Shown here in pieces: positions 1 through 64,000 of a stretch of 64,000 nucleotides of DNA (position 1 is its first letter; the number at the start of each line of letters is the position of its first letter). The notes below the pieces were generated by a model. It had not been told where the DNA came from and ran no database searches. It worked only from the letters and a program-made list of their open reading frames with translations. Location of the stretch: NCBI GenBank assembly GCA_034509925.1, contig CM067536.1, forward strand, positions 2,887,501 to 2,951,500, read 5' to 3'. A program made the translations under genes and the position numbers. The stretch is from Hirudinaria manillensis. Lineage: Eukaryota > Annelida > Clitellata > Hirudinida > Hirudinidae.

Positions 1-1214
1 GGTTTATTCACTCGAATCCTTAGCATTTACATGTTGCACGCGTCCACAAATTTGTCTTCGTAAAACCTCGGGTTTATTTCAGTACTTCTCGAAATTATTA
101 TCCGTCTCAAAAGTTAATGTCAATAATAATATTTAATAATAATAATAATAATCAAAATTTTAAGGAAATAGAGCGCGTCACGTGTTTTCAAGTGTGCTAT
201 TATTTTTGCTGTCGATGTTGCTATTATTGTTGTTTCATGAATCATCATCATCGTCGTCATCATCATCATCGTCATCATCATCATCGTCGTCATCTTCATC
301 ATCATCATCATCAACGATTAACAACATCATCGTTGTCTATTAACGTTTGTCTTCTTTAGAACTTCCTCAATCGAAATTCCTTCCTTAAATCTGTTAGCTA
401 TTAACAAACATACATACATATAAACAAACAAACAAGCACATACTAACGAACAAACATACAAACAAACAAACAAACAGGCAAACAAGCACATACTAACGAA
501 CAAACATACAAACAACCATACAAACAAACAAACACATACTAACGAACAAACATACAAACAAACAAACAGGCAAACAAACACATACTAACGAACAAACATA
601 CAAACAAACAAACAGGCAAACAAACACATACTAACGAACTTTGCAAACAAACAAACTGACATTTAATATTAATGTTTAAAAACGTCTTCCGACTGAATAA
701 ATTCTGGAATGCTTAATTACATTACATAACACTCGTGACACACACACACACGCGCATACACACGCGCACGCACAAACACGTAAGCACATAAAAATCATTG
801 ACCGGATTTCCTCTCATGCCATAAAAATTAATGTCATAATTAATTATTTATAATAAAACCAATAGTAAATATAATAATAATAAATAAATTAACAACCAAT
901 GGGGAGTAATATCCCGTCGTACTCAAACAAAAAGCAACGCAGAGCCATTGTTTGGCAGAGCTTTTAGGCTGTCAGCTCTCAGATAATCTCTCAAATAATG
1001 AAAAACACCAGGACACTTTCATTGATAAGCTTTTAGTGCCTCTAAAGAAAATATTATTGCGAATCGTATTTATTGCACATTTCGTAATAAAATCCAGAGG
1101 ACAGCCGAAATGAATGGGTTGCTTTTCGTACGTTGGCCACGAGAATTCTCCGCTGGGTGTGGTTCCATCGTCGACTGCCAAACACTAATGCTTTAATGAT
1201 TTAACACAATAATA

Positions 1215-1247
<33 letters not shown>

Positions 1248-3959
1248 GAAAAAGTGTATTTTTTAAGAGTTCGATTCACTTTTAAACTCCTGCAGATGTT
1301 TATGTCCAAACGATCGAAGTTAATCGGAAGTAAAGTTGTATAAGTGGTTACAATTCTTCTGACCGGTCACAAGCGACTATAGCCAGCGCTACATAAAATG
1401 ATCACATATTACAGAGTAGAAACATTGCTATTTGAAGTCACCAGATGTTATAGAATAGAAACAGCGCTACATAAAGTCACCAGGCATTATAGACGTGACG
1501 ACGACGACGAAGATGGTAGTGAGGAAGTTGCTGACGATAGCTTTGATGCATTGCAATCAATTACATGATCATCGCCCGACTACTCATTCATGGTCGTTTG
1601 ATTCAAAGTCAGTAATCGATTTTGTGGATCAGCCCTTTGGGGACTCATTGACCTCTGTTATCAGGTACTCTGCATCAACGAGGGAGATGCGATTTGATAC
1701 ATCACAGAATTTAAAGAGAAGAGATTTTGACCGAGTTGTTCTGGAAATTCTTCGCAAAGACTGTTGGTCCCAAGGTCCCAAAGATAACGATTTTGAATCT
1801 CAGATTCAGCGCTCAGATAAGAGAATCCAGTGAAGGGTACAAAGTGCATAATCGCAGGTTGGAGGCCGTTTTGGAGAACGAGCAGTTAAACGAGTTGCAG
1901 ATGATGTTGCAGTTCGCGCTTTTTGTCATTAAAGGAGTTTAGATTATTAGATAATCAAATAGGGTGAAATTCTGGAAACAACTGGAAGATGTCCTTTCTA
2001 CCGCTATCGATGAGTGATGGAGTATTTCAATACCGAACCGGTACTCTGGGGTAATTCAGTTTTGTATCCAATGAGTGCACCTAGAACCACATCGAATAAC
2101 GCTTGACCTTTGATATTATAGAAGTTATTAAACTTGCTCAGTACAGGCTAGTTTTCGAACTTGCTTCAGATGTGGGTGTATAGGTTGTGTAGGTTGTTTG
2201 GCGAGATATTAGTGACTGTTCTTTAAGTTTTCTCGCCTGGAACATAGAACTTTGGCTGTTCTCATCATTGTTCTAGTGTCAATGCAAGGCACTTGAGATT
2301 TTTGCTTATGGATTCCACACTGTCATTATTGTCTTAATTAATATCTGTAAGAAAATATTAACCTAGTGAATGCAATCGGCATAAATCTAGAAAGAATGGC
2401 ATGCAATGGCTCTTGCAATTATTAGAATGAGGAGCATATTTCTAGATCTTTAATCAGTATTACCTTATAATTAATTCATAATTAATTTTAATTCAGATTG
2501 TAATCGATCGAGAATATTTTTAATTACTCATCGCTTATTATAAACTGGTAGATGATTATAATCATTATCATTTAAAAGAATGTTACAGATGATCTGTTAT
2601 TATTATTATTTAATAATATTACTATTAATAATAATAATAATATTATTATTATTATTGTTGTTATTATTACTATTAATATTAATATTATTATTATTATTAT
2701 CATTATTATTATTATATCTTAATAATTATTATAGTAAGCCCTACTTAATAACCACTTAATATCATATTAAATCTGAACTTTTGACATTCTCAGGTTTATG
2801 GTTCACAAGAAGTGTTGTTGACGAATGTTACCATGGAGATGAATGATTCCACGTGATCGACAAAATGACTAATTTAAAATTTAAAAAAATATCTAATTTA
2901 AGACTCTATTAATAAGAAATTAAACGCGTTTAAAATAAATAATTGGCAAGAATTAATCATCTTAATAGTTTTGTATGTTTATAAAGTTGTTGATACAACA
3001 AGATACAAATAAAATAGGTTGGCATACAATAAAAGTCCAAAACCCTTCCGCTCCACCCAACCCAAAACAAGTTATTTCTAAATAGGACTCTTTAAACTGC
3101 CCATAAATTATTATAGATTCGCTTCCCTGAATAAGAACAATAGAAGCTTACGAACGATGTTACGAAAAGGGACGGCTCTCCTATCTAAAGCATGGATGTC
3201 ATGGATGACCTAATTAATCTGACGTACTTTTTTTCACGCCTGACTGAACATAACCGAACATGAGGTAAACAAATTAAAACGAAATTAAAAGTTGACGCGC
3301 ACAAACAAACTCGGCTGACATGAGTAGTCCAAACCCTAATTAATATTTATGTATATTATAATTACCCAGGTTTAGATTAATCATTCACTCATTTATAATC
3401 GTATTACATGTCAGGATTATGTGCATTATCGGTGGTGGTGGTGATAATAATTAGAACTATTTTCAAAGATATTGACTCAATTCTTATCTGCCAATAATGC
3501 TCCACCCTAAGACTCTCTTTCATAGTCGAGAGGTGATGATGACGAAGACGCTGGTAATCTCTAGCAATAATCTCATTGTGTTGATAACGTAACGCTGGTG
3601 ATGACGACGACGATGACGGCGTTGAATTTTTTTAAATGTGGAAAAACTACATTAACTTGGAAATTCCAAAGTTGTATTTTGCTGCTCGTCCTTAAAAAAC
3701 CTCGCCTGACAATCTGGTTTGCCTGGAACGCTTTTATTGTTGACAGACGTTTCTATGGTGACTGGTGGGAAGTATTGTCACGTGATTGACGTGTGTTGGA
3801 AACAAAGGAATGCTAAACAACAACCTAAACGATAGCAACCGCACTGCTATCAACAATAACAGAGCTGTCGACGACAACAATGTTGTCAAGAACTGCTAAC
3901 AATTAGGAAATCAGGCCATCAAAGACGAGGAGGTGATAATCAGAATATGAATGGCAACA
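1..3959. other. repeat-rich stretch without a secure gene
   Basis: No coding region here can be supported with confidence. It holds a CAT/CGT-rich microsatellite (about 239-316), a minisatellite with ~45-50 bp units built on acaaacatacaaac (about 405-650), a CA-rich tract (735-780), and AAT/ATT tracts (about 1210-1245 and 2600-2715). The downstream exons expected for the GT31 gene at 4128-4880 were looked for on the minus strand and not seen. A weak minus-strand exon candidate near 1106-1177 is discussed in the findings. Confidence 0.6.
405..650. repeat. minisatellite, ~45-50 bp unit
   Basis: Four to five imperfect tandem copies of a unit containing acaaacatacaaacaaac followed by aacacatactaacga. 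The open frames across it are low-complexity artefacts. Confidence 0.8.
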
Positions 3960-4127
3960 TTAAAGCCAGCCAGCTCCCAAGAACATATTAATTAATAAAT
4001 ATATTAATTCTATAAACAAAATACGACATCTATCGTATAACCAAACATTCCAAAATTCATCTAAAAGAACAACAACAAAGGTAATAGTAGAGATTAACAA
4101 ATACAATAACAACAACAACAATAATAC

Positions 4128-4880
4128 CTTATATGTGAGATTGTGATAGCTATCCAAGAAGTCTTCCTGGACGATATCGCCATACAACTCGTGCTCTAGA
4201 ATTATGTTCTCCTGTAACTGCTTTTGCTTCTCGGGGCTGGACTCGTTACCCATGCCCATGAAGAAGGCAATTCTAACCGACACGTCTTTGTACTGAACCC
4301 AGTTACCCCAAGTCCTTCGAATGACTTCTCTCCGCCTGTAGTTTCCCGGTGATGTGTGGACGTATATGAGCAAGAATATCTCATCCCCGGAACAGATCGA
4401 GGGTGAGTTGAGAATGTACTTGAACGGGTGAGGGTGAACCACGTCCGTCCTTTCCCTGAGCCATCGGTCGCGCTCTTCGACCGACAGTTTTTCGTTGAAG
4501 GTGTTCATGAAATTCGCAGACACGCTGGTCGGGTTTTTGTCTTTCTTGACCTGCTGGTACTGCTGGAAGATCTCCAGCTGTCTCGGGTCGATGTCTATGT
4601 TCCTGATGTTCTCGATGATGTTCATGACGTCTTTCATGTTGGCTTTCAGCATCGTATGGTTTCCCGTCTTGTTCTGAATGGCATCCCCCGCTGGTTTGTT
4701 TGACTCTTTGACGTCGACGGCATCTTTGACGTTGGCATCGGTGTTTGTTCTGATGATGGACTCGATATGAGCAGAAGTATATGTTGAGAGAGGCACTTGT
4801 TTATCTACGCGTGGAACGTTCTTGTACAGTACGAACAATCCTACGATGAATATAAACAATAAGACAGAAGACGAATTCAT
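4128..4880 (-). CDS. beta-1,3-galactosyltransferase-like (GT31) protein, first exon only
   Basis: The ATG at 4880 opens 251 codons ending at a clean donor (AAG|GTATTA at 4128/4127), phase 0. Residues 5-19 are a hydrophobic signal anchor, so this is a type II Golgi protein. A ~130-residue stem follows. The galactosyltransferase domain then starts with the family motif RRREVIRRTWGN (about 182-193), IAFFMG (204-209) and ELYGDIVQEDFLDSY (231-245). NxS/T sequons sit at N70, N74, N212 and N247. In this family the enzyme transfers galactose or GlcNAc in beta-1,3 linkage to glycans in the Golgi lumen. The DxD metal-binding motif and the rest of the catalytic domain should follow at lower coordinates but are not visible in the remaining 4 kb. 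The gene therefore either has a very long intron or is truncated. Reading past 4128 gives only intron sequence until a stop near 3960. Confidence 0.75.
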
Positions 4881-6933
4881 CGCTTTTGTCAGTCGAAATA
4901 ATATTCAGACTTCAAAAGACTCCAAATTATTCTGCGGTAAACATTTTTTTTACCAAGATTCCGCGAAACTCAAATCATCGTTCGACGTGAAATTTAAGTA
5001 GATGTCTACTTTTAAGGCGGGTTTATTTGAATTTGTTTCTTTCCGAAACGGCACAAAGTCTCGCTTTAATAGCTAATTTATAACGAACCGCTAGTTCTCT
5101 CCGAGCTAAGTTAAGCGTCCGCTCCAAAATACGAAAGCTAGAGTTGACAAGTAATACAAAAGTATGAGTTATTACGAGCTTTTATACGTCTCTCACATTC
5201 TTTGACATTTATCTCCCTCCATAATGCCTGAGTCGAATTAAAAATAGCTGCCTGTACTCCCCAACAAAAGCATTTGGTTGACTGTCGCAGTATATTTACA
5301 GGGTCTCATTCTATTTATGACGAAATCTATTCTGAACCGGACGGGGGTCTGTAATCGGTTGCAGAGGAAAACAAAGCCCGTTACGCAACGTGCGAATACA
5401 ATACAGCAGCCAGCTCAACCAAACATTTGATTGACTGTTATCGAGGCTCCTAAATGAACAGTGCTCGTTCTATTCAATGCACATTCGCAAATCCAAAACC
5501 GATGAACGCTGTAGGCGTTTTATTCTGACACTTTTTCATCAAAGAATTTTTAACTTTTGGCTTTAGGTAGCCCTTGTTCACAAATAACGTTAAATATGAT
5601 GAACATGTGTAAACAATGACAATTCAAATATAAGTTTTGATATTTGGCAGTAAAAGATAATTATTAATTAAATTATGAAATGAATTCCAGGTATCTCAAA
5701 TAATCATGAAAACAAACATTCATAATTGAAATTGGGAGTTGTAAATTTAGATATCGCTTGTTGTTTGGAAGCTGAAATAAATAAAAATAAATGTATTTAA
5801 TTTGGGAAAAGCAGATTTTATTCTCCAGAATTTCAAAATATTAAATCAATCGATGCTTGCAGTTGTTTTTAAAAAGATCGGTCAGTTATAGAAAGACGTT
5901 GGAAGTACTGAGTAAAGCAGGTACATTGCATCCTCTTGTTAGAAGCTATTTTCCTCTGCAGCAAATTGCAGACTGTTATCCAATGCGATTTCAGAACAGT
6001 AGAACATGTCTGAATAATTTTGAAAATGACTGAAATCACGTACCATATATTAAAAACTTTTAGAGTCTAAAACGGAGCATTTTCGTAAGTAAGAGCTCAA
6101 ACGCAGTGGAATGCCGATGATTTGAGGTTGATTTACACAAATTTAAATTAATTTAATCTAATTTAAAGCCAATCCAACAAAAAGGAGAGTTTTCATTAAG
6201 TATAAATATGAATAATTTAGTTCACCAAATCATAATTTTTTACCTAGACGGTTGAATCCTGAACATCTTAATCATCTAATTGTTTTAATTAAAGTCCCCT
6301 TCAAAATGAAGATGATTAATGCTGTTAATAAGCTAACTTGTCAAAAAGTTTGGTGGAGCAGTGACTGTTCAATGACCGGACAACTTAAACATCAGAATTA
6401 TTTCTAGCCATATATTGCACCAGAGCTTTAATTTTTATCACTGTTGCATAACACCAATTACTTATCCAATAAGTAAGTGGGTTATTTTGTCTAGCCACAT
6501 GACTAAATTAAGTAATTACCCTCCCCGCGGAATTATAATATTCCATCTCGAACTAAGTTCATGAAATTTAATTTAATAAATTTATCTGTTATATTTTATT
6601 TTAATAAAACTTATGATCAAAAGTTGTGATTAAACGAATCGCTTCGCGATTGATTCACTAAAACTGTAATGGCTAATCATAAAACTATAGTCGGTAAAAC
6701 ATTTTATAAATATTTATAATCTTTTATAAATTTAATTTTGTTTATCACAATACTTAAACATTAAAATAAATATTGAAAACATCCATCCCAGGAAATTATG
6801 ATAATTTACACATCCTTGTTGTCATACCATTGTTAGTAAGTAAAAGTAAACTGCGTTATCTGTACCTGTCTTTTATTGCCGTTTTTCGTATTTTCTTATC
6901 AAATTACTGAGATTGTATTGGTATCAGTTGATA
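4881..6933. other. intergenic, nothing recognised
   Basis: AT-rich sequence between the divergent GT31 exon and MVB12. No convincing exon, RNA gene or repeat array was seen. It presumably holds both upstream regions. Confidence 0.6.
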
Positions 6934-9900
6934 ATGGCTCAGAAGCCAACAAATACCAATCCAGTCACCGGTGTTTGTATAGTTTCAGACCCTCAAAAAT
7001 GTCCACCAAGTTATGAACTTGTAAGTTTTATGATAAATTCCGAGACTTAATTTTGGTACTTAGAAATTGGTGATCGTTGGCTGAATAGATTTTCGCGCAA
7101 AAGGATTGTAGTCGTGGAATGGCGCCGAAATTTTCCTTTGTTCTTCTTGAGCTGCTACTATATCTATTTGTAGTTGATGAGATCCAAAGACAAAGACAAT
7201 GACTGCGACTTATGGAGAGAAACGAATATGTTTAAGAAGACAACAAGATATCTCTGCTTTACAAGGAATTTTAAAAATAACCAAGTAAATTCATTCTTCT
7301 TGAAGCTATGCAAACTTTGTTTAAAAGTAACCAAAAAAACTGGCTATATTGTAAAATAAAGTATTTTACAGACTGAGAAAGTGGGATGTCATACTATTCC
7401 ACAAATATTTCATTTGACCTGTCACATATATAAACACACTCCCTAGGGACTTATGCTGATTATCTTATTCAAAGCCAGTCATTAATTTAACTGATTTGAT
7501 TGATTGCACAAAACATTATGAATAAAAAGAAATGATAATTTATTAATTATTATTTAGAGCAATACATTTCTTCCAGGATACAAAAGTTCTGGCATCCATC
7601 CAAATCCTCCCTGAAAAGGATTCTCCACCACCAGGGTTCACAATACTTGAGAAGACAATTGATTCAGGTTGCCATTGATAAGGAATTCATCATTAGCCCT
7701 TTGTAATTGATATGGAGTTGATAAGGTCTTTTGCTGTTGATAAGGGACACTCAGCTTACTAGAGCTGGTGTGGTGGCACTAATTGATTTGATTTGTGGTA
7801 GTTTCACGAGACAACCAATAATCTGAATTCACATTTATGCAAATATTACATAAAAAAATATATAGAATAAATCATACGGTAATATTTATCGATCTCCTGG
7901 TATATTGATCACGTCCTATTGATTTATTTTTGTTCCATTAAAAGTTAAATTATAGTTAAATCAGTTTCCGTTGACACTGTCGACAGAGGAGAGAGCCCTG
8001 AAAAAGAAGCAGTTTTGCGTCAAATACGGCGACAGAAATTCTCTGACAGAAGCAATTTCGGACATTGTCATCCTCTCGAAGGTCAAACGAGCACCTGAAG
8101 GTTACACCTTGATCAGGTAGGTGACTCCATTATCCACCTTTTTTTTTAATTGTTTTTATTTTTAATTCATATGTTATTTTTTAATATTATTATTTCATTT
8201 CTTTGTCTCTTGGTGCTATAGTGTGTTATAATGCATCCTTAACTTCTTAGGACTTGGGATAAAAAAGGCACTTTAAATATTTGCTGATTGAATGAGTGAG
8301 TAACATGCTCGATGGAGTTTATGCCATCTTGATTCTGTCGCATTTCCACATTAGAGATATTATTAACTTTGTTATTAGTTAATAACTTATTATTATTATT
8401 AGTTAATAATTTATTAGTTAATAACATTTGCCTTATTAAATGTATTCCTTTTCAAAATTGTGTTGAGTTTACTACGTTCAAGTCTTTTTATCTTTTTTAA
8501 CATCTTTAAATAATAGAAAACTTGTTGAAGTGTGATTGACTTCAAATATTTATAAAACTATGTGTTTTAGAATAAAATAACAAGAATATGTTATTGTATT
8601 TTGTTAGTGATATAAATGGAAATGCAAGAATTCTTGGAGATAAAATTCATTTATTCCTAATTGATCAAAATTTACTCATTTTTATTTATTTATTGCTCAC
8701 GAAAACATTTCAGTGGGGACTTGAACGGCCTCATGATTTGTGTCAAAGTGGGCAGAATTCCACCTGAGACCCAAACGTTCAGCCATGCCGGGAGTTCAAT
8801 CCAGACCAATGGAATGAGGTTTGATAATGATTCTTATATGTAGTGGTGATGATGATAATAATAATGGTTGTGGTAGTAGTGCCGTTCTTAATTATTTGGA
8901 ACAACAAATCTAATTATAAATTATAATTATAAAGCTAATTATAATCATGATGGATCGATGGAAAGACGAATGAATGGTTGGATGTCTCATTGAGAGGATG
9001 AATGGATGGATCAATTTATATGTTTTTATCAACCGGCATAAAAGGAAATGTTTGTTTTTCTCTTGTCATTATTGTTGTTATTATTCACTCACTCAGTCAT
9101 AATTTTGATCAACATTTTATTATGCCTGATCACCAATGCTACCTGTTGATTGGTTTCAGACCTGCACCTGCTCCACCAATAGCAGGCTATCCTCTGCAAC
9201 CGGTACCCGCCCCTCGTCTCAACCAGTCCCTCAACGTCTTCAACAAGAATGACCTTTCACCTATAAACGGTTGGTTTCTCAAGCAGATCAAGAGAAGAAG
9301 TTTAAACTCTTTTGTGCTTATTTTTATCTTTGTTATTTGTTAATCATAATTATCATGAATATTATCATAATCTTAATTATAAAAACTAACTCAAAAGTAT
9401 AAGTAATAGATTGATTATTGTTGTATCAAATTTTCTCTCTTTGTGGCTGCAAATTTTATTGAATATTTTTGGTTAATTAGTCTGAAATTCTAATAATAGC
9501 TTTATGCGTACAATATAAATGATTAATTCGGATTGTGATATCATTGGGACTAAACTAACCGTGTTGTGTTGCTGTCGACAGCTTTGACTGGCATTGATTT
9601 CCAAATCAATCCTTCCATGGTTGACACCTCTAAAAAGACATCAGTGAGTGGAACACAATATGTTTTGAAACAATACGTTTATGTGTTTTCATGATATTCA
9701 AGGTATCTAGTCAACCATTTACTCTTGCCATTATCATTATTATTCACTCACTCACCCGCTCATAATTTTTTACAACATTTTATCACGCCTTGTACACGAT
9801 CACTTATGCTGCTAAAGTGTTATATTATTCATTAATTATGTCATAATATTTATTGCCAGTCTTTAGCTTCATCTAACTTGCTCATATAAGCTCATAACGT

Positions 9901-10477
9901 TATACAGGATGTTGCGAATTTAAAACTTCACTCATCACATCACTAACTCCCATAATTATTGTAAAAAATGTTTTTGATTTTATTGAATTTTTTTTTTATA
10001 ATCGATTGATTTGATTGAACAACGATTGATTTGATTGAACGATGATTGAACAACGATTGAATTCTCAATCAGGGACCGACCCCGAGCATATCTTTCAGGT
10101 CGCTCAATGACATTGAAAATGAGGTTAGCATCACTTGCCAGCATTGATAGTACTGATGATTACATAACCAAAAATAATAATATTATTAAAATAATTAATA
10201 TAATTAGTATCATTATCAGTAATTACTGATCATTACTGATAGTTACATCACCATTAATATTACTAGTACTGGTGGTTAGTATCGGATAATAGAATCAATG
10301 AACCACTCTGTTAAGTAACGCAATAAGGGAATTAATCCTACTATTTCTTTCAAATAATAATGTAATTAATTTTATTTATTTTGAATAATAATAATGCAAG
10401 TAATTTTATTTATTTATTTATAGTACCATTACTCATTTGCATTGGAGAAATCCTTCCTACAGAAGACTGCAGCTTAA
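6934..10477 (+). CDS. MVB12: MVB12, ESCRT-I multivesicular body subunit 12
   Basis: Nine exons join in frame into 266 aa: 6934-7020, 7174-7284, 7577-7667, 7987-8116, 8714-8818, 9160-9269, 9582-9643, 10073-10123, 10424-10477 (stop TAA 10475-10477). All are bounded by AG/GT, and all phases match. The N-terminal ~150 residues form a MABP domain: NPVTGVCIVS at 9-18, then TTRYLCFTR, PPPGFTILEKT and GDLNGLMICVKVGRIPP, all diagnostic of MVB12/FAM125. A proline-rich linker follows (PAPAPPIAGYPLQPVPAPR). The C-terminal UMA domain spans about residues 208-262 (ALTGIDFQINPSM, then IENEYHYSFALEKS). MVB12 is the fourth subunit of ESCRT-I; its MABP domain contacts acidic membranes, and the UMA region helps recruit ubiquitinated cargo to endosomes. 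Length matches the animal family. The gene is tail to tail with the FKBP-like gene. Confidence 0.93.
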
Positions 10478-11163
10478 AACATGCCATTCCTCGCCCCGGG
10501 CTAAGAAATCATTTCTTTGACATTTCAACTCTTGCGACTGCTCTGCATCCGTGCGCGTGTGCGATCGCGAAGATGGCTGACGTGCCTTAAATAATTTCCT
10601 GTCGCTCATTTTTTTTTAATTATTTTTGCTTTAATTACTTTTAATTAGGTTTTAGTCGTTAAGATGAAAATCGGAAACACACACACACGCATAGACGGAC
10701 GTTGAAACGAACATTTGTTAGAAATAAAATTTCACATGACTTTTCCATTAATAAATCTATAAAGGATAAAATGAGTTCTATTTTGTTTTTGCAAGGTCAA
10801 TTATAAATGAACTATTATAATTATTATTATTATTATCATCATCATCATAATAATGATCTTATCTAACAGTGATATGTAACAATAATTGAAGTATAATAAT
10901 TATTATCATCAACAACATTATTATTAATATTGTTACCATCATCATTATAATAATAATGATCTTATATAACAGTGATATAAAATAATAATTAAAATATAAT
11001 AATTATTATCATTAACAACATTGTTATTATTATTTTCAACATCAAGGTACATATTTATCAAGGTTGTACAGTTTTAGTTTAAGGTGTGGAAATAAAGGAA
11101 TGTTGAGAATACTATAATCATCATTGATGAGAAAATGTCTGATGGACACAAAACTGAAATCAA
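10478..11163. other. intergenic between convergent genes; ~110-bp tandem duplication
   Basis: Holds the 3' regions of MVB12 and the FKBP-like gene. A block containing aataatgatcttat and aacagtgatat occurs twice, about 110 bp apart (near 10847 and 10960), within AAT/ATT-rich sequence. Nothing coding was seen. Confidence 0.6.
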
Positions 11164-11970
11164 TCAACCAAAAATTCCTTTGAGTCTGTCTGCCATCAAC
11201 AGGTTTTCATTCCTGAACGACTTTTTTGCCTCAGCCAGAGCTTTAGCGATGCCCCTGTTTCCAGGGTCCAGTTCGGCAGCTTTCTTGAGGTCCTCTATGG
11301 CAAGCTCGTATTCCTTCAGTTTTGTGTAGGCTTGACCTCTTCTGTAAAAGGCTTTGATATTATTCGGTTCAATTTCTAGGGCATCTGCACAATTTTTGAT
11401 GGCACCTCTCGTGTTTGTTCCAGAGAGTTGACAAGCTGCTAGGTTCAAGTGGCATAAACATTTCAAGCTCTCGATGTCATGTTTCAAAGTTTCATCGTTC
11501 TGCTCATTTGCCTTCATTGTAATTTGAGCACAAATTAGATACTTTATGGCACGGCCATAGAGATAGAAAGCTGTCTCTAATTCTTTGAGCTGAAACGCCA
11601 TTGTCCCTTTCTCTTTCAAGATTCTTGCTCTTTCAATGATATCCAAAAGACTCAGATGGTGTATTCTGGGTGCAGCCTCGAAAGATTTTAATGAAACACC
11701 AAGAGCATGTGAGATGTTATGCTCATCAAGTAGCGTTACTGTTGAGCTGCTTCCGATTGTCAATTGCATTATTAGGGAGTCAATAGCTCTATTGTAAGCC
11801 GATATCCCCAGACCCAAAACTATTTCACATTCTGTGTTTATTTCGTAACCAAGTCTTTGGCCGAAGTGGAGAGACTGCTCTCCGCATTCTATGTAAATCT
11901 TACAAGTTGAAAATTCAGTCGGTACCAATGATTGACCAATTCCGTAGGTGTCTATTACTCCAGAGGCCAT
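11164..11970 (-). CDS. FKBP-like TPR co-chaperone (FKBPL-like), intronless
   Basis: Single exon of 268 aa. The first ATG in the open frame is at 11970; codons upstream to 12012 are open but lack an ATG. The C-terminal half holds three TPR repeats: about residues 120-160 (ARILKEKGTMAFQLKELETA), about 175-210 (CHLNLAACQLSGTNTRGAI) and about 211-245 (KAFYRRGQAYTKLKEYELAI). They keep the Lys/Asn/Lys/Arg pattern of carboxylate-clamp TPRs that bind the Hsp90/Hsp70 C-terminus. The N-terminal ~110 residues have the size and strand pattern of a degenerate FKBP fold (CEIVLGLGISAYNRAID resembles the late FKBP strands), but no peptidyl-prolyl isomerase active-site set is evident. FKBPL, an Hsp90 co-chaperone with an inactive FKBP domain, is the best match; FKBP6 or another TPR protein is possible. 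Its start faces eL36 across 438 bp. Confidence 0.7.
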   Translation of the reverse strand: MASGVIDTYGIGQSLVPTEFSTCKIYIECGEQSLHFGQRLGYEINTECEIVLGLGISAYNRAIDSLIMQLTIGSSSTVTLLDEHNISHALGVSLKSFEAAPRIHHLSLLDIIERARILKEKGTMAFQLKELETAFYLYGRAIKYLICAQITMKANEQNDETLKHDIESLKCLCHLNLAACQLSGTNTRGAIKNCADALEIEPNNIKAFYRRGQAYTKLKEYELAIEDLKKAAELDPGNRGIAKALAEAKKSFRNENLLMADRLKGIFG

Positions 11971-12407
11971 GCGCAACACAGTTTGAAATATGTTATGATA
12001 CAAACACACCACCCAAAAAATAAAAAAAAACGAATGAACGTGTTTAAATGCGAATTAATATGTTAATTTACCCATTTAAGGCAAAAAGTTATTTTATAGT
12101 GTTTAATTTAAAATTAGTATAATATTATTACAGTTTAAATGTTCTTTAGGTTCCCTGTTTTACAAAGATAAACTAAATATTAAATTTTTAATTTTAAATC
12201 TTTAATAGAAATATAATAATTTTATATGTGTATATTTAGAATATTTTTGAGTTTTTTTAGCATAGACACGAAAATATATTTACCAGCGTAACCTCGCTAA
12301 CGTATACTTCCTTTTGATCCGGACGAGCTAGGTTGGTGTTGCTTTCGATCGTAGAAAAAAAGTGATCAAGTTAAACATCGTTGCTAAAGGATACAAATAT
12401 TTCAGAA
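11971..12407. promoter_or_regulatory. candidate divergent promoter, FKBP-like / eL36
   Basis: A 437-bp interval separates two start codons pointing away from each other. A pyrimidine run (tacttccttttgatcc near 12305-12320) could be the 5' terminal oligopyrimidine start typical of ribosomal protein genes. Assignment is by position only. Confidence 0.4.
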
Positions 12408-12860
12408 ATGGCCATCATTCACCAGAAAGCTGTCGGTCTGAATAAGGGCCACAAAGTCTCCAAGTTGCAGCACGTTAGGCCATCAAGGCGAAAGGGGGTA
12501 AGTTGTCGTGTCTCGCGGCTTCTGTATTAGTTTTTCGGTCATAGATTTAATTTTTTTCTCTTTTACAGGCAAACAGCAAGCACGCCAAATTCGTCAGAGA
12601 TTTGGTCAGGGATGTCTGCGGATTCGCTCCTTATGAGAAGCGCGCCATGGAATTGTTGAAAGTCGGCAAGGATAAGCGTGCCCTCAAGTTTATCAAGAGG
12701 AGGGTTAGTTTCCTGTTTATCTTCTGTTTGAAGTTTAATTCGTGTTCAAATTTTCTTTTGTCTTGTCTCCAAATAGCTCGGAACCCACATCAGGGGCAAG
12801 AGGAAGAGGGAAGAGATGAGCGGTGTCATCCAGAAGATGAGGAAGACCCATGGCAAATAA
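12408..12860 (+). CDS. RPL36: 60S ribosomal protein eL36
   Basis: Three exons, 12408-12497, 12569-12703 and 12777-12860, give 102 aa, the usual eL36 length, with all junctions in phase 0. Recognised motifs are NKGHKVSK near the N-terminus, [23 protein letters not shown] in the middle and [13 protein letters not shown] near the C-terminus. The protein is very basic, as expected for a large-subunit rRNA-binding protein. An AATAAA lies at 12887-12892, 27 bases after the stop. Reading through the second intron gives a false longer frame; the splice sites (AGG|GTTAGT and AAATAG|CTC) restore the conserved C-terminus. The next gene, alkaline phosphatase, converges from the other strand. Confidence 0.97.
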
Positions 12861-12886
12861 ATTGGACCTTGCTTTGCTTTTGTCCA

Positions 12887-12892
12887 AATAAA
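12887..12892 (+). terminator. polyadenylation signal of eL36
   Basis: Canonical AATAAA 27 bases after the eL36 stop codon. Confidence 0.75.
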
Positions 12893-13044
12893 ACCATTGA
12901 AAAGTTCTTCATTGTTTGTGTCAACAACCTATTGAAAGTTCTGGAGGCTTTGTTTACATAATGTTGTGGTATGTTTGGCATAAATATTGCTTTCAGAATT
13001 AGTTAACTGAATTAACTAAATTAGAAATTGGCTCTGCGATGGTT

Positions 13045-13460
13045 TCTAAACGGCTTATAAAGCTCAGTTGTCAGGGCAGTCACTCATTACATGGTTTAGC
13101 ATATAGGCTAAGAATTTGGGTTGCAGTGCTTAAAATGCTGGGGGGAATGGTTTGGATGATTGCTTCCTCAATTCAATAGCAGTCATTGCTTCCTGAAGTT
13201 TTATTTGAAACTTTTGTTTAAAAATCCTTATATTTAAGTTTGTGGGCTTTTGAAGCAAAAAGTAAAAAACAGCTTAAAAAGCTCAGCTATCAGGACAGTT
13301 ATTCTTTATGTGGTTTGGCATATTGTCTAAGAATTTGGGTTGCAGTGCTTAAGTGCTGGAATTGCTTCCTCAATTCAGTTGAAGTCATTGGTTCCCAAGA
13401 TTATATTTGTGAAACTTGTTTTGTTTAAAAATCTTTATTAAGATTTAAGATGCTGAATAT
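13045..13460. repeat. ~200-bp imperfect tandem duplication
   Basis: Two diverged copies (about 13045-13245 and 13262-13460) share ctaagaatttgggttgcagt, a gcttcctcaattcag block and a gtttaaaaatc block. The second copy overlaps the 3' end of the alkaline phosphatase gene and supplies its last codons and stop. Confidence 0.75.
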
Positions 13461-16400
13461 TTGAAACACAAAGCAAGTTGCAATGATTAAATGCTTATCA
13501 AGATAATATGTGGCAGAAGATCGACAGTGATCTTCCCCTTGATAATGTCCGACGCAGGAAGCATACATCATCACGTGAGCGACGTGGGTTTGTTCCTCCG
13601 TGCCCTGGAAGAGGTGAGACCAGGGGCCGCTGGCGTAGACGGCGACGTCTTCGCCTCCGTGTGTCTCGTGCTTCGTCCAAATTGCCGAGTCTTGCAAGAA
13701 GTCTTTGGAGAGAACTGAGTAGAAAAGTTTTAAAACGTTTTACATTTGGACCACGACTTGCTGGTTTTTATAATGAAAATTTTGGAGACTAGTTATGGTG
13801 TCAAGTCATGTAGAGACCATGTATCGTCTCAACTATCACCCCAACATAGTTAAACAATAAGTGAATATTAGGGTCATCAAAACTTCCAGATGTTCTGTTA
13901 GAATATGGTTTTACTTTCTGGTACTCTCAGCTGGGCTTTTAAATCATCTTTAATATCCCCAATTAAGATTTTAATTAGAATTCAGTAAATTACACAAGCA
14001 ATCGAGAGGTACTTTTTATATTATTGATCTTTTAAGTTATTAATCATTGTTTCAATTAGTATTTGCAGTGCAGTACAGGTTGATTGTTGATCTAATTTTG
14101 TTTTTTACTTTATAGATTTGATAAATTACATTACTAGATTTTAAATTATACAAATCATATATTTTTGACTGTTAAACATGTGAACGATATGATATCTAAT
14201 TTTCTGTTTTTACTAGTTCGCTAACCTATCCCTTACTTTTTGAAGAAATCTGGTAAAATATATTCTTTCGCAGCTATTTAGAGAGTTGCACGTGAAAATG
14301 ATTGACTGCAAACATAAAAGTAGTCGAACGTTTAAATCAACTTTTTCCACAATCCATCATTCTTCTTTGAACCTGTTTTCTACCCAATTGTCAGTTCTCC
14401 TGACTTGCTTCGTGCCATCCACACCGTTCATAAATATTTTGAAATCCATACCGTTGCTTTCAAGTAATTTTATTGCTTGAAACTCTAGAGTCTATGGAAA
14501 TTTAGCAATAATTCATTAAGACATTTTTAATAAATTCTGATTTTTGAAGTTATACAGTTATTAGATAATAAATTTTACCGTCGTAAATAAAATCACACGA
14601 GCATATTTTTTTCAATGGCAATAAATCTTTAAAAAAAGATAAAAAGGTATGAAATACCAAAATTATTTCCATTTACATTAGCAATGAAACGGTTTAAGGA
14701 TACATATATTAATGAATTAAATATGCATTGTTAACGAATTAAATGCACTTTATTCGTACATTAATTATTAATAACTTTTAAATGTAAGAAATGTGTATAT
14801 TCACATCTTTCAATACTTTAGTATGAGAGCATATGCGTGGTTAGGACTTTCACCTCTCATTACGATATTATGATTTCAAATCCCATTGCTAGATTACTAT
14901 TAATTACTAATGATTATCATGTATCGATATATCATATTCGATATAATAATATCTCGCAATAATAATGAACTCAATTCACCTTCGGATGAGTTACTGATGT
15001 TTTTACGAGGCACTTCCTGGAAAGATCCATCTGGAAGAGTTTCAATCCTGTGATATTTAAAACCTGGTCCATTGGCGTACATGAGTTGAGTGTAAGGCTT
15101 TCCATCAATGGCCGGTTGTAATGAAGATGCAAATCCTTGTGTTTGTGGAAAACATTTAAAAGTAGTTGTTAATTGTGGCGATTACAGCTAAATCTATTAA
15201 ACAATCTCATTACAAAGCGTACATATTACTTCTTCCACTATACTACTTGACATAATAAAGCCATAGTTCTATTTTCCAGCTTTTCCAACCCAAAATTGAT
15301 TCCTCGAAGGTTCCATATCCTCCAATGGTGAAGACGTGTGAATGATCTGCTGTGACCACGATTAGAGTCTCTTCGGGATCTGTCAGTTTCAGAGCAGCGC
15401 TGACGGCCGCTTCTAAGGCCAGTACTTCGGTCAGGGCTTTGTAGGCGCTGTTGGTGTGATGCCCGTGATCTATTCTGCCACCTTGGTGAAATAATTGCGT
15501 GTTTTTATGGATTTTACTCTTGTAATATTATTACACGGATTATAATGTGTGGATTCATAGACGATTTCGTAAGCGGATCTTTACGTTTGAATCGATATTT
15601 GAGATTCAAGAATCAACTTAGAGGCGATCAAAAGGGCATGTCAAAGTTATCCTCCCGTGTTTCTTTTTTTTTATATTGAAACATTATAATCACAAAAGAG
15701 CACATAGGCACATTGAAATGAATGTTTTAAATAAATAATTATTTAGTTTTTAATTACCCTCAACGAAAAGGAAGAAGCCCTTAGGACTTCGTCTTAGAAG
15801 TTCAATCGCTTTTTGGGTCATTTCCGCCAGAGATGGCTCTTTGCTCGGGTCCCTAGAGGCTTCAAATTCCATGTGAGAATGTGCAAAAAGACCTAACAGT
15901 GATGAGAGATCGTAATAAAATAATTTAAAATTTAGAAATTAATTCTGTTAATTGAAACAAGCTCTCGACATCTTTACAAGTAATAAACTTAAATTTAAAA
16001 AAATATTAATTTACATTGTAAAAGTAATTAAAATGTTTATTTTAGTTTTGAAACTGCAACCAAAATCCCACCTAAAACATAGTCAGTGAGTCGCGGGTCA
16101 AAAAGGTCAAAGTCAAGCCTCGACTTTAACACCTTTGCCTTTTGACCTCTGCTTCTTTTCAGTTCGAGCCATTCCTGTGATGGAAAAACTTCTTTTAGAG
16201 AAATTGATTTACAGATTTAAATAAGTAAATAAACTTAAATAGTGATCATTTATTTAAATTCAAGTACAGAAAGACAGTACTGTCTTGCAAGGACTTGCTG
16301 AATAAATTAATAGTAATTAGTATATATAGTCTTTAGCGCCTGCATTAAACAAATTTATTATTGCATTAATTAACATAAATGAGTCATCAAGAAATGAAGA

Positions 16401-18178
16401 ATTCAAATGTTTATGTTTGCATTGATGAGATTCCTGTCATCAGTTCGTAATCCTACGACATCGTCAGAATCAGTGGCGTTTGGAAGGAAATTCAAAAGTC
16501 CACCACCAAACATCACCTGTTGGTTAAATAAATAAATAAATAATTAATAATAATAATAAATATTAATATAAATAAACTAATAACTAGAATAATTGATTAA
16601 AACAATATCTATTAATCTAATAGTTTGTGAATTATTTTATAATATAATATAAATATCAATAAATAATAATAATAATAGTTTTTGAATTATTTTATAATAT
16701 AATATAAATATCAATAAAATTTGATAAAATAATATCAATGAAAAGTGTTTATTATAAGTTATAACTTAAATTTAATTACGACTAAAATGTACCCTAATGT
16801 CTTGATTTCTCTCCGAATGGATCAACTGGTAGGCTATGTCTTTGCATTTTTCCGTTTCTGGCACTGACGCTTCCCAAAGCCTGAAAGCTGTACTGGCATA
16901 ACACGATCCAGGTGATGCATGGGTGATGGTGGTCGTTGACACCACACCTGTCCACTTGCCTTCGGTAGAGTTATTATAAATCCAGTTATTATAAATCTAG
17001 TTATTATAAATCTAATTATTATAAATCTAGTTATTATAAGTCTAGTTATTATAAATCTAGTTATTATAAATCTAGTTATTATAAATCTAGTTATTATAAA
17101 TCGAGTTATTATAATCGTGCATCAGTCAAATCGGATATTGTAAAAAAGAGTCTTTGCAATGGACACTATTGGTTAAGAATTAAAAAATACGTTGTTATGT
17201 TGTGTATTATGCATAAATATCTTATGAATATGATAATATTTTGACTATGTAATTCGTCAGCTATTAATTTATTCGTTAACCGGCATCTATGGACTTGTGA
17301 AGGGTTGAATTGACTTGATTTCCTTCGATGTTGGAGCAGTTTCCGGCTACGACTTTGTCGTTGACTCCAAGAGTCAGAAAGTTGGCCTTGACACCGCTAA
17401 GGTAGGCTGTAGCCGTGGCTGCACTGTCGGCTGTGACTCTGTCCACGGTGTAGGTCTGTTGGTGTTTTATGTTTTCATTGTCGTATGGAAGGATTGTTTT
17501 GTATCCATAATGCATCATTGTATGAAAGGATTGTTTTGTATCCATGTCGCATCATTTTATGGGAAGATTGTTTTGTTGCCGTGTTGCATCATTGTTTGGA
17601 AGGATTGATTTGTTCTCGAGACGCATTTTGAGTACATTTGACTGTGTTAGATGTTTGCTAATGTTGTAATGCTTTGCTTTTTATGTTGCTTCTCATGAAA
17701 TAACACTTAGGATGACTGAAAGGAGAGCCAAGCCATTTCTCTCGGTGCCTGCAAGGACTTATTGAAATAGCTTCACACAGCAGAAAATAAATAAGGATAA
17801 TTAATATTAAATTATTTCTTAGATTTGCACGATTTGATGTTCGACAAAATTGTTCAACAAATCTAATCACCGATTTACTAACCCTGGCAAGACCAGCGTG
17901 AGGAAATCTTTCCCAAGTCAAGTAAATGTCTTCGCCCTTCAAATTGTTGAGCTGAGCTTTCAAAATCCTTGCAGCAGAAACACTGGAAATTCCCATTCCG
18001 TCCCCGATGAAGAGAATCACGTTCTTCGCTCGTTTCGTTTTCTGCCAGTTTTCCAGGCGGGTTTTTGTCATTTTAATTCTCTTCCTGCCCAAAGAATTCC
18101 AGTCCGTGTTTAACCAGGGACTTTCTCTCTCCTTGCCCTCAACGTCTCTCTTGGAAATGTGATGTAGTTTAGAAGACT
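13425..18178 (-). CDS. ALP: alkaline phosphatase, membrane/GPI type (first exon not found)
   Basis: Nine exons in transcript order: 18178-17883 (acceptor 18178 or 18176), 17455-17281, 16959-16793, 16516-16421, 16174-16072, 15892-15758, 15481-15290, 15135-14980, 13714-13425. Together they encode about 535 aa, close to full length; only the start and signal peptide are missing. Catalytic landmarks are all present: FIGDGMG (metal Asp), DSAATATAYL (phosphorylated Ser), ITHASPGSCYA, GGRIDHGHH, TADHSHVFTIGGY and HETHGGED (zinc His). The enzyme hydrolyses phosphomonoesters at the cell surface using two Zn and one Mg. The tail after HVMMYASCVG ends in a moderately hydrophobic stretch (HLIIATCFVFQIF) that could be a GPI signal. 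The intron between 16421 and 16174 appears to start with GC rather than GT. Minisatellites lie in two introns. Confidence 0.9.
16970..17115. repeat. 15-bp minisatellite in an alkaline phosphatase intron
   Basis: About nine copies of ttattataaatctag in tandem, directly upstream (in transcript terms) of the exon at 16959. Confidence 0.9.
17474..17625. repeat. ~36-bp minisatellite in an alkaline phosphatase intron
   Basis: Four diverged copies of a unit containing ggaaggattgttttgt followed by a gcatcattgt-like segment, abutting the acceptor of the exon that begins at 17455. Confidence 0.75.
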
Positions 18179-20272
18179 CTTGAGGAAATCATTTCGAAAG
18201 TAAAACAAAAGTGTGAAATACCAATTTGTCTCTTCTCACTCAACCAACGTGAATAATTTGTCAGGATGGTTCATGAATATTTATAATTTAATCATTTATA
18301 ATTCAACTGCAATCGTTTGGCTTTTGTTTGATTCTCTCAGTTCGTGTTCATGCACTGAATTGCGATTGACAAAATCTCTTTTATTACTAGTGCTCAAAGT
18401 AGGAAAGGTAAACATTTTCTAATATAAGACCAGCAAATAATAAGAAATATATATTCAAAGAAATTAAAATATTAATGCTGTGCAATTAACTTTTAGTTAA
18501 ATTATTGATAAATTTAACACCATTGCAACTTTTTGCGACTCCGTTTAGTTCCGCATAACGTTCACCATGGAAACCAATCAATCTGGTTACGACTTCAAGT
18601 TGTGACCGGAGTTTATTTGAAAAAGGAAAATTTGTCAAAATTCAAAAATCGCTCCAACCGTGATAGTTGTGATCGTCATCTTCGTGCGTCTTCCCGGAAA
18701 TCAACAACTCTTTGTTCCAACAAAAACAAAAACAACAACAACAAATAGAAAGAATAAACTTCAACGAAACCATACTTAAATAAAACTGATTGATTCGTCT
18801 ACCAATTCATTTGAAATTCATTGCAATCATTCAATCGGAGTTCAGGCCTCCGCAACTTTTATTGAAGTGGTATTCACGTGCATTAAACTCACGTACGTTT
18901 TTCGAATTCACACGTCCATCCTTTGGTTATTAAAGATGCAGACATGATTATCATTCGCCTTACATCCGTGAAATTCGGAGCGAAGCACAATATTTAAAAA
19001 AATAATTAAAATTCAATTCCTAAAAAGTAAAAAAAAAATTAAAATTCATTTTACTAAATTAAGTATTGACTGCATAAAAATTGACGTCTGTGAGAAATGA
19101 CCCAATAAGATTATTGTAATTAAAGCAAAATATTTCAATATTTAAAGTTATTATTATTATTATATACATTATTATACATACATTATTAATAATATTATAA
19201 TAATTATTAATACCATTGTTACAATTATCTTCTTTTGACATATCTTTCCAATACACAACCTTGTTATTATAATAATAATTATTAATGCCATTGTTATATA
19301 TAACCCTGTTATACTCAAAAAGCAAATGTCTTAAACATTTATCTGAAAATTATCGCTAATATGTTTTCAAATTCCAACACGTAAGGAAACCACATCAATT
19401 TTTATGAAGAATTTCTATGAATTCGTGTGACATTTTGACCATCTGACTGAGGCATCATAGTACTTCGGCCACACTATCAATCCATCCATCCGTCCATCCG
19501 TCCATCCGTCGATCCATCTGCCCATCCACCCATCCGTCCATCCATCCATCCATCCATACATCACCTCTCCGTGAAGTGAACTGAAATGAATGCTAAGTAG
19601 ACTTCATAGAGCACCAACATCCTTCTTGATTTATGAGGTCATATTTTGTACGAGAGAATATTTTATTTGAATTATTTTATTTTATTTCTGCACAATTCCA
19701 GGTTTTTTGAGACCTTGAATGATGTCAGGAGTGATAGATTATTGTTTGTTTTTTTTATTTTTATTCAGGACGTTACTTAATTTAAAGCTAAAGTTTTAAG
19801 AGACTTAATATCTTATTTATGGATTTATTAATTACTAATTAACTTGTAAACCACATTTCGTTGTTTAAACATTTTTATATTAATTTATGCTGTTATTTCT
19901 TTTATAATATTATTTTCATTTGCTTTTGACCCGACAATTACAAGGCATTAAGAGGAAACATTTCAATTATTTTTACTACAAATCTAAGCATAAACATAAT
20001 AATATTATAAACAAATAACAAACATTGGATAAATATAAATATTATATTTATGAATTACGAATAAATGATTAAATGTTTAATCAAATCAGTAAATCAAACT
20101 TGAAAGTTAAAATCAAACAATATAAAAAGGAAACTTCTCCCTGGCGATTCAATTATAAATATGTCGAACGAATTTATAAAAATGTAAATAAAATAATTAA
20201 TCAATAAATATATAACTTGCATTAAAAGTATAATTCTATATCGAAGCTGGAGGTTAAAGTCAAGTTTTATTT
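18179..20272. other. intergenic/5' flank of alkaline phosphatase
   Basis: Should contain the start exon and promoter of the minus-strand phosphatase, but no convincing signal-peptide exon was found. A short (TCCA)n-type tract lies at about 19478-19560. No other gene was recognised. Confidence 0.5.
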
Positions 20273-21386
20273 TCACACGTCGTAACCTTGGCTGAGAAGC
20301 CACAAATGTCTGAAATACTTGACATATTCTTCGAAATCCACCTGATTATCGCCACCTCTGTCGATGTCTTTCATGAAAATCTGTGACGATTGTTAACAGA
20401 ATGCAGCTTTGAGTCAGTCAAAGCCTGACAGTTAACTTATAAATTATAAGTTGTTATTACGAGAGCGTACTGAGGTCAAGATAATGTTACCTTTTTTGTG
20501 CCATTTGATCAATAATTCCTCTATTTATAATTTTGAACTATGAGTAATCGATTATTTTATGATACTTATATTTACTTTAAACTGCACAAAATGACAGGCA
20601 AAAAGCTCAAACAGAAAAAATGTAATCAGATCTACTTGAATTCCCAAGATTAAGCATTACTTAGTAAAATTGGCATTGTGTACCAAAAGTGACTCCCAGT
20701 AAGGACTGGTAGATAAGTGACAGGCAAAATACGACTCACAAGCGGGGATCTTTGGTATCCAATTCACTCAGAACCTAAACCAACATAAGTCTACCCAAAC
20801 TCTCCCCAGACCCTACCCTAACCCTGTCCTACGACCAGACTCTGGAAATCTACGGCAAACCGATGAAGCTTGTACTTGTGAGTTGTCTTTTGCCCGTCGT
20901 TAAATATCCACTAAGTGCACAAGTGCTTTTACGCTACTTCGTGTTCAATGATTGTCCACACTTTAAGAACATTTAAGAAAATATGTAAATTACCGATGCT
21001 TCGAGATTGCATCTTTCAGGATCAGAGGTTTCATTCCATTCCTCCTGGCACATCATCCAAGCTTCCCTGACTTCTTCGTGGGCAACTGTTCCGTTTCCGT
21101 TATAGTCGTATCCGTCGAAAGATTCCTTCAAGAGCTTCAGGCAATCGTCTTTCGTTGCTTTTACTTCTCCGAAATTTTCCGATTCAGTGGCTCCATTTTC
21201 ATCGTCTCCGTTGTCTGACTTCAGTCCATTTTCTGGTGAAATTTGCGTGCTTCCTTCGTCTTCCTTGACCTTTTCCTCCTCTGTGTCGTCTTCACTCACT
21301 GGCGTTGCTGGGACCGTACCTTGGGCTATGTCGAGCAGCTTAAATCCGCCCTTTTTGTCCGCATTTGAACTTCTCCGTGAATTCAT
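20273..21386 (-). CDS. small two-EF-hand calcium-binding protein
   Basis: Two exons, 21386-20994 and 20380-20273, joined in phase 0, encode 166 aa. Residues 1-80 are acidic and Ser/Glu/Asp-rich with no domain recognised. EF-hand 1 has a canonical loop from D94 to E105 (D94, N96, N98, T100, E105). EF-hand 2 lies in the second exon (D138 to E149) but has Gly at loop position 3 and Asn where Gly is usual at position 6, so its calcium binding may be weak. No signal peptide or membrane segment is seen, so a cytosolic calcium sensor or buffer is likely. The protein ends LLSQGYDV, followed within a few bases by AATAAA on the minus strand. A specific family name cannot be given. Confidence 0.8.
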
Positions 21387-23124
21387 TACTCCACTTTAGT
21401 GATTACCAGTTACCTCTTCCTGTTGCCAAGAGAATTTCGGATTTACAAATAATACTTTCAATACTTCCCTTTAGATTTCAAAGCAAAATACTTAGTCGCT
21501 GTTCAAAGCAGACACAAACAAATGTTTCAAGAGGTGATGTGAACGTTGGGAAAATCAATCGCAGCAGATGGCCTCAAACGGGCAGATTCATATTCTTGAT
21601 ATCAGTTGTAAACTCTCACTGAGAGTGATAATGCAAGTTTGCAAACTTGCCCTTGAAGGCGATGTCCACTCTTATTTTTAGTGGAAAGTAACATACTCGT
21701 CAGAAAACTATTTCATTATTTTTCAATTTCTAGTTGGTTCGATACTATATAAGAAAAATAAAAGTAGTTTTTAAATTAATTTTTGTCGCAATTATCTTGC
21801 TTGAATTAATTTCCACCATATATTTCTTCAAATGAACTGAATCTTACAAAATTACAAAAGGAAAAATGGCGGGGAAGACAGTTAGTACGTTTGCTCCGGC
21901 CCGGTGCAGTGCCCTCAGTACAGCATCACCAAATGGCCCAGCACCTGAAATAGCCGGTCAATAGCAGGCATGACTAGTGCATCTCAGGTAGGACTTGAAC
22001 TTTTACCTGGCTACTGCACTGACACCTGAGCGATTGACACCTTCACCCAGAGAGAAGGTGTTCTTCTTTAAATCTAATTCACAAGATTACCTTAGACGTA
22101 TGTTAGACACTCTCACGGATATAATCTCAACTCCTATTGGAACTTCATGGAAGCAAAGTTCGGCCATAGACCTTCTATGAGCGAAGATCAGCAAATGAAC
22201 TAGCCTTCCTTTCTGCTCTGGTGCACTTTCGCAAGTCACATTCTGATTAATTACTTTTATGATACTATTTTTGCATTAATTAGAGTTGTAATGATAACAA
22301 TAAATGATTTTTATATCGTAAAGTCATATTTAACGAATAATCAAAATGAACGCTGAGAAATTGATTGCAACAGATGGCCTCAGATAGGAAGATTGATGTT
22401 ATTTACATCACTGCAGCAGAATTTTGCATATTTATATTTATTTTCGAGTATTTATTGGCGAATGTCATGAGATTATAAAAGTATTATTAACCGACTTAAA
22501 CATTTATAAAGAATCTATAAAAAATAAACACAATCTCGTTCCTGATCGACATAGTAATAGAATAAAATTATTTTAAAATATTAAAAAATAATTTAAGATC
22601 GAATGTAATAAATTGTCATTCTACGCTGTATTTCTAGCGAATGAATCTTCCAGTCGTAGTTTGTTTTCAGTTTGTCATAAGTCGTTCTTGCGGTCTGCTC
22701 AGAACTACTGAACTTTGAAGTTACGAAAATTCTTGCCAGTCAGCATTAAAATGAGCATGGTTAGACAATGATTTATATGTAATAATTAATTTTAAACGTG
22801 TTTACTATTTGTAAATGCGCAATGCGAGTGATAATTCAAGCGTGCGCATGACGTATTTTTCTCTATTGATGTCTTCTGTTGAGAATCGTTGAGCAAATTT
22901 TTAAATTATTAACGAGTTTTCGATACAAGTTGTTTGAAGGTAACAAATGCCCGTAGTCGTGACAATAATTTATACCTAATTAGTGACTGTCTAACTAATT
23001 AACTTTTGGTGTCTTACTGGATGAGATTTTACTTATCTGAAACTTACTTAGTATTATTATTATTAGAATAATAATTCACTTTAATCCAATTTGAGCATAT
23101 CAATTGAAACCTTACTAGGAAATA
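21387..23124. other. intergenic between divergent EF-hand and eIF4E genes
   Basis: Contains a candidate tRNA-derived SINE (21860-22050). The rest is AT-rich with nothing recognised. A CTAG just before the eIF4E start (ccttactag|gaaata) could be the acceptor of a 5' UTR intron. Confidence 0.5.
21860..22050 (-). mobile_element. candidate tRNA-derived SINE
   Basis: On the minus strand, GCTCAGGTGTCAGTGC resembles a tRNA D-arm/box A. It is followed about 15 bases later by GTTCAAGTCC, which fits the RNA polymerase III box B consensus GWTCRANNCC. A GC-richer tRNA-unrelated body runs to about 21860. No second copy was recognised in the window, so SINE status rests on the promoter-like pair alone. 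Confidence 0.4.
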
Positions 23125-26100
23125 ATGCAAATGGAGATTCTGAAAGAGAATGGAAAGGAGAACATGGAGGTGACAGAGAAGAACAACTCTCTCATGAACC
23201 TCTCTGGGGAGTTGTACATGAAACATCCTCTGGAGTTCACCTGGGTGCTGTGGTACTTTAAGCCAGAAAAGGGAAGGGACTGGCTGGAGAGTCAGAGGCA
23301 GGTGGCTTCCATCGACACGGCAGAGGACTTTTGGGCGTAAGTTTATCGAAGGGTTTCGTCTTTCTTTCGCCGGCGAATTGATAGCTGCTAAAAAAAAAGG
23401 CAGTTTGTGATATCGTTATGTGATTCTCCATTTGTTTGCAATGCCTGAGGTTTTGTGATTTAGCTTGTATATAATAGTGCAAAATACATTCACTGAATCA
23501 AGTTGTTATTGACCTTACATTAAATACACATATATACGTATCGCTGACTTGCTTGATAATGATGTGCATGACTAAGCATTATTATTGTTGGCAAAAACTT
23601 TTACCTGGCCAATAAAGTTAAAAACATGTCTGTGTGTTTGGCTGGTAACAGATGTTTTAATGAAACAGGTCCTCTTTGAAGTTATGATTAAGAAAAATTG
23701 GAAAGTTTATATTGTTATTTGTTCTACCCAATTTTTTAAAAATACTTTTTCTTTTTTAAATGTATTTGTTGCTCATATTTGATATATTGTTGATATATGA
23801 TTTCCAATTGTTATTGCAATGTTTTATGAGTGAATTTTTCAGCCATTTTGAATATGTCTTCATGACATCAGTGTATTGTCTGTTTGTGGGGCCCAGTTAG
23901 TAATAGTACTGTTTCCATGCAATTTTTATGCATTGAATTTCCCTACCACTGTATTTTTTAAATATTAGTGTCTGTTAGGGTATCAGTAATTGTAGATAGC
24001 ACAATAATATATTATATATTATGATAATATATATTGTATATATTTCATATTATACATTATGATAATATATATTGTATATATTTTATATTATACTTTATGA
24101 TTATATATATTGTATGTAGTAATACTATCGGTCTTGTTATTAGAAATAAGTTATCAAATCACAAATTTCTTTCCACGACATCAAACCAAAAAGCAATTTG
24201 CTGTGCCAGTGCTATTTTTAACCTAATGGTCATAAATTATAGTTTGTGATTTGTTGTTATAAAAGGCATTTGCATTATTATTATCACGAAATAATCGTGG
24301 ATAGTTTATCCAGACATGCTTTTCAAGTCTCGCATTCCATCTCCGAGGTCAAACAGTTGATTCTTTATACGAGATAGTACCACGATCATGTCTGGCATTT
24401 CTAGGAAAAATAACAATTTCCTGAAGTTCCTGAGCTATAAATTATTGTTTATTTCACTTTGGGATAATTTTGTCTGGAAAGAGGAATCTGCAAATCATCT
24501 GTTCGTGTTGCATGTCTAATTGATTTGCAGTATTTTTGTATTGCATTATTACTGATGGGGTTTACAATTACTCCATGGGGTGGCGGAGTAATTATCGAGC
24601 AAGTCAGGTCTATTATGTTACCTGTCTGTCTGTTGTTTTAAAAAGGAAGATTTAGGTATTTCTTAAACCGTTTGCTGGTAAACGAATATTGATGAGGACT
24701 TTTAAATCGTTAGCTGATTAATTATTTAATTCATTGCACATTGACGATGCGTTTCAGATTGTACAACTACATTCAGCCAGCAAGTTGCATCACTCTTGGA
24801 TGCGACTACTCTTTCTTCAAGGTTAGACTTGAAATGCTTCCTGTTCAGTTAAGAAAATTAAGATCAAGACATCATAAGACCCATTTCAAAAACACATAAC
24901 AAGACGTACAAACAATACTAGGTGTGTTTTTGGGCTGACATGATATACGTCATGCATTCATAGCTGTGATTCACCATTGCTTTCAAATGGTGTTGACTAT
25001 TATACTATAAGCATTTTGCAATGGAGGACATACAGGAGACCCTAAAAGGATATAAACAAATCTTGATTGACTCCTAATCAATCACTCCACTGGAATGTTT
25101 GAACCACTCCCAAGCAGACCAAAGACATCTTTCGTGTTCATTCAATGGTGTCGAATTAATTTCACTTTTTTTTGCAATATTTTTGCAGAATTTAAAACCA
25201 CATGAAAGCTAATTTAAATGAAAAATATTTCAAAATTGAACTTCATTCACATAACGATTACAACTAACACCACATCATGCACAAGAAGTTAGTGATCGAC
25301 AAATATCCAGAGTAATGAAAATAGTAATTTATGTAATTAATTACTATTAAATAAATTAATTAATTACAAGTGGCTTTGAGATGTTCTTCTTAACAAGTTA
25401 TAAGTTTATTCAAATTAAAAAACCAAATAAAAATTCCTTACAATTAAGTTCAACAACTTGAAATGATAAGAAACAAACAAAGAAACTTGAAATAAAAAGC
25501 AAAACTGCTCAGAATGAATCATCATTAATTTCAACACCACCGTGTTTAAGTTAAGTACTTGATTCAAGTTAAGTACTTAACTATTATTAACTATTTCCAA
25601 CCGTCTCTGCAAACAATCCAGAAGGGCATCCAACCGATGTGGGAGGACGAGTCGAACCACCAGGGAGGTCGCTGGGTCGTGAACCTGGATAAGAGGATGA
25701 GACAGGTAGAACTGGACCAATACTGGCTCGAGATGGTGAGTCTCGGATTTTTGTTGATTGATTGGTTGTTTGGTTGATTGTTGTTTGAATGGTTGCCAAT
25801 CGAGATGGTGAGTCTCGGATTTTTATCGATTGGTTGGTTGGTTGGTTGTTGATGATCGGTCTCTGGGCAAGGTTGGGTAACAGTTGAAATCAAAGTATTT
25901 GGGATTTTGATTCCATTGATTATATGATTTTGAATGAAAAATCAGAAAAATTGAACTTTTACAAGTGATTTTATTCAACTTTGTCCCTGAGGAATGATGA
26001 ATGAACGTGATTTTCTGTGACTGTTTTTGAAAATATTAATTTATACAAATTGCATATCATTGTAATGTAAACAGTTTCTCAGTAAGTATTGGTTCAAAGG

Positions 26101-28710
26101 AGTGAAAACAATTTCATCATTTGCCTTTTGGTTCATGTTTTGTTGACATCACAAACGTTTGTTTCCGAAAACGTGCCGGTTTAAAGTTGTAAAGTTGTTG
26201 TTGACATCGTTTGCTTGAAGAAACAAATTTTTTTTATTTTTTAATTATTATTTTTATTTTTCTTTAATTATTCTGAACGTCTTTAGGAAGCAATTTTATG
26301 TAAAATCATAATTTTAAATTCATTGCAATTATCCAGTTATAAAGAACCCCATTGTTGTTAATGACGTGCACTTCAAGATTTTAATGATTTATCATCATTG
26401 TTGTCATATTGTTCGTAAATGGGAATATTCACTAGGCATGTAATTCATATATAATGACATCCATTTGCACATGTTATTGATGATGATGATGGTGGTGCTG
26501 GCGATGACGATGATGATGATGATGACGTTGAGGAAGATTACACATTACTATGACTTAATTCGTCACCAGCTGCTGGCCATGATCGGCGAAGGTTTTGGCG
26601 AGTACTCGGACGAGATCTGCGGCGCTGTGGTCAACATCAGGGGCAAGGGGGACAAGCTGGCCCTTTGGACCAAGCACTGCAACGACGGGGAGGCCACGCT
26701 CAACATCGGGTGAGTCGAGAGGGTAGGGGTCCCGATGTTCGTATGACATTTGAACCCGATAGAACCCGAGCGAGCGATTATCGGTAATTAATATGATTAA
26801 TCTTAATTATTATATAAATAATATAATTGATCTTAATTATTATTATCTTGTCTTTATTAATCATTCTAGCGATTTATCAGAGCAGGAATTGATGGTAATT
26901 TATGTGCAACTTCTGAATTGTTGATTTGTTTATTAATCACTTTTTCTGATTAATATTCAATAGGAGGGCTCTCAAGCAGAGGCTCAATTTCTCCCGGGAC
27001 GGCTTCCTGGAGTACCAGGTGAGGAATTGATATTCGTAAATAATTATCATATTCCAATTTAACTGATAATTCTTGAACAGATGTCCAGAATTTATTAACC
27101 TGAACATTTTTAATTTAAAATATTTGCTTAAGCAACAAAAATGGCTTCTGGTATCAGATATTTTACATTGATTGAGCCCTTTAAATTCGTTTTTTTTTAA
27201 ATCTTTATTTGTATGGATTGATCGATGGACATGTTATTTCAGGTCAGCCAATAAGCTTTATATGGTGATGATAGTGATATGATGATGATGATAGTGATGA
27301 TGAATCATTGGCTTATGAGATGAAACTGGGTCAGGTGAATTGGTTCAAATGAGATTTCAAAATCATTTGATTTTCTAATCTTTGGTATGGCTATTATCAA
27401 ATCTGTTTGAAGAGTTTTATGAGGTCAGAAAGCATGCCTTATGAACTCAATATCAGAATATAGGTTGTCAGATGAGAGCATAAAATAGGCTAAATATAAA
27501 TACTTCTTAATATACATTGACGATGCTGATTATGATGATCGAGACCATAGATATTCAAGAAGTAATGAGTTTGAGCTTTGCTGAGATGAGATTGTTGAAT
27601 TGAACAAATACCAATTACTATCATAGGTATACACACACCAACTAGTACCACTACTAATACAAATACCAAGTACAATTATACTGCAGCTATGCCAGCACCT
27701 TTGTCCAAAGTTGCTCTTTGGGTCTGTGAGACGTTATGTTTGCCTGCTACAAAACAGGGATGCAATACGTTGAACTGGCCTTGGTCCCTTTAAATTTAAA
27801 TACTTTTTATTCCACTTTTATTTTTGAAGTTTAAGAGTTTATTCAACATAAATTCCTGAATGTTTACTATTTTGTCAATTTGAAAAGTTAAGTAAACAAG
27901 ACTTTAGGTGGAAAGAAGAAAACTGCTAAAATAACTGCTTTACTGATTAACATTAAATTATTTAACATCCACAGAAAAATTAAAATATAAAAGCCAATTA
28001 TTATTAAATACTTTTATGGCAACCGACCAAATAAATTTCAAATAATATTCAAATAAAATATCTTATAATAAAAACAAACCCCTCATTTCCCCACCCATTC
28101 TACTCACGGCAGTTAAATATTAATGTTAGGAATAATAAACTCAAAGGGTCAGCCCTAAGGAAGTGCTTTCTTCCACTATTATACTTTTCAAGTGGGTCAT
28201 GGATTGGCTGACCAATGAGACCTTCAATTTAAAAGCTTTTGTTGACTTGACTTCATTGTGAGAGTTCAAATGATTTATTTTATTTGCACCAGCCTGACCT
28301 TTTCTATACTCTTCAAGCACATTGAAATTGTTTTGAATAACTTTTGATCGGATGATAATGGCCGGATCAAAATATCGGCAACCGTTAAGAGTTATTGGTG
28401 TTATGTGAATGAATGTTTTGCAAAGTTGATGAAGAATCTGTGCAAAGAAGTATAGCACTGATAGTCATCACTGATGATGTTGAGACTCTCAGTGATAATT
28501 TTATTACCACTGTAATATGTAATTCTTACAAATCCATGTCGATCAAATCTAAAAATGTCAGGATTTACTTTTGCTTCGAAATAGAAATATCAGGGTTACG
28601 AGGTGTTTCTAATTAATTTAATCATTAAATATTTCTTTTTTCCATTTCAGTCACACCATGCCACGGCCAACAAAGGGGGGTCCATGAATAAGGCCATGTA
28701 CTGCCTCTGA
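23125..28710 (+). CDS. eIF4E: eukaryotic translation initiation factor 4E (class I)
   Basis: Six exons, 23125-23336, 24758-24821, 25622-25735, 26570-26709, 26964-27018 and 28651-28710, give 214 aa with all phases consistent. Cap-binding residues are conserved: W53 and W99 (PMWEDE) should sandwich the m7G base, E100 bonds to it, and R154/K159 (NIRGKGDK) with W163 contact the phosphates and methyl group. The dorsal eIF4G/4E-BP site is recognisable (HPL at 34-36, W70, L131). Having Trp at both stacking positions makes it class I rather than 4EHP. The N-terminus before HPL is short, and a second Met at codon 3 could also serve as start. The 5' splice site of exon 3 is duplicated about 70 bases downstream. 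A T-rich 3' UTR follows the stop. Confidence 0.95.
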
Positions 28711-31272
28711 GATCCCCAGAAGGCAAGACCCACGAAAACAGGGAAGCGACCACATGCTGAGGATTTTTCCACCGCTTAGGTCTTCTTAGGATTCTCTTTC
28801 TAGTTCAATGTCTTCTTCTTTTTCTTCCTCTCCTTCTTCTTTTCTTCTTCTTTGCAGCTTGGATTGTCTTCTTTTATAAGCTGTTCATTCATTCATTCAT
28901 TCATGTGGCTTGGTTTTCATTCAGTCGTTCATTTGTTTTCATCCCACCAGTTGCTTCTCGATTTCTTTCTCTGGCACCGATCGGCTGCCAGTCAGAAGTT
29001 CCGAGCTCTGCCATTGGCCGATTTATTTCTACAATATCTCCTTGGAGTTTTTAAGCGATGATATCCAAAATTTACATTTGCATAGGACCTTGTTTGACCT
29101 CTGAACTAAGTTTGAACATTCTCTGTTTCTAAGGCTGTGCATATTACTGTCCTCTCCAGTGTCAAGCGATGATGTTTTGCCGTCTCGTTCAGAGGCCCAT
29201 TCGCCTCGTCGCGACGTTCAGAGATTCCATCGGTTTATCGTCTGCTCCCTTTTGCCGCTCGTTTCTGGTTCTAAACTCCGCCATTGCCCTCTTAGGGAAT
29301 TGCTCTCCTATTTATTTCCTATTATATAAACTTATTTTTTACTTAGAAGTTCTTTTAGGCTCCTAGGTTCCTATAGGCCATTGTCGTCTGCTTTGTTTTA
29401 ACGTGTTTGTGCATCACTAAGTCTGTCTATAATATATAAATCGCGGTCTTTCTAGTTTTTCGGGTATCACGATACGACGCGTTTGGATTCTCAAAAAACA
29501 ATTAAACAGGAATAATCTCCTTAAAAATATATTAATATGTTAAATGAGACAATTGTATTATTTTAACTTTGTTGCTTAAGACTAGCCAAACAATGCATAA
29601 AAGCAGAACAATGTTTATGTCATCCAACTTCTTTGTCCTAAAAGAAGTTCCCTACAAGCAACTACATCGGTCGGTGTTGTTGTTGTCTGTTGTTCCAGTC
29701 GCACGTCAAAGATCTCGTCTTTGCTTTCGAAACTCTTTTCTGTCTCTTCGCCTCTGCCGACGTCATTCCTTCCTTTGCCACACTTTCCATCCATCCTTCC
29801 TTGGAATTTCCACGCTTTCTTTTTCCTGGTTTTTCGCAGTTTTCGTTTCAAAATGCGGCTTAATGCTTCTGTTGTGCTTGTATAGATAACATTATGCTTG
29901 TTGTTACTTATTTTATTTATTATCATTATTATCGTTATTATTATTATTAGTTGAATTTCGATACGCGAAAAAGATTTTTGGCTTCTAGACCAAGGTAAGC
30001 AGAAGCGATATTGTCCTCTGCTTGCAGAAGATGTTTGGCATTATGGAGGTGTCATTGAGTGCATTCGAAGAGATACACGATAGGCCGGACAGACGTAGGA
30101 ACAGTTCTACTTAAAGCTCTTCTTTTCCCAAGTTCTTGTGCGAATCCTTCGCTGTAGAGATTTTTGTTGCTGCTGCTGTCGTCGTCGTGAGCAGTCGCCG
30201 GAGTCGCTCGTGTCGTCGATAGTGTTGGAGTGAGTGTTGTCGTGCCTTCCAGTTAGTTGTACAGTTGTAACGCGATCGGTCGGACGGACGGACGTCGATT
30301 AAGTTTCGTTCGTCGTCGCGGGTTTTTCTTGCTTTCGTTTTCTAATTATGACGTCGACGGCGCGAAAGTTGAAGTCTAGAGTTCAAACTATTTTCTTATT
30401 TAATTGAATTTTATATTATTATTATTTAAATGTGGAGAAATAAGAAAAAATGGTCATAAATGTGAGCCGTGATTTGTGCGATCCAGGGGAAAGTGTTGAT
30501 CAACTGTGGGTGACCTGCCTAATATATATTGGAAGAGCCCTTGTTTTTAGCAAATCAGAATAATATCAGTGTGGATTATTAATTTTTTGTATTATTATTA
30601 TTATTATTATTAATATTTTATTAAGTTGTAGCACTATACTCCATGCTGTATCTAGTGCCTAAGTCTGTTCAATTTGGCCTTCCTCCAAAAGATTTTAGAG
30701 TCTCCATGAAAGATTCCTAAGATTCTACTATATTGCTATTGTGTATATATTATTATAATATTATATTATGTATTATGTTATCAAAAACCGATACATAAGG
30801 TGTGGTCGTAGACTTAACTCATGGCGCTATTAGGACGCTTGTATAGGTCAACAGTTTGGAGTTAAGTTAATGTCGATTGATGATGAATGTTTGTGTTATA
30901 AAGACCGCGACGAGTCAACAACTCGATCTATGCTTGTAAACTTGGAGTTAATTAATTAGTTAATTATTCACGATGTATGAAATAATAATAATAACAATAA
31001 TAATAATAATTTATATAATAATAATAACGAAGAATAGTGATTTTCATTAAAAGTGACAAAAGCAAATCATTTTTATACGAGCTTTTATCAACAAACGTAC
31101 TTTATAAAAAAAAAATTATACTATAAATTACTTACATGGCACATGTTACATCAAAACCATATGCTCTCACATATTATAGCACGTGCTAAGGAAACTAAAT
31201 GTAAAACTTATATTGAAAATTCTAAATTCTGTAACATCGAGACAAACAAACACACACACAAAAAAGAATAAA
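28711..31272. other. eIF4E 3' UTR and intergenic sequence
   Basis: Pyrimidine-rich sequence (28800-28860) continues from the eIF4E stop and is probably its 3' UTR. A weak minus-strand coding candidate lies at 29615-29875. 30120-30370 is GC-richer with GTC/GTT repeats and no open frame. AAT/ATT tracts are at 30590-30625 and 30985-31030. Confidence 0.5.
29615..29875 (-). CDS. possible terminal exon of an unknown gene
   Basis: About 85 open codons on the minus strand end in TAA at 29615. They encode a strongly basic then mixed-charge peptide (RILKRKLRKTRKKKAW near its start, later KSKDEIFDVRLEQQ-like composition) in otherwise AT-rich DNA. Possible acceptors are CTATACAAG and CACAACAG near 29870-29877, implying phase 2 or 1. 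There is no homology and no upstream exon, so it may be chance. The composition resembles the last exon of the microexon gene upstream, but the phase does not fit that gene's all-phase-0 junctions. Confidence 0.2.
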   Translation of the reverse strand, partial: TTEALSRILKRKLRKTRKKKAWKFQGRMDGKCGKGRNDVGRGEETEKSFESKDEIFDVRLEQQTTTTPTDVVACRELLLGQRSWMT

Positions 31273-34200
31273 CTATCGTCGATGAAGACGTCTGTTATTT
31301 CCGTAAGACTTGTCCGCGCTTGTAACTCTCTCCCGGGACGCTTTCCCCTTCTTTTGCGGCTTCTTTTCCAGGAGCAATTGAATCTCTTCAATTGATCCCT
31401 GATTTCTCAACGAGTGTTTCATCAGATTCTTGACCTTACTGCCGATCTGGATGACGGAATTGTTGTTGTTCGTCCTCTGACGGCTGATTTGGCCATAGGG
31501 ATCGATGAATTCCGAGAGCATGTGATTGACCAAACCGCCACTGTCAGATCTGTGTGGCTTCTGCTTAGTATCCCTATTTCTGTTCCTGTTCTTGTTCTTG
31601 TTTTTGTTTTTGCTGGTCATGCTCACGTCGGCCGATGTCGTCGGTATTTCAGAAATTTCGATGCCCTATAGGTTGGATTCGAATTCAGCAGGCTTTAAAT
31701 GGTTTTGGAGATGCTTTATTTCGGACGTCATTCAATTTATGTTTTTTAATTATATTTTTAAATGCTGTTTCTGCTATAATTGACTCTGCAACTTATTAAA
31801 TGTTAATTATTATTATTAGTAGTAGTATTATAACTATTATTTTTCAAAACTTTTATTCAGCCCGGATTACGTCCGTAAAACCATCACGCAAACAGTGAAC
31901 CTCATCGCTAATTTTAGAGTCCTCAGACGGGCCCGGGAAAACCCATGGACTGTTAACAGTAGCCTAAATATAATATTATAAATTAGATAAAGTACAATCA
32001 AATAAATGTTCTTCTCGGCCTTCTTCTTTTCCTTGCTTTCCAAGCGTTTGCTCTGAATGTTCTCCATATTCTATGGGTTTCTATCAGAGTCTTAATTGAT
32101 GTCCACGTTAAGAACCGCTTAGATATGCCAAGCTTCTTCCACGAGGTCCAAGTTTCCATGGCGATTGCTCCTCTCCAATTGATTATGTAGGCTGTGGCAA
32201 TCGCCTCCATTTTGCCCCTGCCCTGATTTGGGCTGTTAGCCTTCATCCAGCGATGAATGTCCGTGGTGTTATATTTGTCTATCTTGCTTTGGTGGACTCT
32301 ATCTAGGTCCACGTTATCGGACACCACGGCCACGTCACAAATTATGTAACGTTCATCGCTCCAGGCACAAAGATCGGGGATTCTGGTCCCGCTGACGGTT
32401 GGAATACGAGGCTCTCTTGTTGTTGAGTACCCCATCTGTGTCAAGACCGTCTCAAGCATCTTCGCTATACAGTCGTGCCTTGCATGGCGGGGCCCGTCGG
32501 TACTCGGACACTTTTGGATAATGTGGGCGAGAGATTCCATTTCCCCACATCTGGCTGCGCAGGCTGTGTTGAACAGGGGTGTTTTTCTGGAAGCCCGCAA
32601 TCTATTGAAAAGTGTTGCTGAGCGGACTTTAACACAGCTTATGTATTGGGTGGATGACATTCTGTTGATGCCATCCACCAGCCATTCACTTGGGGCTATT
32701 GCTTCCGGGAATCTCATCAGCCCGTGTCCGTCGACCGTTTTATAAAGTTCCCTCGCGGTAGATAGTCCACGAGGAACGTTCGGCTCATCTTTTTCCTTTG
32801 GCCTCCCAAATCTTTTGACTTCGCTGGCGATCATTGTGTTTTCGCGCAATGCATCCATCAGGAAGTTGTCGTTGCTCTCTTTGGCCTGCTGTAGAACTTT
32901 TGTCATTCTACGTATTCTAATTTCCGGAATCCATCGACGCAGTTGAAGGATTCCCATTCCTCCCGTTCTGATCGGGGCATGAAAGAATGCATTTGGGGTG
33001 TCTCTTGGCAGCCGGAGCCATTTTCGAACAGACCTCCTTATTGCGACATCAGCAGAATTCAAGGACTTGAGGCTGATCGCTTCGAAGGTGAGGAAGTGAA
33101 CAAGACTAGGGAGAAGATGAGTCCTTAGGACATACACTCTCTGGCATGGCACGAGCGGAGCCCGCGAAATCGAGTGAAGGCCTTTTTGAATTTTATCTGC
33201 AAGCGAAGCAAATTGCATTCGAGGTCCGATTCGAACTCCTAAATACTTATAGGTGTCAACAATGGAGAGTGCCCTGATATCCTTATCTTGCAGTGTCAGG
33301 TATGGCTCTGGGTTGACGATCCATTGTCTTTTACGAGTGATGACCTCAGTTCTCATCGAGGCACACTTGGATGCGTTCATGATGAGTCCAACTTTGGCCA
33401 TCGACACCTCCAGTTGTCGCAACATCACTTTCATTCCAACGTCTGTGCTGGACAGTAAAAGAAGGTCGTCTGCAAAGGCGATGTAGTTGCATTTTTCGGA
33501 GGATTTGCCTCCTCCCGTAACCCCAATTGATCTGTCAATGTCACTGACAACCATGTCAATGACAGCGTTGAATAACATCGGGGACATGGGGTCGCCTTGC
33601 CTTACTCCCCTGCCGACCTGTATGGATCTGCTGAGCTCCTTTCCCATCCTGATGTGCACCTGACAATTACTGTATATTTCCGACAAATATCTTGTTAACA
33701 GGGGTGGTGCGCCGAATCGTGAGGCTGCCCTGATGATCGATTCGTGGGAAACGGAATCGAACGCCTTAGACACGTCTACAAATGTCATGTTCAGCTTCTT
33801 TCTGTCTTGTCTGCTTTGGGCGACAAGAGCCTTTACAAGCCAGATGTTGTCGGCCAAACCGTCGCCTGATTGGAACGCCTTCTGTCTCGATGATAGTGGC
33901 CAATATACGGACATGCGTTTGTTGATCACTCGATGGAAGAGGCGACTCATGAGCGGGCTCACAGTGATTGGTCTGAATTCACTTGGATCGGCTGTTCCTC
34001 TCACCTTTGGGATAAAGCTGACGACGCCAACTTTGAAGGGAGATGGTGGCAGGCCCGTCAATAACCAGAGGGACATATGCACAGCAAAGTCGATTGGTCT
34101 GATGTTTTCCAAGTGTTTCCTTTTCACTCCATCCAGACCGGGAGCACCGTCTTTAAGACCTCGCAGAGCCATTTTTACTTCAGTGCAGCTGACGGGAGCC

Positions 34201-37200
34201 TCCAAATCATGACAAATACCGCAAACTGGAACCACCGATCTATCGTCTATAATTGACTTTTGGGAAAATATTGGTTCCCAAAACTGGAGCAGTTGTTCGT
34301 GTGGTATGGGTTTAACTTCCTCGTTATATTCTTCATTCAAAACCGAACGAGCTCCTGAAGATCTATTCTTCCTGAATAACCCTTGGACCTTCGCTCGTTT
34401 CTTCTTTCTGTCTTCCCATCTTATCTCCTTCTTGGATGGTCGGATCTTCGTTGTCCGAAATGGTCTGGTCTGATTTCCCGCTTTACTTTTGTCCGATGCA
34501 ACATAGGAAGTAGTCTCGACCTTCGGAGGCCGCTTTTCATATCTGTCAGCTCCCTTCTTTCCATTGTGCACTTTCAAACTCTCCATCCACTGTATGTATT
34601 CCTTGTCTATCAAACGGCGCTTTGAGTCGATGTCAACAATTTGATTTCTCAACAGTTCGGAAAGTTCCTCGCATGGCAGATTTATGTATTTGTAATTTGC
34701 GAGTATAAATTGCTGCAGTTGAATGAAGCCATTCACTTCCGTTTCGACTGGAGATGCCGTGAGTGTGGGAATCGCAGTACATTTCGTAGGCTTGCCAGAG
34801 CAAGTTGTCTTTTCAATGATGTAATTATTTAGATATTTGCGATATCCTGGCTTGTTCCTAACTTTCCTAATGGTTGCAACTGGGACGGTAGGCAAGTATC
34901 GGTGAAGGGCAAGGTTGACTTGCTTTTTCTCAAGTGAGTTCAGCCTCCATTCGGCGCTGGCAATCTCGTTCCATAGGCTGTCCACCCCTGAGAGTGCAGA
35001 AGTAATTTCACGGTTGGATGAACGTTCAACTTGACTATCTGATCCACCAGATTCTATTTTAGTCTGGTATTTCTCCAAGATGTTCCTATATTTTGGCTGC
35101 CTTCTGTGAGACTTAATGGCATTCAGTGACCTGTGTGGGAATCCTTTCTGTGCCTCTATGTTGATGTTTCTGATTCCTTTGCTTTTCAGTTCCAGTTCAA
35201 ACTTGGCTAACAGTGTGGATTCTTCCTCAGTCCAAACACACTTTGAATAACTCTTGCCAGCTCTTTCTTTGTGGTATTCCTCTGGGTGAGCATGGTTCTG
35301 ATGGATTCTGAGACCTCGTACTGTTTTGAAGACAGCTTTACAAAAACAACATGTTTCCTGCTTTTCCTCATTGCTTGTGTCTTTCACAACTGAATTTGTA
35401 ACTGGAGATACAGCAACGCTTTCGCCGGAGGAGTTCTTTCCAAATATGGCTCGAGAACGAAGAGTTCTAACTAGGTTGTCGGAATCGGACATTCCGAAAC
35501 GGTGAAAGCTACAAGTTTTCAAGAAGACTGCGAGTCCGTAAACGAAAGTCAACAGACACGACGATACGGAAGGATTTTCGTTCGCAGGTCTTCAATTTTC
35601 CCCTTTTCTTTTACAGAAACAGTAAAATGATTTCACCTTCAGACAAAACGGAAGGTAGGGGACACGAATAAGCTAAATTCGGAGAAATTCGATAATTTCC
35701 GAGCGAAATTAACATGTATTTAACACGAAAACACGCAAGAAAAACAAATCGACCGCTCCTTAGCTTACTCGCTCGAAAACTATTATTATTAGTAGTAGTA
35801 TTATTATTATCATCATTATTATTATGAACTGAATGCTTCTCTTCGTGTGTAAAACTTACTTCTGTCCTCAGATCGTATTGACGTCTTTTTTTCCCAGGCA
35901 AGCCTTTTATTTGCTTTAATACAGATTGAAATTTAAAAATTTTTAATTAATCTTAAATATTTTAATCGATGCTTAAATATATGCATATATATTTATGAAA
36001 TAATGGGGCGTCAAATGATCTGGGACGTTATTTTAGCTTTTCCCAGAGGATGGGCAAACCAACCCTCGGACAGCCCAATGACCCCTGTCTAACCGGGTGG
36101 TATGGAACTGTCAGTCAACGTCTCCCACCTCCCAAACCAATCAAAATTCAAAAGACTTATATAAAAATTCTTTTTTAAATTCTGGTTTATTTATGATCAA
36201 CATGGGCGTACCAATATTTGTCATCCGTTTAATTAATCCAATTAATTAATTGTAAAACTATTTTGGTCATACGGAAAAGTATTCGTATCAATGAATGAAA
36301 TATAGAAAAAGAACAATGCCATTCAAGATAGAAATCTTACTTTTCCCACTCTTGCCATTGTATCCGAGGCTTGCTAAAAACAAAACAAAAGGAAACTAAC
36401 CAAATGTTGTTTTAATAAATATTAATAATTTAACAATAATTAATTAACGATTGGATTAAAAACAATATCGAGTAATATAATTTATAAGTAACATATTAAT
36501 TTTAAACTAATTATATCGGTTGTAAACCAATAACAAGGCCGAGGTTAGAGGCAAAGAACCATTTTCAAAATGACAAATTCTTTTAGACATATTATTTGAG
36601 ACGTTGTTGTATTATAATTGAATTAACATGTAATTAATTATGAAACTGTACTTTGATAAGTTCAATCAATATTCGTAACAATGAACGAGATAAAAAAAAA
36701 ACCATTCAAGATAGAAATCTTACCCTTCCCAAAGTTCTCATTCTTGCCACTCTATCTGTTGCTTGCTATAATAGGAATGAATCAAAAGAAGAGATGTTTA
36801 ATAAAAACACGTTTGGATGAAAACTCATATCGTAGCAAATAATGTTAATTTAATTTCAAACTAATTAAATCGCTGACAAACTAATGACAAGGCCACGCTT
36901 GGAGGTAAAGAGCCATTTTCAAAATGGCAGATTATCTTAGGCGTGGTTGTATTATAATTTAATAAACAATTAAATAATGATAACAAACAATTAGTTATTA
37001 AATTGTATTTTGGTCATTTAAAAGAATATTCGTATCAACGAACGAGATAAAAGAAAAACAGTGCCATTCAAGATGGAAATCTTACTTTTGCAATTCTGTC
37101 CGATGCTTCCTAAAATATGAAGGAATCAAAATAAAATATGTTTTAATAAGAACGTCTGGGTGAAAACTCATATCGCAGTAAGTAATATAATTTGATTTCA

Positions 37201-39414
37201 AACTAATCCAATAACAAGGCCGCGCTTGAGAAAAAAAGTGAAGTTCAAGATAGAAATCTTACCCTTCCCGCAGTTCTCATTCTTGCCATTCTGTCCGACG
37301 TACGCTAAAATAGGAAGGAATCAAAATAAAAGATGTTTTAATAAAAACACGATTGGGTGATAACCCATATCGTAGCAAGAAATATAATTTAATTTCAAAC
37401 TAATTATATCGATTGCAAACCAATAGAAGCCATTCAAGATAGGAATCTTACTCTTGCCATTCTCTCCGATACTTCCTAAAATAAGAAGGGATCAACATTT
37501 AAAAAAAGGTGCTTTAATAAACACACGTTTGGGTGAAAACTTATATCATGGCAAGTAATATAATTTTATTTCAAATTAATTATGACGGTTGCAAACCAAT
37601 GACCAGACTGCGCTTGGTGGCGAAGAGCCATTTTCAAAATGGCAGATTCTTTTAAGAAGATTGTTTTAGACGTTGTGGTGTTATAATTGAATCAACGAAT
37701 AAATAATTAGTTGTGAAATTTTGTGTATTTTGGATATTTAAAATAATGTTCGTATCAACGAACGAGATACAAAAAAAAACCAGTGCCATTCAAGATAGAA
37801 ATCTTACCCTTCCATAAGTCCTCGCTCTTACCATTGTATCCGATGCTCGCTAAAGTAGGATGGAATCAAAAATAAAAGATGTTTTTTAATAAAAACGCGT
37901 TTGGATAAGAACTCATATCCTAGCAAATAATATAATTTAATTTCGAAATAATTTTGTCGGCTGCAAATCAATATCAAAGCAGTCTTTCTATTATTGTTTC
38001 CTTCAGATAATGTGATCCGCAGGCATTTCAGAGTTTCGGGGGAGAGCAATTTGACTTTATAAAATACTAATTCAAAACTTATATTAGTTACAGCTTATTA
38101 TTGTTTAAGCAGACTAAAGTCTTCGTAGCTATTGCTTCCCTAAAAATGACACCTGAAAGAATCACTGCTTTCTGTTCCAGGCCGCGTTTAGAGGCGAAGG
38201 GCCATTTTCAAATGGCTGATTTCTTTAGGCAGATTGTTTTATACGTTTATACGTTGTTGTATTGGATAAATTGAATAAATAAATAAATTAATTAATTAAT
38301 TAAAAAATTGTTAAATTATATTTTGGTCATTTAAAATAATGTTCGTATCAATAAATGAGATAAAAAAAAAAACTGCCGATAGAAATCTTACTCTTCCCAA
38401 AGTCCTCAGCCTTTCCACTGTATCGGAGAGTTGCTAAAACGTGAAGGAATCAAAATAAAAGATGTTTTAATACAAACACGTTTGGATGAAAACTCCTACA
38501 GCAGTGAATAATATAATTTCATTTCAAACTATTTTAATTATACCAATAACAAGGCCGCGGTTGGAGACAAAGCCATTTTTAAAATGGCAGATTCTTTTAG
38601 ATGTCATTGTACATTTATTACCATTAATATTTAATGACATTAATATTTAATTGTTAAAGTGCTGTTAGGAGGTCTTAGTATTACAATCGTTGTGATTTAA
38701 ATTAACGTTTGGTGGTCGTTGCCATGGTATTTCAGAGATTAAGAATTAATATTGTTTAAGTATTAACACTGCGCTTTGACAAGAAATTAAAATGGATCAA
38801 AATGAACTTGCCGAAATTTAGTTAAGCTAATTGTTTTTAAAATTAAAAAAAAAAGTTTTCTAAGACCTGACTCTTCATCCAAGTTTTTCTGGTCATGACG
38901 ATGAAAACGATCGTATTTCTGTTATTAATCGGAAGATGAAAGACATAGATTTCATTAATCATAATAAAAGGAAATATGTAAAATATCGCGTTTAAATTGT
39001 ATGATGCTATAAATATTAAATGAGACGTAATGATGAAACTAACGTTAAAATGATTACAACCCATATCCCGATGGAAAAGTATTTCACTTTGTTCCATTCC
39101 AAATCGCCATCGATTCCTACTTCGTAATCTCTGGCTCGATAAACAAATTTCTGCTTCAAATCATACAGGAACGTGTCAACCGCAGAAGTTCCCACAAAAG
39201 TGATTTCTTTAGTTAAACCGGCCAAAGTTGCAATTTTATATTCCTGACGTATAGTATTATTTTCAAGCGATGGGACTTTATACTCCGGTTCTTTGGGCAG
39301 TGTTGTGGGGATTTGGGGTTTGATAGACTCATTCTCAGTACCGGAATCGGTCGTTTTGGAGAAAGCAGCGCTAAGGATAATCGCAATTACATTAACATAT
39401 GGGACAACTTTCAT
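31273..39414 (-). CDS. type I membrane protein with tandem-microexon cytoplasmic tail (novel)
   Basis: Eleven exons join in frame to 372 aa: 39414-39044, 38918-38867, then microexons 38433-38392, 37849-37808, 37475-37452, 37304-37263, 37109-37086, 36765-36724, 36373-36341, then 35913-35860 and 31665-31273. Exon 1 gives a signal peptide (MKVVPYVNVIAIILSAAFS), a ~90-residue Thr/Glu/Lys-rich ectodomain and the first half of a membrane span. Its GT (phase 2) joins an exon that completes the span (YFSIGIWVVIIL + TNTIVFIVM) and ends RKTWMKSQ. Every later junction is phase 0. The seven microexons (42, 42, 24, 42, 24, 42, 33 nt) encode variants of xASDRMARMRTLGR. Next come an 18-aa basic exon and a 130-aa last exon with an Asn/Lys/Arg repeat and a basic end. 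No known family was recognised. By topology the repeats would be cytoplasmic. The last intron contains a whole retrotransposon in the same orientation. Confidence 0.75.
31832..35780 (-). mobile_element. full-length R2/R4-type non-LTR retrotransposon (RLE class)
   Basis: A 3.95-kb element lies between two identical 24-bp direct repeats, 31808-31831 and 35781-35804, each made of ATT triplets interrupted by AGTAGTAGT. These are best read as a target-site duplication made by target-primed reverse transcription into an (AAT/ACT)n microsatellite. The 5' UTR (about 290 bp before the first ATG) starts within a few bases of TCGAGCGAG. It contains TTCGTGTCCCCTAC near 35650-35670, both shared with the second copy at 60337. 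The 3' UTR is short (about 165 bp) and ends near GAAAAATAATAG. There is no poly(A) tail. The single long open frame is intact, and the element sits in the last intron of the microexon gene, same orientation. Confidence 0.88.
31998..35492 (-). CDS. R2/R4-type retrotransposon polyprotein (zinc finger, Myb-like, RT, endonuclease)
   Basis: 1164 aa counted from the first ATG at 35492; the frame stays open 20 codons further upstream without an ATG. Domains in order: one C2H2 finger (CCFC...RIHQNH), two Myb-like segments (CVWTEEESTLLAKFE; EKKQVNLALHRYLP...IRKVRNKPGY), a reverse transcriptase (FVDVSKAFDSVSH, GVRQGDPMSPMLFNAV, FADD at about codon 690 of the open frame), a CCHC knuckle (CAARCGEMESLAHIIQKC) and a restriction-like endonuclease (RIPDLCAW ... 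IICDVAVV). This order is that of the R2 and R4 groups, in which the protein nicks a specific DNA site and reverse-transcribes its RNA there. All visible catalytic motifs are intact, with no stops or frameshifts, so the copy may be recent or active. It is not in ribosomal DNA, the usual R2 home. Confidence 0.92.
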   Translation of the reverse strand: MSDSDNLVRTLRSRAIFGKNSSGESVAVSPVTNSVVKDTSNEEKQETCCFCKAVFKTVRGLRIHQNHAHPEEYHKERAGKSYSKCVWTEEESTLLAKFELELKSKGIRNINIEAQKGFPHRSLNAIKSHRRQPKYRNILEKYQTKIESGGSDSQVERSSNREITSALSGVDSLWNEIASAEWRLNSLEKKQVNLALHRYLPTVPVATIRKVRNKPGYRKYLNNYIIEKTTCSGKPTKCTAIPTLTASPVETEVNGFIQLQQFILANYKYINLPCEELSELLRNQIVDIDSKRRLIDKEYIQWMESLKVHNGKKGADRYEKRPPKVETTSYVASDKSKAGNQTRPFRTTKIRPSKKEIRWEDRKKKRAKVQGLFRKNRSSGARSVLNEEYNEEVKPIPHEQLLQFWEPIFSQKSIIDDRSVVPVCGICHDLEAPVSCTEVKMALRGLKDGAPGLDGVKRKHLENIRPIDFAVHMSLWLLTGLPPSPFKVGVVSFIPKVRGTADPSEFRPITVSPLMSRLFHRVINKRMSVYWPLSSRQKAFQSGDGLADNIWLVKALVAQSRQDRKKLNMTFVDVSKAFDSVSHESIIRAASRFGAPPLLTRYLSEIYSNCQVHIRMGKELSRSIQVGRGVRQGDPMSPMLFNAVIDMVVSDIDRSIGVTGGGKSSEKCNYIAFADDLLLLSSTDVGMKVMLRQLEVSMAKVGLIMNASKCASMRTEVITRKRQWIVNPEPYLTLQDKDIRALSIVDTYKYLGVRIGPRMQFASLADKIQKGLHSISRAPLVPCQRVYVLRTHLLPSLVHFLTFEAISLKSLNSADVAIRRSVRKWLRLPRDTPNAFFHAPIRTGGMGILQLRRWIPEIRIRRMTKVLQQAKESNDNFLMDALRENTMIASEVKRFGRPKEKDEPNVPRGLSTARELYKTVDGHGLMRFPEAIAPSEWLVDGINRMSSTQYISCVKVRSATLFNRLRASRKTPLFNTACAARCGEMESLAHIIQKCPSTDGPRHARHDCIAKMLETVLTQMGYSTTREPRIPTVSGTRIPDLCAWSDERYIICDVAVVSDNVDLDRVHQSKIDKYNTTDIHRWMKANSPNQGRGKMEAIATAYIINWRGAIAMETWTSWKKLGISKRFLTWTSIKTLIETHRIWRTFRANAWKARKRRRPRRTFI
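36341..38433 (-). repeat. tandem exon-plus-intron modules carrying seven microexons
   Basis: Each module, in plus orientation, has a conserved lead (cgagataaaa... cattcaagatagaaatcttac), a 24-42 nt exon complement, then ctaaaa...aggaatcaaaataaaag and a long AT-rich spacer including ggccgcgcttggag and gccattttcaaaatggcag. Spacing between exon starts is about 392, 344, 195, 171, 374 and 584 bases. The 584 includes an ~196-bp insertion, and the 171 and 195 units lack most of the spacer. The intron flanks are conserved along with the exons, so whole genomic modules were duplicated, not just coding sequence. Confidence 0.9.
37976..38171. repeat. ~196-bp insertion in one microexon module
   Basis: The module between the exons at 37849 and 38392 is interrupted, compared with its sisters, between aatcaatatc and ggccgcg. 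The extra segment is bounded by short inverted ends AAAGCAGT (37976-37983) and ACTGCTTT (38164-38171). It could be a small MITE or simple filler; the termini are too short to decide. Confidence 0.4.
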
Positions 39415-40326
39415 TTGTTTAATTCATTTGCACTTTCCGATAAAAAGAGGTTTGGTTTTGAAATAGTTTTAAACCAAGAATTCAGTATTTCAAATGCTCT
39501 CTGCAACGCTTTGATAAGCAATTTGCACAAGCTTTTGTGTCTGGAGGAATTACATTATGATAAAATCTATAGATAGCATTTGCTTAAATAAACATTCGGG
39601 TTGACGTAACAGATGGCCACTAAAAGCCAACGATTATATTAATAAGGTAAAGGATCTATTAACTAGCTAATAGACAAGATGCGTTAAATAACTCATAAAC
39701 AAGGAATTGATCAACTTTAGATAGACTAAATAGTCAATATGTGATGTTCTGTAACGCATGTTGGCAATTGAATTGTAAATAATAAATATTTATTGAAACA
39801 CCATTAACAAGTGATTCTACATAATTTTTTAATAATAACCATAAAGCACACTATCAAAAGGCCGTAAACAACTTTACATTTATTCCTTGAGAAAGATTTA
39901 CTTGATTAATAATTGAAATTAGGGTTACTTGGAATTAATAATTTTATGCTTAAATATTAATATCTGTCAGTTTAAAATTTATAAAAATTCAAATTGCATT
40001 TTACATTTCTTGTCGACAAAACCTCGCCTTTTGTTGTTTGGTAAATAATCATTCATTTTAATAATTTGGCTTTAAGCGGTCTAATCAGTCATTGACTTGC
40101 ATTTATTTTCGTAGTTTAAAATTTTGTTTTTCGTTAATAAGTTTACATCCTTAAATCAGGTTGGCCTTATTAAATTCATACTGTTAAACTTTGCTTGGTT
40201 TGATTGAATTTCTCATCGTTTCACGTCTAAGCTAGCATTCAAAAAATAAACTGCTTGAGAATTGTCATTATTCGGCACCGTTTTAAACAAGAATCGAACT
40301 TTTTCAGCGAATCTGACGATAGAGCC
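39415..40326. promoter_or_regulatory. divergent intergenic region, microexon gene / epsin
   Basis: 912 bp between two outward-facing start codons, AT-rich with no open exon. Probably holds both promoters and 5' UTRs. No specific motif is claimed. Confidence 0.4.
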
Positions 40327-41507
40327 ATGCCCATCCATCGGACGATCAAAAACGTCGTAAAGAATTACACTCCTGCCGAAATTAAAGTGAGAGAGGCGAC
40401 CTCCAATGACCCATGGGGTCCACCGACCACCCTCATGAACGAAATTGCAGAGCTGACGTACAATTCCATGGCTCTGGCCGAAATCATGAACATGATTTGG
40501 AAGAGGATGAGTGACCAAGGAAAGAACTGGAGACATGTCTTCAAATCTCTCAATTTGCTCGAATATCTGGCCAAGGTTGGGTCTCCTCAGGTTTCCGAAA
40601 GATGCAAGTCACAGATTCATGCACTTCAGGTTGTCGTTGTTTGGCTTGTGCTTGCTACTGAATAATTAACTAATTATTATTTAATTCACTAATTGTTATT
40701 ACATAATATCTTGATAATTTCACCTGTCATTTCTTGTTCTTCCATCATCAAAATAAGAATATTCCTCTAGCAACTTTGAAGTTCTTTTCAACAGAAATAT
40801 TTTTTTAAATTTTTGGATTATTTGTTTTCCAAAGCGTATTTACATTTCCCTCGTTAATTTATGCAACAATGTCATCACCACCATTAGACCGCTTAAAGCC
40901 ACCACCATATCCTCTACTTAATCAATCCCTCATCATTTCAAAACTTTGATTCGATTCTACCATAAAAACCAATGAACCAACAAACAAAACTAACGAATCG
41001 ATCGAAAACCGACCAGGGTTTGAACGAGTTCTCGTACTATGAGGAAGGCAAGGACTGCGGAGCTTGCATCAGAGAAAAGTCGAAGCAATTCGTGTCTCTA
41101 CTGAAGGACTCGGAGAGGTTTCGCAACGAAAGGATGAAGGCCTTGGCGGCCAAGGAACGATTGGCCCAGTCGACAGGACTAGGGGTTTGTGATCGGATTG
41201 TTTTTTGGATGCATTTGCTTTTTGCCATGTTGTGATTTTTCTTTGTGGTTTTTTTTTTCTCTTGACAAATTAAGTATTTTAATTAAGCTATACTTATGGA
41301 GTTGTACAAATGAACTGTTAGCAGTTTATGATATATATAATATAATATATTTATAATTAATTTATAAATTATCAGTTAGTTGATTTGGAATGCGATAATT
41401 GGCCGGGCAGATTGAATTCTAGCATGTAATGTCCATGGATGTAATTACATCTTCAAATTATGCAGATTATTGCATAATTACTATTTAAATAAAAATACCT
41501 GATGACC

Positions 41508-41541
<34 letters not shown>

Positions 41542-44500
41542 TTGATATTTTGCTCAACAGACATCCAAGATGTCACACTCATCATCTGACAGATACCTTT
41601 CCACATCAGGTAAACCACTTTGGATTTATAAAAGATTTTTTATTTCCAGTTTTTATGAGTTTATGCTAAAAAAAAGAAAAACTATTTTTAATAAATTACT
41701 TAATAATTAATATTAATTATTTAATAATTCACTGTTAGAAAAGTCATCATGTTTGTTTGTTTTAACAAACATTTATCCATCCATCCATCCATCCATCCAC
41801 CCATCCACCCATCCATCCATCCATCCATCCATCCATCCATCCATCCATCCATCCATCCATCCATCCATCCATCCATCCATCCATCCATCCATCCATCCAT
41901 CCATCCATCCATCCATCCATCCATCCATCCATCCATCCATCCATCCATCCATCCATCCATCCATCCATCCATCCATCCATCCATCCATCCATCCATCCAT
42001 CCATCCATCCATCCATCCATCCATCCATCCATCCATCCATCCATCCATCCATCCATCCATCCATCCATCCATCCATCCATCCATCCATCCATCCATCCAT
42101 CCATCCATCCATCCATCCATCCATCCATCCATCCATCCATCCATCCATCCATCCATCCATCCATCCATCCATCCATCCATCCATCCATCCATCCATCCAT
42201 CCATCCATCCATCCATCCATCCATCCATCCATCCATCCATCCATCCATCCATCCATCCATCCATCCATCCATCCATCCATCCATCCATCCATCCATCCAT
42301 CCATCCATCCATCCATCCATCCATCCATCCATCCATCCATCCATCCATCCATCCATCCATCCATCCATCCATCCATCCATCCATCCATCCATCCATCCAT
42401 CCATCCATCCATCCATCCATCCATCCATCCATCCATCCATCCATCCATCCATCCATCCATCCATCCATCCATCCATCCATCCATCCATCCATCCATCCAT
42501 CCATCCATCCATCCATCCATCCATCCATCCATCCATCCATCCATCCATCCATCCATCCATCCATCCATCCATCCATCCATCCATCCATCCATCCATCCAT
42601 CCATCCATCCATCCATCCATCCATTTATGTAGCGACACATTTGTGCAAATATTACCAAGAAAAAATAACTCAAATAAACTCATATTTCAATAAAATATTG
42701 ATCTGCAACTTTATAAGTTACTTTAAATACAGGTCCAACTTGTGGTATTTAAGTGATCTTGGATTATTTTTCGAATCCACTCACTTGAATCCACTCACTC
42801 GAATCCACTCATTCCAATCCATTCACTCCAATCCACTCACTCGAATCCACTCACTCAAATCCACTCACTCAAATCCACTCGCATCCTCCCGCCTCGTGAA
42901 CATTCAACCGTTTCGATCCAGGACGAGTCACCGCCACCCAGCCGGCCCTGAGCGCGGACCTGGAAGCGGCCCGGCCCTCGAGCTACGGCGAGGAAGACCT
43001 TCAACTGCAACTGGCACTGGCGATGAGCAAAGAAGAACACGAGGAGGAGTTGAAGAGACGCAAAGGGGACGAGTTCAAACTCCAGCTCGCACTCGAGGAG
43101 AGCAAGAAGATCAACGAGGAGGTAAGCGTCGATGATGATTGTGATGTCTGTGATGATGGTGATGATTATGCTTGTAATTGGTTTATATGTAAAGAGAGAT
43201 AGTTAAGACTATCGCTAGAGATGAGGAAGGTGATAATAATGCTGTTGATGATGATGATGGATATGATAAGGTAGGATTGATAATGTTGGGGAACACTTTG
43301 GTGATGAATCGGATAATTAGGATGAAAACAGAGTAGCTGATGGCCGCGATAATAACGTAGTTCAGTCAGGACTTGTGTTATGGCATTGCACATTAAAACA
43401 ATGTTTATTAATGCATTGCATATTAATGTAATGTGTGTTAACACTCATTGTATATATTAATACTGATTGCATATTAATACAAAGTGTGTTAATGCATTGT
43501 ATATTAATAAAAAGTGTGTTAGCACTCATTGTATATTAATACTAATTGTATATTAATACAAAGTGTGTTAATGCATTGTATATTAATACAATTGTATATT
43601 AATTCTTTGTATATTGATAAGATGTGTATCAACACCTCGTATATTTACATAATGTGCACTGATACATTGTATATTAACACATCATTTATTAACGCCGCAT
43701 CCAATCGTAACAAGAAGCATCTCGTGCCTCAAAGCAGACGTTTTACTTCCTTGCGTTCCTCAAAACGTAATTACATCGGATCCTGTTATCCTGCGAATAG
43801 CAATAGACTTTGATAGACCATCAAAAGGAATCCATTTTGTTTGGGGTTCACGAGCTGGGGTTAACCAGTGCTGGGGGTTTTTGCTCCCAAAAAGCAGGAC
43901 TTTGAATCAGGGTCAGGCAACGTTTTATAAATTAGGAAATAAGAAATAATGAGCATTGAAACAATCACATGATATTATTATTATTGTTATTATTATTATT
44001 ATTATCATCATTATTATTGTTATTATTATTGTTGTTGTTGTTATTTCTTATGCATTTTTATTTATATAGATTAATTTTATTATTTTAGTATATTTAATTT
44101 AAACGATAAGTGTCATTTGAAATTACATTTATTCTTTGTTAGGACGTTAGGAAACTAATCACGTTATTATCACAAGCTGAACGTTATTATAATCAATAAC
44201 TAGCGATAACTATCAATAATCTTCATGCTTCTGACCTTTTTTGAAGTTTCCTAAGACAATTTGTACCGAATTTTCAACATCATTCATCATTCAATACAAA
44301 GTGTGTTCATGCATTGTATATTAATACAAACTATGTTAATGCATTGTGTATATGTATGCAATACTTTAGGCTCAATACTTTGTAAATCTACCTGAAGATT
44401 CTGTTGAATTGCTTAAGAATCTGTCAGAAGATCATTAGCTTCGTTGAAAGCATCACATTTCTGTCATTCATCTGAACTTCTGAAATTAGATCACTCTCGA

Positions 44501-47500
44501 GTCCAGTCTGATTGTTTGGAAATGCAAATGCAGAATTTATTTTTTATTTTTTTGATTTAATTTCGAGCGAAAATGTTGTTCGTTCAACTGTCGTTGTGCA
44601 GTAGGACTGCCCATCAAGATGTTGTTGTTTTTCTGCTGTCAGAGGATAATGTAGCAATGTTGCTTTGTTTCCAAACTCCACATTCACTCCTCGCGTATGT
44701 TTGTCGATATCAAAGCATTCGTTGGAAACCATTCGGTCATCTATAATTTATTGCATTAATTACGTATAATTTTATTAAATTATTAATATCGTATATTACC
44801 GTATATTATTTATCACGTTGTGGCTCTGTTGATCGACTGACCTATTTGTGTCCGCTTTGGATATTTTTTTTGTAAACACGCATCCATCATTTCGTATGAA
44901 TAATTGATTAAGTAAGAGATACGTTGCCTGGATGATGATGACGACGACGATGATGATGGTGTTGATGATTGCCATGGAGATTCATGCTCCGAGTTGAGTA
45001 GTTGACATTTTTTATCGTTGATTATTTTAGGTGGGTGTTACTAAAGATCAATTGGTCCTGACATTAGATTGACATTGAATCATAATTTTTGCTGCAATTA
45101 TGTTGTACAAGTTAGAATCGTAATGTAGGTGTATCTGTTGGAAGAGTGTATCCGTGATAGCATGAATAGACGTGCATAGATTATGATAAGTAGGGTGAGC
45201 CTGGTTTGAAGGGTAATGATTTTCTTTGAAAAATCTGTTTTCTGCAATTACTGCGCATCTGTCAAAAAAAAAAAAGAAAGGAGGAGGTGGTGGCTTCAAA
45301 ACACGATGCAACTTTTGCAATTTTTATTTGCCTTCAAAAATATAAATAAATAAATAAATAAAATAAATAAAAAATAAATAAATAAAAAAACATTGAGTTA
45401 GCAAAGCATTGATAATTCAATTATAATTATTATCAAGTTTTGGATTTATTTACGTGGTTTGTAGTCATTATTATTAGATAGGTCGTTCGAATATTTAATT
45501 AGTAAACATGCTAAATGGGCCGGTTACAGAATGTGGATGATCGGAAGTTGAAATAGTTTTTGTTAACAGATTCATTGAGATGGGCAGACACTTGAATGTT
45601 TCATGAGTGATTGTGCTTCCTGATGGGCGATAGAATTTAAGAATGCTCTGAATATTGCTTCAAATCTTCTGGTTAAATTGCAAATTGATTGTAAATAGAT
45701 TGTAAGTAGATTTGATTTCTTAACAGATCCGTTTCTTTGTCATGAGTCTTTAGCACATTTTTAGTTTAATTCTTAAAATTGAATTTAAAATTCTCCAACA
45801 TCTTCTGAATTCTTTTGAAGCACTGCAATTATTCAGCGATTCTTTGAAACGTAGCAAAAGTAAAAAAGAGCAAAACAAGCCAACAAAATTAAAACGCAAA
45901 TCTGCGCATTTCTGAAGAAACAAAAAAAACCTTTGCACGTTTGATTGGTTGGAAACTCTGGGAAAGCACTTTTTGTCTGTGAATGTCAGGAAGGATGGAA
46001 AAACTGTTAAAAGGAAGGATTTAATTTATGGTCATTTATTTATAGGTTTAAAGATTGTTATTGATTTGAAATTTAGATTAATTTGAAAACAAATGTTGAA
46101 AAACTGATGGAAAACACTTCAAATGATTTTGTTTTTTATTCTAGCCAATCCATCATTATTAATTTTACTCAATTGGACCATAATTTAACAGATCCTTAAC
46201 TAATTATCAATTGATTAATTAAATCTTTAAATTATTATAATTAAACCAATTATTGTTAACTAATTATTGATCAACAAATTAATTAAATTTCTTAACGATT
46301 GCGATTCAGTTCCAGAAGACCCTGAACTCATTCAATCAGGACCTTCTCGATCAGAACTCCCCTCTGAAAGTCTCCAACAAGTCGAACCTTCCGTCGTCCT
46401 CCACCTGGGACGGCAACCTCACCCAACCCTCCTCGACCGTGGACCCCTGGGGAGTGCCCACCCCACTCATCTCCCCTCCTCAGAGGGTACAGCATCCCCC
46501 CAAAGTGGCAGACCCTTGGGGAGATTCGTTCCTCCCCAAAGAAGCGGCACCCGTTCACGCCGTCAACGATCCGTGGTCTCCGGTTGCGACCGTCCTATCG
46601 TCGGGTGGGTTTCGAGTGACGAATAATCAATTAGTAGTTTGATTAATAAATTTGTTATTATTATTATCATCATTATTATTAGTAGGTAAATGTTATTAAT
46701 TATGTATAAAAAAATAAGAAATAATTAAGATAGAGAAGCAAAATGTTTAAGCTTTTTCCTGATGATCACTTTCATTGGAAAGAGTTGACGTTGGATCGTT
46801 TTCAATCATAATTATTCTTAATGACTCATAATTACTGTTAATTATTATTGCCTCATTATTATTATGTCTAATTAATCGGGTCAGTTGAGACGTAGTTGTA
46901 TCTGATTTAAATGTTTCTCCGAACTGAGCTGACGGACTCATTCACTGGTTATTATTACTAAAGTATGGAAATGTAAATATATTATATATCAAATATAAAT
47001 ATTATATTACCAATTAACTATAATTTGTTATAATTTCATAAATTGTTGACAAACGTAATGTACATGCACACTGTATGTATTAACATATGTTATAATATAA
47101 TTAAACACAAGACAATCAAAATTATTATCTTAAATTCAATTTAAATTTGTATATTATTAGTATAGGTCGAATTATTATATAAATTATATTAAAAAAATTA
47201 TTTTTTAACGTTCATTCTCCAGCGACGTCTTCCCCTTGGAACCCGCACTCCTCGACAGCAGGGGGTCTGCCCGCACCTAACCCGACCGAACCCCCCCACG
47301 GGTTCGACAACGGCTTCGGGGTCCAGCAGAACAACTCGGACGTCCTGGACAGCGAGTTTGACCTCCTCAGCATCAGAACCTGCTCCAAGAGACGCGAACC
47401 CGACTCCATCCTTCAACCCACGTCGATGACTTCCGTCCAATCAAAGGACTACCTTGGTGACCTCGGAGGTCAGTGGGCGGAGCAACTTGATTAGATGTTA

Positions 47501-48499
47501 CCTGATGTTAACGATTTGTTAATTATTACTAATATCATTATTATTATCAATTTTATTATTGTTATTATCAATTAAAGTTATTATTATTAATATTTTAAGT
47601 ATTAATATCACCCAATTGCTCTTATTGTTGTTGTTGTTATTGTTCCGGTGTGCCTATCATTCGATATGTTTCTCATACTGTTTTTAAATATTGACTTGCA
47701 TCCTGAAAGATGACATTCGATGCTTTTGTGCCATTTTTTTTTAAAATTTAAATCATTAAATGATGCCATCCTTATTATCTACTCTTAATATCATTTTTAT
47801 AATCATTCAATATTTTTCAATATTATTAATTATTATTATAAATATTATTAATTATTTTAATTATTATTTCATCGCATTTAAAATTCACTTTATTCAAAAA
47901 AATAAAACTTAAACAACAACTTAACATCATCCTCACTACTCCCTCCTTCCTTCAGAGGACCTCCTGTCGGGCACCATTTGGAGCCAACAACAGCAGCAAC
48001 AACCAAAGCAACAACAACAACAACAGGACGACTTGCGACTGAAGTCTGGGAAGAAGTTGCAGTCCGTGGAGGAGTTCCTGGGTTCGAACGCGAACCTGGT
48101 TGACCTCAATGACCTCATAACGAAACCTCCGCCATCGAGTTTGTGACGTTGTTTTAATTTCTGAATAGACATTAGTCATCATTATCATTACTATTATTAT
48201 TGTTTGTTTATTATTAATGTTATTATTACTTATTATTTAATATACGAATAAATATTAGTCATTATTATTTAACATTAATATTATTAATGCTTTTCAATTT
48301 TTTTTTTGCAGCAATAGCCAACCCATTTGCGATGCCTACCAATCCCAGGCCGGCCGCCGTTCCGACCAATCAGATTGCTGCGCAGCCTCCCTTCGGTTCA
48401 CCCTGGCCGATGGCCGCTCTGGACGCGAACCCCGCTCCCGTCTTCTCGGCCAATCAGATTGCACCGTCGTACCCGCAACACAACAACCCTTTCTTATGA
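40327..48499 (+). CDS. EPN: epsin, clathrin-associated endocytic adaptor
   Basis: Eight exons, 40327-40629, 41017-41184, 41561-41609, 42922-43121, 46310-46604, 47223-47468, 47956-48138 and 48312-48499, give 543 aa with matching phases. Residues 1-157 are an ENTH domain ([30 protein letters not shown]), which binds PI(4,5)P2 and bends membrane. Exon 4 carries two ubiquitin-interacting motifs ([16 protein letters not shown] about 196-211; [14 protein letters not shown] about 223-236). Exon 5 has three DPW motifs (VDPWGVP, ADPWGDS, NDPWSPV) for AP-2. Exons 6-7 have FDLLS and LVDLND, clathrin-box-like. Exon 8 ends with two NPF motifs (ANPFAM and the C-terminal NNPFL) for EH-domain partners. A glutamine-rich run lies in exon 7. 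The order is exactly that of animal epsins. Exon 5 could also start six bases later, at AAG, in frame. Confidence 0.95.
41770..42624. repeat. ~855-bp (CCAT)n microsatellite in epsin intron 3
   Basis: About 210 near-perfect tandem ATCC units, with a few CACCC interruptions at the 5' end only. A four-base unit without stops leaves all frames open on both strands, so the long SIHP and WMDG frames here are artefacts. Confidence 0.98.
42774..42890. repeat. 14-bp minisatellite before epsin exon 4
   Basis: Eight copies of aatccactcactcg with small changes end about 30 bases before the exon 4 acceptor at 42921. Confidence 0.85.
43122..46309. other. epsin intron 4 (3.2 kb)
   Basis: Contains an imperfect minisatellite around 43390-43680 and again near 44300-44350 (units like ttaatacaaagtgtgttaat and gcattgtatatt), ATT tracts near 43975-44045 and an (AAAT)n tract at 45340-45390. 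No nested gene was recognised. Confidence 0.6.
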
Positions 48500-50449
48500 G
48501 TAGGAACGGGGAAGGAGTTTGGAGATCGTCGCACCGTGGCCTCCCCGTCGTCGTCGAGCTTCCTCGGACGAGGGGACGACTCTTCTTCCCGATTAAAACC
48601 TTCTCTCTTTTTCTCCTCCGAGAGATTCTCTTCCCGTCTTCCGCACGAAGATTCGAATCTGATTTTCTCAAATTTTCCGCCGCTTTCCGTAGGACTCTCC
48701 CCTACTCTGCAATCTCCGAGATCATGCTCGTTGTCGTCATCAGATAATCACTGTCATCATTATCATCGTCATCATCATCATCATGCTAGTTGCACTCGAG
48801 CGAGATTGAAAGGGCAGACGAGATATTTTTGCGAACCAGTCTGATTTCCATGGGCTTTCTTTGACAGCAGTCATCGCTGACATTAAATACAACCAAAAAA
48901 ACAAAGAAATTATTGTCGTCTTCGTAGTTTTCTTTCTTTCTTTCTCGATCAATCGGTCAATTGAGATGGCGGATCTAATCTCCTTCCACGCACGAAGTCT
49001 TCGTTCGCCATTTTTACGTGTACGTGTAAATACCACGAACAATGCCTTAAGCTGCGCCCCGTCGCCGCCCGAGCACGACCGCTTTAGGGTATTCGGACTC
49101 GTGGCGCCGAGGAGAACCCCTCTCGCCCCGTTTTGGTCGCGCCCCGCCGATTCGACGCGCTTACTGGACGAGCCTTGCACGCGCGATTCATCTTCGGAGA
49201 ACTTGCTGTGTTTGTGTTTTGGGAACTGATTTCTTCTGATTGGCTAAGGCGGCACTTGAGATGGGGATGTATAATTATATATGTGCTTATAATTATTGAG
49301 TTTATTATGAAAGTTTTGGGGCGTCTTCTTTGATGATATCCTAATCATGACTCATCTGTTATGCGCTTGTTGTTATTGTTGATGATGATGATGACGACGA
49401 CGATGTAATTATTAGTGTAAAGATGTTAGCTGATGTACTCACTTCGATTGGAATGGTAATGCTGCTAATCATCACCTACTTAATTATTCATTAATGGCAA
49501 TGCTATCATCACCTGCTTAATTATTCATTAATGGCAATGCTATCATCACCTGCTTAATTATTCATTAATGGTAATGCTATTATCACCTGCTTAATTATTC
49601 ATTAATGACAATGCTATCATCACCTGCTTAATTATTCATTAATGGCAATGCTATTATCACCTGCTTAATTATTCATTAATGACAATGCTATTATCACCTG
49701 CTTAATTATTCATTAATGACAATGCTATTATTACCTGCTTAATTATTCATTAATGACAACGCTATCATCACCTGCTTAATTATTCATTAATGACAACGCT
49801 ATCATCACCTGCTTAATTATTCATTATTGACAATGCTATCATCACCTGCTTAATTATTCATTAATGACAATGCTATTATTACCTGCTTAATTATTCATTA
49901 ATGGCAATGCTATTATTACCTGCTTAATTATTCATCATCGCCAGTGCCGGCACCACTACCAGCTCTCAAAATTAAATTGAAAAATCAAAATTTATTCCAA
50001 TTCAATAAGAAATATAATTATAATAATAAGATAATATAATTATAATAATAAGATAATATAATATGTTTATAATATAAATATTCCAAGGATTGTTGTCAAC
50101 TAAAAAATGTTATGTCTTTGTTCCTTACATGATTCCACATTGTTTGTTTGTGTTGTTACTATCATTGTTATTTTGTTACCATTTATTATAATTAATAATA
50201 ATATTATTATTATTATAGTTATTATTATTATTTTAATATTATTATAGTTATTAGTATTACTGGTATAACTTCGTTCTATTTTTATATTAGTTTTGTTGCT
50301 TCCGAAATAAGCCAGTGTTGTGAGTAAACTCTTCAATGTATTTTCACTGTTATGCAACATTTCTGATGATGATGGTGGTGATTGACTCATTTAATGATTG
50401 AGCATCTGCTCAACTTATTACAGCGGCACGTAACGTATTATTATTAAAC

Positions 50450-50483
<34 letters not shown>

Positions 50484-51400
50484 TTGGTATTACTCGGTCC
50501 TATTGGTTTCCCCTTTGTATTACATTAACAAATGCATTTACAAAGTCATTCATTTCTTCTGAGGAAACATCGGCAAATATTTTGGTTTTGGTTTTGATTT
50601 TTTAACGACTTCGTGGATTCATTTTCAATCGTTTAATTTTGAGGAGTTTTTTATTTTGTTTGTAATTAACCTTAACCTCTGACGATTGTGAATGCTCCTC
50701 CCTCTGGAGGGCGGATCCAGTTTTATTTATTTAGTACTTTACGTTTTAATTGGCTGGTTATGATAACCTGATTGGTCGATTGATTGATTGATTGATTGAT
50801 TGATTGCATCAGCTTAATCAACCTTAATACACTGGCTAGTTAGGTCTGCTTAAACGATGATAACGTTAAATTTCGCGTATCCCGACCTTAATCATTCATT
50901 TTTTCTTTGCTCCACCTTTCAAAACTTCTGATTATTCAATTAATTAATTAATTATGCAATTATTCGACTGATATTCAGTGCCATCCCCTCTGCATCCTCA
51001 GATAGGTATGATGATGATGACGATGATGTACTTCTAGCTTAAAGCATATTCCCTTGCAAATTCAATGGTCTGCACGTGCCACAAGAAACTGTGTCTCTTG
51101 GTTTCAAGTAAACACTTTCAAAGAGTTTATTAAATTTTATAAAAAAAATAGTTTTATGCACTTTATAATTATGCAATCATTTAGTTTTTTTCTTGGGTGG
51201 GGAGCTTGAAAATGCAATGGTTGTGCTATCACTTCTCCTGATCTATTGATGGGTGGTTTCTGGCGTTTGTATGTAAAATTATAAAAATAATAATATATAT
51301 AATATTAAATAATACATATAATGAATTACTGTATAATATTTAATACATATATAAATAAATATAACTTGACATATTATACAACGTGGCCATATGGCACGGT
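48500..51400. other. epsin 3' UTR and intergenic sequence
   Basis: 48500-49230 is GC-richer than its surroundings with several overlapping frames on both strands but no homology; it is probably 3' UTR. 49453-49935 is a minisatellite. ATT tracts lie at 50180-50235 and 50440-50485, and a short (TGAT)n tract near 50775-50800. No gene was recognised. Confidence 0.5.
49453..49935. repeat. 37-bp minisatellite, ~13 copies
   Basis: Tandem copies of a 37-bp unit built from ggcaatgctatcatcacctg then cttaattattcattaat. Copies differ mainly at ggcaat/gacaat/gacaac and atcatc/attatc/attatt. Confidence 0.95.
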
Positions 51401-51608
51401 TTGTTGTTAGTTTTCTTTGCCAAAGGTCAAGTGAAAGTTCATTGCACATTACTTGCTTCTCCAGCATAATCCGGATTGGATTTGCATAAGTTGAGGAGAG
51501 GGGAGTTTGCCGGCACCCGAGTCGTGCCAGAAACGGCCCGTATGACATTGAGTCTGCATATTTCCTTGAAATCCTTTTGTCTGGGATTTCCAGTCAAGTT
51601 TCTCGTCT

Positions 51609-51690
51609 ATGGTAATTGCCAGGAAAGCTGTTGTTTATGTGGCTGGAATGCGTACCCCATTCGTGCGGAATGTCAACTCGCAGTCAGCAG
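51609..51690 (+). pseudogene. possible orphan thiolase N-terminal exon
   Basis: ATG at 51609 opens 27 codons reading RKAVVYVAGMRTPFVRN and ending at CAG|GTCTTT, phase 1. The VVxVxGxRTPF pattern resembles the first strand and loop of thiolase-fold enzymes (HADHB, ACAA families). No further thiolase exon is seen before or after, and cathepsin L begins 534 bases downstream. It is therefore either a relic, or the first exon of a gene spanning the cathepsin array, or chance. Confidence 0.25.
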
Positions 51691-52223
51691 GTCTTTATTG
51701 ATTGATTGATTTATTTATTTATTTAATTTTTTTTTTATTGATTTGTTTATTTTTTGGAGAAGGATGTCTGAAGATCTATTGTTATATGATAGTTTGAAAC
51801 TAATACTGTTTGAGAAATTCATCCGCGTCATTGAGGCGCCCTTGCATTCTGGTCGGAACTGTCCTAAGACAGTTATCCAGAAGACGTGTGTCGTCTGTAT
51901 TCATAGACAACTTGATCACCTGTTTTGTATGTAATATATTAAATTGCATGAATAATAATATATCCATCAAGCTTTTAAGTAGATGTTAAAACGATATATA
52001 AATGTCATGTATAACGCATCCAAAGTTATAGTTAAAAATTACATCATATAACTATTATATTATCAACACGTTGTAATATAATTTTATAATATATAATTTA
52101 TTATTATTATGCAATATAATTTGATTTTACAACTTATTATCTTTCGTTGCGCAGGTCCATTATCCGTTTATTTATAAAAAACATGTAAAATTTTAAGCGC
52201 TTGAAAAGTTTGCAAACTTCCTG

Positions 52224-53279
52224 ATGGACTTTCACGTTTTGGTTCTCTTGCTTTTAGGGGCTGTGATTTCACATTGCGCCCCTGGTTTGAAATGGTCGCC
52301 TATTATGCCAGGAAAAGAAATTCAGTATACCGATTATTTCAACTTCGATGTGAACAAGGAATGGACAAGTTTCAGGATTAACTACAAGCGCGAGTTCAAC
52401 TTGATTGGACAGGAAGAAGTAAGGAAAGCGATATTTGAGAAGAATCTGAAGGCAATCAAATTGCACAACTTCAGACATTCCAGAGGTCTCTCCTCTTTCA
52501 AAATGGCCGTCAACGAATTTGCAGACTTGACTTTTGAGGAGTACGTTGGGCTCATGTTGAGTTCCGCTATGACGAACAAGACGTTCCGCTACGGTAGCTC
52601 CTTCATGAAACCCTTGAACGTAGACAAAATCCCACAAGAAGTCGATTGGAGAGACCATGGATACGTCACACCCGTAAAGAACCAGGGCCAATGTGGTTCG
52701 TGCTGGGCATTCAGTTCAACGGGTGCCATTGAAGGGCAGCACTTCAGAAAGACTGGAAAGTTGGTATCTCTCAGCGAACAGAACTTGGTCGACTGTTCGT
52801 TTTCTTTTGGAAACAACGGATGCCACGGGGGTCTCATGGATCGGGCCTTTGAATACGTTAAACAGAACTCTGGAATCGATACCGAAGCTTCGTATCCGTA
52901 CGTTGCCCGCGAACAGAGGTGTAGTTTCAACAACGCAACGGTCGGTGCAACGGTATCTGGTCACGTAGACATCGTTCCAGACGAACAGAAACTCCAGGAA
53001 GCTCTTGCAACAGTTGGTCCAGTCTCCGTTGCCATAAACGCTGGCCTTCAGTCGTTTCGATTTTATTCAGAAGGTGTCTATGACGAATCCGAATGCGATC
53101 CTGCTGGCTTGAACCACGGCGTGCTGGCAGTGGGCTATGGATCAGAGAGTGGAAAAGATTTTTGGCTCGTTAAGAACAGTTGGGGAGAGAGTTGGGGAAT
53201 TGGTGGGTACGTCAAAATGGCGAGGAATAAAAGGAACCAGTGTGGTATTGCCAGTATGGCCAGTTACCCGCTCGTGTGA
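52224..53279 (+). CDS. CTSL: cathepsin L-like cysteine protease, copy 1 (intronless)
   Basis: A single open frame of 351 aa. Residues 1-18 are a signal peptide. The propeptide has an ERFNIN-type helix ([15 protein letters not shown], 64-78) and a GNFD-like segment ([10 protein letters not shown], 94-103). The mature enzyme should start near [12 protein letters not shown] (about 135-146). Catalytic residues: Q154 (oxyanion), C160 in CGSCW, H298 in LNHGV, N318 in KNSWG. One N-glycosylation sequon is at N237. It is a lysosomal or secreted papain-family endopeptidase. The absence of any coding intron is unusual for an animal cathepsin L and suggests a retrocopy or lineage intron loss. A good acceptor-like ctttcgttgcgcag about 70 bases upstream could end a 5' UTR intron. 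AATAAA at about 53406 fits polyadenylation. Confidence 0.96.
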
Positions 53280-54313
53280 TCAACAGTGGTACTTGAACAA
53301 AACTGCCACGTGAACTGCAATGTCAAATTTATCGATTTCGTTTGATTGTTTTGATATATCATTTCATTTTTTATAAATAGTTTGGTTCAATTATTTTGAC
53401 ATTTCAATAAAAGTTATTATTAAAAAAAAATCAGTGCAAGTATCCTAAAAGTTCATGTATTGTATGTATTTATAATAGTCATCCACAATGGCAAATACAA
53501 ACCTTCATTTAAATATTTGTTTCTAACAATAACAAATAAATATATAACTATTTGCAACTCATTGGATTACACCATAATTAGCTATTTTAGTAAGGCATTT
53601 TCAATGAAATTTAGGTCAGAACATTATTATTTAGTGCAGTCAACCGTGATTATAATTTTATTTCATAGAAACAATAACGAATAATTTAAATTAATAATAA
53701 TGTAAAAAAATCCTCGGTAGTGCCACGGATAATAAATTACGATTACGATTTTAGCTCAGACTTCAAATTTCTTTTAAGATAACTTCGAAGAATTGCTTTC
53801 AACATAATGGTTAATATAACAAAACTTTTATTATTTTACAAGAGTCAACTTGGAGAAGAATGTCTGAAAATCTATTGTTATATGGTAGTTTGAAACTAAT
53901 GTTATTTGAGAAATTCATCCGCGTCATTGAGTCGCCCTTGCATCCTGGTCGGAACTGTCCTAAGACAGTTATCCAGAAGACGTGTGTCGTCTGTATTCAT
54001 AGACATCCTGATCACCTGTTTTGTATGTAATATATTAAATTGCATGAATAATAATATATCCATCAAGCTTTTAAGTAGATGTTAAAACGATATATAAATG
54101 TCATGTATAACAAATTTACAGTTAAAAATTATATCATATAACTATTATATTATCAACACGTTGTAATATAATTTTATAATATATAACTTATTATTATTAT
54201 GCAATATAATTTGATTTTACAACTTATTATCTTTCGTTGCGCAGGTCCATTATCCGTTTATTTATAAAAAACATGTAAAATTTTAAGCGCTTGAAAAGTT
54301 TGCAAACTTCCTG

Positions 54314-55369
54314 ATGGACTTTCACGTTTTGGTTCTCGTGCTTTTAGGGGCTGTGATTTCACATTGCGCCCCTGGTTTGAAATGGTCGCCTATTATGCCA
54401 GGAAAAGAAATTCAGTATACCGATTATTTCAACTTCGATGTGAACAAGGAATGGACGAGTTTTAGGATTAACTACAAGCGCGAGTTCAACTTGATTGGAC
54501 AGGAAGAAGTAAGGAAAGCGATATTTGAGAAGAATCTGAAGGCAATCAAATTGCACAACTTCAGACATTCCAGAGGTCTCTCCTCTTTCAAAATGGCCGT
54601 CAACGAATTTGCAGACTTGACTTTTGAGGAGTACGCTGGGCTCATGTTGAGTTCCGCTATGATGAACAAGACGTTTCGCTACGGTAGCTCCTTCATGAAA
54701 CCCTTGAATGTAGACAAAATCCCACAAGAAGTCGATTGGAGAGACCATGGATACGTCACACCCGTAAAGAACCAGGGCCAATGTGGTTCGTGCTGGGCAT
54801 TCAGTTCAACGGGTGCCATTGAAGGGCAGCATTTCAGAAAGACTGGAAAGTTGGTATCTCTCAGCGAACAGAACTTGGTCGACTGTTCGTTTTCTTTTGG
54901 AAACAACGGATGCCACGGGGGTCTCATGGATCGGGCCTTTGAATACGTTAAACAAAACTCTGGAATCGATACCGAAGCTTCGTATCCGTACGTTGCCCGC
55001 GAACAGAGGTGTAGTTTCAACAACGCAACGGTCGGTGCAACGGTATCTGGTCACGTAGACATCGTTCCAGACGAACAGAAACTCCAGGAAGCTCTTGCAA
55101 CAGTTGGTCCAGTCTCCGTTGCCATCAACGCTGGCCTTCAGTCGTTTCGATTTTATTCAGAAGGTGTCTATGACGAATCCGAATGCGATCCTGCTGGCTT
55201 GAACCACGGCGTGCTGGCAGTGGGCTATGGATCAGAGAGTGGAAAAGATTTTTGGCTCGTTAAGAACAGTTGGGGAGAGAGTTGGGGAATTGGTGGGTAC
55301 GTCAAAATGGCGAGGAATAAAAGGAACCAGTGTGGTATTGCCAGTATGGCCAGTTACCCGCTCGTGTGA
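54314..55369 (+). CDS. CTSL: cathepsin L-like cysteine protease, copy 2 (intronless)
   Basis: The tandem partner of the preceding gene: 351 aa, with only three amino-acid differences (L9 to V in the signal peptide, V108 to A, and T117 to M in the propeptide). The mature enzyme is predicted to be identical, with the same Q154, C160, H298 and N318. Most DNA changes are silent or in flanks, which points to a recent duplication or ongoing gene conversion. The same upstream acceptor-like site (near 54244) and AATAAA (near 55502) are retained, so both copies look functional. Confidence 0.96.
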
Positions 55370-55479
55370 TCAGCAGTGGTACTTGAACAAAACTGCCACG
55401 TGAACTGCAATGTCAAATTTGTCGATTTCGTTTGATTGTTTTGATATATCATTTCATTTTTTATAAATAGTTTGGTTCA

Positions 55480-57317
55480 ATTATTTTGATATTTCGGTTC
55501 AATAAAAGTTATTATTAAAAAAAAATCAGTGCAAGTATCCTAAAAGTTCATGTATATATAATAGTCATCCACAATGGCAAATACAAACCTTCATTTAAAT
55601 ATATGTTTCTAACAATAACAATTTGCAATTGGATTACACCATAATTAGCTATTTTAGCAAGGCATTTTCAATGAAATTTAGGTCAGAACTAGTGCAATCA
55701 ACCGTGATTATAATTTAAATTAATATATGTAGTAGTGCCACGGATAATAAATTACGATTACGATTTTAGCTCAGACTTCAATTCTGTTCGGTAATTACTT
55801 TCAACATAATATAACAAAACTTTTATTATTTTACAAGAGTCAAGACAATTCTTTAATTGATATAAGCAAATTTGGCTAGTAGTTTTGTGACCAATTTTCT
55901 TGGATCATGGCTTTCCAAATTCTAGGAAATATTAAGAAACAGTCTTTAAATTAATATTTTAATAGAAATAGTATAAAAATATCAGCTAACGTCCACGCCC
56001 AGCTCCAACAGATCCTCTTGAAAGTGAAGTTTGGAATAATTATAGTAACCACGCAGCAGCTTTTGAGCTTGTCCGTGGTTCTTATCATCCCTGATAATCT
56101 TCAGCACCGTTTTAGCAAAGGTTGGCGCTCTCATCTAAAATCATTAAATTAGTGCCTTAAACTCAAATACATTCGATTGATTGAAAATTGAATAAAATAA
56201 AATAATTAAAATGCAAATAATCATTCGAAAACAATCGCCACATCTTCGGAATTAGAAAAGACTCGTGGTCGCAGAGTCGTGAATCAAGCTTCCGTGCTAC
56301 TGTTTTTTAGCCAATAACAACATTTTAAAAATCAATTCAAGAGTTTAAACAATTTTAAATAATTAATTTTTAAATAATTAATCCATTGATTCAGTCTTTA
56401 ACAATTATTTTGATATTTCGGTTCAATAAAAGTTATTATTAAAAAAAAATCAGTGCAAGTATCCTAAAAGTTCATGTATATATAATAGTCATCCACAATG
56501 GCAAATACAAACCTTCATTTAAATATATGTTTCTAACAATAACAATTTGCAATTGGATTACACCATAATTAGCTATTTTAGCTAGGCATTTTCAATGAAA
56601 TTTAGGTCAGAACTAGTGCAGTCAACCGTGATTATAATTTAAATTAATATATGTAGTAGTGCCACGGATAATAAATTACGATTACGATTTTAGCTCAGAC
56701 TTCAATTCTGTTCGGTAATTACTTTCAACATAATATAACAAAACTTTTATTTTACAAGACAATTCTTTAATCGATCTGGGCAAATTTGACTAGTAGTTCT
56801 GTGACCAATTCTCTTGGATCATGGCTTTCCAAATTCTAGGAAATATTAAGAAACAGTCTTTAAATTAATATTTTAATAGAAATAGTATAAAAATATCAGC
56901 TAACGTCCACGCCCAGCTCCAACAGATCCTCTTGAAGGTGAAGTTTGGAATAATTATAGTAACCACGCAGCAGCTTTTGAGCTTGTCCGTGGTTCTTATC
57001 ATCCCTGATAATCTTCAGCACCGTTTTAGCAAAGGTTGGCGCTCTCATCTAAAATCATTAAATTAGTGCCTTAAACTCAAATACATTCGATTGATTGAAA
57101 ATTGAATAAAATAAAATAATTAAAATGCAAATAATCATTCGAAAACAATCGCCACATCTTCGGAATTAGAAAAGACTCGTGGTCGCAGAGTCGTGAATCA
57201 AGCTTCCGTGCTACTGTTTTTTAGCCAATAACAACATTTTAAAAATCAATTCAAGAGTTTAAACAATTTTAAATAATTAATTTTTAAATAATTAATCCAT
57301 TGATTCAGTCTTTAACA
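55480..57317. repeat. ~920-bp tandem duplication (cathepsin 3' flank plus LRR-gene last exon)
   Basis: 55480-56403 and 56404-57317 are nearly identical, each beginning ttattttgatatttcggttc and ending attgattcagtctttaacaa. Each contains the cathepsin L 3' end (including the AATAAA region) and one complete copy of the terminal exon of the minus-strand LRR gene. It overlaps the 3' edge of the 2.1-kb cathepsin duplication, so duplications are nested. Confidence 0.93.
55982..56134 (-). CDS. duplicated last exon of the LRR gene (alternative terminal exon)
   Basis: A 153-base copy of the exon at 56896-57048 with the same TTTTAG acceptor and stop. The encoded 50 residues differ only by Phe versus Leu in KLH(F/L)QED. 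It could be used as an alternative 3' end of the upstream LRR gene, skipping the nearer copy, or be an unused duplicate. Confidence 0.65.
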   Translation of the reverse strand: MRAPTFAKTVLKIIRDDKNHGQAQKLLRGYYNYSKLHFQEDLLELGVDVS

Positions 57318-59763
57318 AGAGAGTTCAACTCTGCTCAATGTTGTTAGAATTTTACATTAGAAGGCAATTAAGTTGATATATTCGTAAATAATTTTTAAAG
57401 GAGACAAAATAATAAAATGACAAATGAGATAATAAAATATAATTATATTAAAGATAATAATTATAATAAAGAATAGCTTACTATTTGCTGGATCAAACTA
57501 CGTCGGTCCCAATATGTGCTTCTATTGAAAAAAATGTCATAAATATAATCATATTTCACAACAATTATGTTTTCAAATTCACATAAATCCTCACGTTTCC
57601 TTATGACCGTCAAAGATACTGCACATAAAATTCATCACCTTTCTGTTAATAAAATTAGTCTGGATGTACTTGTATTTTATTATTATTATTATATAATATA
57701 ATATATTAGTAATTATCATAATTTTAATAACAAATATAATTATTTTAATTATAATAACAATGAAAAATAATGATCGTGGTCATCATCGTCATTATCTCCA
57801 TCTTCATCATGTTTGGCATATTATTATTATGATTATGATTATTATTATTATGATTATGATTATTATTATTATTATTATTATCATTATTATTTTGTTATTT
57901 TTACTAAGAAACGTCTCCCACAAAAATAATTAATTACTTTTTCAATTCGGTAGATAAATATCCGGAATTTATGCAACTTTCCACTAAAACACTGAAAATT
58001 CATTTAAATGTTTATAGTTTGGAACCAAATTAATTATTTGTAATAATTACTGGTAGAAGCGGCGATAGCCCCAGTGTCTCAATGTAACCAAAAGAACCTA
58101 TTTAAAAGAAATAGTGTTAGTAATTGGGATAAAATTTTATTAAAAAGGAGTATATATTAGATAACATTCAAAACTTACTTGTTCTAATATCTGCATGCGC
58201 GATGCTTGGCTGAGCAGGTCATTTTTTGTAAATTTAACTGGTTGGCGATTTCCAATTTCATGGAACATCTCAGGTGTGACCAACAGGGCGTCGTCGATAT
58301 TAAAATGACGTAGATCTTCAGCATTTATCTGTGGCTAATTATTAATAATTAAGGCATTATAAATAATAATTTGATCATATCAGTTAGAAATAGTTTAACA
58401 CTAAGAGGGCTACTAATTACAAATTATGCAATTGTATTATAACATAGCAAATATTAAAATTATAGGCATTACAAATTCTGACCACATCTATAAATCCTTG
58501 CCAGCCTTGGTATAATGCATTATCTTCTGGGGAAATGTTCGACGGAGAATGAGCAAGAAACCTCTTAAAAGGCTTGCGATTCCAAAGTTCCAAAATTTCC
58601 TTATTTCTTCTTCATGACAAGAATTTAGATTAAAATTTGAATTATTTATGAAAAGAACGAAAAGCAAACTTACTCGAACATAAAACAGTTCCGGATGTCA
58701 ATATTTTCCAGGTTTGGTAGTTCCGAGATGGCGTCTATAAGTTTGTACGTGAAGCGTGATGTAAATCTTCCATGTTTTCCGACGTAAGTTATTTCGGCTC
58801 CTCTTAAGTCCAACGTCCTGAAAATATCGTTTTAGATTTATTTTAATATTTTAATAAATATTTTGAACGCAAGTTTTAATTGCACCTTAATTGTCTCATG
58901 CCGGTCAAAATGTTTATAAAAAATGGACTGAAAGATGTGTTAGGCAGAGCCAAAACTTTGAGGTTTTTAAGACTTCTTATAGATTCTAAAACTGAATCAT
59001 CGAGATGCTCTCTTTCCAATTTCAAAACTTCCAAAGTATCAGAAAATGGTGTAAGGTTCAAGCGCAATTGATTTTTTTCTTCTGAATAACGATATCCAAG
59101 TGTCAAAAACAACTTTTTGAGTTTAGGAAATGGAACATTTGGCAAGTCTACCGCTGATCTAAAAAAATATTATTTTAAATGATTAATTAATAAATAAATA
59201 AATAAATATTAACTCATTTAAAGATAATTCGTACCTCTTCCAATATGATAAATCCAAACATTGGATTGAAGATCCTAGTGCACGGAGATGAGTCATTAAA
59301 TTTGGGGAAAATTTATCAACATCGATTGACAAACTTCTAACTGGATATTTTGAACGACTTATTAGTTTCAGGCGATGTTGCTCTAAATCATCATTAACCG
59401 ACAATCGATCTGATACATCAACATGTTCCCATCGAAGAACATCCCTGAATGATAGCAAACGAGATATTTCACGTTGATGCATTGCCAGTCCTAATTCTTT
59501 GCTTTTTATGATAATCTTCTCAAACAGATAAGGAGGAAGAATCCATTTTTTCGAACCAGAGGAAACTGCAAAACAATTGGCCACATGTGATTATCTGTTT
59601 AAGATTACTCGTTTCAATACTAGAATGCTTTTGCATTGCAATTTATAGAGGTAGCTCGATTAAGGCTTAAAAATTCATCATTGCTGACAAAGTCCTACAG
59701 TATCCCAGCAACAGCATAAACAATATATCGATGATGCAACTTTCATTCACCGGTCGGCATTAA

Positions 59764-59796
<33 letters not shown>

Positions 59797-60090
59797 TTAA
59801 CAGGCGTTGATTTTAATATTGAATGTTCAAGATGTTCCAAGACACGTTGCCTCAATTCATTTAATTAATATTTACAACATAACTACATTAAAATCAATAA
59901 TTTGCTTAAACAACTCCCCAGGTGGTGCTACCTCATTATTGCAAATTTATTAATTTATTTAACGAAAATAAACCAAAAATATCAGCAAAATCTTACAACG
60001 ACATCCAATCAACCAACCATTTTTGAAGAGTCCTTCGTGAAACACCTCGAAGAATTTAAACGCAGTCAACTCGAGCAAGTTGTCCTGCAT
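56896..60090 (-). CDS. leucine-rich-repeat protein, ZYG11/ZER1-like layout
   Basis: Nine exons, 60090-59997, 59565-59235, 59158-58886, 58817-58674, 58609-58483, 58328-58179, 58097-58051, 57521-57482 and 57048-56896, join in frame to 452 aa. Residues 1-60 hold a helical N-terminus (NLLELTAFKFFEVF, then LPPYLFEKIIIKSKELG), like the start of F-box/LRR or ZYG11-type ubiquitin-ligase substrate receptors. At least five LRR-type units follow, for example VRSLSID, QCLDLSYWKR, LEVLKLEREHL, LKVLALPNTSF, LRTLDLRGAEI and LENIDIRNCFMF. The C-terminal ~150 residues have no recognised domain. ZYG11/ZER1 proteins recruit targets to Cullin-2 through a BC box, which was not verified here. The 58609 acceptor (CATGAAG) is the least certain junction. 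The last exon is duplicated downstream. Confidence 0.65.
57660..57895. repeat. AT-rich ATT/ATG simple repeats in an LRR-gene intron
   Basis: Runs of ATT, ATG and ATTATTATG units between the LRR-gene exons at 57521 and 58051. No coding signal was seen. Confidence 0.8.
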
Positions 60091-60283
60091 GCTTTGCAAT
60101 CCATTTCCGGTTGACATATTTTATATTTTGACAGATAAACGTTTGATTAGTTCAAGTTTTTAGCTTCAAAATAGAACGTATAATAATTATCAACTTAATT
60201 AAATCTTCTGTTGATATCGAAGATGATGTATTTATATTTTAAAATTCTATTTACGTTTTGTAAAATAAAATTTTATAATTAAA

Positions 60284-60336
<53 letters not shown>
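60091..60336. other. LRR-gene upstream region ending in an (AAT)n tract
   Basis: Short 5' flank of the minus-strand LRR gene. 60282-60336 is a perfect (AAT)n microsatellite that directly abuts the second retroelement, and is probably its insertion target. Confidence 0.7.
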
Positions 60337-60337
<1 letters not shown>

Positions 60338-63300
60338 TGCGTCTCGAGCGAGTGGTCGTGCGGCTGTTTTTCGCGAATTCTCGATAATTTTACGGTTTTT
60401 GCGGCAGTTTTGCTTTTTTTCTGACCATTTCGTGTCCCCTACATTCCGTTTAGGATTGTGAGACCATTCTCAAGTTCAAAGGTGAAAAACTGAAGTTGAA
60501 CAGCGTAAATTTATCTGTCGACGTCTTGCATTGTTCTAGACTCCACAACTTCAGGAAAACAGAAGAGAAAGAAATCATTTTAAGCCTGTTTGCTTCCGAG
60601 AGCGTCTGCTAGTCGATGCTTTTGTGAATTTTTGGATTTAATTCAACTTGAGGAATCGTCGGAAAGAACAAGAAGTAAACAATGCAAACCCGCGCGCGCA
60701 CCTCGTTGGCTCTCACAAAGGTGAAAGACTGTTCTGGCCCTTCTGAGACTCCAGTGACTGTACAGCCAAAGTGCGAATATTGTGATGCGGAATTCAAAAC
60801 ATCCAAAGGAGCAAGAATTCACGAAAGTCGCGTCCATCCAGTTCAGTGTCACGCAAAAAGGTCAGGAAAAAGCTACGGAAAATGTAGATGGGATAAAGAG
60901 GAATCCCATGTGATGGCAATGTTGGAGATAGAACTGAAGCAACAAGGAGTTAGATTCATCAACATTGAACTCCACAAACATTTCCCTCACCGAACCTTGG
61001 CCTCCATTCGAGGACATAGAAGACAGACAGAATACAGAACTATTCTCCAGCAATGCATCAGTAAAACCAGGTCCTCAGAAAATTTTCAGACGTCAGTAGC
61101 CGAGAGTCCAACTGAGCTGACTGCAAGTAGAAATTCTGTGTGCGAAGAATCATCTGAGGAAGTTCACTCGGGACATTCAAAAGAACTATGGAGGAATATG
61201 TCGAGAGCTGAAGCTGGACTTAATGACCAGGAAAGAAAGAGAATCAATATCGCCCTCTCCAGGCACTTCCCGGATATGAGTGTTAGGCGCATAAAGAGAA
61301 TCAGAAACAAGCCTGGTTATAAGAGCCTTCTAAGCAATGCCTTTCAGGATTCTGTGGCCTCGGGACAGACTGAAAACCAGATTTTAGGAATGCCGCCTAC
61401 GAATGGGGAGCAAGAGAAAATAGTCAGTAACTCAATTGCAATAGACAATCAGTTAAAGTTGAAACAGTTTGTGATTGAAAGATACCAAATGATCCATCTA
61501 GATGGTGAAGAGTTCTCCAACCTCATAAACGTGAAGCTCCCGAGAACAGAGAGAATCTCACTGATTAATAAGGAATATGAAAAGTGGATCTCAATTCAAG
61601 TTCCACAGAAGATCAATAGCAGTGAGCCCAAACAACCTGACAATCGTGCTGAGAGTGCCCATAGAAACAACGATCATGTCCAAAGCAAATCAGAAAACCA
61701 ATGCATAACCTTCCGGAAGACAAAAATCAGGGTGTCAAAGAAGGAACAAAAAAAAGTTAGAGCGACAGAAGTGCTATGCTAGTCTGCAAAAACTTTTCCG
61801 AAAAAGTCCAACATTTGCAGCGCACTCGGTTTTGAAAGGAGAATATGAAGTCCAGACAGGCGCTTTCCCTGCGGGGTTGGCGGATTATTGGAGCGAGATC
61901 TTTGGGGAGACATCGGTGGAGGATGACAGGCCTCTGGTGACGGTCAGAGACATCGCAACAGAAATGCAAGATCCGATCACCAGATGGGATGTAGAGATCG
62001 CATTCCGGGGACTAAAAGACAGCAGCCCTGGACAGGATGGCATTCGAAAAAGGCATCTTGCAAAATTCAGTTATGACCATCTCGCTGTTCACATGTCTCT
62101 CTGGTTGCTAACAGGAGTACCTCCCGCATCATTCAAATCGGGAATCGTCACGTTCATTCCGAAGAATAAAGAGGCCTCGACTCCGAGCGATTATCGACCT
62201 ATCACTGTTGGTCCGATTATGGCGCGTCTCTTCCATCGCATCCTTGGGAGTAGAATGTTGGGGAATTGGCCCCTCTCATCGAGACAAAAAGCTTTCTGTC
62301 CGGGGGATGGCATTGCACAAAATCTCTTGCTCATCAAATCAATAATTCAAAAAAAGAAAGAGCAGATCCAAAAACTTAACCTGACATTTGTCGACGTCAC
62401 CAAAGCTTTCGACTCAGTATCCCATAAATCTATCCTCAGGGCTGCTGCCAGACTCGGTACTCCACCTCTCCTCCTAAACTACTTAGAGGAACTGTACAAA
62501 GAAAGTGAGGTTCACTTTAAAGTCGAGGGAGTACTTACTAGAGGGGTACAGGTGAAAAGGGGAGTTCGTCAAGGAGACCCGATGTCCCCCAACTTATTCA
62601 ATGCGGTCATGGATATGATAACCAGCGAACTGGATCAATCAATTGGTGTCACGGCTGGCAGAAATTCAGCGTTCAGATGCAATTATATTCGCTGATGATC
62701 TGGTGGTGATGTCAAAGACTGACATCGGAATGAAGAAGTTGATGGAGCAACTTGAAACTGCAATGGGCAGCGCAGTACTTAAGATCAATCCAAACAAGTG
62801 CGCTACAATCAGAACGGAAATCCATTGCAAAGAAAAACGCTGGATAATCAATCCTACGCCCTACATTAAATTTGAATCACAGGATATCAAAGCAATAGAC
62901 GTCTCACAGACCTACAAATACCTGGGGATACAGATTGGAGTTCGAAAGCAGCCAGTGTCGATCGGTTATGAAATTCAAAAGTCTCTCAACTCCATTTCAA
63001 AAGCACCAATTAAGCCTTGCCAACGCCTATATATTTTAAAAGTCCATCTGATACCAAGCCTCGTTCACAAACTTACCTTTGGCGAGGTCAACCTCGGTTC
63101 TCTGAGTTCCTCAGATACCGCGATTAGGAAAGCAACAAGACATTGGCTTCATCTTCCAAAGGATGTCCCAAAGCAATTTTACCATGCTCCCGTCAAATCC
63201 GGTGGTCTGGGAATTCTCCCACTTAAACAATGGGTTCCCCGGCTCAGAATAAATAGATTGACAGAGATCTTCTCTGAGACAGGTGGTCGTAAAGATGAAT

Positions 63301-64000
63301 TCCTGTTGGATGTTCTTAGGAACAACACCCTGATCATGAGAGAATTCCGGAAATTTGGAACATCGGAGGCAAAACAAGCAAAACTGGATTGGAAAGTGGC
63401 GGCCTCAGAGAGCCTATACAAAACTGTAGACGGTTATGGATTAAGATCATTCACCAGAGGAATTGGAATGAGTGATTGGATTTCAGCAGCGGTTCCAAGA
63501 GTTCCATCTGGCCAATACATCAAATGCATAAAAGTCCGAGCGGCCGCCCTTCAGACTCCGAGCATCGAGATGGAATCCTCTGGCTTCAAGGAGATGCGGG
63601 GAGGGCTGCAATTCTTTCGAATCGCTGGGCCACATGATCCAGAGATGCCCGAGAACGGATGGCCCAAGGCATGAAAGACACAACGCTGTCGTCAGGGAAT
63701 TAGAACGGGAATTACGAAAAAGGGGTTACACTACGGTAATAGAGCCCCATATTCCCACAGAAAAGGGACTCAAAATTCCTGATTTGTGTGCCTGGACACG
63801 TGACCTCTACATAGTGACTGATGTTGCCGTGACATCCGATGATTATGATTTAGACAAGTGTCATGAGAGCAAGGTTTCAAAGTACGGCATTAAAGATGTT
63901 CATGATTGGATGCTGAGGAATGCCCCAGTGGGCGTCCAAAGAATGCTTCCGAAGGTTGGCGCCTGCGTTTGCAACTGGAGAGGAGTCTTGAGTGCAGAAT
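60337..64000 (+). mobile_element. second R2/R4-type non-LTR element, frameshifted, running off the window
   Basis: The element starts directly after (AAT)n with a 5' UTR that shares TCGAGCGAG near its start and TTCGTGTCCCCTAC(A/C)TTCC (near 60429-60450) with the copy at 31832-35780. The right end lies beyond 64000. Proteins of the two elements align throughout but differ at roughly half of positions by eye, so they belong to different families rather than being recent copies of each other. Confidence 0.88.
60682..64000 (+). pseudogene. R2/R4-type retrotransposon polyprotein, broken by three frameshifts
   Basis: Begins at ATG 60682 with a C2H2 finger (CEYCDAEFKTSKGARIH) and two Myb-like segments (CRWDKEESHVMAMLE; ERKRINIALSRHFP). 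Frame is lost in an A run at about 61748-61756, resumes through 62695 with the RT motifs (FVDVTKAFDSVSH, GVRQGDPMSPNLFNAV), and is lost again at about 62685, immediately before IFADD. It is lost a third time near 63545-63552, after KVRAAAL. After that the third frame recovers the CCHC knuckle (CGEGCNSFESLGHMIQRC) and endonuclease motif (KIPDLCAWTRDLYIVTDVAVTSD), still open at the window end. There are no in-frame stops within the aligned segments apart from those following the shifts, so decay is moderate. Sequencing or assembly indels cannot be excluded. Confidence 0.88.

Follow-up and report, generated by a model that had tools for sequence, protein, structure and literature searches.

Seven tandem microexons lie on the minus strand of the Hirudinaria manillensis genome at 38433-36341. 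They measure 42, 42, 24, 42, 24, 42 and 33 nt, all are in phase 0, and they are genuine sequence features that very probably code for protein. Positions are counted in the window, the whole stretch of 64,000 nt that we analysed. A flatworm source of the DNA is rejected: the hirudin family has a match above its cut-off on contig 4 of this assembly, and in none of 14 control genomes. Judging from the sequence, the leech gene probably works like a flatworm micro-exon gene (MEG): the exons are duplicated, their use would be optional and in frame, and the product would be of a secretory type. Micro-exon genes are treated as a flatworm speciality, and their origin and purpose are unclear. In the leech, the copies can still be recognised as tandem duplicates together with their introns. 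Thus the array suggests one route to such genes, and its copy history is still readable.

Each microexon can be located to the base and each is open, as a preliminary description of this DNA had proposed. All are read from the minus strand. Four have the full length: m1 (38392..38433, QLSDTVERLRTLGR), m2 (37808..37849, RASDTMVRARTYGR), m4 (37263..37304, RTSDRMARMRTAGR) and m6 (36724..36765, QATDRVARMRTLGR). The other three are deletion forms; m3 (37452..37475, EVSERMAR) and m5 (37086..37109, EASDRIAK) lack 18 nt, and m7 (36341..36373, QASDTMARVGK) lacks 9 nt. Every microexon has a GTAAGA donor (7/7) and an AG acceptor (7/7). The donors are thus as first described, but the acceptor TTTTAG occurs in only five of the seven (m2 has CTTTAG and m6 TTATAG), and the CTATAG once ascribed to the microexons belongs to the last exon. 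When m1 to m7 are joined, frame 0 stays open over 83 codons; frames 1 and 2 contain stops. The microexons are purine-rich (70% A+G) and the introns T-rich. Inside m2 (37849-37808(-)) there is a further GTAAG donor, in frame after 18 nt, which would give the shorter version RASDTM.

The repeat unit has the form x-A-S-D-x-M-A-R-M-R-T-L-G-R. The seven microexons sit in seven related exon-plus-intron copies and their 83 residues include 20 Arg (net charge +12), which bears out the view that they are variants of one Arg-rich unit. For the joined tail the hydrophobic moment is 0.42, compared to 0.13 for shuffled versions, a comparison in which shuffling also destroys the repeat. Tested unit by unit for an amphipathic helix, only three of the seven units pass P 0.05.

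The array is framed by further candidate exons. Exon 1, as first modelled (39044..39414 (-)), would encode a signal peptide, an ectodomain of ~90 aa and the start of a hydrophobic span; its N-terminus is hydrophobic and, judged by its residues, of the signal-peptide type. The ORF continues to a stop at 39016, and phase-0 donors at 39121 and 39088 would end the exon sooner. If intron 1 were retained, 39016-39414(-) would code for a complete 132-aa protein that ends with a hydrophobic span and then the stop. A weak candidate exon 2 of 52 nt (38867..38918 (-)) would complete the membrane span. Downstream of m7 follow a candidate phase-0 exon of 54 nt (35860..35913 (-), QIKGLPGKKRRQYDLRTE), with a good donor (GTAAGT) and a poor acceptor, and the last exon (31273..31665 (-)), which contributes 130 aa rich in K, R, N and S and has the acceptor CTATAG and a TAG stop. 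The joins from exon 1 to m1, into the 54-nt exon and into the last exon have weak or middling splice scores.

We could reproduce the 372-aa product proposed earlier. It consists of eleven exons (39414-39044, 38918-38867, m1-m7, 35913-35860 and 31665-31273) and has no internal stops; the 54-nt exon, which the earlier list lacked, is needed to arrive at 372 aa. In Pfam, neither the exon 1 ORF nor the last-exon ORF has a match at 0.01. For the 372-aa product, Rabaptin (PF09311; Rab5-bind) was rejected, with E 0.0068 and a score of 16.4 bits where the cut-off is 33.6, as was an apolipoprotein family (0.13 in Pfam, under the cut-off). Against PDB sequences the same product has three meaningless matches (E 1.8-4.3).

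The array arose from larger units than the exons. On the minus strand, 36228..38611 is a tandem array of exon-plus-intron units in seven copies, and self-comparison of this region gives ~65 to 86% identity between units, with shorter matches being higher. When the window is searched with a profile of the unit, seven copies come up, and the exon is intact in all of them. Outside the array the profile yields two insignificant matches (E 0.16 and 0.55), and in a further 200 kb of sequence it yields none. Searched against the genome, a piece of 651 nt from the array has six matches among the best candidates scored, all at its own locus. Exon 1 and the last exon each have a single strong match in the genome, namely themselves (another match to exon 1 has E 2.3). 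By these searches the microexon gene is single-copy in the genome. We also looked for diverged tandem arrays of at least four copies in 26 ten-kb stretches, 20 from elsewhere in the genome and six covering positions 1-60000 of the window. One stretch has such an array, and it is the microexon locus. To judge by these comparisons, the array is the product of tandem duplication of the whole exon-plus-intron unit.

We compared the array with chance and with neutral expectation. By a rule that asks for an AG, 15-54 open nucleotides in threes, a GTAAG and a pyrimidine tract, the minus strand of the window has nine candidate exons within 3 kb (m1-m7, the internal donor of m2 and the 54-nt exon), compared to at most three in 40 control strand-stretches of 10 kb each from elsewhere in the genome; this rule, like the simulations below, was devised after the array had been seen. 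In a neutral simulation, with the tree, the substitution rate and the indel rate all derived from the introns, all seven microexons stay intact (AG/GT, frame, no stop) in 0.0004 (0.04%) of 20,000 runs; with the rate halved, the fraction is 0.015. The chemical class of the residue is kept in 10 of the 14 codon columns in frame 0, while the neutral mean is 3.7-3.8, counting stop-free runs only. At matched divergence, none of 1,500 runs reaches ten such columns for either of two ancestors (0/1,500 each); at lower divergence 2/1,500 runs do. The other two frames keep the class in 3/13 and 5/13 columns. Exon indels measure 18 and 9 nt; among 28 gap events in the introns, 24 have lengths not divisible by three.

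Other measures do not set the exons apart. At the level of letters the exons are no better kept than the introns: copies differ by 28% in exons, 24% in upstream introns and 21% in downstream introns. The ratio pN/pS between copies is 0.74, which is not significantly low (P 0.18). Codon usage fails to distinguish the microexons, with 17% of random open segments scoring as high; the training ORFs for this score were chosen by length, and it separates none of the gene's pieces convincingly. The residue class is kept although the letters diverge, hence it is the character of the peptide, and not its letters, that would be maintained. Natural selection appears to have kept the microexons coding, in frame and in chemical type.

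The equal divergence of exons and introns would suit a different reading, in which the array is a decaying or never-used intronic tandem repeat and the exons are chance look-alikes. We consider this quite improbable: all copies retain frame, splice sites and residue chemistry, the array is unique among the 26 stretches, and neutral decay is rejected because both intactness and class retention exceed the simulations. It is unlikely, too, that the locus holds two units, an intronless gene for a 132-aa membrane protein (exon 1) and a separate transcript that carries the microexons behind an unseen first exon. The exon 1 ORF does stop at 39016 and contains its own membrane span (hydropathy 2.18). 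However, exon 1 and m1 lie on the same strand, less than 600 nt apart, and a phase-0 donor fits m1.

If the exons do belong together, the side of the membrane on which the tail ends up depends on how exon 1 is joined to the array, and the tail is about equally likely to be cytoplasmic or outside the cell. In one tentative reading the gene encodes a type I membrane protein with an Arg-rich cytoplasmic tail, the length and phosphorylation sites (RRAS, RRTS) of which would be tuned by exon choice. Exons 1 and 2 together produce a 19-residue window with a hydropathy of 2.43, followed by TRKTWMK, and their join preserves the phase, leaving 372 aa without stops. Two RRx[ST] motifs stand at unit starts, so that 56, 56 and 16 of the 128 subsets of microexons contain 0, 1 or 2 of them. 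Yet exon 2 has only 17 codons, lacks a coding signal by the codon-usage score and has an acceptor of -1.0 bits and a donor (CAG/GTCTTA) of -3.7 bits. The model that includes it ranks 38th of 438 joins by a rough splice score, which combines generic matrices with an arbitrary 3-bit penalty per extra exon. The join of exons 1 and 2 keeps phase, open frame and membrane span but has poor splice sites, and the earlier placement of the tail inside the cell depends on this weak exon.

The top-ranking join leads to the other side of the membrane, with a comparable, still minority, chance of being right. Here the donor at 39121 closes exon 1 and is spliced straight to m1, in phase 0 and with no additional exon; the product is open over 329 aa and would be a secreted form without membrane span. 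The repeats would then be extracellular in a multi-copy peptide precursor, and cleavage at basic sites would perhaps release amidated fragments such as QLSDTVERLRTL-amide. Glycine followed by basic residues is the usual signature of amidation plus cleavage, and K or R follows six of the seven glycines in the 101 residues of the small exons (including GRR and GKKRR). The drop of the codon-usage score past 39085 also fits the shorter exon 1. On the other hand, the R/K codon at the end of the unit is favoured by the splice donor consensus as well, and the copies are not independent of each other. Furthermore, the frame of exon 1 stays open beyond 39121 through a convincing membrane span, many internal single Arg would be cleaved too, and we recognised no known peptide family.

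Whichever way the tail points, the proposed history and use of the array are the same. A single exon of 14 codons, together with the intron beside it, would have been amplified in tandem to seven copies, and small in-frame deletions would have led to unit versions of 8, 11 and 14 residues. Because every microexon starts and ends between codons, and all lengths are multiples of three, any subset can be skipped in frame, as was first claimed. The spliceosome could thus include or drop any microexon with the reading frame unharmed. The product would begin with a signal peptide and a domain of ~80-90 aa, followed by a repetitive, Arg-rich tail that can vary in length and by a basic C-terminal part. 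We infer that all exons are on one transcript, that skipping occurs and that the product takes the secretory route. All 128 subsets do differ from each other, but the figure of up to 128 tails is an arithmetic ceiling and not evidence. The splice sites of the microexons are strong enough by score for constant inclusion; if all were always used, the array would simply encode a repeated tail.

The introns of the array share a further element. The palindrome GCCATTTTnAAAATGGC, or a near form of it, occurs on the minus strand upstream of m1 (38572..38588) and in the introns m1-m2 (38201..38216), m2-m3 (37627..37643), m5-m6 (36912..36928) and m6-m7 (36558..36574), and these five copies could pair with one another. 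They diverge by 7%, compared to 41% and 29% alongside, although the five were chosen by pattern. In the intron alignment, the palindrome block is the most conserved 17-nt window (0.929), but column shuffles put the 95% limit higher, at 0.961. Pairing energies between copies lie between -14.3 and -21.8 kcal/mol. Among 3,000 random pairs the lowest energy is -15.3, and two of the ten pairs of copies fail to beat it. With conservation under the shuffle limit and two of ten pairings no better than the best random pair, we reject these data as proof that the palindromes regulate splicing. The palindrome has three more exact sites in the genome, none with an array in the surrounding 2.6-2.7 kb. The surroundings of these sites are reminiscent of inverted YY1 sites, and a DNA-binding role of the palindrome is possible.

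A bolder scenario, to which we give little credence, is that an annelid blood-feeder evolved a micro-exon gene independently of flatworms by amplifying a microexon together with a self-complementary intron element, and that pairing loops out blocks of exons. The removable cassettes would be m1, m2, m6 and m3-m4-m5 together, the last as one block because the m3-m4 and m4-m5 introns have no palindrome; m7 would stay. The ceiling would then fall from 128 tails to 16, and these would be regulated. In the leech array it can be tested directly whether intronic palindromes, once duplicated, guide which small exons are retained.

How far the gene resembles flatworm MEGs can be judged by description rather than by sequence. 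Schistosome MEGs form protein variants through alternative splicing, as the skippable exons of the leech gene would. MEGs are described as having runs of short exons with lengths divisible by three, a signal peptide and low sequence constraint (PMC7653826, PMC5825161). Such short exons and low sequence constraint are shared between the leech gene and the described MEGs of Schistosoma, Echinococcus and Hymenolepis, and a signal peptide would be, given the hydrophobic N-terminus; internal duplication is shared with MEG-26. An operational rule given for MEGs sets a minimum of seven exons, of which half or more must be shorter than 70 nt and divisible by three (PMC7653826). If the exons are used as predicted, 8 of the 11 in the model first proposed and 8 of the 10 in the direct join are of this kind, and the run of small exons has eight members (m1-m7 and the 54-nt exon). 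The likeness to schistosome genes that had been noted is upheld.

A narrower description fits less well. In a schistosome MEG, ~80% of the coding region is reported to lie in symmetric exons of 6-36 bp, and the product to have a signal peptide and to be secreted or exposed as a membrane-anchored protein (PMC5825161); 3 of 24 MEGs are listed there as predicted to be membrane-anchored. In the leech, the small exons make up 27% (model with exon 2) or 31% (direct join) of the coding length, and four of the seven microexons exceed 36 nt, at 42 nt each. We do not file the gene as a member of the MEGs, because this coding fraction falls short and the phylum differs. A further difference is that all seven exons of the leech gene are copies of one unit. 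The preliminary description went too far in treating duplication itself as the contrast with schistosome genes, since MEG-26 is reported to be internally duplicated with a repeated pattern of exon lengths (PMC5825161). An amphipathic helix is likewise described for MEG-26 (PMC7653826, PMC5825161).

Runs of small exons and duplicated intron elements are also familiar from other systems. Exons 4-8 of the fast skeletal troponin T gene TNNT3 are small and used combinatorially. Their alternative splicing is described as changing one region of the protein (PMC2447309). The leech gene shares the run of small exons, but TNNT3 encodes a cytosolic muscle protein with proven exon usage, whereas usage in the leech is predicted. 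For Dscam and other genes, the duplication of exons with intron stem-loops has been proposed to create competing structures (PMC6071210). Like such clusters, the leech array duplicated intron elements along with exons. In contrast to Dscam-type clusters, from which exactly one exon is used, the leech exons could all be used together, with pairing predicted from sequence; the phase-0, 3n design of m1-m7 does not enforce mutual exclusivity. In the open-access literature on leech and annelid microexons we found no such gene. Isolated microexons are on record for an annelid Dlx gene (PMC3199776).

The last intron has a history of its own. Of its 4,194 nt, ~4,020 are a LINE-type retrotransposon with its surrounding microsatellite (31806..35825 (-)); the element carries an uninterrupted reverse transcriptase ORF (RVT_1) and stays outside the gene product. 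A TAA/ACT microsatellite lies on both flanks. At least 16 other copies of at least 3.9 kb are found on other contigs or in other places (best 40 of 840 candidates scored). Their identity of 96-99% at near full length indicates that the insertion is young. The LINE accounts for the long last intron, hence the last exon would formerly have been ~0.2 kb from the 54-nt exon. A second LINE-type element with a reverse transcriptase ORF occurs at 60682-63674 (+), after an (AAT)n tract at 60286-60336. Both LINEs have a TAA-type microsatellite beside them, as do Dong/R4-type elements.

The window contains further repeated sequence. Two cathepsin L-like ORFs, uninterrupted and 351 aa each, stand in tandem on the plus strand at 52224-53279 and 54314-55369. 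They differ at 10 of 1,056 nt and in 3 aa, and they belong to a repeat of ~2.1 kb that is 93% identical by BLAST. An ATCC tetranucleotide array of ~850 bp and 212 copies (41775-42624) gives rise to long spurious ORFs on either strand. Closest to the microexon gene, ~0.8 kb from its start and in divergent orientation, is an exon with an ENTH domain of the epsin type at 40255-40665 (+).
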